DNA from: Aquibium oceanicum | Lineage (GTDB): Bacteria; Pseudomonadota; Alphaproteobacteria; Rhizobiales; Rhizobiaceae | Assembly (NCBI RefSeq): GCF_001889605.1 | Contig: NZ_CP018171.1 | Location: 2,874,501-2,938,500, forward strand | Length of the DNA: 64,000 nucleotides | Reading direction: 5' to 3' | In this document: positions 1 to 64,000 of the stretch, one piece after another | Position numbering within the stretch: the first letter of the stretch is position 1 | How the letters are laid out: each line of letters begins with the position of its first letter | Made by a program: the position numbers and the translations under genes | The notes under the pieces: model-generated | What the model saw: only the letters and a program-made list of their open reading frames with translations | What the model was told of the DNA's origin: nothing | Database searches by the model: none

Positions 1-69
1 CCGCGAAACGGTCGAGCGATCCAGCGATCCTCCCGGTTTGTCCGCCGTGCTTCGGCGCCGCGCAGCCAT
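1..69 (-). CDS. Possible 5' end of a gene running off the left edge
   Basis: Reading leftward from an ATG at 69 there are 23 open codons to the window edge (MAARRRSTADKPGG...). On the minus strand the ATG is preceded by a purine-rich stretch (GGGAGGATAGGGG) at suitable spacing for a ribosome binding site. The N-terminus is basic and low in complexity, and I do not recognise it. It would be divergent from the UbiH-type gene at 225. The open stretch is very short, so chance is a real alternative. Confidence 0.3.
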   Translation of the reverse strand, partial: MAARRRSTADKPGGSLDRSTVSR

Positions 70-224
70 TCGTCCCCTATCCTCCCATGGATTCTCGGCG
101 GGACAGTACAAGCAGCGCCGTCCGCCACACAAGCCATGATGCATTGCGCCGCGTTGATTGGAGGCGGTCGGCCGCCATATAGGTTACCGTACAGAGACGT
201 GAGCGGAAGGACGGAGTACGGGCC

Positions 225-1436
225 ATGGATCATGCGGACGCGAATGACATCATCGTCGCCGGCGCGGGACCGGCGGGACTGATCGCGGCGCTGGCGCTTG
301 CCGATGCCGGCTTCGGCGTAGAGCTGATCGGGCCGGCCCCATCGACCGAGGATCGCCGCACGACGGCCCTGATGATGCCGTCTCTGGCTTTCCTCGACGA
401 CCTCGGCCTGAAGGACGCCGTTCTGGCGCATGGCGCGCCGCTGCGGGCGATGCGCATCGTGGACGCGACGCGCCGCCTGCTGCGCAGCCGACCCGTCTCC
501 TTCCATGCGAGCGAAATGGGGGAGGACGCCTTCGGCTGGAACATCCCCAACGGCGCGCTTGTGCGCGAACTCGAAGCCGCGGTGGTGGCGCGGACCGCGA
601 TCAACTGGACGCGCGAGGCGGTGTCGCGCTGGCAGGCGGCCGACGATGCCGTCGAGGCATTTCCCGCGGAGGCTGCGCCGATCACGGCCCGGCTGGCGGT
701 CGCTGCCGACGGCCGGAACTCGAAGGCGCGAGAAGCCGCAGGGATCCGCGTCGCGACGCATTCGTACCGTCAGGCGGCGCTGGTGTTCAACTTCGCCCAT
801 GGGCGCCCGCACGGCGACATCTCGACCGAATTCCACACCGAGACCGGACCGTTTACGCAAGTGCCGTTGCCCGGCCAGCGATCGAGCCTGGTGTGGGTGC
901 TCCGCCCCGAGCGCGCGGAGCAGCTGGCCGAGACCGGCGACGAGGAATTGTCGGCGCTGGTCGAGGAACAGATGCAGTCGATGCTCGGCAAGGTTTCCGT
1001 GGAGCCGGGCCGCCAGGTGTATCCGCTGTCCGCTGCGCTACCGTCGAGTTTCGCCAGGAAGCGCGTGGCGCTTGTCGGCGAGGCGGCGCATGTCTTTCCG
1101 CCGATCGGCGCCCAGGGGCTCAATCTCGGCATCCGCGACATCCGCGATCTCGCCGCGACCGCGCAGCGGCATGCGGAGGATCCCGGCTCGGGGGCGGCAC
1201 TGCGCGCCTATTCGCTGCGCAGAGGCCCCGACATCCTCGCCCGCACCGGCGCGGTCAACGCGCTCAACCGTTCGCTGCTGTCGAACTTCCTGCCGGCGCA
1301 GCTTGCCCGCTCCGCCGGACTGGGCATCCTGTCGGCATCCGCGCCGCTGCGGGCCATGTTCATGCGCGAGGGCCTGGAGCCGGGTTCCGGCCTCAGGAGC
1401 GCCTTCTCAGGTCGACGGGAAGAGGTCGGGCGGTAG
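225..1436 (+). CDS. UbiH/UbiF-family FAD-dependent hydroxylase
   Basis: This is a 403-aa flavoprotein monooxygenase of the UbiH/UbiF/VisC family, which hydroxylates the aromatic ring of ubiquinone precursors. The N-terminal dinucleotide-binding motif GAGPAGL lies at about residues 14-20. The second FAD motif, GEAAHVFPPIGAQGLNLGIRD, lies near residue 290 and is typical of the ubiquinone hydroxylases. Length fits the family. The ATG at 225 follows a GGAG-containing stretch. The last 30 bases overlap tail to tail with the AEC transporter on the other strand. The ring position it hydroxylates (UbiH, UbiF or the broader UbiL/UbiM types) cannot be decided from sequence alone. Confidence 0.88.
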   Translation: MDHADANDIIVAGAGPAGLIAALALADAGFGVELIGPAPSTEDRRTTALMMPSLAFLDDLGLKDAVLAHGAPLRAMRIVDATRRLLRSRPVSFHASEMGEDAFGWNIPNGALVRELEAAVVARTAINWTREAVSRWQAADDAVEAFPAEAAPITARLAVAADGRNSKAREAAGIRVATHSYRQAALVFNFAHGRPHGDISTEFHTETGPFTQVPLPGQRSSLVWVLRPERAEQLAETGDEELSALVEEQMQSMLGKVSVEPGRQVYPLSAALPSSFARKRVALVGEAAHVFPPIGAQGLNLGIRDIRDLAATAQRHAEDPGSGAALRAYSLRRGPDILARTGAVNALNRSLLSNFLPAQLARSAGLGILSASAPLRAMFMREGLEPGSGLRSAFSGRREEVGR

Positions 1437-2375
1437 GAAACCGCTCTTGATGAGATAGAGAAGCCCGGTGACGGTGAAGACCGACAGCACCGTCGTGATC
1501 AGGACGCTCGCCGACGCCCGCTCCATCCACACCCCGTACTGCTGTGCGATGACGAAGACGTTGGTCGCGGTCGGAAGACCGGCGAGCAGCACGGCGGTGT
1601 AGACCCAGACCGGATCGAAATCACCGACTGCGCTGAGCACCAGGTAGCAGAGCACGGGATGCAGGATGAGCTTGATCCCGGCGATCGGCGCCATAGCACG
1701 GGGAACGCGCTTCAGCGGCCGCAGCGCCAGCGTCACGCCCATGGTGAAGAGCGCGCAGGGTGCGGCGGCCCGGGCGAGCATCTCCAGGAGCCTCTGGAGA
1801 GATTCGGGTGGCGTCCAGGCAAAGGCGGCGGCGCAAACCCCGACGGCGGTGGCTATGATGAAGGGATGCAGCACGATCCGCTTCACGACATCGACGACCA
1901 GCGATCCGAACGATCGCTTCTCGCCGCCCGACAAGGCCATCATCATCGGCGCGATGGCGAAGTGCATGATGTTTTCGAAGCAGAAGATGAGCGCAACCGG
2001 CACAGCCGCGGCCTCGCCGAAGGCGAGAAGTGCTATGCCCGGACCCATGTAGCCGATGTTGCCGTAGGCGGCGGCGAGCCCCTTGATGGTGCTCTCGGCG
2101 ATCTCTCCGCGCGAGACGATCGCGGAGCCGACGAACATCAGAGCAAACATGGCATATGTGGAAAAGACGGCGCCGAAGATGTAGCTCCATTCCGTGAGCC
2201 GCTCGATCGGCGTCTTCGACAGGAGTTGGAAAAAGAGGGCCGGCAACGCGACATAGATGATGAAGATGTTCATCCAGCCGAGCGCTTCGAGAGGCTGTCG
2301 GACGATCCTGGCGACCACGAAACCGAGGAAGATCAGCCCGAAGAACGGCAGTACGAGGCCGAAGATGTCCGCCAT
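1407..2375 (-). CDS. AEC-family (auxin efflux carrier-like) transporter
   Basis: This 322-aa integral membrane protein has about ten hydrophobic segments in the two five-helix halves typical of the AEC/PIN-like family. The first half contains LGWMNIFIIYVALPALFFQLL and the second contains ALFTMGVTLALRPL. Bacterial members export or import malate, malonate or other small organic acids, but the substrate cannot be told here. It converges on the UbiH-type gene with a 30-bp overlap of coding sequence. No transporter partner or regulator sits next to it. Confidence 0.88.
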   Translation of the reverse strand: MADIFGLVLPFFGLIFLGFVVARIVRQPLEALGWMNIFIIYVALPALFFQLLSKTPIERLTEWSYIFGAVFSTYAMFALMFVGSAIVSRGEIAESTIKGLAAAYGNIGYMGPGIALLAFGEAAAVPVALIFCFENIMHFAIAPMMMALSGGEKRSFGSLVVDVVKRIVLHPFIIATAVGVCAAAFAWTPPESLQRLLEMLARAAAPCALFTMGVTLALRPLKRVPRAMAPIAGIKLILHPVLCYLVLSAVGDFDPVWVYTAVLLAGLPTATNVFVIAQQYGVWMERASASVLITTVLSVFTVTGLLYLIKSGFLPPDLFPST

Positions 2376-2493
2376 GGATGAGAATGCCTGAGAACCGCCG
2401 TCGCGCTAGCCGCTGCGCGACGAAGCGTCAAGTGCAACCGCTATTGAACTGGCGTGCGGGTTGCGCCACTTATGATCGCGGGTGGTGACACAT

Positions 2494-2826
2494 ATGAGTT
2501 CGATAAGACAAGCAAAGTTCCAGATAGGCCAGGTGGTTTCCCACCGCCTGTTCCCGTTCCGAGGGGTGATCTTCGACGTCGACCCGGAGTTCGCCAATTC
2601 CGAGGAATGGTACGAGGCGATCCCGGAGCACATTCGGCCCCGCAAGGACCAGCCGTTCTACCATCTTCTCGCCGAGAACGCGGAGAGCGAGTACATCGCC
2701 TACGTGTCGGAGCAGAACCTGGTGCCGGACGAATCCGGCGAACCGATCCGGCATCCGCAGATTTCCGAGTTCTTCGTCAAGACGCCCGACGGCCGATACG
2801 AGCCCAAACCGACGGCCATGCACTGA
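2494..2826 (+). CDS. hspQ: Heat-shock protein HspQ
   Basis: This 110-aa protein (starting MSSIRQAKFQIGQVV) matches the HspQ family. In enterobacteria HspQ is a heat-induced small protein that helps degrade mutant DnaA and acts as a specificity factor for Lon. Family hallmarks are visible: the N-terminal FxIGQVVxHRxFPFRGVIFDVDPEF block and the HPQISEFF near the C-terminus. I chose the ATG at 2494 over the in-frame GTGs at 2482 and 2485 because GGGTGGTG just upstream acts as a ribosome binding site and homology begins there. It is monocistronic, divergent from the AEC gene. Confidence 0.9.
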   Translation: MSSIRQAKFQIGQVVSHRLFPFRGVIFDVDPEFANSEEWYEAIPEHIRPRKDQPFYHLLAENAESEYIAYVSEQNLVPDESGEPIRHPQISEFFVKTPDGRYEPKPTAMH

Positions 2827-2853
2827 TATCCGGTCGAGACGGGTTCTTGAGCC

Positions 2854-3345
2854 TCAGTCGCGCTTCAACTCCAGCCGCGCGGTCTCCACGGGCTGCCCCG
2901 TCTCGGGATGCTTCTCGACCGTGGTGAGGATCATGCGATTTTCGCTCGGGCTCGAGAGCGTCATGGAAGCTTCGGGATGTCCCGGCCACTGGAGCGCGAG
3001 TTCGAGCGTGCGGCCGCTGCGACGGCCGGCCAGATCGGCGGTGCCGCGTGGCGATCCGACATAGGAGCCGGCATACCGCCCCTGCGACACCTTCAGCTCC
3101 GCTCCGAGCCTGGTCGAGAAGACCAGCATCGCGCGGCAGTTTCCGTGGAGCGAGATCGTTTCGGAACCGGCGTCGCCAACGAGAGTGCACGAGACGTTCA
3201 CCGGCTTGGACGCCGCCGTCATCCGCACCGGCCCGCCGCCCGACCAGTTGCCTTCCAGCGATTTCAGGAAATCCTCATCCGAAGCGCTGGCCGGCGTCGC
3301 CAAGCCGAGCATGAATCCGAATAGCAGAAGGATGATCTTCTTCAT
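2854..3345 (-). CDS. Hypothetical secreted protein
   Basis: This 163-aa protein begins with a signal peptide (MKKIILLLFGFMLGLATPASA, cleavage likely after ASA near residue 21). The mature part starts SDEDFLKSLEGNWSGGGPVR. That pattern (a short helix, then G-x-W-x-G-x-G) is common in small periplasmic beta-barrel proteins of Rhizobiales. Two cysteines could form a disulfide. I do not know a function. The start is set at ATG 3345, because the upstream in-frame extension has no signal-like sequence. It lies downstream of dnaE on the same strand, with a 138-bp gap. Confidence 0.75.
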   Translation of the reverse strand: MKKIILLLFGFMLGLATPASASDEDFLKSLEGNWSGGGPVRMTAASKPVNVSCTLVGDAGSETISLHGNCRAMLVFSTRLGAELKVSQGRYAGSYVGSPRGTADLAGRRSGRTLELALQWPGHPEASMTLSSPSENRMILTTVEKHPETGQPVETARLELKRD

Positions 3346-3483
3346 TGGCGTCCGATCTGGGGTAGCGGCATTGGTGAACCCATGTTGAGCTATCTGAGCA
3401 CTGGCGTGCGTATGACAAGCGATAGGAATGCGCGGACGCAACACGTTGTGTGACAGCGCCAGCACGTCGCGTGAGGACGCCGC

Positions 3484-6400
3484 CTAGACCAGTTCGACCT
3501 CGACCACACCGGGCACGGCGCGCATCGCCGATACGATCTGCGGGGAGACCTTGTAGCGGTCGGGCAACTCGATTTCGACCTCCCCCTTGCCGCCTTCCTT
3601 GATGACGATGAGGCTCACCTGCCCCTCGCCGCGTTGCGACAGGCGCGATGCGAGCGCGGGCACCGGGTCGGCATCGCGCAGGTAGACCCGCACCGCCTGC
3701 TTGATCCGGCCGGCCTCGTCCTCCAGCGACTGCACGGTCTGGATGCGCAGATTTACACCTTCCGGCCGGTCCTCGGCCGCGACGGTGATGACCAGCGATC
3801 GGCCTGGCTCCAGATGGTCGCGGAACTGTGCCAGCGTTTCGGAAAAGAGCACGGCCTCGTACTGGCCGCTGGTGTCCGAGAAGGTGACGACGCCCATCCT
3901 GTTTCCGGTCCGCGTCTTGCGTTCCTGCTTGGAGGTGACGGTGCCGGCAAGGCGCCCGGCGGTCGCGCCACGCTTCACGGCGGCGGAGAATTCCGCCCAG
4001 TTCTGCACCCGCAAGCGCTGGAGCACGGTCTTGTACTCGTCCAGCGGATGGGCCGAGAGATAGAAGCCGACCGCCTGAAACTCCCGGTGCAGCATGTCGG
4101 CCGGCTCCCAGGGCTCGACCGCGGGCAGCCGCAACGGCTCGCGGGGGCCGGCGAGCGCCATGCCGAAGATGTCGTGCTGGCCGGACTGGGCGTCTTCCGC
4201 TGCACGCTGCGCCAGCCCCATCATGCGTTCGACGCCGGCGAAGAGTTCGGCCCGGCCGCGCTGGAAGCAGTCAAGCGCGCCGGCGCAAACGAGGCTTTCC
4301 AGAACCCGCTTGCCGACGATCCGGGGATCGATGCGCTCGCAGAAATCCTCGAGGGTCTCGAACTGCTTTTCCTTCCGCTTCGCCACGATGTGCTCGACGG
4401 CCGCCTCGCCGACGCCTTTGATGGCGGCGAGCGCGTAGTAGATGCGGTTCTCGCCGACCTCGAAGGCGCGGTAGGAGGTCTTGACCGACGGCGCCACGAC
4501 TTCGATGCCGAGCCGCAGGGCGTCCTGCCGGAAGTCGGCCAGCTTGTCGGTGTTGTTCATGTCGAGCGTCATGGACGCTGCCAGGAACTCGACCGGGTAG
4601 TGCGCCTTCATGAAGGCGGTCTGGTAGGAGACGATGGCGTAGGCCGCCGCGTGCGACTTGTTGAAGCCGTAGTCGGCGAACTTCGCTAGGAGGTCGAAGA
4701 TGAAGTCGGATTGCTGCTTGGAGACGCCGTTCTTGACCGCGCCCTCGACGAAGACGCCGCGTTGCTTGTCCATCTCGGCGCGGATCTTCTTACCCATGGC
4801 GCGGCGCAGAAGGTCGGCCTGTCCGAGCGTGTAGCCGGCCAGTTCCTGGGCGATCTGCATCACCTGTTCCTGGTAGACGATGACGCCTTGCGTCTCCTTC
4901 ACCAGGTGATCGATCTTGGGGTGGATCGAGGCGATCTCCTCCTCGCCGTGCTTGCGGGCGTTGTATGTGGGGATGTTCTCCATCGGGCCGGGGCGATAGA
5001 GCGCCACCAGCGCGATGATGTCCTCGATGCGGTCGGGCTTCATGCCGATCAGCGCCTTGCGCATACCGGCGGATTCCACCTGGAAGACCCCGACGACCTC
5101 GCCTCGCGCCAGCATCTGGTAGGTCTTCTCGTCGTCGAGCGGCAGCTTCGACAGGTCGATCTCGATGCCGCGACGCCTGACGAGCTTGACGGCGGTGTCG
5201 AGCACCGTAAGCGTCTTCAGGCCGAGGAAGTCGAACTTGACCAGTCCCGCATCCTCGACCTTCTTCATGTTGAACTGCGTGACCGGCATGTCGGAGCGCG
5301 GATCGCGGTACATCGGCACGAGTTCGGACAGCGGGCGGTCGCCGATGACGATGCCCGCCGCGTGAGTGGAGGCGTGGCGGTAGAGGCCTTCGAGCTTCTT
5401 GGCGATGTCGAGCAGCTGCTCGACGATCGGTTCCTTCTCCATCTCCTCCTGGAAGCGCGGCTCGGCAGCGATGGCATCGGCGAGCTTGACCGGGTTGGCG
5501 GGGTTGGCCGGCACCATCTTGCAGAGCCGGTCGACCTGACCGTACGGCATCTGCAGCACGCGCCCGACGTCGCGCAGCACCGCCCTCGCCTGCAGCGTCC
5601 CGAAAGTGATGATCTGGGCGACCTGGTCACGACCGTATTTCTCCTGCACGTAGCGGATCACCTCGTCGCGGCGGTCCTGGCAGAAGTCGATGTCGAAGTC
5701 GGGCATCGACACGCGGTCGGGATTGAGGAAGCGCTCGAACAGCAGCGAGAAGCGCAGCGGGTCGACGTCGGTGATCGTCAGGGCATAGGCGACCAGCGAG
5801 CCGGCGCCCGAGCCGCGCCCCGGACCGACGGGGATGTCGTGCGCCTTGGCCCATTTGATGAAGTCGGCGACGATGAGGAAGTAGCCCGGATATTTCATCC
5901 GTTCGATGACGCCGAGCTCGTATTCGAGCCGTTCGGCATATTGCTCGTGGGTGTAGCCGGGCGAGGCGCCCAGCGTTTCGAGGCGCATGGCGAGGCCTTC
6001 GCGCGCCTGGCGCTTCAATTCCTCCGTCTCGGCCATTTCGGCGGCTTCCGCGTCGTCGGCGGACGAGGCCGTGAAGCGCGGCAGGATCGGGCTGCGGTTC
6101 CTCGGAAAGTAGGAACAGCGCATGGCGATCTCGACGGTGTTGTCGATCGCCTCGGGCAGGTCCGAAAAGAGGGCAGACATCTCGGCCTGGCTCTTCAGGT
6201 AATTGTCCGGGGTCAGCCGCCTGCGGTTGTCGTCGCCGATCACCGATCCCTCGGCGATGGCGATCAGCGCGTCGTGCGCGTCGTAGTCTTCGCGCGCAGG
6301 GAAGAACGCCTCATTGGTGGCGACCAGCGGCAGTTCGTGCCGGTAGGCGAGGTCAACCGTCGCCGCCTCTATCGCGCGGTCGTAGCCCTTCGGACGCTGC

Positions 6401-7017
6401 AATTCGACGTAGAGGCGGTCGCCGTAGACGCTTTTCAGCCTGAGCAGGCGGTCCTCGGCCAATGCGGGACGGTCCCCCTTGAGGGCGCAGCCGATCGGGC
6501 CGCCCTCGCCGCCCGTCAGGCAGATGACGCCGTCAGACAGCGCGGCGAGCCACTCCTCGCGCACCTGCACCGGGTCGCCGGGCGGGGTCTCCAGATAGGC
6601 GCGGCTGACGATGCGGACGAGATTGGCGTAACCCGCCTCGGTGGCCGCGATCAGCACGACCGACGCGCGCTCCCGGCCGGCGGCGCGCCCGTGGCCGCGG
6701 CTCGACTGTGGCTCCTCGCCTGCGAAGGCGATTTCCAGCTGGCAGGCGATGATCGGCTGGACGCCGTCCTTGGCCGCGTACTGCGCGAATTCGAGCGCGC
6801 CGAAGAGGTTCGACGTGTCGGCAACCGCGATCGCCGGTGCCCCGTCTGCGACCGCGTGCGCCACGATCTTCTTCAGCGGCAGCGCGCCTTCGAGCAGCGA
6901 ATAGGCGGAATGGACGCGCAGGTGGACGAAGCTGCGCGCGGGCGCCGGTGCCAGCGGAGCGGCGGCTTCCGCAGCGGCACGCTTCAACGGATCGCGGATC
7001 TTGCGTTCTTCGGCCAT
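3484..7017 (-). CDS. dnaE: DNA polymerase III alpha subunit
   Basis: This 1177-aa protein is the replicative polymerase catalytic subunit of the DnaE1 type. The N-terminal PHP domain reads FVHLRVHSAYSLLEG; arginine replaces the first metal-binding histidine, as in E. coli, which suggests an inactive PHP site. The palm aspartates are in PDFDIDF (D440 and D442), with a third in LVKFDFLGLKTLT. A helix-hairpin-helix region, an OB fold (RLAGTVTSKQERKTRTGNRMGVV) and a C-terminal tau-binding-like tail follow. Length is normal. The strand opposite carries long spurious open frames because of the high GC content. It appears to be monocistronic. Confidence 0.97.
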   Translation of the reverse strand: MAEERKIRDPLKRAAAEAAAPLAPAPARSFVHLRVHSAYSLLEGALPLKKIVAHAVADGAPAIAVADTSNLFGALEFAQYAAKDGVQPIIACQLEIAFAGEEPQSSRGHGRAAGRERASVVLIAATEAGYANLVRIVSRAYLETPPGDPVQVREEWLAALSDGVICLTGGEGGPIGCALKGDRPALAEDRLLRLKSVYGDRLYVELQRPKGYDRAIEAATVDLAYRHELPLVATNEAFFPAREDYDAHDALIAIAEGSVIGDDNRRRLTPDNYLKSQAEMSALFSDLPEAIDNTVEIAMRCSYFPRNRSPILPRFTASSADDAEAAEMAETEELKRQAREGLAMRLETLGASPGYTHEQYAERLEYELGVIERMKYPGYFLIVADFIKWAKAHDIPVGPGRGSGAGSLVAYALTITDVDPLRFSLLFERFLNPDRVSMPDFDIDFCQDRRDEVIRYVQEKYGRDQVAQIITFGTLQARAVLRDVGRVLQMPYGQVDRLCKMVPANPANPVKLADAIAAEPRFQEEMEKEPIVEQLLDIAKKLEGLYRHASTHAAGIVIGDRPLSELVPMYRDPRSDMPVTQFNMKKVEDAGLVKFDFLGLKTLTVLDTAVKLVRRRGIEIDLSKLPLDDEKTYQMLARGEVVGVFQVESAGMRKALIGMKPDRIEDIIALVALYRPGPMENIPTYNARKHGEEEIASIHPKIDHLVKETQGVIVYQEQVMQIAQELAGYTLGQADLLRRAMGKKIRAEMDKQRGVFVEGAVKNGVSKQQSDFIFDLLAKFADYGFNKSHAAAYAIVSYQTAFMKAHYPVEFLAASMTLDMNNTDKLADFRQDALRLGIEVVAPSVKTSYRAFEVGENRIYYALAAIKGVGEAAVEHIVAKRKEKQFETLEDFCERIDPRIVGKRVLESLVCAGALDCFQRGRAELFAGVERMMGLAQRAAEDAQSGQHDIFGMALAGPREPLRLPAVEPWEPADMLHREFQAVGFYLSAHPLDEYKTVLQRLRVQNWAEFSAAVKRGATAGRLAGTVTSKQERKTRTGNRMGVVTFSDTSGQYEAVLFSETLAQFRDHLEPGRSLVITVAAEDRPEGVNLRIQTVQSLEDEAGRIKQAVRVYLRDADPVPALASRLSQRGEGQVSLIVIKEGGKGEVEIELPDRYKVSPQIVSAMRAVPGVVEVELV

Positions 7018-7194
7018 GCGACTCGGGGCTTCAGGATGTTTCTCCCGGCATCATTCTAGGTGACGACGGATGCGTCCAGTGCGGAAGGCCGACGGTACAC
7101 AGCTATCGGGTCGGCACACCGATCAAGAAAACTGGTGCCGGGTCCCGCATTGAAGGGTCAAAGATGCAATATCGAGTGACAAGTTCCGGCAGTT

Positions 7195-9207
<2,013 letters not shown>

Positions 9208-9540
9208 AGAAGCCGCGCTTCCCCCACTGCGTACGGTTCCCTTATTATGGAGAACCGGTCACCCGCTCAATAGCCCCGCCACCGAACCGCGGTCGATGCC
9301 GCCGGAGCAACGCCGGTGTGCATCATCCGTCGATCCGCCGCCAGTCCCCTGCCACGGCGACAGGGGCGAGACGGTTCAGGAGATCGCAACGCTTTTCGTC
9401 GTGCGTGATGGGCAGGATTCGCGACGGTGCGGCGACGGATTTCTTTCCTCCGCGAGCTTTAGGATATATCCGCTTGCGCAGGCGCGGATGCAAACACGTT
9501 CCGATGAACAGCACTCGCGCACGTGGAGAGGGAGTATCGA
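9208..9540. other. 333-bp intergenic region between divergent pccA and the symporter genes
   Basis: No credible gene was found here. The region must hold the divergent promoters of pccA (minus strand) and the DUF4212/SSS operon (plus strand). A ribosome binding site (GAGAGGGAG) ends the region in front of the symporter start at 9541. Short AT-richer patches occur around 9465-9475 (GGATATATCC, itself a palindrome). I cannot assign a -35/-10 pair with confidence. Confidence 0.6.
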
Positions 9541-9801
9541 ATGCCCAGCATCGACGCCGGCAACCGCAAACGGCACTGGGCGAGGACCAGGAACCTGGCC
9601 TTCGCCGTCGTGGCCGTGTGGGGCGTCGCAGCGATACTGGTTCCGCTTGCGGCGACGGCGGTCGGCGTGTTCCCCTTCCTGGATACCCCTTTCGGCTCAA
9701 TCGTGTGGGCGCAGGGCTCGCTCTTCGCCGCGGTCGTTCTGATCTGGTCCGTGAACCTGCGGCAGGACCGGATCGACGACGTGACCGGCGTCGGGGACTG
9801 A
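9541..9801 (+). CDS. DUF4212 small subunit of a sodium/solute symporter
   Basis: This 86-aa protein has two membrane segments (LAFAVVAVWGVAAILVPLAA and FGSIVWAQGSLFAAVVLIWS) and the short charged tail VNLRQDRIDDV. This is the layout of DUF4212 proteins, which are encoded directly before VC_2705-type SSS symporters and are thought to be their small subunit. The ATG at 9541 is preferred over the upstream GTG because GAGAGGGAG precedes it at good spacing. The large subunit starts 8 bp after its stop codon, so the two are translated from one transcript. Confidence 0.88.
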   Translation: MPSIDAGNRKRHWARTRNLAFAVVAVWGVAAILVPLAATAVGVFPFLDTPFGSIVWAQGSLFAAVVLIWSVNLRQDRIDDVTGVGD

Positions 9802-9809
9802 GGGCCAAT

Positions 9810-11621
9810 ATGACGGACGACGACCGCGGCAGAAGCGGTTTCATCGACAATCCCGGCAAGCTCTTCGTTCTGGGGACGCTCGGCTTTTTGGCGTTCTTCG
9901 CCTTCATGGCGGTGCTGGAACAGATGGGGGTCGGAAGCGCGTCGATCGGGGCTGGCTTCCTCGTTTTCACGGTCGGATTCTACGCCGTGATCGGCTGGCT
10001 GGCGCGCACCGCGCGGGTCGATGTCTATTACGTCGCCGGCCGCGCAATTCCGACGCACTACAACGGCATGGCCACAGCGGCCGATTTTCTGTCCGGCGCG
10101 TTTTTTGTGGCGCTGGCCGGGGGCATCTACTTCGGCGGCTACCCCTATCTTGGCTTCGTGACAGGCATCGCCGGCGGCTTCGTGCTCGTGAACGCGCTGC
10201 TCGCACCCTTTCTGCGTAAGTCCGGCTGCTACACGGTCCCGGATTTCATCGGGACCCGCTATGGCAGCCGCACGGCGCGGCTCTGCGCGCTGGTCGTGCT
10301 GGCGGTGACGTGTTTCGTCTACCTGACCGCGCAGGTGAGCGCGACGGGGACGATCGCCGCGGTCACGCTCGGGTTACCGTTCGAGCAGGGCGTATGGCTG
10401 GCGACGATCGCCATTTTCGCCTGCTCCATGCTCGGCGGGATGCGCGGCGTCACCTGGACCCAAGCAGCCCAGTATGTCGTGCTGGCCATCGCCTTCCTGG
10501 TGCCGGTCCTGTGGATCGCGAGCGGGCAGGGCTTCGGATCGATCCCGTTCTTCTCGCTCGGCGACGCGATCGACCGCGTGACGGAGCTCGAGGCCCTGCA
10601 CGGCTTGCATCCGGCCCGCGAGGCCATTGAAGGCTTGTCCGTGCTCGCCCAACCGCAGGGCGCGGAGGGCAGCGGTTGGACAATGGTGTCGCTCGCCGTC
10701 TGCATCATGGCCGGAACGGCCGCGATGCCGCACATCCTCATGCATTCGTTCACCACGCCCACAGTGCGGTCGGCGCGCCGGTCGGTGGGATGGGCGATCG
10801 TGTTCGCAGCGGTCCTCCTCCTCTCGGCGCCCGCCCTCGCCACGCTGACCAAGCTGCAATTGCTCGACCCGTCGCTGGCGACGTCTGTAATCGGCAAGGC
10901 GGTCGCGGAGGTCTCGAACCTCGGCTGGGTGCAGCATTGGACGTCGGCCGGAATGATGGCCGTCGCGGACCAGAACGGCGACGGGATCGTCCAGCTGAAC
11001 GAGTTTTTCCTGCGGCCCGAATTGATCGTGCTGGCGGCGCCGGAGATCGCGGGGTTGCCGCATGTGCTCACGGCGCTGGTGGCGGCCGGTTGCCTAGCAG
11101 CGACGATGTCGACGGCCAACGGCCTGCTGCTGGCCATCGCCAATGCGCTGTCGCACGATCTCTACCACAAGGTCGTCGATCGCAAGGCGGATACGTCGCG
11201 CCGGCTGATCGTGGCCCGCCTGCTGCTGCTCGCCGCGGGCGCGGCTGCGGCCTACGCGTCCTCGCTGCAGGTGGCCGGCATCCTCGGCACGCTTGCCTGG
11301 GCCTTCGGCTTCGCGGCTTCCGGCCTGTTCTTCCCGCTGGTGCTCGGCGTGTGGTGGAAGCGGGCCAACATGGCGGGCGCGGTGGCGGGAATGGTCGGCG
11401 GTTTCGCGGCCGGGTCGGCCTATCTCTACCTGGTGTTCAACGAGATCATTCCGCCGCTGCTCGGGATCGACGACATGCGCTTCGGCATCGTCGGCATGGC
11501 GGCGAGCCTCCTGTGCATGATCGCCGCCACGCTGCTGACGCGCCCTCCTTCAAGGGAGGCCCAGGACATGGTCGACGAGCTGCGCATGCCGGGCGGACAA
11601 ACCATCCTCGGCCAGGACTGA
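9810..11621 (+). CDS. Sodium:solute symporter (VC_2705 type) with an inserted EF-hand-like loop
   Basis: This 603-aa SSS-family permease has about 13 membrane helices and the family signatures YYVAGRAIPTHYNGMATAADFLSG and a late ATMSTANGLLLAIANAL. It is most like the VC_2705 branch, which goes with DUF4212 and is usually grouped with acetate/monocarboxylate transporters. Residues 387-398 (DQNGDGIVQLNE, between helices) match the calcium-binding EF-hand loop: D at 1, N at 3, D at 5, G at 6, E at 12. The ATG at 9810 was chosen by homology and follows the DUF4212 stop. It converges on the L,D-transpeptidase gene with 10 bp between stops. Substrate unknown. Confidence 0.9.
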   Translation: MTDDDRGRSGFIDNPGKLFVLGTLGFLAFFAFMAVLEQMGVGSASIGAGFLVFTVGFYAVIGWLARTARVDVYYVAGRAIPTHYNGMATAADFLSGAFFVALAGGIYFGGYPYLGFVTGIAGGFVLVNALLAPFLRKSGCYTVPDFIGTRYGSRTARLCALVVLAVTCFVYLTAQVSATGTIAAVTLGLPFEQGVWLATIAIFACSMLGGMRGVTWTQAAQYVVLAIAFLVPVLWIASGQGFGSIPFFSLGDAIDRVTELEALHGLHPAREAIEGLSVLAQPQGAEGSGWTMVSLAVCIMAGTAAMPHILMHSFTTPTVRSARRSVGWAIVFAAVLLLSAPALATLTKLQLLDPSLATSVIGKAVAEVSNLGWVQHWTSAGMMAVADQNGDGIVQLNEFFLRPELIVLAAPEIAGLPHVLTALVAAGCLAATMSTANGLLLAIANALSHDLYHKVVDRKADTSRRLIVARLLLLAAGAAAAYASSLQVAGILGTLAWAFGFAASGLFFPLVLGVWWKRANMAGAVAGMVGGFAAGSAYLYLVFNEIIPPLLGIDDMRFGIVGMAASLLCMIAATLLTRPPSREAQDMVDELRMPGGQTILGQD

Positions 11622-11631
11622 GCGGCCTGCC

Positions 11632-13545
11632 TCAGCCGGAGGCGTTGCGCACGTCCGCGACGGCTTCGAGCGCCTTGGCGAGGCGGTCGTCGCGTTCATA
11701 GATGTCGGCGAAGTACTCCACCTTTCCGTCCTGGTCCGGCCAGGCGGTGAAATAGGCGACGTAGACGGGGATCTTACGGTTCACCTTCTCGGTGGAATGG
11801 CCCTGCCCGATCTTCGCCGCGACGTGATCGACAGTGGTGCCGAGGACCGCGGCGGCCATGCCTCGCGGGTCGTGCAGCCTGACGCAGCCGTGGCTGAAGG
11901 CGCGGACGTCCTTGTTGAACAGGCTCTTGGACGGCGTGTCGTGCATGTAGATGGCGTGCTTGTTGGGGAACAGGATCTTCAGTTCCCCGAGCGCGTTCGC
12001 CTCGCTCGGCGTCTGCCTGACGTTGAAAGGGACCTTGCTGTTGTACTGCCACCAGTTGATCGACGACGAGGATATGTGGCGGCCCTTGGAATCCGTCACC
12101 TCGTAGCCGGAGCGATCGAGATAGCCTGGATCCTGGCGCAGGCGCGGCAGCATCTCGTTGACAATGATCGACTGCGGCACGCCCCAGTAGGGGTTGTAGT
12201 CGATCTGTTCGATCTCGTCGAAGAAGAAGCTTGTCTGGTTCGACACCTTGCCGACGACGACTCGCATCGACAGCTGGTCGACGCCATGGTCGTTGTAGGT
12301 CGCCGTGAATGCGGGCTGGTTGATGAAGACGCGCGGGCTGCCGAGGTCGGAGGGATGCCAGCGCAGCTGTTCCAGCGCGGTCTCGACCTTGCGCACCCGG
12401 TCGGCCTTGGACGTACCGGCGAAAGTTGCCACCGTTCGCGGACCGATGATGCCGTCGGCGCTCAGGCCCTTGGACTTCTGGGCCGCCTTGACCAGCGGCA
12501 CGAGATCGTCCGAGTAGGTGTGGTTGCCGGCGTCGCGGGCAAGCAACTCGGCATATTCGGAGCGGAAGGCGTCGTCGGCCTCGCGGGCGAAGAGCTTCAG
12601 CATCTTGGGCAGTTCGGCGCTGATGCCGCCCGGTTTGAGGAGCAGCCCGGCATCGACGACGATGTCGTTTTCGGCGCTCGCGCGCAGGACCTCGAGCTCC
12701 GCCACAAGGGCCTGGTACCTGTCGTTCTGCGGATGCCGCGACTCCATATAAGAGCGCGGATCTTGCGTGCGGGAGAGCGTATCGAGGACGGCGGCGAGAT
12801 CGAGCGGCTTCTCGGGGAAATCATAATAGCCCGAGATGCGGTTCGGATTGACGCGTCCCGAGAACGCGTCGCGGACGTAGCGCAGCACCCTGGCCGAGAG
12901 CGCCATCTCGAACCGGACAAGCTCCCTGTTGCGCTCTGGTATCTCGGACAGATCGAAGCCGGCGGGCGGCGGCGTGACCGTGTACTGGGCCGGATCCAGC
13001 CCGTACGTGCCGGCTTCGCCCAGCACGCGCAGGGCTTCCACGGCGCGGGCGTTGGCGTTGTACCCGCTCACCCAGACGAAGTCGGGATGCTCGGCATAGT
13101 GTTTCTCGATCGCCTTTGCGATCTCCTTCTCGGCCGCCAGGTCGTAGCCCTCGAGGCCGGCGACGGCCTCGCCGAAGCCGGACCCGCCGAGGGTCGGTTC
13201 GAAGGAGACGTTCCGCGGTCGTTCGATCAGCTCCTTGAACGAGACCTTCACGAGCGGGTCGGCCCTGTACTTGTGGTAGGACGGAGCGGATATCTTCGTG
13301 ATCGGGGCGGGCTTTGCCGCTTGCCGCGGCGCCGGCTGGGCCACCGGCTCACGCGTCTGGCGCTGCTCGTAACGCTGGTCGTAGCGCGGATTGCGGCCCC
13401 GGTAATCGTGGCGCGACTGCCGCTGCTGGATGCCACCCCCAAAGAGCATCTGGAAGAGATTGTCCGCCTGCGCCGGCTGCGCCGTGTTGCCCAGAAAGGC
13501 GGCGAAGGCGGCGGGAAGGAGGATGCTGCGGTGGCGTAGCTTCAT
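11632..13545 (-). CDS. YcbB/LdtD-type L,D-transpeptidase
   Basis: This 637-aa exported enzyme should make 3-3 cross-links in peptidoglycan. It starts with a signal peptide ending AQPAQA, then a Q/R/Y-rich low-complexity stretch (about residues 30-85). A scaffold domain (about 140-330), a peptidoglycan-binding motif (SKGLSADGIIGPRTVATFAG, about 385) and the YkuD catalytic domain follow. The catalytic motif SHGCVR puts the nucleophile at C554. The architecture matches E. coli LdtD (YcbB). A plausible promoter lies 85 bp upstream. A second, unrelated L,D-transpeptidase lies 2 kb away beyond the fumarase gene. Confidence 0.92.
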   Translation of the reverse strand: MKLRHRSILLPAAFAAFLGNTAQPAQADNLFQMLFGGGIQQRQSRHDYRGRNPRYDQRYEQRQTREPVAQPAPRQAAKPAPITKISAPSYHKYRADPLVKVSFKELIERPRNVSFEPTLGGSGFGEAVAGLEGYDLAAEKEIAKAIEKHYAEHPDFVWVSGYNANARAVEALRVLGEAGTYGLDPAQYTVTPPPAGFDLSEIPERNRELVRFEMALSARVLRYVRDAFSGRVNPNRISGYYDFPEKPLDLAAVLDTLSRTQDPRSYMESRHPQNDRYQALVAELEVLRASAENDIVVDAGLLLKPGGISAELPKMLKLFAREADDAFRSEYAELLARDAGNHTYSDDLVPLVKAAQKSKGLSADGIIGPRTVATFAGTSKADRVRKVETALEQLRWHPSDLGSPRVFINQPAFTATYNDHGVDQLSMRVVVGKVSNQTSFFFDEIEQIDYNPYWGVPQSIIVNEMLPRLRQDPGYLDRSGYEVTDSKGRHISSSSINWWQYNSKVPFNVRQTPSEANALGELKILFPNKHAIYMHDTPSKSLFNKDVRAFSHGCVRLHDPRGMAAAVLGTTVDHVAAKIGQGHSTEKVNRKIPVYVAYFTAWPDQDGKVEYFADIYERDDRLAKALEAVADVRNASG

Positions 13546-13629
13546 GATTTGTCCGATTGCACGTTTCGAGCTTTAGCCCCGGGGGAGCGTGGACGGGAGA
13601 CCCGCCGGCGACGAGCGCCACCCGAGCCC

Positions 13630-13658
13630 ACTATAGTGAATCATCCCGCCAAGGTTAA
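13630..13658 (-). promoter_or_regulatory. Putative sigma-70-type promoter for the L,D-transpeptidase gene
   Basis: On the minus strand TTAACC (-35, 4 of 6 consensus) and TATAGT (-10, 5 of 6) are separated by exactly 17 bp, 85-113 bp upstream of the transpeptidase ATG. The remainder of the 216-bp gap to the fumarase gene shows nothing else clear. Confidence 0.35.
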
Positions 13659-13761
13659 GCTTCCATGAAAAATGCGGCCCCAGTGTCACGATGGCGGCGG
13701 CGCGTGGACTTTTCGCAACGCGCCGCTACAACAGCGCCGTTGTCTGAACCAGAGGCCGATC

Positions 13762-15381
13762 GTGACCGCACAGGCTCCCGCCGGGATTTTCCCGCTTTCC
13801 GCCGACCCGACCCCCTACCGGAAGATCGCGGACGGGCATGTCGGGACGGAGACGTTCCGGGGCCAGGAGGTGCTGGTCGTGGAGACGGAGGCACTTCGGC
13901 TTCTCTCGGAGGCGGCCTTCGCCGACATCAACCACCTGCTGCGGCCCGGGCATCTGAAGCAGCTGGCGAGCATCCTCGAAGACCCGGAGGCGACCGACAA
14001 CGACCGCTTCGTCGCCTACGATCTCCTGAAGAACGCCAACATCGCGGCCGGTGGCATCCTGCCGATGTGCCAGGATACCGGCACGGCGATCATCATGGGC
14101 AAGAAGGGCCGCCGGGTGTGGACCGAAGGCGGCGACGCGGAGGCGCTCGGACAGGGCGTCCTCGACGCCTACGAGCGCAAGAACCTGCGCTATTCGCAGC
14201 TCGCGCCGCTGTCGATGTTCGAGGAGAAGAACACGCGCAACAACCTGCCGGCGCAGATCGACATCTACGAGGAAGGCGAGGACGCCTACAAGTTCCTGTT
14301 CGTGGCCAAAGGCGGCGGCTCGGCCAACAAGACCTTCCTCTACCAAGGCACGCCGTCGCTGATGACGCACGAAAGGATGATCGCGTTCCTGAAGGAGAAG
14401 ATCCTCACGCTCGGCACGGCCGCCTGCCCGCCCTATCATCTCGCGATCGTGATCGGCGGGACGTCGGCAGAAATGAACCTCAAGACCGTGAAGCTCGCCT
14501 CGACCCGCTATCTGGACGGCCTGCCGACGCAAGGCAGCGAGAGCGCGCACGCGTTCCGCGACCTCGCCATGGAAGAAGAGGTGCATCGGCTGACGCAGCA
14601 GATGGGGGTGGGCGCGCAGTTTGGCGGCAAGTATTTCTGCCACGACGTTCGCGTCATCCGCCTGCCGCGCCACGGCGCCTCGGTTCCGATCGGGCTCGGC
14701 GTCTCGTGCTCGGCCGACCGGCAGGCGCTCGGCAAGATCACGAAGGACGGCGTCTTTCTGGAGGAACTGGAGACCAATCCTGCACGCTATATGCCCGACA
14801 TCGACGAGGCGCGGCTGGGATCCGGCGTGGTCGAGGTGGACCTGAACCGGCCAATGCCAGAGATTCTGGCGCTCCTATCGCGTCACCCAGTGAAGACGCG
14901 GCTTTCGCTCACCGGTACGATCGTGGTGGCGCGCGACATCGCCCATGCGAAGATCTGCGAACGGCTTGAACGCGGGGAAGCCATGCCGGCCTACATGAAG
15001 GACCATCCGGTCTACTACGCCGGCCCCGCCAAGACACCGGCCGGCTATGCCTCGGGATCGTTCGGCCCGACCACGGCTGGGCGGATGGACGCCTACGTCG
15101 ACCAGTTCCAGTCGTTCGGCGGCTCCATGGTGATGCTGGCCAAGGGCAACCGGTCCCGACAGGTGCGCGAGGCCTGCGCCCGGCACGGCGGCTTCTATCT
15201 CGGATCGATCGGAGGACCGGCGGCGCGGCTCGCGCAGGACTGCATCCGCAACGTCGAGGTGCTGGAGTATCCCGAACTCGGCATGGAAGCGGTGTGGCGG
15301 ATCGAGGTCGAGGATTTTCCCGCTTTCATCGTCATCGACGACAAGGGCAACGACTTCTTCAAGGAATTCGATCTCGGCTGA
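13762..15381 (+). CDS. Class I (iron-sulfur) fumarate hydratase
   Basis: This 539-aa enzyme is of the FumA/FumB class I type and converts fumarate to L-malate in the TCA cycle. Cysteines C103 (LPMCQDTG), C222 (TAACPPYH) and C316 (VSCSADRQ) match the three ligands of the [4Fe-4S] cluster. The C-terminal beta domain contains [20 protein letters not shown]. The GTG at 13762 is chosen because homology starts there and AGAGG precedes it; the frame stays open further upstream without family similarity. An oxygen-sensitive class I fumarase often coexists with the stable FumC, which is not in this window. Confidence 0.94.
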
Positions 15382-15528
15382 CGGTCCGTTCGTCGCGACG
15401 CACGCTCACGCAACGTTGATGAACCTTCGCAGCGTCGGAGGGCGCCCGAGGTTGACTGACCGCGACATGGCAGCATGATGGCCGCCGGAGTGGACGGACC
15501 GAAGGTCCGATCGAGAGGAAAAGACGGA

Positions 15529-16158
15529 ATGAAGCCACTTTTTTCGCGCATTCTCCTGGCCGTGGTGACGGCCCTGTTCCTGTGCGCACCGGGGCCCGGT
15601 TTCGGCACGTCCGGTACCGCGCAGGCCGAGAACGCCTTCGCGCGCTTCATTCGCGGCGGGCAGCCGAGGGCCGAGCACAGCCGCTACAGGTCGTCGGACA
15701 AGTCTCCGATCCCCCGCCAGGTGGTGCGCTATGACGGGCGGTACGGCAAGGACACGATCGTGGTCGACACGTCGGAGCGGCGGCTCTACTACACGCTGGG
15801 CAACGGCCGGGCGATCAAATACGGCGTCGGCGTCGGACGCGAAGGCTTCACCTGGTCGGGCACGGACCGGATCTCGCGCAAGGCCGAGTGGCCGGGCTGG
15901 ACCCCTCCCCCGCAGATGATCCGCCGCGAGGCTGCCAAGGGCCGCAAGCTTCCTGCCCACATGCCCGGCGGACCGGACAATCCCCTTGGCGCTCGCGCGC
16001 TCTATATCGGCGGGACGCTCTACCGCATCCACGGCACCAACCAGCCTTGGACGATCGGCCATGCGATGTCCTCGGGCTGCATCCGCATGGCCAACGAGGA
16101 CGTCATTCACCTCTACGAACAGGTCGGCGTCGGCACGAAGGTGGTGGTGCTCCGCTGA
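15529..16158 (+). CDS. Small L,D-transpeptidase (YkuD domain)
   Basis: This 209-aa exported protein has a signal peptide (MKPLFSRILLAVVTALFLCA..., cleavage likely after QAE near residue 35) and a YkuD domain from about residue 75. The catalytic motif is HAMSSGCIRM with C184 as nucleophile, and the earlier RIHGTN supplies the conserved histidine. This ErfK/YbiS-type architecture has no peptidoglycan-binding module. It may anchor proteins or form 3-3 cross-links. The ATG at 15529 follows GAGAGGAAAAG. A small hairpin (CGGACC/GGTCCG, 15495-15509) lies just before that ribosome binding site. Confidence 0.9.
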   Translation: MKPLFSRILLAVVTALFLCAPGPGFGTSGTAQAENAFARFIRGGQPRAEHSRYRSSDKSPIPRQVVRYDGRYGKDTIVVDTSERRLYYTLGNGRAIKYGVGVGREGFTWSGTDRISRKAEWPGWTPPPQMIRREAAKGRKLPAHMPGGPDNPLGARALYIGGTLYRIHGTNQPWTIGHAMSSGCIRMANEDVIHLYEQVGVGTKVVVLR

Positions 16159-16185
16159 GCGGATCCCGAGGAAGGACGCAACGAC

Positions 16186-16584
16186 ATGGCGAGGAAGAGC
16201 CTGCAGGCGATGCTCGACGACGCGAATGCCGAGGTCGAGGCATGGTCGCCGCAAACCGCGTCCGAAAGGCTTCGACGCGAGGACACATTGCTCGTCGACC
16301 TGCGCGACCCGCGGGAACTCGAGCGCGAGGGCAAGATCGCAGGGGCATTCCACTGTCCGCGCGGCATGCTGGAATTCTGGATCGATCCCGACAGCCCCTA
16401 CCACAAGGACGTCTTCTCCTCGGACAAACAGTTCGTCTTCTTCTGCGCCGGCGGCCTGCGTTCCGCGCTTGCGGCCAAGACGGCGCAGGACCTGGGGCTC
16501 GAACGGGTGAGCCACATCGAAGGCGGCTTCGGCGCCTGGAAGGAAGCGGGCCTGCCGCACGAGCCGGGCAAACCCAGGAGCTAG
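16186..16584 (+). CDS. Rhodanese-like domain protein
   Basis: This 132-aa single-domain rhodanese has the active-site loop CAGGLRS with the predicted persulfide cysteine at C87, and the conserved N-terminal VDLRDPRELEREG and C-terminal HIEGGFGAWKEAG. It probably transfers sulfane sulfur, though the acceptor is unknown. It lies 27 bp after the small L,D-transpeptidase on the same strand and may share its transcript. It converges with the alpha/beta hydrolase at 16600. Confidence 0.9.
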   Translation: MARKSLQAMLDDANAEVEAWSPQTASERLRREDTLLVDLRDPRELEREGKIAGAFHCPRGMLEFWIDPDSPYHKDVFSSDKQFVFFCAGGLRSALAAKTAQDLGLERVSHIEGGFGAWKEAGLPHEPGKPRS

Positions 16585-16599
16585 ACAGAAACCGAGCGT

Positions 16600-17511
16600 T
16601 CAGTGAGCGAGCGTGGCGTGCTGCCCGCCCGCGACGAAGGATGTGAGTTCGGCGAGCACGCCCGGTCCGGCGACGATGCGGCGGTGGCCGAGGCCCGGCG
16701 CCCAGACGAGCCGGACATGGCGACCGGCGCTGGCATAGGCCTTCGCATTTTCGGCCGGCACTTCCTTGTCGTCCGGCGCGTGAATGACCAGCGTCGGGAT
16801 ATCCACCCGCGCCAGTTGGTTCGCGCCGACGAAATCATCCAGCGGACGGCCGGACAGCCGCTCGATATGGCCCACCAGAGCGGTTTGCGTCCGCGTGCCG
16901 AGGTTCATCATACGGCCGAAATCTGCGAAATAGGCCGGCATGGAGTTGGGCGCGGAGATGAGCACGAGGCGTTCGGCCGCGACCGCCGGGATGCCACGGA
17001 TCGAGCCGACGATCGCATTCACCGCCACGGCGCCGCCGAAGGAATGTCCGACGACCGCGTCGAAGGGTCCGAACCACTCGGCCGCCTTGGCGGCGGCCTC
17101 GACGGCATTGGCCATGTTGAGCCGCCGGCCGGACGATTTTCCGTGGCCGGGAAGGTCGATGGCAATGACACGGGCGCCCGACCGGCGCAACGCATCGATC
17201 AGCGCGGCCATGTGGTCGGTGCGCGAATGCCAACCATGGATGACGAGAACGGTGCGGCGGCGATCCGTCCCCTGGGGAGGCCGGAAGTCATGCGCCACGA
17301 TGCAGCTGGAACCGGTGGTCAGGCGGTGCTGCCGGGCCTCTGCCATGAAGGGCGCCGCCTGGTCGAGCGCGCGCCGTTCCTTCTCCGGCACACGGTCAGG
17401 ATGGGGGGTGCGGCAGAACAGCTCGAAGGCGGCTCTTCCCGCGATCCCGGGGGCGATGTGGTCTGCTACTCGAAACGCGGAACGGATGACAGTCAACGGA
17501 AATGATGCCAT
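16600..17511 (-). CDS. Alpha/beta hydrolase
   Basis: This 303-aa hydrolase fold protein has the nucleophile elbow GHSFGG (S157), an upstream VLVIHGWHSRTDHM oxyanion-hole region, an acid in VIHAPDDKEVP and the late histidine in GLGHRRIV. No signal peptide is obvious. It is divergent from the MarR gene, and the 48 bp between the two start codons carry a double palindrome. It is therefore a likely MarR target, perhaps acting on the compound the regulator senses. Substrate unknown. Confidence 0.85.
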   Translation of the reverse strand: MASFPLTVIRSAFRVADHIAPGIAGRAAFELFCRTPHPDRVPEKERRALDQAAPFMAEARQHRLTTGSSCIVAHDFRPPQGTDRRRTVLVIHGWHSRTDHMAALIDALRRSGARVIAIDLPGHGKSSGRRLNMANAVEAAAKAAEWFGPFDAVVGHSFGGAVAVNAIVGSIRGIPAVAAERLVLISAPNSMPAYFADFGRMMNLGTRTQTALVGHIERLSGRPLDDFVGANQLARVDIPTLVIHAPDDKEVPAENAKAYASAGRHVRLVWAPGLGHRRIVAGPGVLAELTSFVAGGQHATLAH

Positions 17512-17530
17512 GGTGGGAATCCGTCAATTA

Positions 17531-17565
17531 GTTCAAGCGTGAACAGTATTAGTTCAAGGATGAAC
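17531..17565. promoter_or_regulatory. Double palindromic operator between hydrolase and marR
   Basis: Two copies of GTTCA-N4-TGAAC lie at 17531-17544 and 17552-17565, 21 bp apart, which is two helical turns and puts both on the same DNA face. Each is flanked by TTA or ATTA on the left. The second overlaps the marR start codon. Symmetry, length and position between a MarR gene and a divergent target fit a MarR-family operator, so both autoregulation and control of the hydrolase are expected. Confidence 0.7.
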
Positions 17566-18012
17566 AAAAAGCAAGACCTTCCCTGGGACAATCCGCGATT
17601 CCGGAACTGGATCGCCGTGGTGCGCGCCGAAAAGGCTGTGGTGCGGGCGCTGACCAAGGCGCTGGCACCCTTCGACCTGAAGCTGGCGCAGCTCGACATG
17701 TTGATGAACCTGTTCCGGCATCCGGGGATGTCGCAGCACGACCTCGCGCGCCGGCTGCTCGTCGGCCGCTCGAACATCACCATGCTTCTTCCACAGCTGG
17801 AGAAGCAGGGACTGCTGCGGCGCGAGAGCGACGCCTCCGACAAGCGCGTCATGCGCCTGTTCCTGACGTCCGAAGGCGAGGCGCTGCTGATGCAGGCGCT
17901 GGAGGTCTATACCGGGCTCATCGACAAGGTGATGTCGCAGTCCAGCCCGCGCGAATGCGACATGGTGGGCGAACAGATGCGCCGCATCGAGGAGATGCTG
18001 GCAAACGAGTGA
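17560..18012 (+). CDS. MarR-family transcriptional regulator
   Basis: This 150-aa winged-helix protein has the MarR core: helix-turn-helix MSQHDLARRLLVGRSNITMLLPQLEKQG and the wing RRESDASDKRVMRLFLTSEG with the conserved DxR motif. The start is uncertain. ATG 17560 is the clearest, but it sits inside the second operator copy with only a weak AAGG before it; GTG 17539 (7 residues longer) lies inside the first copy. Translation from a leaderless or nearly leaderless transcript is possible. It probably represses itself and the divergent hydrolase. Confidence 0.88.
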   Translation: MNKKQDLPWDNPRFRNWIAVVRAEKAVVRALTKALAPFDLKLAQLDMLMNLFRHPGMSQHDLARRLLVGRSNITMLLPQLEKQGLLRRESDASDKRVMRLFLTSEGEALLMQALEVYTGLIDKVMSQSSPRECDMVGEQMRRIEEMLANE

Positions 18013-18014
18013 GC

Positions 18015-18033
18015 GGCCGGACGCGCGCCGGCC
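18015..18033. terminator. Weak hairpin between convergent marR and uspA
   Basis: GGCCGG and CCGGCC form a 6-bp GC-only stem with a 7-base loop in the 30 bp between the two converging stop codons. There is no T-run on either side, so if it terminates it would be inefficient or Rho-assisted. Confidence 0.35.
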
Positions 18034-18042
18034 CCGCTCCCG

Positions 18043-18453
18043 TCAGCGGATGACGAGCACCGAACAGCGCGCATGGCGCACGACGCGTGCGGCGGTCGAG
18101 CCGATCAGGTAATCCTGGAAGCCCGGCCGGTGCGAGGCGATGACGATGACTTCGGAGCCGTGCTCGCCGGCGGCGGCGAGAATCGCCGAGGCAGGCTGGC
18201 CGATCCGCACGTCGATCTCCGCGGTGACCCCCTCATCCCTTGCCAGTTGCTCGAGCCTTGCGATGGCCTCGTCCCGAGAACTCTCCATGATGCCGCGCGG
18301 AAGCTCGGCCGCGACATAGGTCGGTACGTCCTCGACGATGTGCACGAGCACGATCGAGGCTCCGTCGTCGGCGAGCTGGCGCGCCGCGTCGAGCATGAGC
18401 TTCGCCTTGCCCGATTCGTGCAGGTCGATCGGAACGAGAATTTTCGAGTACAT
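18043..18453 (-). CDS. Universal stress protein (UspA family)
   Basis: This 136-aa single Usp domain protein begins MYSKILVPIDLHESGKAK. Its C-terminal half carries EVIVIASHRPGFQDYLIGSTAARVVRHARCSVLVIR, which matches the ATP-binding G-2x-G-9x-G(S/T) pattern only partly (GSTA is kept). The ATG at 18453 is fixed by GGAGGGG on the minus strand. The 103-bp upstream gap contains a stem-loop and an FNR/FixK-like box, so oxygen- or redox-responsive expression is possible, as for many proteobacterial usp genes. Confidence 0.9.
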   Translation of the reverse strand: MYSKILVPIDLHESGKAKLMLDAARQLADDGASIVLVHIVEDVPTYVAAELPRGIMESSRDEAIARLEQLARDEGVTAEIDVRIGQPASAILAAAGEHGSEVIVIASHRPGFQDYLIGSTAARVVRHARCSVLVIR

Positions 18454-18483
18454 GGTAACCCCTCCGCAAATGCCGGAACATTT

Positions 18484-18505
18484 CGCAGGCCGAAGATGGC
18501 CTGCG
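18484..18505 (-). other. Stem-loop in the uspA leader
   Basis: CGCAGGCC and GGCCTGCG form a perfect 8-bp stem around a 6-base loop, 31-52 bp upstream of the uspA ATG and downstream of the next gene's stop (18557). It has no T-run. It could be a transcript 3' end for the hydrolase or a 5' structure on the uspA mRNA. Confidence 0.4.
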
Positions 18506-18521
18506 CACGGGTATGCGCGCA

Positions 18522-18535
18522 TTGCGATGGATCAA
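18522..18535 (-). promoter_or_regulatory. FNR/FixK-like box upstream of uspA
   Basis: The minus strand reads TTGATCCATCGCAA, which matches 8 of the 10 defined bases of the FNR/FixK consensus TTGAT-N4-ATCAA. Its centre lies about 75 bp upstream of the uspA start codon. At a class II position the transcript would start near 18487. Confidence 0.35.
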
Positions 18536-18556
18536 TCGTCGCGGCGGCAGCAGGGT

Positions 18557-19321
18557 TCAGTCGGCGACGAGCGGATGGTCGCTGAGGAACGCTACGACGC
18601 GCTTCTTGAAGGTGCGGTCGCCGACGGAGAGCATGTGGTCGCGGCCATCGATTGCGAAGACCTCCGCATCCGGCATCAGGGCTGCCAGCGGCTCCGGTGC
18701 GCCGGCGATGTCGTCGGTGGTGCCAACCGCGATCAGGGTCGGCTGCGAGATGCGCGCCGCGTCCGCCTCGTCCAAGAGATCGCGCGACGTGGCGATGCAG
18801 GCGGCCAGCGCCCGGCGATCGCTTTTCGTCTGGTCCGCGAAGGCGCGGAACATCCGGCCGCGGGAATGCTCGATGGCGGAGGGATCCTCGGCGAGCAGCG
18901 CATCGGCGATCGTGCCCCATTCGCCCACACCCTCGACCATGCCTATACCCAGCCCGCCGAAGACGAGCGTGGCGACCCTGGAAGGATGCTCGAGCGCGGT
19001 AAAGGCGCAAACGCGCGCGCCCATCGAGTAGCCCATCAGGTGGGCGCGTTCTATTGAGAGATGGTCGAGCAGCGCGGCGGCGTCGGCGGCCATGCGCGAA
19101 GGGCGATAGTCTTCCGGATCGTAGCTTTTCGACGAGTTGCCGTGGCCGCGGTTGTCGATCGCGACGACGCGGTATCCCGCCTCCGTCAACGTGCGCACCC
19201 ATCCCGGACCGACCCAGTTCACCTTGATGCTCGAGGCGAAGCCGTGGATCAGCAGGACCGGATCGCCCTCCCCTTCGTCGATGTAGGAAAGGTCGAACCC
19301 TTCATGGGTGAACGATGGCAT
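18557..19321 (-). CDS. Alpha/beta hydrolase
   Basis: This 254-aa hydrolase has the N-terminal VLLIHGFASS oxyanion loop, IDNRGHGNSSK, the nucleophile elbow MGYSMGAR (S99), an acid near LMPDAEVF and the histidine in GRDHMLSVGD. The layout resembles 3-oxoadipate enol-lactonase-like and haloperoxidase-like hydrolases, but no pathway gene is nearby. It lies between the DUF192 gene and uspA on the same strand. Substrate unknown. Confidence 0.87.
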   Translation of the reverse strand: MPSFTHEGFDLSYIDEGEGDPVLLIHGFASSIKVNWVGPGWVRTLTEAGYRVVAIDNRGHGNSSKSYDPEDYRPSRMAADAAALLDHLSIERAHLMGYSMGARVCAFTALEHPSRVATLVFGGLGIGMVEGVGEWGTIADALLAEDPSAIEHSRGRMFRAFADQTKSDRRALAACIATSRDLLDEADAARISQPTLIAVGTTDDIAGAPEPLAALMPDAEVFAIDGRDHMLSVGDRTFKKRVVAFLSDHPLVAD

Positions 19322-19341
19322 GCGCTGCGTATCCCGCCGTC

Positions 19342-19857
19342 TCAGTTGCCGCCGGCGGCCTGGATCAGGGGATGGGTGAGCATATCTCCCTCCTCGATGC
19401 CCATGGCTTCCGCTGTGCCGCGGTTCAGTTCCAGCACGAAGCGGGCGGGCACGGTCGGGCCCGGCGAGATGGTGTCGGTGGAGAAGGGTTCGCCCGGGAG
19501 GATGGCCAGCACCTTGCCCTTTTCCGAGATGAACAGGAGATCGAGCGGGAGGATGGTGTTCATCATCCAGAAGCCGAGCGGCTGCGTCTGTTCGAAGACG
19601 AAGAGCATGCCTTGGCTTTCCGGCATGCGCTCACGGAACATCAGGCCCCGGCGGCGCTCTTCCGGTTCGTCGGCGATTTCCACCGCGAAGCTCTTCTTTC
19701 CCTGATCGGTCTCGGCCACGAGCGGCGCCGGGTCGACCGGCAGGATCATCGGGCTTCCAGCCTCCTGCGCGGAGACGCTGGGCGCGGAAAGCATGACGAA
19801 TGCGGTGAAAAAGACGAGGGCTGGCATCCGAACCAGCCCGGCAAAGCGTCGCATCAT
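19342..19857 (-). CDS. DUF192 domain exported protein
   Basis: This 171-aa protein has a hydrophobic signal sequence (residues 5-30, cleavage likely after VSA) and one DUF192 domain with the family motifs RGLMFRERMPESQGMLFVFEQ, FWMMNTILPLDLLFI and FVLELNRGTAEAMGIEEGD. The role of this small beta-rich domain is not established. It follows the double cold-shock gene by 11 bp on the same strand, so the two are probably cotranscribed, a pairing I recall from Rhizobiales. Confidence 0.88.
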   Translation of the reverse strand: MMRRFAGLVRMPALVFFTAFVMLSAPSVSAQEAGSPMILPVDPAPLVAETDQGKKSFAVEIADEPEERRRGLMFRERMPESQGMLFVFEQTQPLGFWMMNTILPLDLLFISEKGKVLAILPGEPFSTDTISPGPTVPARFVLELNRGTAEAMGIEEGDMLTHPLIQAAGGN

Positions 19858-19868
19858 GTCCAGTCCCG

Positions 19869-20462
19869 TCAGTTGGAGAACGGCAGCGTCCCAACATCGG
19901 GATGAATTTCGGCGGCCATAAGGCCTTTCTCGCCGCGACCGAAGCGTACCAGAACCACCTGGCCGGGACGAAGCTCGGCAATGCCGAACTGGCGCAACGT
20001 TTCCATATGGACGAAAATGTCTTCCGTCCCCTCGCCGCGCGTCAGGAAGCCGAAGCCCTTGGTGCGGTTGAACCACTTTACCAGCGCCCGCTCGAGGCCG
20101 CTCTCGGGAGCGACGGTGACATGGGTGCGCTGGGCCGGCTGCTCCTTGGGATGGACGGCGGTGCTCATGTCCATCGACAGGACCTTGAAGCACTGAAAGC
20201 CCCGATCGCCGCGCCGGATAAGGCAGACGATCCGCGCGCCCTCCATGGCGGTCTGGAAACCATCGCGCCGAAGGCACGTCACGTGAAGCAGGATGTCGCC
20301 GAAGTGCGGCTCGTCGGGAAGGATGAAACCATATCCCTTCGCGACGTCGAACCACTTGATCGCACCGGCTATTTCGGTCAGATCCTCGGACGGGCCGTTG
20401 TCGGCATTCAGGGCCGCGGCCCTGAACAATTCCCGTCCCTCCGTAGAGGAATTATCCCCCAT
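19869..20462 (-). CDS. Cold-shock protein with two CSD domains
   Basis: This 197-aa protein carries two cold-shock domains. The first (about residues 31-95) has [16 protein letters not shown] and DILLHVTCL. The second (about 128-190) has [16 protein letters not shown] and DIFVHMETL. These are the RNP1- and RNP2-like motifs that bind single-stranded nucleic acid. The first domain is less canonical (LLHV instead of FVH). Duplicated CSD proteins are characteristic of alphaproteobacteria. It heads a likely operon with DUF192. The 226-bp gap upstream, shared with gloA, holds an AAGCTT repeat pair (20588-20603) and no gene. Confidence 0.92.
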
Positions 20463-20688
20463 CCGAACGCACCTTCCAATCGGCCACTCTACTGATTCCC
20501 GAATTCAGGATAACACCGTGGTCGCCCCTGTCAGCAGGCGTTAAGCATTTTTTTCAAGTTTTACGCAGTCTGATTCAAGCCCCGCGCAAGCTTCGGCAAG
20601 CTTAACCGGCTGAATGTTGCCTCAGAGCCTCGCGTGCGCCATATGCGGGGCGGCTTTCACCGCCGAAAAATGGTCAGGAAAGAACGAC

Positions 20689-21129
20689 ATGCGCTATCTG
20701 CACACCATGGTCCGCGTCGCCGACGTCGAGGCTTCGCTGGACTTCTATTGCACCAAGCTCGGGCTCGAGGAGATGCGCCGCATCGATAACGAGAAGGGTC
20801 GGTTCACGCTGATTTTCCTCGCCGCGCCGAAGGACAAGGCGACCTCGGCATCGTCTCGGGCGCCGGAACTCGAACTGACCCACAACTGGGACCCGGAAGA
20901 GTACAAGGGCGGGCGCAATTTCGGCCACCTCGCCTACAAGGTCGACGACATCTACGAGACCTGTCAGCGGCTGATGGACATGGGCGTGACCATCAACCGG
21001 CCGCCGCGCGACGGCTACATGGCCTTCGTGAAGTCGCCGGACGGCATCTCCATCGAGCTTCTTCAGGAAGGCGAGGCGCTGGCGCCCAAGGAGCCGTGGG
21101 CGTCGATGGAAAACACCGGCAGCTGGTAG
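20689..21129 (+). CDS. gloA: Lactoylglutathione lyase (glyoxalase I)
   Basis: This 146-aa enzyme converts the methylglyoxal-glutathione hemithioacetal to S-lactoylglutathione. The metal ligands expected for bacterial GloA are present: H5 (RYLHTM), E62 (ELELTHN), H80 (FGHLAY) and E123 (SIELLQ). ATG 20689 follows AGGAAAGAACGAC. The similar length to E. coli GloA plus a short C-terminal tail is usual in alphaproteobacteria. It lies 115 bp upstream of pccB on the same strand. Confidence 0.94.
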   Translation: MRYLHTMVRVADVEASLDFYCTKLGLEEMRRIDNEKGRFTLIFLAAPKDKATSASSRAPELELTHNWDPEEYKGGRNFGHLAYKVDDIYETCQRLMDMGVTINRPPRDGYMAFVKSPDGISIELLQEGEALAPKEPWASMENTGSW

Positions 21130-21244
21130 CGGTCTCTTCGGTCGCCGGGTCGCGGGCGCAGCACACCCGCGTTGCGCTTGCACTCCTTTTGCGCCGTGCT
21201 AACACGGTCGCCGACGCAATAATTGGTTTTGGGGGGCCACGCTC

Positions 21245-22777
<1,533 letters not shown>

Positions 22778-22976
22778 GGTGCCTAGTCATTTTCAACGCC
22801 TGCATTGCGTCCGCCGCGGTGAACACGGGAAGACAAGACACCTGGGCGTTCTCGCGTAGAGTCTGTTCGCGGATTTCGTACAGGTGGTATCCGCGGTACG
22901 CGCGTCGACTTGTGCCCGGCCGGCAAAGCGATCACAGTTCTCCCAACGAGATATCCGAAAATCACGGGAGAGCACG

Positions 22977-23873
22977 ATGAGGAAGTGGAGCATGGCCGTC
23001 GCGGTTGCGGCAGCGATCGGGTCTGCGCAGGGTGCGGCGGCGGCCGACGTCAAGGTGATCAACGAAAAGGCGGCGTTTCCCGAGGGGCCGGCCTTCATCG
23101 ACGGAAAGCTGCATTACGTCGAGTATGGAGGCAACACGATCCTGGTCTGGGACGGCCAGACGAACAAGGAGCTATGGAAGAGCGAGGGCTGCGGGCCGTC
23201 CGCGGTCTTGCCGCTCGGCGACGGCGACCTGATCGTGACCTGCTACGACAATGGCACCATCGCCCGCGTATCGCGCGGCGGCGAGACGATAGCCAGCTAC
23301 GACAAGGACGAAGCCGGGGACGCGCTGCTGGGCCCCAACGATCTCACTTCGGACGGCAAGGACGGCGCCTGGTTTACGGCGTCCGGACCTTGGGAATCCG
23401 GGCCGATCGTGGGCAAGGTCTACCACCTGTCTGCCGACGGGACGATCCGCATGTCGGCGGATGATCTGCACTACGCCAACGGCATCGCCCTGTCGGCGGA
23501 CGGCAAGCGCCTTTATGTCAACGAATCGGAGGCCGGCCGTGTCATCTCCTTCGCGGTCGGCGAAGACGGATCCCTGTCGGACCGCCGCCTCTTCGTGCGC
23601 GTCGGTGCGGTCGACGAGGCGTCTGGTGCCGGAGCCTACCCGGATGGCATCAAGATCGGGCCGGACGGCAATTTCTGGATTGGCCAGTATTCGAGCGGCC
23701 GCGTTGTCGTGGTGGATGCCGAGGGTGCCTTTGTGAAAGCCGTTGAGGTCCCATCGCCGACGGCGCCGAACCTCGCTTTCGCACCGGACGGGAAGTCGAT
23801 CTTCGTCATGTCCGTCGACGATACCTCGAATGCGCCTTACTGGGGCAAGGTCTACGAGGTGCCGTTGGAATAG
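22977..23873 (+). CDS. Exported SMP-30/gluconolactonase-like beta-propeller protein
   Basis: This 298-aa protein has a signal peptide (MRKWSMAVAVAAAIGSAQGAAAA) and the SMP-30/gluconolactonase/LRE fold. Propeller motifs include EGPAFIDGKLHYVE, GPNDLTSDGKDGAWFT, YANGIALSADGKRLYVNE and YPDGIKIGPDGNFWIG. The metal-site residues expected for the family (an early E, the N of GPND, the N of YANG, the D of YPDG) are all there. It probably hydrolyses a lactone in the periplasm. The start follows GGGAG. No sugar pathway gene is adjacent. Confidence 0.85.
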   Translation: MRKWSMAVAVAAAIGSAQGAAAADVKVINEKAAFPEGPAFIDGKLHYVEYGGNTILVWDGQTNKELWKSEGCGPSAVLPLGDGDLIVTCYDNGTIARVSRGGETIASYDKDEAGDALLGPNDLTSDGKDGAWFTASGPWESGPIVGKVYHLSADGTIRMSADDLHYANGIALSADGKRLYVNESEAGRVISFAVGEDGSLSDRRLFVRVGAVDEASGAGAYPDGIKIGPDGNFWIGQYSSGRVVVVDAEGAFVKAVEVPSPTAPNLAFAPDGKSIFVMSVDDTSNAPYWGKVYEVPLE

Positions 23874-23936
23874 CGGATCGCACGCGGATTCCGGCGGCGG
23901 CCCTCCCGAAGCCCCGCCAATTCGGGTCTTTGGCGC

Positions 23937-23964
23937 CGCGTCTGTGAGCCGCAACACAGACGCG
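23937..23964 (+). terminator. Strong stem-loop, possible terminator after the SMP-30-like gene
   Basis: CGCGTCTGTG and CACAGACGCG make a perfect 10-bp stem with the 8-base loop AGCCGCAA, 64 bp after the stop codon of the SMP-30-like gene. A CTTTTCC follows about 10 bp further on. It separates that gene from the Gmad2/LysM gene at 24038. Confidence 0.5.
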
Positions 23965-24037
23965 CGAGCTCTCCTCGGCTTTTCCTGACCGGGTGTCCTT
24001 CGGAGGCACCCATCGCGTCGGAGCGGAGATTTGCGCC

Positions 24038-24529
24038 ATGACCAACATTATCCAGCAGCCACAGCCGTTCGATCTCGTCGGCGATCCGGTTTTGATCGCC
24101 GGCATCGGACAGGGTTTCGAAGCCACACTCAACTGGCGTGTCCACGAGGGGCATGACGAGCGGACCGGCTTCTTCAACGTCGGCGGCGGCACGGGCGAGC
24201 ACGGTCAGTTCCAGGTGCAGGCGGCGATCGGCGACGCCGCCTTCCAGCTCGACAGGCTATTCGTGGAAGTGTTCGAAGAGAGCGCGCAGGACGGGTCGGA
24301 GATCAACAAGGTGATCGTTCCGGTGATCTACGGGCCGCGCATCGTGCCGGGCTACATCGGTTACCGCATACACGTCGTGAAAGCCGGCGACACGCTGTCG
24401 AAGATCGCGCGGGACACTTATGGCGACGCCGGGCAGTTTTCCCGCATCGCGCGAGCCAATCCGCAATTGATCAGCGACCCGAACCAGATCTTCGTCGGCC
24501 AGGTGCTGAAGGTGCCGATCGGCGCGTGA
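24038..24529 (+). CDS. Gmad2 immunoglobulin-like domain + LysM protein
   Basis: This 163-aa protein has an N-terminal beta-rich Gmad2-like domain (DLVGDPVLIAGIGQGFEATLNWRVHEG..., residues about 10-95) and a C-terminal LysM domain (YRIHVVKAGDTLSKIARDTYGDAGQFSRIARAN..., about 112-160). No classical signal peptide is visible, so the route to the envelope is unclear. LysM should bind peptidoglycan. The ATG at 24038 follows GGAG. Its neighbours give no functional link. It converges with the amidase gene. Confidence 0.8.
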   Translation: MTNIIQQPQPFDLVGDPVLIAGIGQGFEATLNWRVHEGHDERTGFFNVGGGTGEHGQFQVQAAIGDAAFQLDRLFVEVFEESAQDGSEINKVIVPVIYGPRIVPGYIGYRIHVVKAGDTLSKIARDTYGDAGQFSRIARANPQLISDPNQIFVGQVLKVPIGA

Positions 24530-24548
24530 AGCGTGGCGCGAGAAGCAG

Positions 24549-26006
24549 TTATCGGACGCCGTAGGGCGTAACCTCCTCGTAGGCGGCGGCAAGGGTCAGG
24601 ACGGCCAAATCGCCGCGCGGGCGGCCGATGAGTTGCATGCCCATGGGGCGGCCGGTGTCGTCGAAGCCGACCGGTACGTTGACGGCGGGACAACCGGCCA
24701 TGGTGGCGAGCGCACAGACTTCCATCCAGCGGTGGTAACTGTCCATCTTCCGGCCGGCGATCTCGGCGGGCCAGTGGCGGTCGATCGGAAACGGGAAGAC
24801 CTGCGCGGTCGGCACGGCGAGGAAATCGAAGCGGTCGAACAGGCCGACGACGTGGCGGAACCAGGCGGTGCGCACGGCGGAGGCGGCATGGATCTTTGCC
24901 GCCAGCAGGTCGAGACCGCCCTCGACTTCAAAGATCGCTTCCGGCTTCAGCATGTGCCGGCGGTCGGGATCGTCGTAGTGGACCTTCAGCGCGCTTCCGG
25001 AGGTGAAGTGGCGCAAGGTCACGAAGGCCTGCCAGAGCGATTCGAAGTCGAAAGCCGGGACGAACGGCTCGACGGTCGCGCCCGCACCTTCAAGGGTCTT
25101 CAGAGCTGCGGAGCACAGGTCGAGTATCCCGAGCTCCATGGCAAGGTGCCCGCCGAGATCGCCGAGCCAGGCAATGCGGACGCCTTCCGCCTCAGGCCTC
25201 AGGGCATCGAGAAAATCGGTGTCACCGTCTAGCGAGAGCGGCGAACGGACGTCGTACCCGCTCTGGACCTCGAGCAGCAGCGCCATGTCGCGGACGCTGC
25301 GCCCCATGGGGCCCTCGACGCCCATCTGTGTGACGAAGGCCTCGGGCTGCGGGCCGGCGGCCACCCTGCCCTGCGAGGGGCGAAACCCGTACACATTGTT
25401 GTAGGCAGCGGGGTTGCGCAGGGAGCCGCCCATGTCGCTGCCGTCGGCCACCGGCAGCATGTGGAGCGCCAGCGCCACCGCCGCGCCGCCGCTGGAGCCG
25501 CCCGCGCTCAGGCCATGGTCGAAGGCGTTCAGCGTCGGGCCGAACACGGGGTTGTAGGTGTTGGAGCCGAGGCCGAATTCCGGCACGTTGGTCTTGCCGA
25601 TGATGATGGCGCCGGCGGAACGAAGCCGCTCGACGAAAAAGTCGTCCACGTCCGGCACGTTGTTGGCGAAGATCGGAGAGCCGAAAGTGGTGCGCAGGCC
25701 CTTCGTCTGTGCCAGGTCCTTGACCGCCATCGGTACGCCAAAGAGCAGGCCCTTCCCCTCACCTCCCGCAAGCCGCCGGTCGGCGTCGTCCGCCTCCCGC
25801 AGGAGTTCCTCGCGGTCGCGCAGCGACACGATGGCATTGACGTGGGAATTGACCTTATCGATGCGGGAGAGCACCGATTTCACGACCTCGGCGACCGAGT
25901 AGGTGCGGTCGCGGATCGCCTCGGCCAGATCGGCCGCGCCGAGACGGCCGATGTCGTCGGGCGGGGAGAAGCGCCCGTTGCCGGGCGTCGGCATGGTGTT
26001 GGTCAA
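24549..26006 (-). CDS. Amidase (amidase signature family)
   Basis: This 485-aa enzyme has the Ser-cisSer-Lys triad of the amidase signature family: K96 (AVKDLAQ), S171 within GGSSGG and the nucleophile S195 (DMGGSLRNPA). Length is typical. It probably hydrolyses a small amide or aryl amide. GatA is unlikely because GatB and GatC are absent and the sequence is closer to stand-alone amidases. It is followed on the same strand by nothing closer than the converging LysM gene, and preceded by an aldo/keto reductase 32 bp away that may be cotranscribed. Confidence 0.9.
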   Translation of the reverse strand: MTNTMPTPGNGRFSPPDDIGRLGAADLAEAIRDRTYSVAEVVKSVLSRIDKVNSHVNAIVSLRDREELLREADDADRRLAGGEGKGLLFGVPMAVKDLAQTKGLRTTFGSPIFANNVPDVDDFFVERLRSAGAIIIGKTNVPEFGLGSNTYNPVFGPTLNAFDHGLSAGGSSGGAAVALALHMLPVADGSDMGGSLRNPAAYNNVYGFRPSQGRVAAGPQPEAFVTQMGVEGPMGRSVRDMALLLEVQSGYDVRSPLSLDGDTDFLDALRPEAEGVRIAWLGDLGGHLAMELGILDLCSAALKTLEGAGATVEPFVPAFDFESLWQAFVTLRHFTSGSALKVHYDDPDRRHMLKPEAIFEVEGGLDLLAAKIHAASAVRTAWFRHVVGLFDRFDFLAVPTAQVFPFPIDRHWPAEIAGRKMDSYHRWMEVCALATMAGCPAVNVPVGFDDTGRPMGMQLIGRPRGDLAVLTLAAAYEEVTPYGVR

Positions 26007-26037
26007 CGCTGAAAACCCTCCCCTTGCGCCGGACGGC

Positions 26038-27090
26038 TCAGGGGCAGGGATTTCCGACCCGCTGGTGAATGTCGTCCACGGCCTTCTGCATCTCCTCCGT
26101 CCACTTTACGTCCGCCGAGTCAAGCGCCAGAGCGAGCTGATCGAGGTTTGTGGCGCCCACGATGTTGGAGGTCATGAAGGGACGCTGGGTGACGAAGGCG
26201 TTGGCGAAGAGTGCCGGCTCCAGTCCGAAGGACCGGGCGAGATCGCTGTAGGCGCGGTGCGCATCGAGGGCGTGGGGTTTCTCGTAGCGCTGCAGGCGGT
26301 CGAAGAGCTGCTTGCGCGAGCCCTTCGGCAGCGCTCCGTTGTCGTATTTGCCCGAGAGGTAGCCCTGCGCCAGCGGCGAGTAAGCGAGCAGGCTCACGGT
26401 CTCGCGCCGGCAGACCTCCGCGAGGTTCACCTCGAAGGTGCGATTGACCAGGCTGTAGGCGTTCTGGAGCGAGGCCGGACGCGGTCCGACGCCATTGTCG
26501 CTTTCGGCGAGATAGCGCATGACGCCCCAGGAACTCTCGTTGGACAGTCCGTAGTGCCTGATCTTGCCCTGCTTCACCAGTTCGTCGAAGACGGCAAGCG
26601 TTTCGGCGATGGGGGTCTCGTCCGCGAGGACGGTATCGGCCTCTTTGCCGACACGCGTCGGATTGGCGCCCCAGGGGACCGGCCGGTCGGGAAAATGGAT
26701 CTGGTAAAGGTCGAGATAGTCGGTCTGGAGCTTGGCGAGAGACTTCTCTACGGCGTCGAAAATGTCGGCACGCACCAGCTTGGAGGGACGGCCGCCGCGG
26801 AACCATTCGTTGTCGGTGCGGCCCACCACCTTCGAAGCGAGCACGACGCGATCGCGGCCGCCGTTCTTCGTGAACCAGTTGCCGATGATGGTCTCGGTGC
26901 GTCCCTGCGTCTCGGGCTTGGGCGGAATGGGGTAGAGCTCGGCGGTGTCGATGAAATTGACGCCGCGGTCGAGTGCCATGGCGATCTGGGCATGCGCCTC
27001 GGCCTCATCGTTCTGCTCCCCCCATGTCATGCTTCCCAGACAGATGGCGGACACGGAAAGGCCGGTGCGGCCGAGCGGGCGCTTGTGCAA
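26038..27090 (-). CDS. Aldo/keto reductase (Tas-like)
   Basis: This 350-aa NADPH-dependent oxidoreductase has the catalytic tetrad D48, Y53, K87 and H132 (FIDTAELY, LASKVVG, YQIHFPD). The N-terminus MHKRPLGRTGLSVSAICLGSMTWG and the NEWFRGGRPSKLV region resemble E. coli Tas. A C-terminal NADP-binding region (SNIVGATNLDQL) is present. It lies 32 bp upstream of the amidase in the same direction. The physiological substrate is unknown. Confidence 0.92.
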   Translation of the reverse strand: MHKRPLGRTGLSVSAICLGSMTWGEQNDEAEAHAQIAMALDRGVNFIDTAELYPIPPKPETQGRTETIIGNWFTKNGGRDRVVLASKVVGRTDNEWFRGGRPSKLVRADIFDAVEKSLAKLQTDYLDLYQIHFPDRPVPWGANPTRVGKEADTVLADETPIAETLAVFDELVKQGKIRHYGLSNESSWGVMRYLAESDNGVGPRPASLQNAYSLVNRTFEVNLAEVCRRETVSLLAYSPLAQGYLSGKYDNGALPKGSRKQLFDRLQRYEKPHALDAHRAYSDLARSFGLEPALFANAFVTQRPFMTSNIVGATNLDQLALALDSADVKWTEEMQKAVDDIHQRVGNPCP

Positions 27091-27238
27091 AGTTGGAACT
27101 CCGTCAGGATATCGGTTGGCGCAGAGAATTCGCGCGGAAGCCCCTTATAGCCAACCCGGCGCTGAGCTCAAACGCGCAATGGCAGAACCTTGCGTCGCCC
27201 GCTTGCGGCTTCGTCCATTGGTCGGGAAGGATTTTCGA

Positions 27239-27700
27239 TCAGCGGCGGCCGGCGAGGCGGCGCTTTTCCTGGTCGATCAGCATGTTGGCGATCTGCATGC
27301 GGATCGCGGCACGCTCCCGCAGCCGCGGTTCGGCGCGGTCGGGGTGGTTGGCCATGGCGAATTCGCGCCGGATGCGGTCCATGTCGCGCGGCCAGCGTGC
27401 GGTCGCCATGCGCAGTTCCGCGGCGATAGCCTCCGGCTCGATGGAGGGCAGCGGAGGCTCGGTGGGCTCGGGGGTTTCCATGCCCGGGGTATCCCGCACG
27501 GTTTCCCGATCCTCGTTTTCGCGATAGACGCTCTCGACGAAATCGCTCGGCATGCTCGCCCAAAGCTCCTCTACCGCATCTTTCGGCGCGACGTAGCCGA
27601 ACGGTACCGCGGGACGGCCGGAACCTTCCTTCTCGCGCTCCGATCTGTCGAGGAGCTCGTCGAGCAGCGATGTGAATTCACTCGTCGTAAACGCGGCCAT
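27239..27700 (-). CDS. Hypothetical protein with a J-domain-like HPD motif
   Basis: This 153-aa soluble protein does not match a family I can name. The C-terminal part (residues about 105-150) looks like helices II and III of a J-domain: RIRREFAMANHPDRAEPRL, with H119-P120-D121, then a basic helix RERAAIRMQIANMLIDQEK. Helix I and a G/F region are not obvious. The middle is a proline/glutamate-rich linker (ETPEPTEPPLPSIEPE). The ATG at 27700 follows GGAGG; an in-frame TTG two codons upstream is less likely. No dnaK or dnaJ lies nearby. Confidence 0.75.
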   Translation of the reverse strand: MAAFTTSEFTSLLDELLDRSEREKEGSGRPAVPFGYVAPKDAVEELWASMPSDFVESVYRENEDRETVRDTPGMETPEPTEPPLPSIEPEAIAAELRMATARWPRDMDRIRREFAMANHPDRAEPRLRERAAIRMQIANMLIDQEKRRLAGRR

Positions 27701-27824
27701 CGTCAAACCTCCGCCATTACAACGCGGGTGGATGAAAACTGCTCCGAACTCTATGCGAAATCACTTAATTTTCCGGTGATCGTAAGGATCGAATTCGAGA
27801 CATCAGCATCGAAGACGAAGGGTT

Positions 27825-27864
27825 GGCTCGAAACGAGCCGGCAGCACGCATGGCAGCCATGCGT
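27825..27864. promoter_or_regulatory. Two palindromes upstream of the DUF1127-like gene
   Basis: GGCTCG-AAA-CGAGCC lies at 27825-27839. A 19-bp perfect palindrome, ACGCATGGC-A-GCCATGCGT, lies at 27846-27864. TTGCAGTGCAC follows directly. All sit in the 241-bp gap between the divergent HPD-protein and DUF1127-like genes. The larger palindrome has the size and symmetry of a dimeric-repressor operator, but I cannot name the regulator. Confidence 0.5.
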
Positions 27865-27941
27865 TATGTTGCAGTGCACAAAAGCGTCACGAATCACCAT
27901 TATGTAGTTCTGCGGGAGGAGAGCCGAACAGGAGTTTTTCC

Positions 27942-28106
27942 ATGGGTTTCCTTACCGAACTTTTTTCCCGCCCGCGGCCAGCCGAGGAGCAGCGCTATCG
28001 CAGCGCCATGGTCCTGCTCAACGGCATGAGCAATGCCGAGCGCGCGGACATCGGCATCAAGCCGGCGGATTTTCCGCGGATCGCACGGCGGATGGCGTCG
28101 CGCTGA
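27942..28106 (+). CDS. Small DUF1127-like protein
   Basis: This 54-aa protein (MGFLTELFSRPRPAEEQRY...) has a C-terminal LNGMSNAERADIGIKPADFPRIAR that matches the DUF1127 pattern L-x-x-L-x-D-x-E-L-x-D-I-G-L-x-R-x-D-I. Two purine-rich sites (GGGAGGAGAG and AGGAG) precede the ATG. DUF1127 proteins in alphaproteobacteria affect RNA turnover and nutrient responses, so a regulatory role is possible. The palindromic upstream region suggests controlled expression. It was too short for standard gene length cut-offs, but its codon use and ribosome site support it. Confidence 0.7.
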   Translation: MGFLTELFSRPRPAEEQRYRSAMVLLNGMSNAERADIGIKPADFPRIARRMASR

Positions 28107-28227
28107 GCCAACCGAGCGGGGCGACACGATCCGCGCGGGAGACCGCTTTCCGGCGCTTGAACGTCGGGGGCTTCACAGACGCGCCGCAAACCCGGCATAG
28201 GCTGGGACCTTCAAACGGAGGTCCGCC

Positions 28228-29280
28228 ATGTCGATTCGCTCTCTCGCATTGCTTGCGCTTGGCGCATCTATCCTTCATGCACCGGCCGCTCTGGGACAGG
28301 ACCTCCCCTACCAGGACGACCGGTCGGACGCCGAGGCGCTGATCGAATCCTACTACAACGCCGTCAACAGGCGGGAATTTGCCCGCGCCTGGGACTACTA
28401 CGGCGAGAAGAAACCCGCCGCCGATTTCGACGCGTTCTCCGATGGTTATGTCGAGACCGAGCGGGTCGAACTCGTCACTGGCCCCGTCGGCGAGGAAGGA
28501 GCGGCCGGCAGCCGGTTCTTCAACGTGCCCATCGCGATCCGCGCCACCAACACGGACGGCAGCGAACAGGTGTTTTCCGGCTGCTACACGGCGAGGCTCG
28601 CCAGCCCCCAGATCCAGGGGGTCCCGTTCCAGCCCCTGCACATTTCCGACTGGTCGTTCTCCAAAGCGCAGGAACCGCTGGAGGACGCCGTGCCGGCGCA
28701 GTGCGGCGACGCGCCCGTGCCCTCGGAGCAGAAGGTGCTTCTGCGCCGGGCGAAAGAACTCTTCGAGACCGCCTATTCCGACATCTGCGGCTGGGGCGCC
28801 GGTGGCGACGCGTCGCAGAAGGAGCCCGAAGTCCACACGATCAGCTACCACGCGACCTATGACGGACCCGAGGAGCCGGCGCGGCAGGCGCATCTCTTTC
28901 GCTTCTTCTGCGGCATGGGCGCCTACAACGAGAGCCACGTCTATTACATCTCGACCGAGCTCGACGGACTGCGCCAGCTGCAGTTCGCCGAACCGGACTT
29001 GCAGATCCGCCGCGAGAACGACGACGATTCCGAAAGTCCCGTCGAAGACGTTCGGATCGTCGGCTACACGGTGGAGGACCAGCTGGTGAACTCGTTCTAT
29101 TCGCCCGAGGAGCACACGATCTCGTCGCACTCGAAGTGGCGCGGCGTGGGCGATGCCTCATCCTCGGGCCTGTGGCTCTTCCGCGACGGCAGCTTCACGC
29201 TGGTGCGCTACGAGGTCGACGCCACCTATGACGGCGAGATCAATCCGCAGACGGTGCTGGACTACTACACCGCGCCCTGA
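28228..29280 (+). CDS. Exported protein, DUF1176-like
   Basis: This 350-aa protein has a signal peptide (MSIRSLALLALGASILHAPAALG). The N-terminal part (DAEALIESYYNAVNRREFARAWDYY) resembles the SnoaL/NTF2-like start of a transport-factor fold. The C-terminal part (LWLFRDGSFTLVRYEVDATYDGE) resembles DUF1176. Four cysteines are spaced so that two disulfides could form. I cannot assign a role. It is alone on the plus strand and converges with the DUF1330 gene. Confidence 0.8.
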   Translation: MSIRSLALLALGASILHAPAALGQDLPYQDDRSDAEALIESYYNAVNRREFARAWDYYGEKKPAADFDAFSDGYVETERVELVTGPVGEEGAAGSRFFNVPIAIRATNTDGSEQVFSGCYTARLASPQIQGVPFQPLHISDWSFSKAQEPLEDAVPAQCGDAPVPSEQKVLLRRAKELFETAYSDICGWGAGGDASQKEPEVHTISYHATYDGPEEPARQAHLFRFFCGMGAYNESHVYYISTELDGLRQLQFAEPDLQIRRENDDDSESPVEDVRIVGYTVEDQLVNSFYSPEEHTISSHSKWRGVGDASSSGLWLFRDGSFTLVRYEVDATYDGEINPQTVLDYYTAP

Positions 29281-29286
29281 GGACGT

Positions 29287-29706
29287 CTATTCGCCGAACC
29301 CGGCGCCGACCTTCTTCGGCGCGAGGCGAATGAGGCGCGAATCCAGAACGGCGGCCTGGCGGTGAACCACCGCCTTCTGGTACTCGGGATCCTTGACCAT
29401 CTCGACGAAGGCGGCGCCCGACGGGTATTCGGCGATGAAGCAGTGGTCCCAACTCTCCTCCTGTGGACCGATCAGCATCAGCCGGAAGTCGCCAACCCAA
29501 GCGATACGGCCGCCGACGCGACGAAAGACCGGGCCGCTCTCGCGACCATAAGCGGCATAAGCCTCCGCGCCGGTCGCCTTGCGCGCGTCCGGATACGCAG
29601 CCGCGTCGCGCAGACGAACCAGGTTGAGCATATGGATCGGACCTTCCTCCGCGAGCCCGCGGAACTCGCCGAACTTTTCGCGCGTGGGGTCGATGTAGCC
29701 GGTCAT
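29287..29706 (-). CDS. DUF1330 family protein
   Basis: This 139-aa ferredoxin-like (dimeric alpha-beta barrel) protein has PIHMLNLVRLRDAAAYPD, YAAYGRESGPVFRRVGGRIAWVG and the late DPEYQKAVVHRQAAVLDSRLIRL, which fit DUF1330. Related folds include small heme- or substrate-binding monooxygenases, but no catalytic residues are established. It lies 28 bp downstream of an exported hydrolase on the same strand. Confidence 0.88.
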   Translation of the reverse strand: MTGYIDPTREKFGEFRGLAEEGPIHMLNLVRLRDAAAYPDARKATGAEAYAAYGRESGPVFRRVGGRIAWVGDFRLMLIGPQEESWDHCFIAEYPSGAAFVEMVKDPEYQKAVVHRQAAVLDSRLIRLAPKKVGAGFGE

Positions 29707-29734
29707 ATTGCGTCTTTCTTCGAGGTGATCCGGT

Positions 29735-30607
29735 TCAGCGGACCGACAGCATCCAGTTCAGCGTCTCGCGCCAGTCGGTCATGCGGATCGGGGTGCCATG
29801 CGTGCCGGTCTCGAAGCGGACCATGCGCACGGGATAGTTCGGCGCGGCGGCGAGGACGGAGCGAAAGAAGGCCTCCTGGCTCGCCACGGGGAACACGGTG
29901 TCGCGGCTCCCCTGCCCCAGGAACAGCGGGACGCGCGCCTTGAAGGCGGCGCTCTTCACGAAGCCGTCGTTCCACATCGAGCCGAGCAGAAGCAGGCCGC
30001 CGAGGCGCGGGACGATGCTGGGGTCGTCGGCCAGCCGATAGCAGAGCGCGCCGCCCATCGATCCGCAGGCGACGAAGACCGGCGCACCGGGCGAGCGTTC
30101 CGCATAGTGGCCGATTAGTGTCGCCACCGTGTCGACGCCGGCCTCGCCGAAATCGGGGAAATCCGGCGAGAGGTAGAGCCCGCCGTTTTCAGCCATCAAA
30201 TTCTTGATGCGGTTGAAATTGCCGCCAAAGGTGAAGTCGTCGACGCCCTGCTTGCGGCTGCCGCCCTGCCCGTGAAGGTAGACGGTAATGACTCTCGCGC
30301 CCGAGGTCTCGCCGACGGCCACATTGGGAATGCCGTCGAGCGACAGATCCTGCTGCTGGCGCCGCACGCCCAGCGCGACGTAGCGGCCATGGGCGCGGCG
30401 TTCGGGGATCTCGTCGCGCTGGTTGATGTCGCGCATCTCACGATAGTCCACCACCCGGTAGGCGCCGTTGTCGGAGGAGGACAGGAGGGCCGGATAGGCG
30501 AAAAGATCGTCCTTGAAGGACTTAAGCTGCAGGCTCGCCGCCGACGCGGCGATAGTAGCCATGAGGAGAGCGGCTGCCGTACAAAGGAAAGTCCGAGAAG
30601 ACATCAT
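29735..30607 (-). CDS. Exported alpha/beta hydrolase
   Basis: This 290-aa protein has a signal peptide (MMSSRTFLCTAAALLMATIAASAA). It has a hydrolase fold with VYLHGQGGSRKQG at the oxyanion position, the nucleophile elbow CGSMGG (S183) and a late histidine in ETGTHGTPIRM. The acid may be D235 or a neighbour in GQGSRDTVFPV. It resembles dienelactone-hydrolase or phospholipase/carboxylesterase types that act in the periplasm. It is probably cotranscribed with the DUF1330 gene. Confidence 0.82.
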   Translation of the reverse strand: MMSSRTFLCTAAALLMATIAASAASLQLKSFKDDLFAYPALLSSSDNGAYRVVDYREMRDINQRDEIPERRAHGRYVALGVRRQQQDLSLDGIPNVAVGETSGARVITVYLHGQGGSRKQGVDDFTFGGNFNRIKNLMAENGGLYLSPDFPDFGEAGVDTVATLIGHYAERSPGAPVFVACGSMGGALCYRLADDPSIVPRLGGLLLLGSMWNDGFVKSAAFKARVPLFLGQGSRDTVFPVASQEAFFRSVLAAAPNYPVRMVRFETGTHGTPIRMTDWRETLNWMLSVR

Positions 30608-30645
30608 CGCCGCTGAATAGACGCCGCGCGGCGGTCAAGGCAAGG

Positions 30646-32256
30646 TCAGTCCTGGAGAACCCCACCGGCTTCGTGCATCGCTTCGGGTGTGTCGACGTCG
30701 ACGAAGGCGCCCTTGCCGATCTCGACGTCGACGACGTCGGCCGCGCCGCCTTCCACGATGTGGCGGGCGCCGGTGTCGCCCTCGAGGCTCTCGACCACGG
30801 GGAAGAGGCTGCGCGGCAGGATGACGGGGTTGCCGCGCTTGCCGTTGTGGGTGGCGCGCACGATCGCGGTGCCGCCGGAATTTTCGAAGGCCGCGATCAT
30901 GCGGTCGAGGTCGGCCGTCGTCACCTCGGGCATGTCGCCGAGCACGATGAGTGCGCCCTGGGCGTCGGCCGGGACGGCGCGAATGCCGGCTTTCAGCGAG
31001 GAGGACAGGCCGGAGGCAAAATCGGGGTTTTCGACGGTGTCGACCTGGAGGCCTTCCAGTGTTTTCGAGACCCGCTCCGCTTGATGCCCGAGCACGACAA
31101 GGGTGGATATGGCCCGGCTCGCCGTGACACGGCTTGCGGTGCGGCGAATGAGCGGGTCGCCCTGGAAGCCCGCCAGCAGCTTGTTGGGTCCGCCCATGCG
31201 GCTCGATCGGCCGGCCGCCAGTATGACGGCGCAAACGCTGGGACGTGGCGCGGGTGCGATCTTCTCGCGCGGCTGCGGGCGGGTCGGGATTTCCATCAGA
31301 AGCCCGCCAACGCCCATGCGCGCGATATCGCCGGAGCCCACCGGGATGCCCGCCACGATGCGCTCCAGCACCCAGTCGAAACCGTTGGTCTTGGGACTGC
31401 GCGCGCAGCCCGGCGCGCCCAGCACGTGGACCTCGCCGACGCGGCCCAGTACCAACAGGTTCCCCGGATCAACGGGCATGCCGAAGCGCTCGACCGTGCC
31501 ACCCGCGCGCCGTATCGCGGCGGGGATGATGTCGTCGATGTCGCTGACGGCGGAGGCCCCGAAGATCAGGACGATGTCGGCCGATGCCGCGGCTTCGGTG
31601 ATCGCGGCTGCAAGGTCGACCTCTTCGTGCGCGGTGCGGCGTTCGCCGAGCAGCGTGCCTTTCAGGCGCTGGAGCCTGTCGCTCGTGATGCGCGTCGTCT
31701 TGTCGAGGACGCTCGCCTTGGTGCCCGGAAGCGTCGTCTGGATGAGGCCGACTCGCTTAGGGACGTAGGGATCGACGGCGAAGGCCTCGTCACCGGCGCA
31801 CAAGGCGACAACGCGTTCCACGAGTTCGCCGGCGACGGCGAAGGGGATGATCTTCACCGTCGCGACCATCTGGTCGGCCTCAACGGCGGAATGCCCGGCG
31901 ACCGTGGCGATGGTGATGGAGGGATCGACCGCATTGATGGCGTCGATGAGCGCGCGGTCGACGGTGAAGACCCCCGCGGCCTCCGCGTGCAGGTTCACCC
32001 GGCCGGTAGCCGGCGGCTTCACCTCGATGGAACATGTTTTCAGAGCGGCGGCGATGCGGCGCGCGGCATCGTCCTCGCCGAGATCGCTCGGATCGAGAAC
32101 GGCGGCGACCACCCGGTCGTGCCCGGCTTCGGTCAGCGCGGAAACATCCTCGGCGGTGAGTCGGTGGCCCTTCTTCAGCCGGCGGCCGCGCAGCGCGGTC
32201 GCATGGGCGAGTATCGCGCCCTGCGCATTTTCGATCGCAACGGGACCGAACCTCAT
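30646..32256 (-). CDS. Molybdopterin-binding / MobA-like nucleotidyltransferase fusion
   Basis: This 536-aa two-domain protein has an N-terminal half (about 1-335) similar to the MoeA/MogA molybdopterin-binding fold (LIFGASAVSDIDDIIPAAIRRAGG and LGAPGCARSPKTNGFDWVL). The C-terminal half (about 340-536) is a MobA/MocA-type NTP transferase with LAAGRSSRMGG (G349) and ALIVLGDMPEVT. Such proteins finish the molybdenum cofactor, probably to the cytosine dinucleotide form used by xanthine- and CO-dehydrogenase-type hydroxylases. Its start overlaps the stop of the XdhC-type gene by 4 bp, so they are translationally coupled. Confidence 0.9.
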   Translation of the reverse strand: MRFGPVAIENAQGAILAHATALRGRRLKKGHRLTAEDVSALTEAGHDRVVAAVLDPSDLGEDDAARRIAAALKTCSIEVKPPATGRVNLHAEAAGVFTVDRALIDAINAVDPSITIATVAGHSAVEADQMVATVKIIPFAVAGELVERVVALCAGDEAFAVDPYVPKRVGLIQTTLPGTKASVLDKTTRITSDRLQRLKGTLLGERRTAHEEVDLAAAITEAAASADIVLIFGASAVSDIDDIIPAAIRRAGGTVERFGMPVDPGNLLVLGRVGEVHVLGAPGCARSPKTNGFDWVLERIVAGIPVGSGDIARMGVGGLLMEIPTRPQPREKIAPAPRPSVCAVILAAGRSSRMGGPNKLLAGFQGDPLIRRTASRVTASRAISTLVVLGHQAERVSKTLEGLQVDTVENPDFASGLSSSLKAGIRAVPADAQGALIVLGDMPEVTTADLDRMIAAFENSGGTAIVRATHNGKRGNPVILPRSLFPVVESLEGDTGARHIVEGGAADVVDVEIGKGAFVDVDTPEAMHEAGGVLQD

Positions 32257-32963
32257 GCGGCGCGGCTCTTTTCCTCTTCCGCCAGCCCGCGCGAGCGGAA
32301 GGCGGCGATCACCTGCGCCAGCACCGCGACGGCGATCTCGGCGGGGCTCGCCGCGCCGATGTCGAGCCCGATAGGCGCCTGGATGCGCTCGATCGCCTCG
32401 CGCGCGAGGCCCATGGCCATCAGCCGCTCGACGCGCTTGCCGTGCGTCTTGCGGCTGCCGAGCGCGCCGACATAGAAGCAGCCGGCATCGAGCGCAGCCT
32501 TGAGCGGGATGTCGTCGATCTTGGGATCGTGGGTGACGGCGGCGACAGCGGTGTAGGGATCGAAGGGCCGGTCCTTGAGCACGGTTTCGGGCCAGTCGGC
32601 GTGCAGCGGGACGTCGGGGAAACGGTCGGGTGTGGCGAAGGCGGTGCGCGGGTCGATGATCTCGATGTCGTAGCCCGCGATCCGGGCCATCGGAGCGAGC
32701 GCCTGGCTGATGTGGACCGCGCCGATAACCACCAGCCGTGGCGGCGGCAGATGAACGTTGAGGAAATGCTTGCGGCCGTCCGACTCGACCGTGCCGGACT
32801 TGCCGGACCGGAAGGCTTTCGCGACCGGCTCGGCGAGGCCGCCGGAAACGCGATCGTTCTCGCGCACCACACGGTCGCTTCCGTCAGTCAGGTCAGTGAC
32901 CAAGATGACGGCGCGGCGTGCGCGGCGGGCCTCGTTGATCTCCTTCAGAGACTTCGGATCCAT
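32253..32963 (-). CDS. XdhC-family protein, Rossmann-domain part
   Basis: This 236-aa protein carries the XdhC C-terminal Rossmann-like domain: LVVIGAVHISQALAPMA, IIDPRTAFATPDRFP, AVTHDPKIDDIPLKAAL, YVGALGSRKTHGKR and PIGLDIGAASPAEIAVAV. In many XdhC proteins the first motif reads GAGH; here it is GAVH. XdhC protects and inserts the sulfurated molybdenum cofactor into its enzyme. It works with the 112-aa protein encoded 12 bp upstream, which carries the other XdhC/CoxI domain. Confidence 0.9.
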   Translation of the reverse strand: MDPKSLKEINEARRARRAVILVTDLTDGSDRVVRENDRVSGGLAEPVAKAFRSGKSGTVESDGRKHFLNVHLPPPRLVVIGAVHISQALAPMARIAGYDIEIIDPRTAFATPDRFPDVPLHADWPETVLKDRPFDPYTAVAAVTHDPKIDDIPLKAALDAGCFYVGALGSRKTHGKRVERLMAMGLAREAIERIQAPIGLDIGAASPAEIAVAVLAQVIAAFRSRGLAEEEKSRAA

Positions 32964-32975
32964 CGGCGTCTCCCG

Positions 32976-33314
32976 TCAGCCCAGCCGCTCGACGTAGACG
33001 CTGATCCGGCCGCCGCAGGACAGGCCCACCTGCCAGGCCGTCTCGTCGGCCACGCCGAATTCCAGCATGCGCGGCTTGCCGCTTTCGAGGATGTCGATGG
33101 CCTCGGCGACCACCGCGCCTTCCACGCACCCGCCCGAGACGGAGCCCTGGAAGTTGCCTTCGGCATCAATGACGAGATGGCTGCCGACCGGGCGCGGCGC
33201 CGAGCCCCAGGTCTCGACCACGGTGGCGATGGCCACGTCGCGGCCCTCGTTTTTCCAGGTCTCGGCAACGGTCAGCGGGTCGATGGTTTCGTCGAATGCT
33301 GCGGAATGGTCCAT
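32976..33314 (-). CDS. XdhC/CoxI-domain protein (short)
   Basis: This 112-aa protein corresponds to the N-terminal XdhC/CoxI domain only: DVAIATVVETWGSAPRPVGSHLVIDAEGNFQGSVSGGCVEGAV and WQVGLSCGGRISVYVE. The two cysteines (SGGCVE, SCGG) are conserved in the domain. In many bacteria this domain and the Rossmann domain form one chain; here they are two genes. The ATG at 33314 is used. It lies between the VWA/CoxE gene and the larger XdhC-type gene. Confidence 0.88.
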   Translation of the reverse strand: MDHSAAFDETIDPLTVAETWKNEGRDVAIATVVETWGSAPRPVGSHLVIDAEGNFQGSVSGGCVEGAVVAEAIDILESGKPRMLEFGVADETAWQVGLSCGGRISVYVERLG

Positions 33315-33339
33315 GGCGGTTCTCCCCGACAAGATATGG

Positions 33340-34602
33340 TCACGCCGCTTGCCGATTGCCAAGCAGCGAGAGATAGCGCCGCGGATCAGCATCGCGGGAG
33401 CGGGTCTGCGACAGCGAGGCGCACAGGTCCTCCAGCGCGTTCAGCGTATGCACGGGGCGGAACTCGTCGACGTGCGGCAGCATGGTGCGCACTCCCCTCG
33501 CCTTCGGCTCGAAGCCGTCGAACCTCAGCAGCGGATTGAGCCAAATCAGCCGGCGGCACGACTTGTGCAGGCGGTCGATCTCCGTCTCCAGCATGGCGAC
33601 GTCGTCGCGTTCCAAGCCGTCTGTGATGAGGAGCACCACGGCGCCCTGGCTCAGCACGCGGCGCGACCAGACCCGGTTGAACTCGTGCAGCGTCTGGCCG
33701 ATCCGCGTCCCACCGGACCAGTCGCGCACGGCGAGCGAGCAATCCGCCAGCGCCTCGTCCGGATCGCGGTGACGCATCTGGCGCGTCAGGTTGGTCAGCC
33801 GCGTGCCGAAGACGAAGGTGTGCACGCGGCGGCGCTTCTCCGTCAGCGCGTGCAGGAAATGCAGGAAGATGCGGGTGTACTGGCTCATCGAGCCGGAGAT
33901 GTCGGCAAGCACCACCAGCGGCGGATGGATTTCGCGTTGAGAGCGAAACTTCGGCAGGATCAGGTCGCCGCCCGTCCGCAGGCCGGTGCGCAGCATGGCG
34001 CGCGCGTCGGTGCGCCGGCCGCGCGGGTCGGACTTGTAGCGACGGGTTTTCACGAGATCGAACGGCAGGCGCAGGTTGGCAATCTCGCGCTTGGCATCGG
34101 AAATCTCGCGCGCAGTCATCTGAGCGAAATCCTTGCCGCGCAGCACCTCGCTGCCGGAGAAGGTGAAGCGGGCGTCGACCTCGACCTCGGGGATTTCCTG
34201 GGGTTTCTTCTTGTTCTCGTGCCCTTCGAACATGGCGTCCGCCACGCGGCTCTCGGCCGCGCGCGGCTTCTGGCGCTCGCGTGTGTCCGGCGCGACGGGC
34301 GAGAACATGGCGAGCATCTTTTCCACCAGCTCGCGCGATTTCCAGTAGAGGCGGAAAGCCTCGTCGAAGGTGGCATGGTCCTCGCGGCGCGTCACCAGCA
34401 CCGAATGCAGCACCCAGTAGAAGTCGTCGCGGGTTCCGATGCCGGCGGCCAGCACCGCCTCGATGGCATCCTTCACCGCAGCCGGCCCGACCCGCATGCC
34501 CGCCTTGCGTAGCGCGCGGGCGAAATAGACGATGTTGTCGGCGAGCCGGCCGTCGGGCTTGGCGGCATTCCGTACCGTGATATTATCCGGCCTGGTCGTC
34601 AT
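33340..34602 (-). CDS. VWA-domain protein (CoxE-like)
   Basis: This 420-aa protein has a C-terminal von Willebrand A domain with the metal-binding MIDAS motif DISGSMS (D234, S236, S238) and the later TDGLERDD. The N-terminal 200 residues form a helical CoxE-type region. CoxE acts with the MoxR ATPase (CoxD) in assembling the copper-containing active site of CO dehydrogenase, and may do so for related enzymes. The start at ATG 34602 lies only 15 bp from the start of a divergent small gene. The MoxR gene lies 249 bp upstream. Confidence 0.88.
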   Translation of the reverse strand: MTTRPDNITVRNAAKPDGRLADNIVYFARALRKAGMRVGPAAVKDAIEAVLAAGIGTRDDFYWVLHSVLVTRREDHATFDEAFRLYWKSRELVEKMLAMFSPVAPDTRERQKPRAAESRVADAMFEGHENKKKPQEIPEVEVDARFTFSGSEVLRGKDFAQMTAREISDAKREIANLRLPFDLVKTRRYKSDPRGRRTDARAMLRTGLRTGGDLILPKFRSQREIHPPLVVLADISGSMSQYTRIFLHFLHALTEKRRRVHTFVFGTRLTNLTRQMRHRDPDEALADCSLAVRDWSGGTRIGQTLHEFNRVWSRRVLSQGAVVLLITDGLERDDVAMLETEIDRLHKSCRRLIWLNPLLRFDGFEPKARGVRTMLPHVDEFRPVHTLNALEDLCASLSQTRSRDADPRRYLSLLGNRQAA

Positions 34603-34617
34603 TGGAGGTGTCCGGCA

Positions 34618-34839
34618 TTGACAAGAGCTGTCGAACCGCCAAGGCGTCGTCGACTGAACCAGGACGAGAAAAGAGAGCTGAGGGCGGCGGATGCCCAGCT
34701 CTTCGCGAAGAAATATGGCCGGAAATCGCAAAAGGGTGTGGAACCGAACGACCGCAAGTACGACCGCGAATTCGGGGAGCGGCTGAAACAGATTGAGCCG
34801 GACGAACTCGACCAACTGCTGAGGCACGGGGAAGAGTAG
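34618..34839 (+). CDS. Small charged hypothetical protein
   Basis: This 73-aa product is rich in Arg, Lys, Glu and Asp (RRRRLNQDEKRELRAADAQLFAKKYGRKSQKGVEPNDRKYDREFGERL...). It begins at a TTG preceded by a perfect GGAGGTG at 7 bp, which decides the start. It occupies the gap between moxR and coxE but on the opposite strand, so it is not part of their operon. The pattern KKYGRKSQKGVEPNDRKYD looks like a conserved small protein of Rhizobiales, but I cannot name the family. A chance open frame opposite a non-coding gap is the alternative. Confidence 0.55.
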   Translation: MTRAVEPPRRRRLNQDEKRELRAADAQLFAKKYGRKSQKGVEPNDRKYDREFGERLKQIEPDELDQLLRHGEE

Positions 34840-34851
34840 CCGCGCATCGCC

Positions 34852-35781
34852 CTATCCCGCAGCGGACATCTCGGCCTGAACTTCCTTCAGGAGCCGCCGG
34901 CCCTCGCCCTGCTCGATGCGGGCGATGTCGTCCTGGTACTTCAGCAGGACGCCGATCGTGTCGGAGACCGTCTCGGGATCGAGCGCGATCTTGTCGAGTT
35001 CGGTCAGCGCGCTTGCCCAGTCGATCGTCTCGGCGACGCCCGGAGACTTGAAGAGATCGAGCTCGCGCAGCTTCTGGATGAAGCGCACGAGTTCGGCGGA
35101 AAGCTTGCGGTTGGCGCCGGGCACCTTGCGGTGGACGATCTCCAGTTCGCGTGCTGCGTCCGGATAGTCGACCCAGTGATAGAGGCAGCGCCGCTTCAGC
35201 GCATCGTGGATCTCGCGGGTGCGGTTGGTGGTGATGACGACGATGGGCGGCTCCTCCGCCTTGATCGTCCCGATCTCCGGAACCGTGACCTGGTAGTCCG
35301 ACAGGATTTCCAGCAGGAACGCCTCGAACGCCTCGTCGGTGCGGTCGAGTTCGTCGATGAGAAGCACCGGCGCGCGGCCGCCCGTGCCCGACAGCGCGTC
35401 GAGGATCGGCCGCCGGATCAGGTATTTTTCGGAGAAGACGTTCTTCTCCATGAGGTCGCGGTCGGTCTGGCCGGCGGCCTCGTCCATGCGGATCTCGATC
35501 ATCTGGGCGGCATAGTTCCACTCGTAGACGGCCGAGGAAACATCCAGTCCTTCGTAGCACTGGAGGCGGATGAGCCGGCGTCCGAGGGCGCTGGCCAGCA
35601 CCTTGGCGATCTCCGTCTTGCCGACGCCGGCTTCGCCTTCGAGGAACAGCGGCCGCTTCATGCGCAGGCTGAGGAACAGCACGGTCGCCAGTGCGCGATC
35701 GGCGACATAGTCGGCACCTTCGAGAAGCGCCATGGTCTCGTCGATCGACTGCGGAAGCGGGTGGCTGTCCGGACTGCTCAT
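34852..35781 (-). CDS. MoxR-family AAA+ ATPase (CoxD-like)
   Basis: This 309-aa AAA+ ATPase has Walker A GEAGVGKTE, Walker B LLIDELDRTDEAFEAFLLE, sensor 1 TTNRTREIHDALKRRCLYHW and an arginine finger region. MoxR ATPases act as chaperone-like motors with VWA partners; here the partner is the CoxE-like protein downstream. Together with the XdhC-type proteins this is the accessory half of a cox-type cluster. A flavin reductase gene ends 24 bp upstream and may lead the operon. Confidence 0.93.
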   Translation of the reverse strand: MSSPDSHPLPQSIDETMALLEGADYVADRALATVLFLSLRMKRPLFLEGEAGVGKTEIAKVLASALGRRLIRLQCYEGLDVSSAVYEWNYAAQMIEIRMDEAAGQTDRDLMEKNVFSEKYLIRRPILDALSGTGGRAPVLLIDELDRTDEAFEAFLLEILSDYQVTVPEIGTIKAEEPPIVVITTNRTREIHDALKRRCLYHWVDYPDAARELEIVHRKVPGANRKLSAELVRFIQKLRELDLFKSPGVAETIDWASALTELDKIALDPETVSDTIGVLLKYQDDIARIEQGEGRRLLKEVQAEMSAAG

Positions 35782-35805
35782 GAAATCTCCATGAAGGGCG
35801 GGCCG

Positions 35806-36300
35806 CTAAAGCACATGATAGGAGCGGCGATGATAGAGGAGCGGGCGCGAATCGTCGCCGACATGGAGCGCCCTCACCCGCCCGAAGAGCACACGGTGGG
35901 TGGCGAAGTCCTTGGCCTCGACGAGTTCGCAATCGAACACCGCGAGCGCGTCGGGGAGCGTCGGAGCGCCGGTGGCGATCTTTTCCCAGCCGCCGCTCTC
36001 GAACCGTTCGGCCTGGGATTTGCCGGTGAGGCCGGAAAAATCGGACGCCAGGGGCTCGTGCCTGGCGCCGAGCGTGTTCAGCGCGAAGACGCCGTTGTCG
36101 CGGAAGCGGTCGTTATCCTCATTCTCCCGGTTGAGGCAGACGAGGATCGTCGGCGGATTGTCGGAGACGGAACAGGCGGCGATGACGGTCGCGCCGCGCC
36201 TTCCGGCGGCACCGTCCGTGGTCACGATGTGAACCGCACCGGCGAAATTCGCCATGGCGTCGCGGTAGTGGCCGGGCTCGATCTGGCTCTTCTTCAACAC
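35806..36300 (-). CDS. Flavin reductase family protein
   Basis: This 164-aa protein belongs to the HpaC/ActVB-like FMN-binding flavin reductase fold: RDAMANFAGAVHIVTTDGAAGRRGATVIAACSVSDNPPTILVCLN, then NDRFRDNGVFALNTLGARHEPLASDFSG and a terminal HVGDDSRPLLYHRRSYHVL. It likely supplies reduced flavin to a monooxygenase, but none is adjacent. It is first in the minus-strand group leading to moxR and is divergent from the amino-acid binding protein gene. Confidence 0.88.
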   Translation of the reverse strand: MLKKSQIEPGHYRDAMANFAGAVHIVTTDGAAGRRGATVIAACSVSDNPPTILVCLNRENEDNDRFRDNGVFALNTLGARHEPLASDFSGLTGKSQAERFESGGWEKIATGAPTLPDALAVFDCELVEAKDFATHRVLFGRVRALHVGDDSRPLLYHRRSYHVL

Positions 36301-36454
36301 GAGGCAGGGCTTTCGGGGAAGGCGTGGGGCATGAGCGCCAATATAGGGTTATGCGGCAAAGCCACAAGCCGGGCCGCCGAGCCGCATTGCATCGCCGCCG
36401 AACCTTCTTTACCAGCGTTGCTGACACGCTGGGCGAGAACGAAAAAACCACCCG

Positions 36455-37519
36455 ATGTCCAAGCACATCCTTCCGGCACTTCTTCTGATCGGCCTGTCTA
36501 CCGGCTCCGCCTCGGCTGAAACGCTCGGCCTTGCGGCCCCGCTGTCGGACACCGCGGCACTGCTGGGCGAACAGATGCGCGCCGGTGCGGCAGCCGCGAT
36601 CGAGGCGGCAGGCGGCGATAACGAACTCGACGTCCGTGACACCGAATGCACGGCCGAGGGCGGCACCGCCGCCGCGCGGCATTTCGTCGAGGCCAAGGTG
36701 GCGGCCGTTACCGGGTTCCTGTGCGTCGAAGCGATCGAGGCGGCGATGCCGATTCTGGCCGAGGCCGGGATCCCGGTGATCACGACTGGGGTTCGGGTCG
36801 ACAGCCTGACCGACCGGAAGGAAAAGACCGGCTGGTCGGTCTTTCGGCTCGCGCCCCGCACCGACGAGGAACTGGCGGCGGTCTCGAGGATCCTGACCGA
36901 CCGCTGGCGCGACGAGCTGTTCGCGGTGATCGACGACGGCACGATCTACGGGCGCGAACTGGCGGAGGGATTCCGCCTCGCCGCCGAGCAGTCCGGGCTG
37001 AAACCGGTGTTCACCGACACGTTCCGCCCGCAGCTCGAAAACCAGATCGCGCTGGCTGGCCGGCTGCGCAAGGCCGGCGCGACGCATGTCTTTGCCGGCG
37101 GCGACCGGGCCGACATCGCCATCCTCGGCCGGGACGCGGCCGAACTCGGCTACGACCTCGTGATCGCCGGCGGCGAGGCGCTGCGGGCGGCGCGCGACGA
37201 GGTCGACCTCGTGCCCGGAACGCTGATGATCGGGCTGCCCGACTGGGCCGACACCGCAGACGCGCAAGTGGTGGCGAAGCTCCGCGCCGCAGGCGTTGAA
37301 CCGGAGGGCTACGTCGTGCCCACCTACGCGGCGGTCGAGATCGCGCTGGCGGCAATGGCCGCGGCGGAAGAATCCGACGCGACGATCGCCGGATCGCTCG
37401 CGGGCGGAACTTTTTCCAGTGCGCTGGGGGACGTTCGTTTCGACGCGAAAGGCGACTGGACGGGGAACCCGTACAGGCTGTTCAGCTATGGCGGCAACGA
37501 ATTCGTACCAGTGGAGTGA
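36455..37519 (+). CDS. Branched-chain amino-acid-type ABC substrate-binding protein
   Basis: This 354-aa periplasmic binding protein has a signal peptide (MSKHILPALLLIGLSTGSASA) and a LivJ-type type I fold: LGLAAPLSDTAALLGEQMRAGAAAAIEAAGG, then AAVTGFLCVEAIEAAMPILAEAGIPVITTGV and the C-terminal YAAVEIALAAM. It should bind a branched-chain or related amino acid or a small amide. No permease or ATPase genes (livHMGF) are in the window, so it is an orphan component. A P1 peptidase gene follows 8 bp after. Confidence 0.9.
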   Translation: MSKHILPALLLIGLSTGSASAETLGLAAPLSDTAALLGEQMRAGAAAAIEAAGGDNELDVRDTECTAEGGTAAARHFVEAKVAAVTGFLCVEAIEAAMPILAEAGIPVITTGVRVDSLTDRKEKTGWSVFRLAPRTDEELAAVSRILTDRWRDELFAVIDDGTIYGRELAEGFRLAAEQSGLKPVFTDTFRPQLENQIALAGRLRKAGATHVFAGGDRADIAILGRDAAELGYDLVIAGGEALRAARDEVDLVPGTLMIGLPDWADTADAQVVAKLRAAGVEPEGYVVPTYAAVEIALAAMAAAEESDATIAGSLAGGTFSSALGDVRFDAKGDWTGNPYRLFSYGGNEFVPVE

Positions 37520-37527
37520 GGGACAGA

Positions 37528-38559
37528 ATGGTGCAACGGACCGGTCCGCGTAACGCCCTGACCGACGTGGCAGGGTTGCGCGTTGCGAACGCGCACGATC
37601 CGGTCCTGCGCTCAGGTGTTACCGCCGTGCTGTGCGATCGGCCGACGGTTGCGGCGGTGCAGGTGCTCGGCGGTGCGCCAGGCACGCGGGAGACCGACCT
37701 GCTGGAGCCGCACAACGCGGTCGAGACGGTGGACGCGATCGTTCTGTCGGGCGGCTCCGCCTTCGGGCTGGATGCGGCTTCAGGGGTGCAGGCGTTGCTG
37801 CGCGAGAAAGGCGTCGGAATCAAGGTGCGCGGCCTGTCCATACCGATCGTGCCGGCCGCCATCCTGTTCGATCTGGTGAACGGCGGGAACAAGGACTGGG
37901 GCAGATACCCGCCCTATCGCGACCTCGGCTACGAAGCGGCCGATGCCGCGGCGGAAGCATTCGCCACCGGCTCGGCCGGGGCGGGCTACGGCGCGCTCAC
38001 CGCCGGGCTGAAGGGCGGACTGGGGACTGCTTCGACGCTGACGAAGGACGGCATCACGGTCGCGGCGCTGGTTGCGGTGAACGCCGTCGGATCGGCGACT
38101 GTCACCGATACGCCGAACTTCTGGGCCGCGCCGTTCGAGATCGACGGCGAGTTCGGCGGTCTCGGGCTGCCTTCACCCATGCCGATCGACGCCGCGGACG
38201 TGCGGTTGAAATTCCGCGACGGCAATGCGCCGGCCGCTAACACCACGATCGCGGTGATCGCGACGGACGCGGCACTGACCAAAGCGGCGGCGAAGCGGCT
38301 GGCGATGGCCGCGCATGACGGTTTCGCCCGCGCGCTGTGGCCCGCGCACACGCCGGCCGACGGCGACCTTGTCTTCGCGCTTGCCACCGGTGCGGCAGAA
38401 AGGGCGCCACAGGGCGACGAGATGATAGAGATTTGCGCGGCCGCCGCTTCGACCATGGCGCGCGCGATCGCCCGCGGCGTCCACGACGCGACCGCGACCG
38501 AGGGCGACTTGTTGCCGGCATGGTCGCAGCGCGTGCGGGCAAGCCGCGGCGAATCCTGA
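37528..38559 (+). CDS. P1-family peptidase (DmpA-like)
   Basis: This 343-aa enzyme is of the DmpA/BapA P1 family, N-terminal nucleophile aminopeptidases that self-cleave into alpha and beta chains. N-terminal landmarks are NALTDVAGLRVANAHDP, AIVLSGGSAFGLDAASGVQ and PIVPAAILFDLVNGG. The internal nucleophile region is AANTTIAVIATDAALTK, with a threonine where DmpA uses serine. Length is close to the family norm. Its tight spacing with the binding-protein gene suggests they act on the same small peptides or amides. Confidence 0.9.
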   Translation: MVQRTGPRNALTDVAGLRVANAHDPVLRSGVTAVLCDRPTVAAVQVLGGAPGTRETDLLEPHNAVETVDAIVLSGGSAFGLDAASGVQALLREKGVGIKVRGLSIPIVPAAILFDLVNGGNKDWGRYPPYRDLGYEAADAAAEAFATGSAGAGYGALTAGLKGGLGTASTLTKDGITVAALVAVNAVGSATVTDTPNFWAAPFEIDGEFGGLGLPSPMPIDAADVRLKFRDGNAPAANTTIAVIATDAALTKAAAKRLAMAAHDGFARALWPAHTPADGDLVFALATGAAERAPQGDEMIEICAAAASTMARAIARGVHDATATEGDLLPAWSQRVRASRGES

Positions 38560-38609
38560 TAGGCTTAGAACGCCTTCCTGGGACCGACCGCCCTAACCGG
38601 AGATCGACG

Positions 38610-39332
38610 ATGACACGCCTGCTGACCGCGCTGCTTTTCTTCTTCCCGATCCTCGCTGGTGGAGCCGCGCATGCGGGGAATGTATCGGAGCTGGAAATCC
38701 TCGGCTTCAGCTCCGACGGCTCGATCTTCGCCTTCGAGGAGTACGGCATCCAGGACGGCTCGGGCTTTCCCTACGCCAACCGGTTCTACGTCGACGTCGC
38801 ATCCGACAGCTTCGTGACGGGCACGCCGATCCGCATCCTACTGCAGGACGAAAGTGCGACCTTGCGCGATGCCCGCGCCCAGGCGCGGGCGCCCGGCCAA
38901 TCCATCGTCTCGGATGCCGAACTCATGGCCAACCGGGGCTACACGGCCGGCGCAAACGCGATCACCGAGCTTTCGGCCGATCCGTTCCGGATGAATGTAA
39001 ACCCGCGCCCGGTCATCCCGCCGGTCGACGACCCGATCGAGTTCCGGCTGGAGGAGTTCAATCTCGATGCGCAAGGGTGCGAGAACCTCGGCCCGACAAT
39101 GGGTTTCCGGCTGCTCCGCGTCGATCTCAGACAGGACGGGTCCGTTTCGCTCGTGCATGAAGACGAATCGATCCCGCAGAGCCGCAACTGCCCTCTGGGC
39201 TATCGGCTCGGCGCCGTCCAAACCATCCATCCGGATGCCGGAGCGCCGTCCTATGCCGTGTTGATCGCAATCGAGAGCTTCGGGTTCGAAGGACCGGATT
39301 ACCACTGGATCGCGGTCACCGGCCGGCTTTGA
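38610..39332 (+). CDS. DUF2259 predicted secreted protein
   Basis: This 240-aa protein has a signal peptide (MTRLLTALLFFFPILAGGAAHA) and the DUF2259 pattern FSSDGSIFAFEEYGIQDGSGFPYANRF near the mature N-terminus. Function is unknown for the family. A pair of cysteines (QGCENLG, SRNCPLG) could form a disulfide. It follows the P1 peptidase by 50 bp and overlaps the next gene's TTG start by one codon register (TTGA). Confidence 0.88.
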   Translation: MTRLLTALLFFFPILAGGAAHAGNVSELEILGFSSDGSIFAFEEYGIQDGSGFPYANRFYVDVASDSFVTGTPIRILLQDESATLRDARAQARAPGQSIVSDAELMANRGYTAGANAITELSADPFRMNVNPRPVIPPVDDPIEFRLEEFNLDAQGCENLGPTMGFRLLRVDLRQDGSVSLVHEDESIPQSRNCPLGYRLGAVQTIHPDAGAPSYAVLIAIESFGFEGPDYHWIAVTGRL

Positions 39333-39862
39333 GGGCACGTCGAATATCCGCGCCGGCAGTTCCGGAGTTCGCAGTGCCGCCATCGCCCCGTTCGTGGACC
39401 TCCGCGGTCCTTCATCTGGTCATCGAGTCGATCGTCTGGAGCGGCCTGATGGCAGCGAGCGCGGCGTTCTCAGTTTGGCGCTACGATTGGCAAGACGGCA
39501 TGGCGATCTTATCCGTCGCGGTGCTCTTTGCCCTCGGCGGCGTGCTCGCCTATGCGCCCGCGATCGTGGCGGCGGGGTTCGTTGCCGGCAAGCGGCGGCC
39601 CGAGACCCGGTTCGCCACCTATCTGGTCGCGCTCGCTACCGCCACGATCGGCGCCACGGCGCTGCTTTTCGGGCTCTACTACCGTTCCTACTATGCGGAA
39701 TGGCACGGCCCGGCCTTGTCCGTCGAGTGGACGTATCAACTGGTCTTCACGGTGGCGGCGGCCGTCTACCATTTCTGCGTCCTCGGCATCCGGCTGTTCC
39801 TGCCGATCGGATTTCCGGCCCTGCTGGCCGTTTCCCTGTGGTATGGCGCCCGGGCGCGTTGA
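39329..39862 (+). CDS. Hypothetical membrane protein
   Basis: This protein of up to 177 aa has four hydrophobic segments (around residues 24-47, 60-85, 98-118, 140-170) and no family I recognise. The start is uncertain. TTG 39329 overlaps the DUF2259 stop and would couple translation; GTG 39374, 15 codons later, is an alternative nearer the first helix. It is probably cotranscribed with the preceding genes and ends 59 bp before purB. Confidence 0.65.
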   Translation: MRARRISAPAVPEFAVPPSPRSWTSAVLHLVIESIVWSGLMAASAAFSVWRYDWQDGMAILSVAVLFALGGVLAYAPAIVAAGFVAGKRRPETRFATYLVALATATIGATALLFGLYYRSYYAEWHGPALSVEWTYQLVFTVAAAVYHFCVLGIRLFLPIGFPALLAVSLWYGARAR

Positions 39863-39921
39863 GCGCATCGCGATCGTCTGCTAGAGCGGCGCGTACCGCC
39901 CGAAAAACTGGGAATGAACGC

Positions 39922-41229
39922 ATGATCCCGCGCTACTCGCGGCCCGAGATGGTCGCTCTCTGGTCTCCCGAGACGAAGTTCCGGATCTGGTTCGAGATCG
40001 AGGCGCATGCCTGCGACGCGCTTGCCGAAATCGGCATCATTCCGCAAGAAGCCGCCCGCACGATCTGGGAGAAAGGAGGCAGCGCGGAGTTCGACGTCGC
40101 GCGCATCGACGAGATCGAACGCGAGACAAAGCACGACGTCATCGCCTTCTTGACGCACCTCGCCGAGATCGTGGGGCCCGACGCCAGATTCGTGCACCAG
40201 GGCATGACCTCGTCGGACGTCCTCGACACCTGCTTCAACGTGCAGCTCGCGCGCGCTTCCGACCTTCTGCTTTCCGACGTGGACGGCCTTCTGGCGGCGC
40301 TTAAGGAGCGCGCCTTCGAACACAAGGACACGATCACCATCGGCCGCTCGCACGGCATCCATGCCGAACCCACCACGTTCGGCGTGAAGCTGGCGCAGGC
40401 CTATGCCGAGTTCGACCGCTGCCGGTCCCGCCTCGTGGCGGCGCGCGAGGAGATCGCCACCTGCGCGATCTCGGGCGCTGTCGGCACGTTCGCCAACATC
40501 GATCCGCGCGTGGAGGAGCACGTCGCGGAGAAGATGGGGCTGAAGCCAGAGCCGGTCTCCACGCAGGTCGTGCCGCGCGACCGCCACGCCATGTTCTTCG
40601 CCACGCTCGGCGTTGTCGCGTCTTCCATCGAGCGGCTGGCGATCGAGATAAGGCACTTGCAGCGGACCGAGGTGCTCGAGGCGGAAGAGTATTTTTCGCC
40701 GGGCCAGAAGGGCTCCTCCGCCATGCCCCACAAGCGCAATCCCGTGCTGACGGAGAACCTGACGGGGCTCGCGCGCATGGTGCGCTCGTATGCCCTGCCG
40801 GCGATGGAAAACGTGGCGCTTTGGCACGAGCGCGACATCTCGCATTCCTCAGTCGAGCGCATGATCGGGCCGGACGCGACCATCACGCTCGACTTCGCCC
40901 TGGCGCGGCTCACCAACGTGGTGGAGAAGCTCGTCGTCTATCCCGACAACATGCTGAAGAACATGAACAAGTTCAGCGGACTCGTCCATTCGCAGCGGGT
41001 GCTGCTGGCGCTGACCCAGGCCGGCGTTTCACGCGAGGATTCATACCGCCTCGTCCAGCGCAACGCGATGAAGGTGTGGGAAAAAGGCAAGGACTTCCTC
41101 GAAGAACTGCTCTCGGACGAAGACGTGCGCGCCGCGCTTCCCGAGGACGTCATCCGCGAGAAATTCGATCTCGGCTATCACACCAAGCACGTGGACACGA
41201 TTTTCCGCCGCGTCTTCGGCGCTGTCTGA
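39922..41229 (+). CDS. purB: Adenylosuccinate lyase
   Basis: This 435-aa enzyme cleaves SAICAR to AICAR and adenylosuccinate to AMP in purine synthesis. It begins MIPRYSRPEMVALWSPETKF and has TSSDVLDTC, RSHGIHAEPTTFG with the catalytic histidine, and the flexible signature loop SSAMPHKRNPVLTENL carrying the catalytic serine. Length is typical of the alphaproteobacterial form. The ATG at 39922 follows GGGAATG. Its pathway partners purC, purS and purQ lie 2.3 kb downstream on the same strand. Confidence 0.96.
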   Translation: MIPRYSRPEMVALWSPETKFRIWFEIEAHACDALAEIGIIPQEAARTIWEKGGSAEFDVARIDEIERETKHDVIAFLTHLAEIVGPDARFVHQGMTSSDVLDTCFNVQLARASDLLLSDVDGLLAALKERAFEHKDTITIGRSHGIHAEPTTFGVKLAQAYAEFDRCRSRLVAAREEIATCAISGAVGTFANIDPRVEEHVAEKMGLKPEPVSTQVVPRDRHAMFFATLGVVASSIERLAIEIRHLQRTEVLEAEEYFSPGQKGSSAMPHKRNPVLTENLTGLARMVRSYALPAMENVALWHERDISHSSVERMIGPDATITLDFALARLTNVVEKLVVYPDNMLKNMNKFSGLVHSQRVLLALTQAGVSREDSYRLVQRNAMKVWEKGKDFLEELLSDEDVRAALPEDVIREKFDLGYHTKHVDTIFRRVFGAV

Positions 41230-41292
41230 CGCGGGGGAACGGAACGCGCAAGCCCGCGTTTCCAGCCATCGGAGGGGCCACGGAGGCCAGCG

Positions 41293-41466
41293 ATGGCGAA
41301 GTACGAACATGATTTCGAGGAGCAGCAGCCCGGCATCACACGCTACGTGGTGTGGGCGCTGGCAATTTGTCTCGCGGTCGGCGGGTTTCTCTACGCAGAT
41401 GGATACTTCGACGAGATCGTCGAGCAGACCACGGAAGCACCGAACCCGCCCACCGACGCAGGCTGA
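41293..41466 (+). CDS. Small single-span membrane protein
   Basis: This 57-aa product (MAKYEHDFEEQQPGITRY...) has one membrane helix, VVWALAICLAVGGFLYADGY, and an acidic tail ending TDAG. A perfect CGGAGG precedes the ATG by 6 bp. I do not recognise the family. It lies 63 bp after purB and 59 bp before a serine-hydrolase gene on the same strand. The ribosome site and a clean helix support a real gene despite the short length. Confidence 0.6.
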   Translation: MAKYEHDFEEQQPGITRYVVWALAICLAVGGFLYADGYFDEIVEQTTEAPNPPTDAG

Positions 41467-41525
41467 TATCTGATCGCGGCGCATCCTGCTTGCAGCCGAA
41501 AAGGCGGGTCGCTACATGGGCGGCC

Positions 41526-42083
41526 ATGAAAGCCAAGGACGCCGACATCCTCATCATTCCAGGCTACACCAATTCCGGAGCGGACCATTGGCAAAGCCGT
41601 TGGGAGGCCAAGCTCTCGACGGCCCGGCGGGTCGAACAGGCGGAATGGTCGAAGCCGGTGCGCGAGGACTGGACGGCGGCCGTAGCGGAGGCTGCCAATT
41701 CGGCCGACAGACCGGTCGTGCTGGTCGCGCATTCGCTGGGCATCCCGACCGCCATCCACGCTCTTCCCGAGATTCGCAAGCCGGTGGTGGGCGCATTCTT
41801 CGTGGCACCGCCCGACGTGGCGAACTCCAACATCCGTCCCAAGCATCTGATGACGTTCGGGCCCTACCCGCGCGACCCCCTGCCCTTTCCCTCAGTTGTG
41901 ATCGCCAGCCGCAACGACGCGTTCTGCGATTTCGACGTGGCGGAAGACATCGCCGCCGCTTGGGGATCGCTTTTCATCGACGCGGGCGCGGCGGGCCACA
42001 TCAACGCCGAGGCAGGCTTCGGTCCGTGGCCTGAGGGATCGATGGTGTTTGCGCGGTTCCTGTCGCGGTTGAGGGCGGGTTGA
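41526..42083 (+). CDS. RBBP9/YdeN-family serine hydrolase
   Basis: This 185-aa alpha/beta hydrolase of the small RBBP9/YdeN type has ILIIPGYTNSGADHWQSRWE at the N-terminus, the nucleophile elbow AHSLGI, the acid in ASRNDAFCDF and the histidine in AGHINAEAGFGPWPEG. Substrates of the family are poorly known. The last codons converge on an HpaI-type aldolase gene 4 bp away. Confidence 0.9.
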   Translation: MKAKDADILIIPGYTNSGADHWQSRWEAKLSTARRVEQAEWSKPVREDWTAAVAEAANSADRPVVLVAHSLGIPTAIHALPEIRKPVVGAFFVAPPDVANSNIRPKHLMTFGPYPRDPLPFPSVVIASRNDAFCDFDVAEDIAAAWGSLFIDAGAAGHINAEAGFGPWPEGSMVFARFLSRLRAG

Positions 42084-42087
42084 GCTC

Positions 42088-42861
42088 TTAGCCGAGGCTG
42101 TCGCGCGCCTCCTGGATCAGCGTTGCCGAGCCGGCCGCGATGACGCGGTGTTCAGACGCGATCGCCTGGAAGCGGAAGCCCATCTGCGAGAAGCGGCCGA
42201 CCATGTTCGTGTTGGTGATGTAGATCGCCGCCACCTTGCCGGCGGCCGCGGTGCGCTGCCCGATGTCGGCCAGCGTCTCCATCATGTCCTCGCGGGTCGG
42301 GTCGATCGCGGCCCCCTTGGTCCAGGCGATGGAGAAATCGGACGGGCCCACGAAGATGCCGTCGATGCCCGGCGTCTCGAGGATGCCGTCGAGGCAGTCG
42401 AGCGCCTGGCGAGTCTCGACCATAGCGAAGGCGATGGTGCGGGTGTTGGCGTTGAGCAGCCATTCCTGGGCGTTCCTGACGGCACTGCGCGGAAGCGCGA
42501 AGGTGGGACCCCAGGAGCGCTCGCCGAGCGGCGGATACTTCATCGCCCCGGCGAAGGCCTTGGCATCCGCCACCGAGTTGACCATCGGGGCGATGACGCC
42601 CTCGGCGCCGAAATCGAGCGCGCGGCTCGCCATGTCGAACCGGCCGACCGGTATCCTGACCAGCGGGTGACTGCCAGCCCTCAGGATGGCCGGAATACTG
42701 CGCAGGACGCTGTCCTCGTGATGCCCGCCATGCTGCATGTCGAGCGTGACCGCGTCGAAGGCCTGGCCCGCCATGATCTCGACGGTCAACGGGTCCGGAA
42801 CGCCCGACCATGCGGTGAAGACCGTTTCCCCCTCGTTGAGCCGCTCCAGAAGCGTCTTCAT
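42088..42861 (-). CDS. HpcH/HpaI-family class II aldolase
   Basis: This 257-aa protein belongs to the HpaI aldolase family, which reversibly cleaves 4-hydroxy-2-oxo acids using a divalent metal. Landmarks are FDAVTLDMQHGGHHED with the catalytic histidine, RIPVGRFDMASRALDFGAEGVIAPMVNS, AFAMVETRQALDCLDGIL with the metal-binding glutamate, and DGIFVGPSDFSIA. No homoprotocatechuate pathway genes are near, so the true substrate may be another hydroxy-oxo-acid. Confidence 0.92.
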   Translation of the reverse strand: MKTLLERLNEGETVFTAWSGVPDPLTVEIMAGQAFDAVTLDMQHGGHHEDSVLRSIPAILRAGSHPLVRIPVGRFDMASRALDFGAEGVIAPMVNSVADAKAFAGAMKYPPLGERSWGPTFALPRSAVRNAQEWLLNANTRTIAFAMVETRQALDCLDGILETPGIDGIFVGPSDFSIAWTKGAAIDPTREDMMETLADIGQRTAAAGKVAAIYITNTNMVGRFSQMGFRFQAIASEHRVIAAGSATLIQEARDSLG

Positions 42862-42922
42862 CGGTATCGTCCCTCCATGCGATCGAACGGCATGTAATCA
42901 GAGCGGCCGCGGCCTAAAAAGC

Positions 42923-42947
42923 AAAAAACCGCCCGGCGGGCGGTTTT
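42923..42947 (-). terminator. Intrinsic terminator of the DUF1476 gene
   Basis: AAAACCGCCC and GGGCGGTTTT form a 10-bp inverted repeat around the loop GGC (plus strand). Read on the minus strand, the GC stem is followed by six T residues. It lies 25 bp beyond the DUF1476 stop codon and upstream of the aldolase gene. The A/T tails on both sides would let it work in both directions. Confidence 0.85.
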
Positions 42948-42971
42948 CCGGTTGCGCCAGAGCGCGGCGCG

Positions 42972-43292
42972 TCACGCCTTGCTGACCTGCTCGGCGGCGA
43001 CGACCAGCAGTTCGTCCATCGTGCGGCGGATCTGGTGGTCTGACTGCTCGACGCCGGCGGCGTCGAAATCGCCACGAACCTTGCGGAAGACGTCCTCGTC
43101 GCCGGCTTCCTCGAAATCGGCTTTCACCACCTCGCGAGCATATGCGTCGGCATCGTCGCCGGACTTGCCTAGCTTCTCGGCCGCCCAAAGCCCCAGCAGC
43201 TTGTTGCGGCGGGCCATCGACTTGAACTTCAGCTCCTCGTCATGGGCGAACTTGTTCTCGAAAGCGTCCTTGCGGCTCTTAAGATTGTCCAT
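42972..43292 (-). CDS. DUF1476 protein (F1-ATPase zeta-inhibitor family)
   Basis: This 106-aa, highly charged helical protein starts MDNLKSRKDAFENKFAHDEELKFKSMARRNKLLGLWAAEKLG, the DUF1476 signature. In Paracoccus denitrificans a DUF1476 protein is the zeta subunit that inhibits F1-ATPase hydrolysis. Homologues are found widely in alphaproteobacteria and usually lie close to purC, as here. A strong terminator follows. The 280-bp gap to purC holds the divergent promoters and no convincing gene. Confidence 0.9.
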   Translation of the reverse strand: MDNLKSRKDAFENKFAHDEELKFKSMARRNKLLGLWAAEKLGKSGDDADAYAREVVKADFEEAGDEDVFRKVRGDFDAAGVEQSDHQIRRTMDELLVVAAEQVSKA

Positions 43293-43572
43293 GGTGCATG
43301 CCTCCGGCCAGGGATCGATTCTCGTGCGGTTCCAATATGGCGACGCGGTCGACAAATCAAAAGGATTCGCTCGGGTCAATCGCAGTGTTCCGACGGGAGC
43401 GCGGCAAATGGCCCCCGCACCCGCGACGCAGCGACGAGTGGTGGACGGCCGGAGCGATTGCCATTGAGAAGCGGGCGCAAGTGCGCTAGAGACCGGCTTC
43501 GAGTTACCGAAAGGGCGAATACCCCGCCCCACGACCGGTCCCCGTTTCACCAGAAGGACCAGAGCAACCCAT

Positions 43573-44382
43573 ATGAACCGTCGCCGCCGCATATACGAAG
43601 GCAAGGCCAAGATACTCTACGAGGGCCCGGAGCCGGGAACGCTGGTCCAGTTCTTCAAGGACGATGCCACCGCCTTCAACAAGAAGAAGCATGAGGTGGT
43701 CGACGGAAAGGGTGTGCTCAACAACCGCATTTCCGAGCACATCTTCACGCATCTGAACCGGATGGGCATCCCCACGCACTTCATCCGCCGGCTCAACATG
43801 CGCGAGCAGCTGATCAAGGAAGTCGAGATCATCCCGCTCGAGATCGTCGTCCGCAACGTCGCGGCGGGATCGTTGTCGAAGCGGCTCGGCATGGAGGAAG
43901 GCACCGTCCTTCCGCGCTCGATCATCGAATTCTACTACAAGGCCGACGCTCTCGACGATCCGATGGTGTCAGAAGAGCACATCACCGCTTTCGGATGGGC
44001 GTCGCCGCAGGAGATCGACGACGTGATGGCGCTCGCCATCCGCGTCAACGACTTCCTCTCCGGCCTCTTCCTTGGCGTCGGCATCCAGCTCGTCGACTTC
44101 AAGATCGAATGCGGCCGGCTCTTCGAAGGCGACATGATGCGCATCGTGGTCGCCGACGAGATATCGCCGGATTCCTGCCGCCTGTGGGACGTCTCCACGA
44201 ACGAGAAGCTCGACAAGGACAGGTTCCGCCGCGACATGGGTGGCCTCGTCGAAGCCTACCAGGAAGTCGCACGGCGCCTCGGCATCATGAACGAGAACGA
44301 GCCGCCGCGCCCGACCGGTCCGGTACTGGTGTCGACGGACGGCGGAGCCAACAACGGCAAGGGCCGCGGCAAGCCGCACTGA
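43573..44382 (+). CDS. purC: Phosphoribosylaminoimidazole-succinocarboxamide synthase
   Basis: This 269-aa SAICAR synthetase joins CAIR and aspartate with ATP. The N-terminus [36 protein letters not shown] and the late [32 protein letters not shown] are diagnostic. It is slightly longer than the usual 254 aa because of a Pro/Gly/Asn-rich C-terminal tail after residue 240. It heads the plus-strand pur group, with purS 41 bp after. Confidence 0.96.
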
Positions 44383-44423
44383 TCCGCGGCATCGGAAATT
44401 CGCCAGGACAAGGATTGGGGGCA

Positions 44424-44666
44424 GTGATCAAGGCGCGAATCACCGTCACGCTGAAGAACGGCGTGCTCGACCCTCAGGGAAAGGCCATCGAAGGAGCGCT
44501 CGGTGCGCTTGGCTTCGAGGGCGTCGGCCATGTTCGGCAGGGAAAAGTCTTCGACGTCGAACTCGAAGGCTCAGATACGGCGAAGGCCGAGGCTGACCTG
44601 AAAGCCATGTGCGACAAGCTTCTGGCGAACACGGTGATCGAGAACTATAGTATCGCCATAGCATGA
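44424..44666 (+). CDS. purS: FGAM synthase subunit PurS
   Basis: This 80-aa PurS begins VIKARITVTLKNGVLDPQGKAIEGALGALGF and ends MCDKLLANTVIENYSI, matching the small structural subunit of the three-part formylglycinamidine synthase. The start is GTG 44424 after GATTGGGGGCA. It works with PurQ (glutaminase) and PurL (synthase). purQ follows 228 bp on; purL is not in the window. Its stop overlaps an ATG that opens a 59-codon frame. Confidence 0.95.
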   Translation: MIKARITVTLKNGVLDPQGKAIEGALGALGFEGVGHVRQGKVFDVELEGSDTAKAEADLKAMCDKLLANTVIENYSIAIA

Positions 44667-44842
44667 GGCCGCCGGTTCCATACCAGGTCAAGGAAGAGGC
44701 TGCGTCACTCAGGCTGTCTATGACGGGGATCCAGACGGACGCGCACGATATCTGCGGCATGCTGGCGCAGCACGACGGGTGGATCGAACCGCGGCTGGAG
44801 TTGCGCAAGCTAGCCGAGCCCCGGCGGCCCCTGGAGTCCTGA
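44663..44842 (+). CDS. Possible small gene between purS and purQ
   Basis: The frame of 59 codons starts at an ATG that overlaps the purS stop (ATGA), an arrangement typical of coupled genes, and ends 51 bp before purQ. The product (MRPPVPYQVKEEAASLRLSM...RPLES) has no recognised motif. The 227-bp space is unusual for purS-purQ, which are often tightly packed. It may equally be chance in GC-rich DNA. Confidence 0.3.
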   Translation: MRPPVPYQVKEEAASLRLSMTGIQTDAHDICGMLAQHDGWIEPRLELRKLAEPRRPLES

Positions 44843-44893
44843 AACGGCCGCGTCTATTGCCCTGTCCCATTGATTGCATGGACTTTGTCACTG

Positions 44894-45562
44894 ATGAAAT
44901 CAGCCGTCGTCCTCCTCCCCGGCCTCAACCGCGACCGCGACATGATCGCGGCCCTGACCAAGGTTTCCGGAACGCCGCCTGTCACGGTCTGGCAGACGGA
45001 CACGGAGATCCCGGACGTCGATCTCATCGTCATCCCCGGTGGGTTCTCTTACGGCGACTACCTGCGCTGCGGAGCGATCGCGGCTCGAATGCCGGTCATG
45101 CGCGCCGTGGCCGAGAAGGCCCGGCAGGGCGTCATGGTGATGGGCGTGTGCAACGGCTTCCAGATCCTGCTCGAAGCCGGACTGCTGCCGGGCGCCCTGA
45201 TGCGCAACACCTCGCTCAAGTTCGTCTGCCGCGAGGTGAAGCTCGAGGTGGCGAACACCGACACGCCTTTCACGCGCGCCTATCAGCCAGGCCAGATCAT
45301 CCGCTGCCCCGTGGCGCATCATGACGGCAACTACTTCGCCGACGCCGAGACGCTGGCGCGTATCGAAGGTGAAGGCCAGGTGGTCTTCCGCTATGCCGAA
45401 GGCACCAACCCCAACGGTTCGATCAACGACATCGCCGGGATCGTCGACTCCCGCGGCAACGTTCTTGGCCTCATGCCGCATCCCGAAAACCTGATCGAGG
45501 CCGCCCACGGCGGCAAGGACGGGCGCGGGATCTTCGAATGCGCACTTGGAATCGCCGCATGA
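44894..45562 (+). CDS. purQ: FGAM synthase subunit PurQ (glutamine amidotransferase)
   Basis: This 222-aa class I glutaminase supplies ammonia to PurL. The nucleophile cysteine lies in [23 protein letters not shown] and the triad His-Glu in [11 protein letters not shown]. The start [16 protein letters not shown] is typical. In most relatives purL follows; here the next gene, 43 bp on, encodes a polysaccharide exporter permease. Confidence 0.96.
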
Positions 45563-45605
45563 TCCTCCAGATGCAGCGGAACGCCCAGGACACCGGACCT
45601 GAACA

Positions 45606-46475
45606 TTGAGCATCGCCGAAGCTGACAAAGCCGAGACCGAAAAAGCCACGGCGACGACCCGTCATGTGGTTCGCGAGGGGTCATCAAGGCGCGGACTGTT
45701 CTCGGAGGCGTTTGGCGACATCGGCGCGGCCCTGAAGCGCCGTCGTGTCTGGGTTGCACTCGCCTCGGAGGACATTGGAGAAGGTTTCCGGCGCTCAACG
45801 CTGGGTCCGATCTGGCTCCTGATCAACTTCCTGCTGTTCCTCGGCATCCTCATCGTTATCATGGGACGCTTCGCCGAAGTGCCGAACTACCCGGCCTTCG
45901 TGGCCAGCGGTCTTATGGTCTGGCTCTACATCTCGGAGATTCTCGGAGAGGGCTGCGGGATATTCACCCGCGAGGAGGGTTTCATAAAGGGCACGGTGCT
46001 GCCGCTTTCCGTCTACGTCCTGCGCCAGACCATGCGCTCCGTCATCCGCGGCGGCTACATGCTTGCTGGCGCGGCACTCGTGTTGCTGTTGACTGGTGCC
46101 ATACCGACGACGACGTGGCTGACCTCGCTCGCCGGTATCGTCGTGCTCGTTTTAACGGCGCCGCCCGTGATCATCCTGCTCGGCATCCTCGGCGTGGTTT
46201 TTCCCGACATCCAGTTTTTCATGGGAAATATCATCCGCATCGGGTTCTTCGTCACGCCGATCTTCTGGTCCAAGCCAAGCGAGTTCGGGATGCGGGCGCT
46301 GCTTTATCACTGGAATCCCTTCACCTACTACATCGACATCGTGCGCACCCCGATCATCTTTGACGCGGTGCCGCTGGATTCCTGGGCAATGGTGGGGCTG
46401 ATGTCGGCGGGGCTGTGGATTGCTGCCATCCTGGCGCTCGGCTACTACCGGCGCCGCATCGTGTTCATGATCTAG
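45606..46475 (+). CDS. Polysaccharide ABC exporter permease (Wzm/KpsM-like)
   Basis: This 289-aa ABC-2 family permease has about six membrane helices and the conserved region RRSTLGPIWLLINFLLFLGILIV near the first helix. It should form the channel for an undecaprenyl-linked polysaccharide. The start is unclear: TTG 45606 has little ribosome-site sequence. The N-terminal 45 residues are soluble and poorly conserved, so a later GTG (45666) is possible. The ATPase gene follows 20 bp later. Confidence 0.88.
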   Translation: MSIAEADKAETEKATATTRHVVREGSSRRGLFSEAFGDIGAALKRRRVWVALASEDIGEGFRRSTLGPIWLLINFLLFLGILIVIMGRFAEVPNYPAFVASGLMVWLYISEILGEGCGIFTREEGFIKGTVLPLSVYVLRQTMRSVIRGGYMLAGAALVLLLTGAIPTTTWLTSLAGIVVLVLTAPPVIILLGILGVVFPDIQFFMGNIIRIGFFVTPIFWSKPSEFGMRALLYHWNPFTYYIDIVRTPIIFDAVPLDSWAMVGLMSAGLWIAAILALGYYRRRIVFMI

Positions 46476-46495
46476 CGATTGGCCACAGTTCGACA

Positions 46496-47248
46496 ATGGT
46501 CTCGATCCGCATCGAAAACGTCGGGCTTCGCTACCCGATTACCCGTAAACTCTCCCTAGAGAGACTTCGGCCCGGGGCGAAGGCCGCGTCCGGAGCCATG
46601 GCGACGAGCGTGGGCGGCCGTGTCGAAGGCAATTCCGCGCACCGCTACGTCGAGGCGCTGAGCGACATCAGCCTGTCGATCGAGGCCGGCGACCGGCTCG
46701 GTCTCGTCGGTGCGAACGGTTCGGGCAAGACGACGCTGCTCAAGGTGCTCTACGGCATCTACCCGCCGACCAGCGGAACGCTCACCATCAAGGGCCGCGT
46801 CGATGCGCTGTTCAACATCAATCTCGGGTTCCGGCCGCAGGCGACGGGCAGGAGGAACGTCTACTTGCGCGGGCTGCTCAACGGGTGGGAACCCGAGCTG
46901 ATCAACGCCAAGATGGACGAGATCATTGCCTTCAGCGAACTGGAAGAATTCATCGACATGCCCTTCAAGACCTACAGTCAGGGCATGGCGGCCCGCCTCG
47001 CCTTCGCGGTGGCAACCAGCCTGGAGCCGGAAATCCTGCTGATGGACGAATGGATCGGCGCCGGCGACGCCTCCTTCCAGGAAAAGGCGCGCGCACGCAT
47101 GAACGACCTCGCCCAAAAGGCCGGCATCATCGTCCTGGCCAGCCACAACCATGCGCTGCTGAGGAAGACCTGCAACAAGGCGCTCAAGCTCGAGCACGGC
47201 AGGCTCGTCGCCTTCGGACCGGCCGAGGAAGTTCTGAAGGCTGCCTAG
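46496..47248 (+). CDS. Polysaccharide ABC exporter ATPase (Wzt/KpsT-like)
   Basis: This 250-aa ATPase has Walker A GANGSGKTT (residues 72-80), the signature region TYSQGMAARLAFA in place of LSGGQ, and Walker B EILLMDEWIGAGDASF, as in polysaccharide and teichoic-acid exporters. It stops after the nucleotide-binding domain, so it lacks the C-terminal carbohydrate-binding domain of Wzt from E. coli O8/O9a. An export signal on the chain end is therefore not read by this subunit. It pairs with the permease upstream. Confidence 0.92.
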   Translation: MVSIRIENVGLRYPITRKLSLERLRPGAKAASGAMATSVGGRVEGNSAHRYVEALSDISLSIEAGDRLGLVGANGSGKTTLLKVLYGIYPPTSGTLTIKGRVDALFNINLGFRPQATGRRNVYLRGLLNGWEPELINAKMDEIIAFSELEEFIDMPFKTYSQGMAARLAFAVATSLEPEILLMDEWIGAGDASFQEKARARMNDLAQKAGIIVLASHNHALLRKTCNKALKLEHGRLVAFGPAEEVLKAA

Positions 47249-47281
47249 TTCGCTCCGGGCGCCGCACGAAGCCTCGTCTGC

Positions 47282-47842
47282 CTATATCCTGACCCGGTCT
47301 CCGCTGCCGGCACCGCCGAAGACGGTCCGGAACAATATCCGCAAATCGAGCAGGAACGAACGGTCGCGGACATACTCCGCGTCCTTTTCCGCCAGCTTCA
47401 CCGGATCCGACATGTCGATGTCGTTGATCTGTGCGAGCCCGGTGATTCCGGGCCGGACCGACAGGACCCCGCGGCTGACCCGCTCATCTATGAGTTCGGT
47501 TTGGGTTGGCAGGCAGGGGCGCGGCCCGACGAGGCTCATGTCGCCGCGCAGCACGTTCCACAATTGCGGCAGTTCGTCGAGCTTCCAGCGCCTGAGTGCG
47601 CGCCCGATCGGAGTGATCTGCGAAGCCAGAGCCTGGTGCGTCGGCACGCTCGGCAGACCACCATACATGCTCCGGAGCTTGTAGCAGCGGAAATGCCTAC
47701 CGTTTCGCCCTACCCTCTCCTGAACGAAGATGCCGGGGCCCTCGCTCTCGCGCCGGATGGCAAACGACAGAACGAGGATGACCGGACCGGCGAGGACGAG
47801 CACCAGGGCGGCGCAACAGGCGTCGAAGATTCGCTTCAGCAT
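47282..47842 (-). CDS. Initiating sugar-phosphate transferase (PglC/WcaJ-type, small)
   Basis: This 186-aa monotopic phosphoglycosyl transferase has an N-terminal re-entrant helix (FDACCAALVLVLAGPVILVLSFAI) and the family motifs FVQERVGRNGRHFRCYKLRSM, KLDELPQLWNVLRGDMSLVGPRP and RPGITGLAQIN. It transfers a sugar-1-phosphate from UDP-sugar to undecaprenyl phosphate to start chain synthesis. The nearby dehydratase and reductase genes suggest the sugar is N-acetylquinovosamine. It faces the exporter genes and is divergent from the UDP-sugar dehydrogenase. Confidence 0.9.
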   Translation of the reverse strand: MLKRIFDACCAALVLVLAGPVILVLSFAIRRESEGPGIFVQERVGRNGRHFRCYKLRSMYGGLPSVPTHQALASQITPIGRALRRWKLDELPQLWNVLRGDMSLVGPRPCLPTQTELIDERVSRGVLSVRPGITGLAQINDIDMSDPVKLAEKDAEYVRDRSFLLDLRILFRTVFGGAGSGDRVRI

Positions 47843-48036
47843 GTATGATCCGGCTCACGGGCCGCGCCATGATGGAGCACGGTCCCCGTCTCTACCGTTT
47901 TTTGCGGGAGGCGGACAATCGCGAAAGAGATCGCTGCCCGCCGCAAGGCGAATGCGAGCGGCTTAACGCGGGGCTGCGGCTGCGCTACAAGCATGCGCCT
48001 CCCGGCCGGGAGGCCATGCCGCCACGTGAGAGACGA

Positions 48037-49383
48037 ATGAATCATCCAGCTATGGAGACGCAGCACGGTCTCGCATCGAAGATATCGTCCCGCACAGCGA
48101 CGGTCGGGATCATCGGACTCGGCTATGTCGGATTGCCGCTCGCGGCGGCATGCGCCCGCGCGGGGTTTCAAACGGTCGGTTTCGATATCGACGAGACCAA
48201 GATCGAGGCGATCGGTGCTCGTCGATCCTACATCGATGCGGTCGATTCGCAGGAACTGGCGCGGCTCGTCGACGCCAGGTCGCTCCGCGCGACGATCGCC
48301 TTCGAGGAACTCGCATCCTGCGACATCATTGTCATCTGCGTGCCGACGCCGCTCGGCGTGCACCGCGAGCCCGACCTGCAATATGTGGAGAACACGACAC
48401 GCACGATCGCACGCTTCCTGAAGGCGGACCAGATCGTCGTGCTCGAATCGACGACCTATCCGGGAACGACCGAGGAAATCGTCCGGCCGATCCTGGAGCA
48501 GTCGGGTCTGCGCAGCGGGCAGGATTTCTTCCTGGGGTTCTCTCCGGAGCGCGAGGACCCCGGAAACAGGAAATACACGACCACAATCATTCCCAAGGTG
48601 ACGTCGGGAGACGGCGAGACCGCCTCGACGCTCGTCGGCGCTTTCTACGAGGCCGTCTTCGACCAGGTGGTTGCCGTGTCGGCGCCGCGCGTGGCGGAAG
48701 CAGTGAAGATCACCGAGAACATCTTCCGCGCCGTCAACATCGCCTTGGTCAACGAGTTGAAGGTGATCTACGACGCGATGGGCATCGACATCTGGGAGGT
48801 GATCGACGCGGCCTCCACCAAGCCGTTCGGCTACATGCCGTTCTATCCCGGACCGGGACTGGGAGGACATTGCATCCCGATCGACCCGTTCTACCTGACG
48901 TGGAAATCGCAGGAATACGGGCTGCGCACCCGCTTCATCGAGCTTGCCGGCGAGATCAACACGTCGATGCCGCTCTACGTGGTCGCAAAGCTGGAACGGC
49001 TGCTCGACCGGACCCAGAAGAGATCGCTGGGTTCGGCGCGCATCCTGCTGGTCGGTATCGCCTACAAGAAGAACGTGTCCGACGTGCGCGAGAGCGCATC
49101 CTTCGAGATCATGCGCCTTTTGGAGCAAAGGGGCGCGGGCGTGGAATTCCATGATCCGCTGGTGGAGACCATCCCGCCGATGCGAAGGTTTCCCGAACTG
49201 GCAGGGCGAAGCTCCGTCGGGCTGACGCCGGCGGAAATCGAGCGGTTCGACGCGATCCTGATCGCGACCGATCACGACAGCGTCGACTACGCCCTTCTGT
49301 CGGTCCATGCGCGCCTGATCGTGGACACGAGGAACGCGCTCGAGAAGCGGGGGCTTGCGACACCTTCCGTTTTCAAGGCCTGA
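48037..49383 (+). CDS. Nucleotide-sugar dehydrogenase (UDP-HexNAc 6-dehydrogenase type)
   Basis: This 448-aa enzyme has the N-terminal NAD motif GIIGLGYVGLPLA, the middle ENIFRAVNIALVNELK and the catalytic cysteine C279 in GGHCIPIDPFYLTWK. It oxidises C6 of a UDP-hexosamine or similar to the uronic acid; the sequence is closer to WbpA/WecC-like enzymes than to UDP-glucose dehydrogenase. The ATG at 48037 is preferred for its GAGAG ribosome site; in-frame ATGs at 48016 and 48052 also exist. It leads the four-gene plus-strand run. Confidence 0.9.
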   Translation: MNHPAMETQHGLASKISSRTATVGIIGLGYVGLPLAAACARAGFQTVGFDIDETKIEAIGARRSYIDAVDSQELARLVDARSLRATIAFEELASCDIIVICVPTPLGVHREPDLQYVENTTRTIARFLKADQIVVLESTTYPGTTEEIVRPILEQSGLRSGQDFFLGFSPEREDPGNRKYTTTIIPKVTSGDGETASTLVGAFYEAVFDQVVAVSAPRVAEAVKITENIFRAVNIALVNELKVIYDAMGIDIWEVIDAASTKPFGYMPFYPGPGLGGHCIPIDPFYLTWKSQEYGLRTRFIELAGEINTSMPLYVVAKLERLLDRTQKRSLGSARILLVGIAYKKNVSDVRESASFEIMRLLEQRGAGVEFHDPLVETIPPMRRFPELAGRSSVGLTPAEIERFDAILIATDHDSVDYALLSVHARLIVDTRNALEKRGLATPSVFKA

Positions 49384-49620
49384 GCATTCCTCTAAAAAAC
49401 CACTCTTGGACGCGAAACAGTAGTGCGCGCATCCGGCGCTTGCCATCGGCTTGACCTCCAAATAGGAGAGCTTCGTGCCCCGACTGTTTCGCCGGTAGCG
49501 CATCCGGCCTCATCCCGGCGTGAACGACCGCCGATCTGTGGCCGCAACATGAACATATGGGCCACCCGTCCTTCTCTCCCGCGGGTCGACCTGCCTTCCG
49601 CAACCCTTTGGAGGTGCTTC

Positions 49621-50754
49621 TTGCAGTTCATCGATCTCGCCGCCCAACGGGAGCGCCTCGGAGAAAGATTACCTCGCGCGATCAACCGGGTGGTCGAAAG
49701 TGGCGCGTATATATTCGGTCCTGAAGTCGCCGCGTTCGAGGCGCGGATGGCGCAATACATCGGGACCAAGCACGCGATAGGCTGTGCCAACGGCACCGAC
49801 GCGCTGCTGATACCGCTGATGGCTGCCGGAATCGGCGAGGGCGACGCCGTGTTCGTTCCCTCCTTCACCTTTGCGGCAACCGCCGAAGTGGTGGCGCTGG
49901 CCGGCGCCGAGCCCGTCTTCGTCGACGTGAACGCTGGCGACTACAACATCTCGATCGATAGCCTCGAAGCCGCGATCGGCTTCATCAGGGACGAAGGCCG
50001 GCTGCGGCCACGGGCGATCATTCCCGTCGACCTGTTCGGCCAGGCCGCCGACTACGCCGCCATCGAGGCGATTGCGGCCCGCGAAGGCCTGATGGTTCTC
50101 GAGGACGCCGCCCAATCGATCGGCGGAACCGCCGGCTCGCGCAAGTGCGGCTCGTACGGAAATGTCGCGGGCACCAGCTTCTATCCGGCGAAACCGCTCG
50201 GCTGCTATGGCGACGGCGGGGCGATGTTCACCAATGACGACGATATGGCCGAGGTGCTGCGATCGCTGGCTTTCCACGGCAAGGGCAAGACCCAGTACGA
50301 CAACGTGCGCGTCGGCCTCAACTCACGGCTGGATACGATCCAGGCGGCCGTGCTGATCGAGAAGCTCGATATCCTCGAAGAGGAGATGGAAGCGCGCCAG
50401 GTCGTGGCGAAGGGTTATGTCGACGGCCTCGCCGGCGTGGTGCGCGTACCGGATCTCGTCGCCGGCACGCGCTCGGCCTGGGCGCAGTTTGCCATCGAGA
50501 CCCGGCGCAGGGACGAGCTGAAGGCCCATCTCGCCAAAAAAGGCATTCCGAGCGTCATCTACTATCCCAAGCCGCTCCATGCGCAGGAGGCTTACCGCGA
50601 TTATCCCGTTGCGCCCGGCGGGCTGCCGGTGAGCGAGACGCTGCCGGGGCAGATCCTGTGCCTGCCGATGCACCCCTACCTCCAGCCCGACGCGGTCGAC
50701 CAGATTGTCAGTGCCGTGCGGGAATTCGCCGGCAACGAAAGCCTGGTGCCCTAG
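49621..50754 (+). CDS. DegT/DnrJ/EryC1/StrS aminotransferase
   Basis: This 377-aa PLP aminotransferase acts on a keto-sugar nucleotide. The PLP lysine is K191 in GTSFYPAKPLGCYGDGG, with the preceding VLEDAAQSIGG and the N-terminal MQFIDLAAQRERLG typical of WbpE-like members. TTG 49621 is chosen because the homology begins there and GGAGGTG stands 6 bp before it. The 237 bp upstream carry no gene. The product could be a 3-amino- or 4-amino-sugar; WbpB and WbpD partners are missing here. Confidence 0.9.
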   Translation: MQFIDLAAQRERLGERLPRAINRVVESGAYIFGPEVAAFEARMAQYIGTKHAIGCANGTDALLIPLMAAGIGEGDAVFVPSFTFAATAEVVALAGAEPVFVDVNAGDYNISIDSLEAAIGFIRDEGRLRPRAIIPVDLFGQAADYAAIEAIAAREGLMVLEDAAQSIGGTAGSRKCGSYGNVAGTSFYPAKPLGCYGDGGAMFTNDDDMAEVLRSLAFHGKGKTQYDNVRVGLNSRLDTIQAAVLIEKLDILEEEMEARQVVAKGYVDGLAGVVRVPDLVAGTRSAWAQFAIETRRRDELKAHLAKKGIPSVIYYPKPLHAQEAYRDYPVAPGGLPVSETLPGQILCLPMHPYLQPDAVDQIVSAVREFAGNESLVP

Positions 50755-50785
50755 CCCTTCTTCGACATGAGGTCGTGAGCCGACC

Positions 50786-51721
50786 ATGCCCGAAATGGTA
50801 CTCCTGACCGGTGCGAGCGGGTTTATCGGCGGCGTGGTGGCACGCATGCTGAAGGCTCGCGGCTACGCGATAAGAGCGGTCTCGCGGCAGCCGGCAACGC
50901 TCGACTCGAGTTTCGACGAGACAACCTCGCTTCCCGACCCCAACAGCGGCGAAAGCGGATGGACGCCGCTGCTGGCCGGCGTGACGCACGTGGTCCACTG
51001 CGCCGGGGAGAACAAGTCCCTTCCCTACGAGGCTTGCCGGGAGCCCAATGTGGAGCTTCCCGGGCGCCTCGCGCGCGCGGCGGCCGGCCATCTGACAGGC
51101 CGCTTCGTGCTGCTGTCGTCGGTGCGCGCGGTCTGTGATGGCAGGTCTGGGGAGGCCATTTCGGAGACCACCACAGAGGCGCCGCAGGACGCCTACGGGA
51201 AGTCGAAACTCGAAGGCGAGCGGCGCGTCCAAGCGGCGCTTGGACCTGAAGGCCGATACCTGATCCTGCGTCCCGCGCCGGTCTACGGTCCCGGCGCGCG
51301 CGGCAGCTTCCGCAGCCTCTCACGCCTGGCGTCCCTCCCCCTTCCTCTGCCGCTGGCGGGCCTGACCGCGCGGCGGTCTCTCGTGGATGTGGAGAGCCTC
51401 GCCGAGGCGATGGTGCATGTCCTCCAGTCGCCTCTCGCCTCGCCCCGCGTCTACATGGTCTCCGACGAGGCGCCGCTGACCGTGGGGGAAATCATCGGCG
51501 CAGTCCGTAAGGGGCTCGGGCGCGGACCAGGCCTTTTCTCCGTACCGCCATCTCTGCTGCGACGTATCGCGCTGGTAGGCAGGCAGGAAGACATGTGGCG
51601 AAAGCTGAGCGATCCGCTCGTGGTGGATCCTTCCCGGCTCGCCGCTACCGGCTGGAGGCCGGCTGCCGATACCATGCAGCGAATAAGCCGATATGCAGAG
51701 CGTGGCTTGCCCGCTAAATGA
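50786..51721 (+). CDS. NAD-dependent sugar epimerase/reductase (WbpV/WreQ-like)
   Basis: This 311-aa short-chain dehydrogenase has LLTGASGFIGGVVA at the N-terminus, a catalytic S in LLSSVRAV and the YxxxK motif in DAYGKSKLEGE. The closest known role I can recall is reduction of UDP-4-keto-6-deoxy-GlcNAc to UDP-N-acetylquinovosamine, as by WbpV and R. etli WreQ. The 4,6-dehydratase that makes that substrate is encoded at 53042. An alternative is a 4-epimerase. Confidence 0.8.
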   Translation: MPEMVLLTGASGFIGGVVARMLKARGYAIRAVSRQPATLDSSFDETTSLPDPNSGESGWTPLLAGVTHVVHCAGENKSLPYEACREPNVELPGRLARAAAGHLTGRFVLLSSVRAVCDGRSGEAISETTTEAPQDAYGKSKLEGERRVQAALGPEGRYLILRPAPVYGPGARGSFRSLSRLASLPLPLPLAGLTARRSLVDVESLAEAMVHVLQSPLASPRVYMVSDEAPLTVGEIIGAVRKGLGRGPGLFSVPPSLLRRIALVGRQEDMWRKLSDPLVVDPSRLAATGWRPAADTMQRISRYAERGLPAK

Positions 51722-51799
51722 TCTGATCCGGACCGGCACCTGGTCCGCCCCTTTCGGCCGAAACGGCTGGCAGGCTACAAGCACCGGTTCGAAAATCTC

Positions 51800-53038
51800 A
51801 TGAATCCATCCTTGCCGCCAGCGCTCGACCGGAACAACAAGCTGTTTACCGTCGCCGTCATGGGTGGAGGCGGCGTCATCGGCAGCGGCATAAGCATCCT
51901 GGTGGGCGGTTCGGTCTATGCCAATCTGTATCACGCCGCGCGGGGTCGTATTTCCCTTCCGCGAGACCGCGACGTTCTCACGATCACCGCCGCATTCGCC
52001 TTCTTCTACTGCGTCCAGGCCTTCTCCAGCATCATCCATTACAGCCACCTGAAATCGCTCTGGCCGCTTGTGCAGTACGGACCGTTCCTGGCTTTTCCCC
52101 TGATTTACGCGAGGGTCGCGATTTCCAGGCGGAAGGCCCTGGCGACGGCTACCGAGGTGGGCTTCGTCCTGGGCGCGATCGCCGGCTTCATCTTCGCTGC
52201 GATCGAAATTTTCTGGATCGGAGCCAGCAGGGCCGAAGGCCTGTCGGGCAATCAGGGTCCGTTCGCGGTGGTCAACGCGGTTATCTACGGCGGTTGCATC
52301 GTCGCCGCTCTCAGGCACGGGGGCGCCATCGGCGTGACGAGCCTCGTTGCCGCGGCTCTTGCAGCGGGGACGATCCTGATGTCCGGGACCCGGTCGTTGT
52401 GGCCGATGATCGTGGTCGCGCCGGTCCTGCTGGTGTTCCTCTATCCCTCGGAAGCGCGGCGGTTTTTCTCGCCGAAGCGCGCCGCGATCGCCGGAGCGCT
52501 CGCCCTCGTCATCGGCGTATTTGCCTTTCCACTGGCTCAGGACCGGATCGCCGCCCTTCTCTCGGATTACGACCGGGTCTTCGTGGAAGGGAAACTGGAC
52601 AACTCGCTCGGCACGCGGCTGCGCGTGTGGGAAACCGGCTACCAGCTCATCCTCGAAAGGCCGCTGCTGGGACACGGCCCCGACAAGGCCGACGAACTCA
52701 TGGGCGGATACACCCATTTCCACAATTTCCTGATGAACGCGTGGGTGATGTCCGGGCTGCCAGGGGTGGCCGCCGTGCTCGCGCTCCTCGTGACGCCCGT
52801 TATCGTGCTTGCGCGACGACGGGGCGGCGATCTGCAAAAATTCGGCTTCGCACTTTCGCTCCTGCTGTCGACAAGCTACGTCGCCAGCGGAACCGTCGGG
52901 ATCATGTTCGGCCATGACATCCTCGACGCGCTCTTCATTTACGGGATGATCGTGGCCGCGTTCCTGGCGTGCGGGGATGATGACGCCCGAACGCCGGCGG
53001 ATTCGGTCTCTCCGAAGGGTGGTGGCCGAGAGGCCTGA
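51800..53038 (+). CDS. O-antigen ligase/polymerase-family membrane protein
   Basis: This 412-aa multi-pass protein (about 11 membrane helices) has the Wzy/WaaL-family signature: GTRLRVWETGYQLILERPLLGHGPDK followed by THFHNFLMNAWVMSGLPG. Wzy polymerises repeat units; WaaL attaches finished chains to lipid A-core. With an ABC exporter in the same locus, a ligase role is more consistent, because ABC-dependent O-antigens do not use Wzy. It ends 4 bp from the dehydratase on the other strand. Confidence 0.85.
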   Translation: MNPSLPPALDRNNKLFTVAVMGGGGVIGSGISILVGGSVYANLYHAARGRISLPRDRDVLTITAAFAFFYCVQAFSSIIHYSHLKSLWPLVQYGPFLAFPLIYARVAISRRKALATATEVGFVLGAIAGFIFAAIEIFWIGASRAEGLSGNQGPFAVVNAVIYGGCIVAALRHGGAIGVTSLVAAALAAGTILMSGTRSLWPMIVVAPVLLVFLYPSEARRFFSPKRAAIAGALALVIGVFAFPLAQDRIAALLSDYDRVFVEGKLDNSLGTRLRVWETGYQLILERPLLGHGPDKADELMGGYTHFHNFLMNAWVMSGLPGVAAVLALLVTPVIVLARRRGGDLQKFGFALSLLLSTSYVASGTVGIMFGHDILDALFIYGMIVAAFLACGDDDARTPADSVSPKGGGREA

Positions 53039-53041
53039 ACC

Positions 53042-55204
53042 TCAGGACTTCGCCTGTTCCAGTTCGGACGGAAACATGCGAGCGGGGAACGGGACCACCT
53101 TATGCATGCCCTGGTGCGGACGGTCGCCCCGCGCCTCCTTGGTAACAGGGGTCTTGGTCGCAGGCGGTTCGAACGCAGCCGCGCCGTTCACATGCTCCGC
53201 CGCGTCAGACCCGGCGCCATTCCCCGGAGTTACGGCAGGCTCCCGTTTGCCGCGATGGCTGATCGCCGGCTTGTAGAGCGCCTTCATGATCGCGATCGCG
53301 GTCTCCTTGTCGCCTCTTTCGACGGCCTCGGCCAAGCGTTCCAGCGCCGTGGCGATCTCCGTCCACTCGAAGAGGCCGGTGCGGAGGCCAAAGACGCTCG
53401 GAACGCCGATGTCTGTGATGTCCTCGCCGGGCGCGCTCAGGATCTCGTGGACCTTCTCGCCCGGACGGCGTCCGGTCACCACGATGGGAATGTCGCGATT
53501 GGGTTCCTTGCCGGCGAGCCGGATCATGATGTCGGCGACAGCCATGATCGAGACCGGCTCGCCCATGTCGAGCATGTATATGCCCGGTCCGTCCTCGGGC
53601 CAGCGCAGGGCCGAATCGGCCGCCGACAGGATGACGAGATCGACCGCTTCGCCGATCGTCATGAGATAACGCGTCATCGCCGGATCGGTGATCGTCACCG
53701 GTCCGCCGTTGTCGATCTGACGCTGGAAAATGGTCGACACCGAGCCGTCGCTGCCGAAAACGTTGCCGAATCGGACACCGATGAAGTTCGTACCGCGGCC
53801 CGACGCGCTCGCCTTCCTCCTCTGCATGTAGTGCATCGAATTGACGATCTGTTCGGCGAACCGCTTGGTGAAGCCGAGCACGGACGTCGGGTCCGCTGCC
53901 TTGTCGCTCGAGATCAGGACAAAGTGCGCGACCTTGCATTCCGTGGCTACTTCCACGCAGTTCTTGGTGCCGAAGACGTTCGTCCGGACCGCCGATATCC
54001 AGTTGTCCTCCAGGATGGGCACGTGCTTCAGCGCCGCGGCGTGGAAGATAACGTCCGGCCGGAAATCCCGCACCACGCGCGAGAATGACGACTTGTCGCC
54101 GATGTCGACAAGTCGGGCGATCAGCCGCTCCTCGTAGATCCGGGCGAGATCCGACTGGAGCTGAAAGATGTTGAACTCGGAGATGTCGGCCACCAGAACG
54201 GCCTCGGCGCCCATGTCGAGCGCCCTCCTGACCAGGGTCCGGCCGATCGAACCGGCGCCGCCGGTCACGATGACCCGCTTGTCGCGCAGGATGCTCGCCA
54301 GCATCTGCTCGTCCGGCGTCACGGTAGACCGCCGGAGGATGGTTTCCATCTCCACCCGTTCCAGCACCAGCTTGCCGGCCCGGCGTGACTGCAGCATGCC
54401 GGAAAACTGATCGACGTCGACACCGTGCTGCCGCGCGATACGCACCAGTTCCGGGAACTCCATGAACTCCTTGTCGGCATGCTGGCCGAAGATGATCATG
54501 GAAATCTTCTCGGTGTCCTTCAGGTACTCGTAGAGGACATGCTGGGCCTGCTCCTTGCGGCCCACGACCGGCACGTTCTGGACGCGGCTGCCCATGACGG
54601 CGGCATCCTCGGGCGAAACGATCCCGATGATGTCGATGCCATCGTCCGCGGCGCTGCGGCCGTAGTTGATGATCATGTCCGCGTCGTTGAGGCGTCCGAA
54701 AAAGAGCGCGCGCGTGCTTGAGCGCTTCCGGAATCCCAACTCGCCCATGCTCCAGCCGGACCCCTCGCGCAGGTATCGGTATATGAGACGCGGCGAGGAA
54801 ATGAATACGAACGACATCATGAAGAAGACGATGAACTGTCGTTCGTTCAGACCCGCGATCGGGTAGACTGCCCTGATCGAGATCGCCGTCAGGTAGAGCA
54901 CGATCGTCAGGATGAGGCAGTTGCGGAAGATTCCGAAGAAGTCCGGCGTTGAGGCGAACCGCCACATCATCCGATAGAGGCCACTGTAGCGGAACAGGAG
55001 GTGGGCGAAGACCCCGACCGACAGCCATGCCGTCAGCGAGGAACGCGAATAGGGATCGATCGAAAGGTTCGATCCGGACAGCGCCAGACTGAGCGGCACC
55101 GCCGCCAGGACCATTGCGACGTCCATTGCGACGATGATCAGTCTTCTCACGCTAGGCTGTATCGCACGAATACGCGCGAGAATACGATGCATGCGCTGTC
55201 CCAC
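53042..55204 (-). CDS. WbpM/FlaA1-type UDP-GlcNAc 4,6-dehydratase
   Basis: This 720-aa protein has four N-terminal membrane helices (to about residue 130), a CoA-binding-like Rossmann domain (about 165-290) and a C-terminal short-chain dehydrogenase domain starting VIVTGGAGSIGRTLVR. It should make UDP-4-keto-6-deoxy-GlcNAc. The active-site segment reads SSDKAADPTSVLGFTK; the residue that is Met in WbpM and Tyr in FlaA1 is Leu (L443). The start is GTG 55204; ATG 55192 is possible. A 64-residue tail after the domain is extra. It follows metK by 112 bp. Confidence 0.9.
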   Translation of the reverse strand: MGQRMHRILARIRAIQPSVRRLIIVAMDVAMVLAAVPLSLALSGSNLSIDPYSRSSLTAWLSVGVFAHLLFRYSGLYRMMWRFASTPDFFGIFRNCLILTIVLYLTAISIRAVYPIAGLNERQFIVFFMMSFVFISSPRLIYRYLREGSGWSMGELGFRKRSSTRALFFGRLNDADMIINYGRSAADDGIDIIGIVSPEDAAVMGSRVQNVPVVGRKEQAQHVLYEYLKDTEKISMIIFGQHADKEFMEFPELVRIARQHGVDVDQFSGMLQSRRAGKLVLERVEMETILRRSTVTPDEQMLASILRDKRVIVTGGAGSIGRTLVRRALDMGAEAVLVADISEFNIFQLQSDLARIYEERLIARLVDIGDKSSFSRVVRDFRPDVIFHAAALKHVPILEDNWISAVRTNVFGTKNCVEVATECKVAHFVLISSDKAADPTSVLGFTKRFAEQIVNSMHYMQRRKASASGRGTNFIGVRFGNVFGSDGSVSTIFQRQIDNGGPVTITDPAMTRYLMTIGEAVDLVILSAADSALRWPEDGPGIYMLDMGEPVSIMAVADIMIRLAGKEPNRDIPIVVTGRRPGEKVHEILSAPGEDITDIGVPSVFGLRTGLFEWTEIATALERLAEAVERGDKETAIAIMKALYKPAISHRGKREPAVTPGNGAGSDAAEHVNGAAAFEPPATKTPVTKEARGDRPHQGMHKVVPFPARMFPSELEQAKS

Positions 55205-55316
55205 TTTCCGACGGTGCAGCAGCCCCAGTAATGGCTTATAAAGCGTTTCGCGGCCTGCCGCTAGGCTCTCCTGCCCACGAGAAGACCGGCCGGCGCAGAT
55301 CGAACCCGCACGTTCC

Positions 55317-56582
55317 TCAGCTGGCGACGGCGTCCTTGATGGCTTTGACGAGGTCGGTCTTTTCCCAGGAGAAGGCGCCGTCGCGGCCGGGTTTGCGGCC
55401 GAAATGGCCGTAGGCGGCTGTGCGGGCGTAGATCGGGCGGTTGAGATCGAGATGGCGGCGGATGCCCGACGGCGACAGGTCCATCACCTTGCGCAGCGCG
55501 GCCTCGACCGCCGCCTCCTCCACCGTGCCCGTGCCGTGCAGGTCGACGTAGATCGACAGCGGCTGGGCCACGCCGATGGCGTAGGAAAGCTGGATGGTGC
55601 AGCGCTCGGCGAGCTTGGCCGCCACCACGTTCTTGGCCAGATAACGCGCCGCATAGGCGGCCGAGCGGTCGACCTTGGTCGTGTCCTTGCCCGAGAACGC
55701 GCCGCCGCCATGCGGCGCCGCCCCGCCATAGGTGTCGACGATGATCTTGCGGCCCGTCAGGCCCGCGTCGCCGTCAGGCCCGCCGATGACGAACTTGCCG
55801 GTCGGGTTGACGTACCAGTTGCAGTCCTTGGCGATCGGCAGGTCGCCCAGCGCCTCGCGGATGTAGGGCTCGACCACCTGGCGCACCTTCTTGGAGTCCC
55901 AGCCCGCCTCGAGATGCTGCGTCGACAGGACGATCTGCGTCACCTCGGCCGGCTTCCCGTCGGCGTAGCGCACCGTCACCTGGCTCTTGGCGTCGGGCCC
56001 CAGCCGGGAGGCCTCGCCCTCGCCCTTGTGGCGGGCGGCGGCCAGGAGCTCCAGGATCTTGTGGCTGTAGTAGATCGGCGCCGGCATCAGGTCCGGCGTC
56101 TCGCGGCAGGCATAGCCGAACATGATGCCCTGGTCGCCCGCGCCTTCCTCGCCCTGCCGGTCCGACGCGTTGTCGACACCCTGCGCGATGTCGGCCGACT
56201 GGCCGTGCAGGAGCACGTCGATGCGCGCCTTCTTCCAGTGGAAGCCGTCCTGCTCGTAGCCGATGGCGCGGATCGCCTTGCGCGCCGCCGACTTGAACTT
56301 CGACGGGTTGATGATGGGGAACTCCTTGGCGTCCTCCAGGACGTTGCCGTCCTTGTCCTGCTTGAGCAGCGACTTCGGCACCCGCACCTCGCCGGCGATC
56401 ACCACGCGGTTGGTGGTGGCCAGCGTCTCGCAGGCGACGCGCACGTCCCAGGGGTCCATGCCCGCCTTCTTCGCCTCCCGGTAGACCAGATCGACGATCT
56501 CGTCGGAGATGCGGTCGCAGACCTTGTCGGGATGGCCTTCGGATACGGATTCGCTGGTGAAGAGGTAGTTCGAGCGCGCCAC
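55317..56582 (-). CDS. metK: S-adenosylmethionine synthetase
   Basis: This 421-aa enzyme makes SAM from methionine and ATP. It begins [31 protein letters not shown] and has [38 protein letters not shown] and [18 protein letters not shown]. The start codon is GTG 56582, set by GAGGGG at 6 bp. It is longer than the E. coli enzyme (384 aa), with extra loops around residues 75 and 115 as in other alphaproteobacteria. A stem-loop and a promoter candidate sit directly upstream. trmB, often its neighbour, is absent. Confidence 0.97.
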
Positions 56583-56601
56583 GGGTGTCCCCTCAAGAAA
56601 G

Positions 56602-56630
56602 GCGCGAAACGGCGGGATGCCGTTTCGCGC
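56602..56630 (-). promoter_or_regulatory. metK leader stem-loop, candidate SAM-responsive element
   Basis: On the minus strand GCGCGAAACGGC, loop ATCCC, and GCCGTTTCGCGC make a perfect 12-bp hairpin. Seven bases (CTTTCTT) separate it from the metK ribosome binding site GAGGGGA. The loop bases TCCC can pair with GGGA of that site, so a pseudoknot could hide it. From memory, the compact SAM/SAH riboswitch found before metK in Rhodobacterales shares the AACGGC-NTCC core and the loop-to-ribosome-site pairing. The full pairing of the stem here differs. A plain 5' stabilising hairpin is the alternative. Confidence 0.5.
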
Positions 56631-56637
56631 GCGCGTC

Positions 56638-56666
56638 TGTTAGCCGAGCCCGTCACCATGCGTCAA
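56638..56666 (-). promoter_or_regulatory. Putative metK promoter
   Basis: TTGACG (-35; the upstream C gives CTTGAC, the alphaproteobacterial form) and CTAACA (weak -10) are 17 bp apart on the minus strand. CATGC and GCATG flank the -35 as an inverted repeat. Transcription would begin near 56631, at the first base of the leader stem-loop, giving a leader of about 48 nt. Confidence 0.45.
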
Positions 56667-56850
56667 GCATGCAGACGCCCGCCTCGCCCAAGTCCATCAT
56701 ACCGGAACCCGCCGAAGAACCCGCGCCACAGAAGACGAAACCTCACCCGCACAAACGCGGATCAGGCCTCCTCGTCGCCCAGCGCCATCACCAGATCGAC
56801 AAGCTTGCGGCGCACGAGACGTCGCCGGCAATCGACCGAGCGTCCCGAAC

Positions 56851-57459
56851 CTAGTCTCGCGGGGGGTAAATGCCGTACAGCGCGATGCACCACATCATCG
56901 TCAGGTATGGACTCCGCTTGGCTATTGGCTGGCCGCCGCCGGTGTTCGTAATCATGGCCGAATTCATGATCTTGTTCGCCGGGCCTTCGTGGTACGCGTG
57001 CAACTCGGGATCCGAACCGAGAAACTTTCCTCCCGGTCCCCCCTTGTCCGCATACTCGTTGGTGGCCTGGACCGCATGATTGTGGGACGGCATGTTGGTG
57101 ATGCCGACGGTGAGTTGTTCCGTCCCGCCGATCTGGCCTTGCAGGTAGTTCGTCAGGCCGGGCCCCTGCCCGTTGTGGATCGGCCCACGCCCGCGCAGGT
57201 CCGGCAGGGCGAAGGTCGTCTGGCCGTTCCCGCCATAGGTCGTGCCGAGAAGCGAAAAGAGGGCGGTATTCGTTTGAATTGCGATGAGCTGTCCGTCGGC
57301 GCGCGCCCACCCCCTGGGGCAGAAATTGGCGCCGGTTACCATCAATTGGCCGACAAACGGTTCGGACTGCGCGGCGGCGGGTGTAGACATCAACGTCGCG
57401 ATCGGCAAGGCCGCCATCATGGCGAGATACCTGAGCGAATTCTTAGGATTGGAGTTCAT
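56851..57459 (-). CDS. Exported phage-tail-collar-domain protein (MdpB-like)
   Basis: This 202-aa protein has a signal peptide (MNSNPKNSLRYLAMMAALPIATLMSTPAAAQ) and a tail-collar domain: GQLMVTGANFCPRGWARADGQLIAIQTNTALFSLLGTTYGGNGQTTFALPDLRGR, GGTEQLTVGITNMPSHNHAV and the terminal YLTMMWCIALYGIYPPRD. The same domain occurs in microcystin-dependent (MdpB) proteins and tail fibres. No other phage gene is near. The ATG at 57459 follows GGAG. It is preceded by a strikingly AT-rich stretch, a hint of transfer. Confidence 0.85.
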   Translation of the reverse strand: MNSNPKNSLRYLAMMAALPIATLMSTPAAAQSEPFVGQLMVTGANFCPRGWARADGQLIAIQTNTALFSLLGTTYGGNGQTTFALPDLRGRGPIHNGQGPGLTNYLQGQIGGTEQLTVGITNMPSHNHAVQATNEYADKGGPGGKFLGSDPELHAYHEGPANKIMNSAMITNTGGGQPIAKRSPYLTMMWCIALYGIYPPRD

Positions 57460-57919
57460 CTCTGTTGCTCCATACGCATTGGTGAATGATATGGAAGTGT
57501 GCCCCCATCTTCCAATATTTGCAATTCTATTACGCGCCTCTACAAATGCCAAAGATTCTTAATTTCTTTATTATTTGTTTTTTCTTAAATTTATGTATCT
57601 CTTCCACCCTACCAAACGCATGATGAACGCAATTGTATTGGATATTTGCAAATATAAAAATTTTTTCGGTGAGCATCGCCTAAAGCATGAACCTGTACCG
57701 GCGCCTTCGCGTCCAACCAGCCGCGGCGGCATTTCTGTGACGAATTCGAAAAGCCAGCCGATCGTGCTGACCGCTTTCGGCTTTGGGATTTGTAATGGCG
57801 CGAGATCTCGTATCGCGAGAGCCATTCCCCGGATCAACACGTGAAGCCCCCTTTCGACCCCTGCCCTGTCACCCCCGACAACATTGCATTCGTCCTCGGC
57901 CGGGGATATCTCCGGCGTC
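57460..57919. other. 460-bp AT-rich intergenic region
   Basis: Between the collar-protein gene (minus) and trmFO (plus) there is no convincing gene. From about 57500 to 57680 the DNA is much richer in A and T than anywhere else in the window, with T-runs and A-runs (TTTTTTCTTAAATTT, AAAAATTTTTT). A 14-bp palindrome lies at 57642-57655. From about 57690 the composition returns to normal, and the region must also hold the trmFO promoter. Confidence 0.75.
57642..57655. repeat. 14-bp AT palindrome
   Basis: ATATTTGCAAATAT is a perfect palindrome inside the AT-rich region. A related AATATTTGCAA copy lies at 57514-57524, nearer the collar-protein start. Both could be binding sites for an AT-preferring regulator such as MucR/Ros, or simply reflect base composition. 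Confidence 0.5.
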
Positions 57920-59341
57920 ATGACAACACCCCCCATCCACGTCGTCGGCGGCGGGCTCGCCGGCTCGGAGGCCGCCTGGCAGATCGCCTCGGCGGGCGTG
58001 CCGGTCGTCATCCACGAAATGCGCGGTGTGCGCGGCACCGAGGCCCACAAGACGGACGACCTCGCCGAACTCGTCTGCTCCAATTCCTTCCGCTCCGACG
58101 ACGCGGAGAACAATGCCGTCGGCCTGTTGCATGCCGAGATGCGACTCGCGAACTCGCTGATCATGGCGTCGGGCGACGCGCACCAGGTTCCGGCCGGCGG
58201 CGCGCTCGCTGTGGATCGCGACAGCTTCTCCGCCGCGGTGACCGCCAGGCTGGAGGCGCATCCGCTCGTCACGGTCTTGCGCGAGGAGATATCGGGCTTG
58301 CCACCGGCCGAGTGGGACCAGGCCATTATCGCCACGGGTCCGCTGACCGCCCCATCGCTGGCCGAGGCGATCCGCGCCGAAACGGGCGCCGACGCGCTCG
58401 CCTTCTTCGACGCCATCGCGCCGATCGTGCATTTCGACACGATCGACATGGAAACCGCCTGGTTCCAGTCGCGCTACGACAAGGTCGGGCCAGGCGGCAC
58501 GGGGAAGGACTACGTCAACTGTCCGATGGACAAGGACCGGTACTTCGCCTTCGTCCAGGCGCTGATCGATGGGGGCAAGACCGAGTTCAAGGAGTGGGAA
58601 GGCACCCCCTATTTCGACGGCTGCCTGCCGATCGAGGTCATGGCGGAACGCGGCGTGGAAACGCTGCGCCACGGGCCGATGAAACCGATGGGGCTCACCA
58701 ACGCGCACGACCCGGCGGTCAAGGCCTACGCCGTCGTGCAGCTTCGCCAGGACAATGCACTCGGCACGCTCTACAACATGGTCGGTTTCCAGACCAAGCT
58801 GAAGCATGCCGAGCAGGTGCGCATCTTCCGGATGATCCCCGGACTGAAGAACGCGGAGTTCGCCCGGCTCGGCGGCTTGCACCGCAACACCTACATCAAT
58901 TCACCCGTGCTGCTCGACGGTTCGCTGCAGCTGAAGTCGCGGCCGGGGCTGCGCTTCGCCGGACAGATCACCGGATGCGAAGGCTATGTTGAATCGGCGG
59001 CGATCGGCCTTCTTGCCGGCCGCTTCGCCGCGGCCGAGCGGCTCGGCCGGCCGCTTTCCACGCCCCCCGCCACGACCGCTTTCGGGGCACTGCTCGGCCA
59101 CATCACCGGCGGTCACATTGTCTCCGACGACGAGCCCGGCAAGCGATCCTTCCAGCCGATGAACGTCAATTTCGGGCTGTTTCCGCCGCTCGATCCGGGG
59201 ACCAAGCTGAAGCCGGAAGGATTCGAGGGGCGTTTCCGCGGCAAGGACAAGGCATCCGCCAAGAAGCGCGCCGTGACCGCCCGGGCTCTCGCCGACTGCA
59301 AGGCATGGCTCGGGCTGGAAATGCGCCAGGCGGCGGAATAG
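57920..59341 (+). CDS. trmFO: Folate/FAD-dependent tRNA (uracil-54-C5) methyltransferase
   Basis: This 473-aa enzyme makes ribothymidine at position 54 of tRNA using methylenetetrahydrofolate and FADH2. The FAD motif [13 protein letters not shown] starts the chain, followed by [39 protein letters not shown] and [23 protein letters not shown]. It is the GidA-like short protein, not GidA itself. ATG 57920 is used; an earlier in-frame ATG at 57884 lacks family similarity. Confidence 0.95.
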
Positions 59342-59358
59342 CGACCGCTTCGCGCGGG

Positions 59359-60792
59359 TCAGCCCCATTGCAGGGCCGGCGCCTCCCTGTCGTCCGACAC
59401 CGCCAGCCGACCGACGGCGCGTTTCAGGGCCGCGACGCATTCTCCGTCGAAGGCTGCGCCTGTGTCGCGGTCGAGGATGGCGAAGGCCTCGGCCACCGGC
59501 ATCGCCGCGCGATACGGACGGTCGGCCGTCAACGCGTCGAAGACGTCGGCGACCGTCAGCATTCTGACCTCCGACAAGATCTCGTCGCCTTTCAGCCCGT
59601 ACGGATAGCCTTTCCCGTCGAGACGTTCGTGATGGGCGCCCGCAATGTCGGCGAAATCGCGGAAGATTGCCACCTTGCGCAGGATATCGGCGCTGTGGGC
59701 GGGATGGCTGCGGATCGACTGCCACTCCGCCTCGGCAGGTTTTCCCGGCTTGTCGAGGATCTGGTTGGAGACGGCAAGTTTGCCGATGTCGTGCAGTAGC
59801 GCGGCCCGCCGCAGCCAGCGCCGGTGCTCCGGGTCCAGTCCCAGTTCCTCCGCGATCATGTCAGTGAAGAGCGTAACACGACGGCTGTGGCCGGCGGTGA
59901 AGGGGCTTTTGGCGTCGATGACGTCGGCGAAGGCCGCTGCAATGTCGTCGACATAATCCTCGGTCACGACTGCGCTCGTGCGCGCCGGCGGCAAGGCGAA
60001 GAGGTGGTTTTCGAGGTTCCCGTCCTCGAGCACCTCCCAGAAGCCTGGATGCCGCTCGGCGGCAGCGAAGGCATCGACGACGGCAGGATCGAACCATGAG
60101 TTCCGCCGTGCCAAGACCTCGGCGCGGGCCGCCATGCGCCCGCCATCGGAATGGAAGATATCGGCTATCTGGGAGACAAGCGCGATTCGGGAGGCCAGCG
60201 GAATGGCGGCGCCCACTCTTCCCTCCGGCTTGCCCGAACCGTCCCAGTGTTCGTCGAGCCAGCGGATGCCTTCCTGAACCGCATCGGAAAATCGCATCTT
60301 GGCGGCGATATCCGCTCCGCGATGGCAACGGGTCTCGATAAGTTCGCGGGCAATCTGACCGCCGTTGCGCAAGATGTTGAGGATGGCACGCACGCGCTCG
60401 GAGAAGCCTGATTCCAGACCGGTCTTGTCGAAGACGAACCGCAGGGCCGCGGCGAGGCTGCCGTCAATCGTTTTGAAGTCGCGCTTGAACGAGATGTCGT
60501 CTGCCAGATAGAGTTCGCAGATACGCGCCGCGTTGCTGGAGCAACCGAGATCCTTCAACAGCACGGTGAAATAGAGGTCGGACAGCGCCGCGTCGTCGAG
60601 CCCCATTTCCATGCCGATCTGCGTACCGATCCAGCAGGCGCGCTTGCAGTGGCCGACAGGCTGCCCTTCCGTGAGATCGAGCGCGTGGCTGAGCGCACCA
60701 AGGAGTTCGGCTAGGCTCAACGCGCTGGCGCGCGGATGCGGCGCGGCAGGAGGCATCGGCTGGGCGGAGACCGTGGCAAGCGGGGAGATCAT
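59359..60792 (-). CDS. HD-GYP domain protein with a degenerate second HD domain
   Basis: This 477-aa protein should hydrolyse cyclic di-GMP. The C-terminal domain is intact: HD at about 334 (LLHDIGKLAVSNQILDKPGKP) and HHERLDGKGYPYG at about 387. The N-terminal domain (about 25-200) looks like an earlier copy: LLKDLGCSSNAARICELY carries KD in place of HD, and DEHWDGSGKPEG replaces the GYP motif. The N-copy may sense or dimerise. ATG 60792 follows AGGA; a TTG two codons upstream is less likely. Confidence 0.9.
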   Translation of the reverse strand: MISPLATVSAQPMPPAAPHPRASALSLAELLGALSHALDLTEGQPVGHCKRACWIGTQIGMEMGLDDAALSDLYFTVLLKDLGCSSNAARICELYLADDISFKRDFKTIDGSLAAALRFVFDKTGLESGFSERVRAILNILRNGGQIARELIETRCHRGADIAAKMRFSDAVQEGIRWLDEHWDGSGKPEGRVGAAIPLASRIALVSQIADIFHSDGGRMAARAEVLARRNSWFDPAVVDAFAAAERHPGFWEVLEDGNLENHLFALPPARTSAVVTEDYVDDIAAAFADVIDAKSPFTAGHSRRVTLFTDMIAEELGLDPEHRRWLRRAALLHDIGKLAVSNQILDKPGKPAEAEWQSIRSHPAHSADILRKVAIFRDFADIAGAHHERLDGKGYPYGLKGDEILSEVRMLTVADVFDALTADRPYRAAMPVAEAFAILDRDTGAAFDGECVAALKRAVGRLAVSDDREAPALQWG

Positions 60793-60892
60793 GTGCAAGT
60801 CCTAACCGATCGATCATTAAGAACTCGCAAGCGCCTTGCCCTTGCGGACATGGCTGGACCGGGCCCGAACCGTCAATGGATGAGGATGCGAG

Positions 60893-61726
60893 ATGCCTGA
60901 GCAGAGCAGCGAATTTTTCCGCGTCGAGCGTGATGGCGCCGTCGTTCACCTCATGATGAACCGTCCCGAGCGCTCGAACGCCATGTCGCCCGACTTCTGG
61001 CGCGACCTTCCTCGCCATCTGGATGCGCTCGGGCGCGACGAGACGGTCCGCTGCGCCGTGATTTCCGGAGAGGGCCGCAACTTCACCGGCGGAATGGACC
61101 TTTCGGCCTTCGCCGACATCGCCAGGCTCTTCGACAACGAGCCGGGACGCGCCGCCTATGCCATGCGGGACGTCATCCTGAACCTGCAGGACGCGTTCAA
61201 CGCCATCGAGCGCGCCCGCTTCCCCGTGATCGCGGCCATTCATGGCGCCTGCATAGGCGGGGGCATCGACCTGATTACCGCCTGCGACATGCGGATCGCG
61301 TCGTCCGACGCGTTCTTCGCGATCGAGGAGATCCACATCGGCATGGCGGCCGACGTGGGCACGCTGCAGCGCCTGCCGAAGCTCATAGCACCGGCGATCG
61401 CAGCCGAACTCGCCTATACCGGCCGACGCTTTTGGGCCGAAGAGGCGAAAGGCTTCGGTCTCGTCTCGGCCATCCATGCAGACCCGCAGGCGATGCTCGC
61501 GGCGGCGCTGGACCTTGCCCGCTCCGTCGCGGCGAAATCGCCGCTGGCGATCGCCGGCATCAAGCGCAATCTCGCCTATTCGCGCGACCACTCTGTGGCA
61601 GACGGCCTCGATTACATCGCAGCCTGGAACGCCGGAATGCTGCGGCCCGGCGATCTGATGGCGGCCGTGCAGGCGAAGATGGCCAAGCGGGACGCGGCGT
61701 TTCCGGACCTTTTGCCGAAGGGGTAA
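60893..61726 (+). CDS. Enoyl-CoA hydratase/isomerase (crotonase) family protein
   Basis: This 277-aa crotonase-fold protein has the two oxyanion-hole segments, GEGRNFTGGMDLSAF and IHGACIGGGIDLITACDMRIAS. The later FFAIEEIHIGMAADVGTLQRLPKL resembles delta3,5-delta2,4-dienoyl-CoA isomerase-type members, with acidic residues at the expected place. The reaction is therefore hydratase or isomerase in fatty-acid breakdown. No other beta-oxidation gene is near. It is monocistronic on the plus strand. Confidence 0.9.
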   Translation: MPEQSSEFFRVERDGAVVHLMMNRPERSNAMSPDFWRDLPRHLDALGRDETVRCAVISGEGRNFTGGMDLSAFADIARLFDNEPGRAAYAMRDVILNLQDAFNAIERARFPVIAAIHGACIGGGIDLITACDMRIASSDAFFAIEEIHIGMAADVGTLQRLPKLIAPAIAAELAYTGRRFWAEEAKGFGLVSAIHADPQAMLAAALDLARSVAAKSPLAIAGIKRNLAYSRDHSVADGLDYIAAWNAGMLRPGDLMAAVQAKMAKRDAAFPDLLPKG

Positions 61727-61800
61727 CGAAACGGCCAATGCGACGAGACGTTGCAACGCCACATTGAAGAGGAATAACGTCGGCGGTATCGCGTGCGCGC

Positions 61801-62769
61801 CTACTCCGCCGCCTGAACCACACCGTTCGCCCGCACCGGCTCGCCCGGCAATCCCGGCCTTCCGGCTTCACCCGGATTGCGGAGCACGTAGTCCGCCTTG
61901 ATGCTCTCCGAAGTCTGGCGCGAGCCGTCGTGGCTCCAGCCGGGGGGCATGAAGAGGTAGCCAAGACGCTGCCGTACCGTCAGTCCGGGCGAGACGGCGT
62001 CCTTCAGCATACCCCACCATTCGTGGAAGGCGACCTTGACCGGATTGAAGGTGCCGAGGTTCCTGACGATCCCGTAGCGCGGCCGGTCCTCATCAAGTTC
62101 CGGGACGAAGGTGCCGAAAATACGGTCCCAGACGATCAGGGTGCCGGCGTAGTTGGCGTCGAGATAGCGCGGGTTGGTGGCGTGGTGGACGCGGTGGTGC
62201 GAGGGCGTGTTGAACACCGCCTCGAACCAGCGGGGCAGCCTGTCGATCGCCTCGGTGTGGATCCAGAACTGCCAGACGAGGTTGAAGCCGAAGACGAAGG
62301 CGATTACCGCCGGATGGAACCCGAGCAGCACGATCGGCGCCTGCAGGACGAACATGCCGGTGAAGGTTCCGGTCCAGGACTGCCTCAGCGCCGTCGAGAG
62401 ATTGTAGTGCTGGCTCGAATGGTGATTGACGTGCTCGGCCCAGACCCAGCGCACCCGGTGCGCGATGCGGTGGTACCAGTAGTAGCGCAAATCATCGAGC
62501 AGGAAGGCGATGGCGAAGACCCACCAGTGCAGGCCGAGATCGAAGACGCGGAACTGCCACACCCAGAGCAACGCGGTATAGGCGACGAAGCCGAGCAGGA
62601 TGCCGGCGACGACGTTCCCGGTGCCCATCATCAGGCTGGTCAGTGTGTCGCGGGTCTCGAAATCGCCCTTGGCACGGCCGGTGCGCACGAGCCACAGTTC
62701 AAGCAGGATCGCTCCGACGAAGAAGGGGATCGCCAGTTCCGTGACTTTCGGGAATTGATATCCGTCCAT
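61801..62769 (-). CDS. Sterol desaturase/fatty acid hydroxylase family protein
   Basis: This 322-aa membrane di-iron enzyme has the histidine boxes H100-x3-H104 (WYHRIAH), H113-x2-HH (HVNHHSSQHY), H171 and H191-HxxHH (HHRVHHATN), with several membrane helices around them. It would hydroxylate or desaturate a lipid tail; the substrate could be a hopanoid, a carotenoid or a fatty acid. Its ATG overlaps the stop codon of the preceding small gene (TGATG), so the two are coupled. A phytoene/squalene synthase-family gene lies upstream. Confidence 0.9.
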   Translation of the reverse strand: MDGYQFPKVTELAIPFFVGAILLELWLVRTGRAKGDFETRDTLTSLMMGTGNVVAGILLGFVAYTALLWVWQFRVFDLGLHWWVFAIAFLLDDLRYYWYHRIAHRVRWVWAEHVNHHSSQHYNLSTALRQSWTGTFTGMFVLQAPIVLLGFHPAVIAFVFGFNLVWQFWIHTEAIDRLPRWFEAVFNTPSHHRVHHATNPRYLDANYAGTLIVWDRIFGTFVPELDEDRPRYGIVRNLGTFNPVKVAFHEWWGMLKDAVSPGLTVRQRLGYLFMPPGWSHDGSRQTSESIKADYVLRNPGEAGRPGLPGEPVRANGVVQAAE

Positions 62770-63203
62770 CAGGCGCTCTCCCTCGTTTGATGTTTGTGCG
62801 AGGGGACGAGCCGGCCGGCCAGCCGCCACGCTTCGCCCTGATCCGCGAACTCGAATCGTCCACCGCGCCAGGTGTAATCCTTAAGCGTCAGTTGCAGCGC
62901 CGCTGATCCGGCCGGCTCCACCCTCAGGATGTCGGCCGGGGTCACGATACGCGTGAGGAAGTGTCCGCCGAAGGCCTGTACGATGCCGGTGCGTTCGCCG
63001 GACAGTTCCAGGAACGCCGCGCCGCGATCGCTCGACAGCACCACCGCGCCGGTCCTCTCCCCGGGAAAATCCACGGCGAAACGCTGTCGCGCCGCTTGCG
63101 CGTCGGGCAGCACGGCATTGCGCGTTCCGCCGGTGAGATGCACCGACAGAACGATGGCGGCGATGCCGACCACCACCATCGCGACGAGTAACGGCAGGCT
63201 CAT
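62769..63203 (-). CDS. Small membrane-anchored hypothetical protein
   Basis: This 144-aa protein has one N-terminal membrane helix (LPLLVAMVVVGIAAIVLSVHL) and a soluble beta-rich remainder facing the periplasm or cytoplasm (FPGERTGAVVLSSDRGAAFLELSGERTGIVQAFGGHFLTRIV...). I do not recognise it. It sits between the phytoene/squalene synthase-family gene and the sterol-desaturase gene, coupled to the latter, so a role in the same lipid pathway is plausible but unproven. Confidence 0.75.
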   Translation of the reverse strand: MSLPLLVAMVVVGIAAIVLSVHLTGGTRNAVLPDAQAARQRFAVDFPGERTGAVVLSSDRGAAFLELSGERTGIVQAFGGHFLTRIVTPADILRVEPAGSAALQLTLKDYTWRGGRFEFADQGEAWRLAGRLVPSHKHQTRESA

Positions 63204-63291
63204 GCCTCTTTCATCCTCCCGCCGCCAGCCTTTGCGGACCGGCGACAGCCAGAATTAGCATCCCTGCGCCAGACGTCAAAGCCGGGCATCG

Positions 63292-64000
63292 TCACCATCC
63301 GCGGGCGGCGCGGCGCAGCATGATCCAGTGCTTTCGCGTCACGGATATCGGCTTGCCGCCGTCCAAGGGTGACGCGGCGATGCGATCCAACTGCGCGCCG
63401 GCAAGCGCGGCCGGCAGGTAGGCGGGCCGCAACGATAGGGTCATGCCTGTGGCGCCCGTTTCGAAACGCCCGAGGTGCTCCCGTCCCAATGCGATCATCG
63501 CCGCCACCGCCCGCTCGGCCCCCTCGCCCGCGCCGAGCAATGCCTCGCGGTCGGTTCCGGCGGCAGCGAGGATGTCGGCGGGCACGTAACACTGGCCGCG
63601 GGCGCGGTGCTGCGGCAGGAGGCGCAGGAGCCCAGCGATGCCCTGGGCGCAGCCCGCGTGACCGGCAAGCGGGGCGTGGGCGACTGCGGCTTCCGGTTCG
63701 AGCACGAGGGAGGCGAGCTGGATCAGCGCGCCCGCTGTTTCCCCGCAATAGCCTTCGAGGCTGTTCCGGTCGGGCATCGGATCGTCGTAAAGATCGAAGA
63801 TGCGGGCTTCCAGCATGTTGTCGAAGGCGGCACGTGGAAGCTCGTGGTCCTCGATCGCGCGCCGAAGTCCGTCGGCGACCGGATTGCCGGTGACAGCTCC
63901 TTCTGGCGCAGCGATCATGTCCCGCCACCATTGCAGCCGGATCTCTCCGGGCAGCGGCTCGCTCACCATATCACGCACGCGCGAGACCTCGACGTTGAAG
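63292..64000 (-). CDS. Phytoene/squalene synthase family protein (partial)
   Basis: The gene runs off the right edge; 236 C-terminal residues are visible. The segment FNVEVSRVRDMVSEPLPGEIRLQWWRDM joins the edge to the rest, so the apparent GTG at 63978 is not the true start. The family signature asp-rich loop would lie upstream. EGYCGETAGALIQLA is the conserved Y-C-x2-T-A region. Distant members act as squalene synthase partners or complex I assembly factors (NDUFAF6-like), and I cannot tell which. It leads the minus-strand lipid group. Confidence 0.85.
   Translation of the reverse strand, partial: FNVEVSRVRDMVSEPLPGEIRLQWWRDMIAAPEGAVTGNPVADGLRRAIEDHELPRAAFDNMLEARIFDLYDDPMPDRNSLEGYCGETAGALIQLASLVLEPEAAVAHAPLAGHAGCAQGIAGLLRLLPQHRARGQCYVPADILAAAGTDREALLGAGEGAERAVAAMIALGREHLGRFETGATGMTLSLRPAYLPAALAGAQLDRIAASPLDGGKPISVTRKHWIMLRRAARGW

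Follow-up and report, generated by a model that had tools for sequence, protein, structure and literature searches.

A metK leader hairpin in Aquibium oceanicum: probably a clade-specific mRNA element rather than a SAM/SAH riboswitch

Does the hairpin in front of the metK gene of Aquibium oceanicum belong to the SAM/SAH riboswitches, or is it a structure of another kind? The initial annotation of the window (the whole stretch of 64 kb that was analysed) had placed a 12-bp stem with the loop ATCCC 7 nt before the sequence GAGGGGA, and we confirmed it at 56630-56602 on the minus strand. The features of the locus are as follows.

55311-56815, minus strand: duplicated block with the 3' end of xre, promoter, leader and metK; second copy at C1:719956-721459 (locus L001)
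56661-56666, minus strand: -35-like box TTGACG of the metK promoter
56639-56644, minus strand: -10-like box GCTAAC of the metK promoter
56602-56630, minus strand: metK leader hairpin, arms 56630-56619 and 56613-56602, loop ATCCC at 56618-56614
56595-56601, minus strand: T-rich spacer CTTTCTT of 7 nt between hairpin and ribosome site
56588-56594, minus strand: ribosome binding site GAGGGGA of metK
56583-56592, minus strand: possible mini-hairpin of GGG (56592-56590) and CCC (56585-56583)
55317-56582, minus strand: metK, S-adenosylmethionine synthetase, GTG start (Pfam and NCBIfam)

The arms of the hairpin, GCGCGAAACGGC and GCCGTTTCGCGC, pair over 12 bp with no mismatch around the loop ATCCC, and CACCC separates GAGGGGA from the GTG start at 56582. 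It is the only perfect stem of at least 12 bp (loop 3-9) in the 64-kb window, and 20 first-order Markov sequences of equal length contained a mean of 0.15 such stems per 64 kb. Given its base composition, the complete 91-nt leader region does not fold exceptionally well (z -0.93; 27 of 200 shuffles folded equally well or better), and any case for selection therefore has to rest on relatives. The host is a Mesorhizobium/Nitratireductor-like bacterium, and among the best 80 of at least 590 places Mesorhizobium zhangyense has the nearest named MetK, with 89% identity.

The genome holds metK twice. In the L001 copy the gene is flanked by an HTH_3 (xre-type) gene on one side and a Methyltransf_4 gene on the other, and the gene before xre is one that we take to be lnt; the copy of xre in the window consists of the last codons only. 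The two copies differ at 13 places between -233 and -92, are identical from -91 (a position 7 nt ahead of the -35 box) to +928, and differ thereafter at 3 places in the remainder of metK and at 1 just past the gene. Both therefore have an intact promoter and leader. As silent sites are identical too, gene conversion or a recent exchange seems a likelier cause than selection by itself. Immediately ahead of the duplicated block stands a gene for a phage tail collar domain protein (PF07484; 57552-56851, minus strand), which may mark how the metK copy arrived.

The initial annotation had regarded the leader as a possible variant of the SAM/SAH riboswitch, a class that the available text of PMC2864571 and PMC4239095 describes as known from Rhodobacterales only. 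A divergent member, in which ligand binding would shut the loop onto the ribosome site, has some features in its favour. The hairpin is associated with metK and sits immediately before it, as the class requires; the TCCC of the loop is complementary to GGGA of the ribosome site here and in L159; and the leader is identical to the core AACGGCUUCC in 9 of 10 bases. The core AACGGCTTCC was given correctly in the annotation, and the Rfam consensus of RF01727 contains CACAACGGCUUCCUGACGUG, but within a G+C-rich stem identity at nine bases of ten is not enough for a riboswitch. The Rfam search of the window yielded no family at threshold, and with the limit relaxed to E≤10 a stretch of 601 bases around the leader had two weak matches, both to unrelated families. 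The covariance search with the SAM/SAH model, which the annotation had proposed as a check, found no match at the metK leader, and RF01727 was not found by model search in the A. oceanicum genome, whereas true members reach 58-61 bits: in the control, 3 of 289 alphaproteobacterial genomes matched at that level, with metK directly downstream in all three. In ungapped register with the core, a C stands at the position of U23, because AACGGC here runs into AUCCC. U23 pairs with the adenine of the ligand, and with U23C SAM binding was undetectable, according to the available text of PMC7367207. The non-canonical extension of P1 (A13:C26 and A14:G25) is absent from the leader, whose stem consists of standard pairs throughout, which bears out the annotation's own caution that the stem is fully paired, unlike the known class. 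On the RF01727 searches, the control genomes and the U23 register we reject membership of the SAM/SAH class, and we consider a divergent member extremely improbable.

The comparison with relatives drew on 225 loci, in which 222 metK starts were placed (none for L034, L224 and L225), giving 209 distinct leaders. The loci were taken from the best matches to MetK or the block and from 80 stretches down the MetK similarity list, one listing being the best 80 of at least 590 places, and close relatives are therefore over-represented. We counted 124 leaders as family and 85 as other, which is no clean split into inside and outside because the latter hold 28 of L035-L062, many of the same family. The promoter boxes of A. 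oceanicum metK, 16 nt apart, are weak by consensus, and the sigma-70 consensus scan found no promoter at metK. Of the 124 distinct family leaders 58 had the pattern TTGAC-N15..21-TAAC, as did 8 of the 85 others; in the alignment described below (A2) it was present in 31 of 33 leaders. By the usual box spacing, transcription would start a few bases from the stem at most, which would give a leader of about 48 nt.

These leaders also bear on the pseudoknot between loop and ribosome site that the initial annotation had put forward. Within the genus the loop is ATCCC in both copies of A. oceanicum, ATCGG in L002, GATCGT in L003 and L007 and GATCGG in L009, so that none of the four other genomes retains the pairing. 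Among the 108 of 209 distinct leaders with a correctly placed hairpin of -6 kcal/mol or better, four Watson-Crick pairs between the loop and the ribosome-site region were possible in 9, compared with 8.4 for shuffled loops; with G-U allowed the counts were 36 and 30.4 (highest shuffle 38). We reject the pseudoknot as a conserved feature on the comparison of 9 of 108 with 8.4. A loop pairing that is neither kept in the genus nor enriched also argues against a divergent SAM/SAH riboswitch.

The hairpin itself fared differently, and the claim of a structured metK leader was upheld by pairing retained in relatives. We aligned 33 of 36 listed references, leaving out L038 and L194 (interrupted stem) and L007 (arms equal to those of L003); L127 and L145, which an earlier alignment of 29 rows had included, were dropped before this. 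Aligned without structure information, the 33 leaders had 84.7% of their stem cells paired, and sliding the partners by 1-3 columns lowered the paired cells from 88.6% to 28-56%; these percentages flatter, because the rows were hand-picked by eye as leaders of the hairpin type. Covariation was 0.278, compared with 0.156 ± 0.012 in shuffles, none of 500 being as good, and two-sided changes numbered 33, compared with 14.5 ± 2.6. Almost no variation occurs in the four inner pairs CGGC/GCCG, and the outer pairs covary. The proposed check of metK leaders for compensatory changes thus showed pairing kept by two-sided changes in these 33 hand-picked leaders. In the closest set, five distinct leaders with very small variation, every stem pair was held through G-U changes and one change of G-C to A-U, and its covariation was matched by 285 of 500 shuffles; adding L160, L038 and L194 weakened the consensus.

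An inverted repeat can also serve as a DNA operator, here one at the transcription start that would be bound by a repressor, for example the xre-type product. The repeat at the promoter is perfect, and an HTH_3 gene adjoins metK in L001, the original copy. The arm sequences, however, change between genera while pairing is retained. In a symmetrical DNA site there is no reason for G-U to be preferred to A-C when one side changes, yet the inner pairs 24-28 of the 33 leaders contained 13 G-U cells and 1 A-C cell. Over all eight pairs there were 23 G-U and 8 A-C cells, 7 of the latter in the outer pair 22-41. This excess, which rests on related rows, favours RNA over a DNA palindrome, and we consider an operator unlikely. 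An intrinsic terminator, causing very early attenuation of metK, is suggested by a scan that flagged exactly this hairpin and its tail (1 found, 0.2 expected). The T-rich stretch is no weaker in leaders with the SahR-type site discussed below, with a mean of 5.4 T per 10 in 10 such leaders compared with 4.4 in 106 others. As it is at least as strong there, it seems to be part of the ribosome site, and we did not accept it as the mark of a terminator. An antiterminator would also not fit ahead of the hairpin, and early termination appears decidedly unlikely. We conclude that the hairpin has most likely been kept by evolution as an RNA structure.

Regulation of metK in related bacteria gives this structure its context. 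In the available text of Leyn and co-workers (PMC4239095), the SahR core regulon includes metK and SAM-SAH riboswitches occur in Rhodobacterales only, and the available text of PMC8877191 reports that metK of Ensifer aridi is preceded by a SahR motif. The letters of the published motif are absent from the text of PMC4239095 available to us, and the SahR-type pattern used here, ATAAA-N6-TTTAT, was inferred from the metK leaders; with at most one mismatch it occurred in 38 of the 209 leaders and in none of the 209 when shuffled. In the metK leader of A. oceanicum the best match to it has 6 mismatches of 10. The genome contains the exact pattern at two places, neither of them at metK. One immediately precedes the probable ATG of an ArsR-plus-methyltransferase gene, to which we give the name sahR as a candidate; the other lies within an open reading frame that presumably encodes an acyltransferase. 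Relatives of the sahR-candidate protein (E≤1e-60) were found in 373 of 394 family genomes, so the SahR-like regulator has mostly not been lost. Since the palindrome was found in 0 of the 33 aligned leaders, this branch generally keeps the regulator and has metK promoters without its site.

Hairpin and palindrome were also compared in all 208 leaders of sufficient length, without any choice by eye. Against dinucleotide shuffles, a hairpin reached p≤0.05 in 62 of the 169 leaders without the palindrome, the other 107 missing that level, and in 11 of 169 of the stretches upstream of the promoter. Where the palindrome lay upstream, the count was 2 of 29, both in the leaders and in their upstream stretches; where it overlapped the tested stretch, 3 of 10 leaders had such a hairpin. 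The contrast was weaker by whole-region energy: z≤-1.5 was reached by 56 of 170 palindrome-free leaders (22 of 170 upstream stretches) and by 8 of 38 leaders with the palindrome (14 of 38 upstream stretches, where the palindrome itself lies). Counted by clusters it was 40 of 84 versus 3 of 26 (Fisher p 0.001), a rough correction for kinship with energies uncorrected for composition.

A model built from the 33 leaders recovered the two metK copies in the A. oceanicum genome at 61.5 bits, the next best match having 23.2 bits (E 0.19). The order-wide search matched 8 of 297 genomes, in 2 genera, and is poor evidence of absence because scoring covered 18 first-look candidates in each genome and because family leaders that had gone into the model were themselves missed. 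No consensus leader hairpin emerged when 21 leaders of a different type, those around L062 (Falsochrobactrum), were aligned. A longer leader type occurs in L004, L062, L161, L165, L170, L173, L177, L179 and L181, apparently with two successive hairpins and the conserved linker CTACTGTGTTTCC or close to it. Outside the family, strong hairpins also precede metK in L111, L112 and L113 (Pseudovibrio, Roseibium); they measure 10-13 bp and lie some 29-32 nt upstream of the start codon.

A second pairing may involve the ribosome site. GGG-N3..5-CCC was present in 101 of the 124 family leaders, whereas shuffling of the bases that follow GGG gave 7.6 (highest 14). It occurred in 26 of the 85 other leaders and in 7 of 15 family leaders with the SahR-type site; among the 76 open reading frames of at least 250 aa in the window, taken from the first start, 2 had it. 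In the 33 leaders the GGG/CCC helix varies by G-U and by one unpaired cell, and no two-sided change occurred. Its predicted pairing was 0.38-0.75 in three versions of the transcript and 0.01 with the coding sequence down to 56520 included, in which case the ribosome site pairs elsewhere. The mini-hairpin is a lead, not a result, although masking of the ribosome site is plausible, with the CCC before the start codon, not the loop of the hairpin, as the conserved partner.

From these comparisons we consider it rather probable that the structure is a real, clade-specific hairpin of the metK 5' leader that acts on the mRNA and is not a SAM/SAH riboswitch. At the start of the metK mRNA a stable hairpin would take up the greater part of the leader, which would be about 48 nt long; a U-rich stretch and the ribosome site come next. 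The likeliest role of such a hairpin would be to set metK output after transcription start: it would shield the 5' end from degradation and keep the region ahead of the ribosome site in a constant state in which initiation can take place. It may have accompanied the loss of SahR control at the metK promoter. A regulated version of the hairpin would be an independent leader element, responsive to SAM or bound by MetK, that has taken the place of SahR, and its position before metK, the enrichment of hairpins where the SahR-type palindrome is missing, the nearly fixed inner pairs and the fact that in the A. oceanicum genome metK alone carries it are consistent with this, as is the statement, in the available text of PMC8877191, that MetK of Sinorhizobium meliloti binds RNAs. 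The loop and flanks vary, however, so that the 33 leaders share no conserved unpaired pocket, and we judge an independent element of this kind quite unlikely. Equally doubtful is the fuller proposal that the Mesorhizobium/Nitratireductor leader senses SAM, directly or through MetK on its own mRNA, has replaced the SahR operator and masks the ribosome site by CCC. Our search of open papers found no described metK leader in these bacteria. The available text of PMC4239095 and PMC8877191 credits metK to the SahR regulon in Rhizobiales, and this branch has a hairpin instead of the palindrome. Whether control of SAM synthesis has here moved from the DNA to the RNA level can be tested directly, even if the hairpin is a plain stabiliser.

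The leader can be compared with three known systems. With the SahR-controlled metK promoter of Rhizobiales, as described in the available text of PMC4239095 and PMC8877191, it shares the gene and the family, and the genome has a SahR-like gene with the palindrome before its likely start, but the metK promoter here carries a hairpin and no palindrome. Like the SAM/SAH riboswitch (RF01727), it is short, lies directly before metK in Alphaproteobacteria, has a loop that could reach the ribosome site and contains the AACGGC and UCC of the core; unlike it, the leader is fully paired, has C at the U23 register and a loop pairing that is not conserved, and does not match the model. Stabilising hairpins at the 5' terminus are known, for example in the ompA leader, and the metK hairpin resembles this type in being stable, at the predicted 5' end and free to vary in sequence, although its inner pairs are more fixed than a pure clamp needs.
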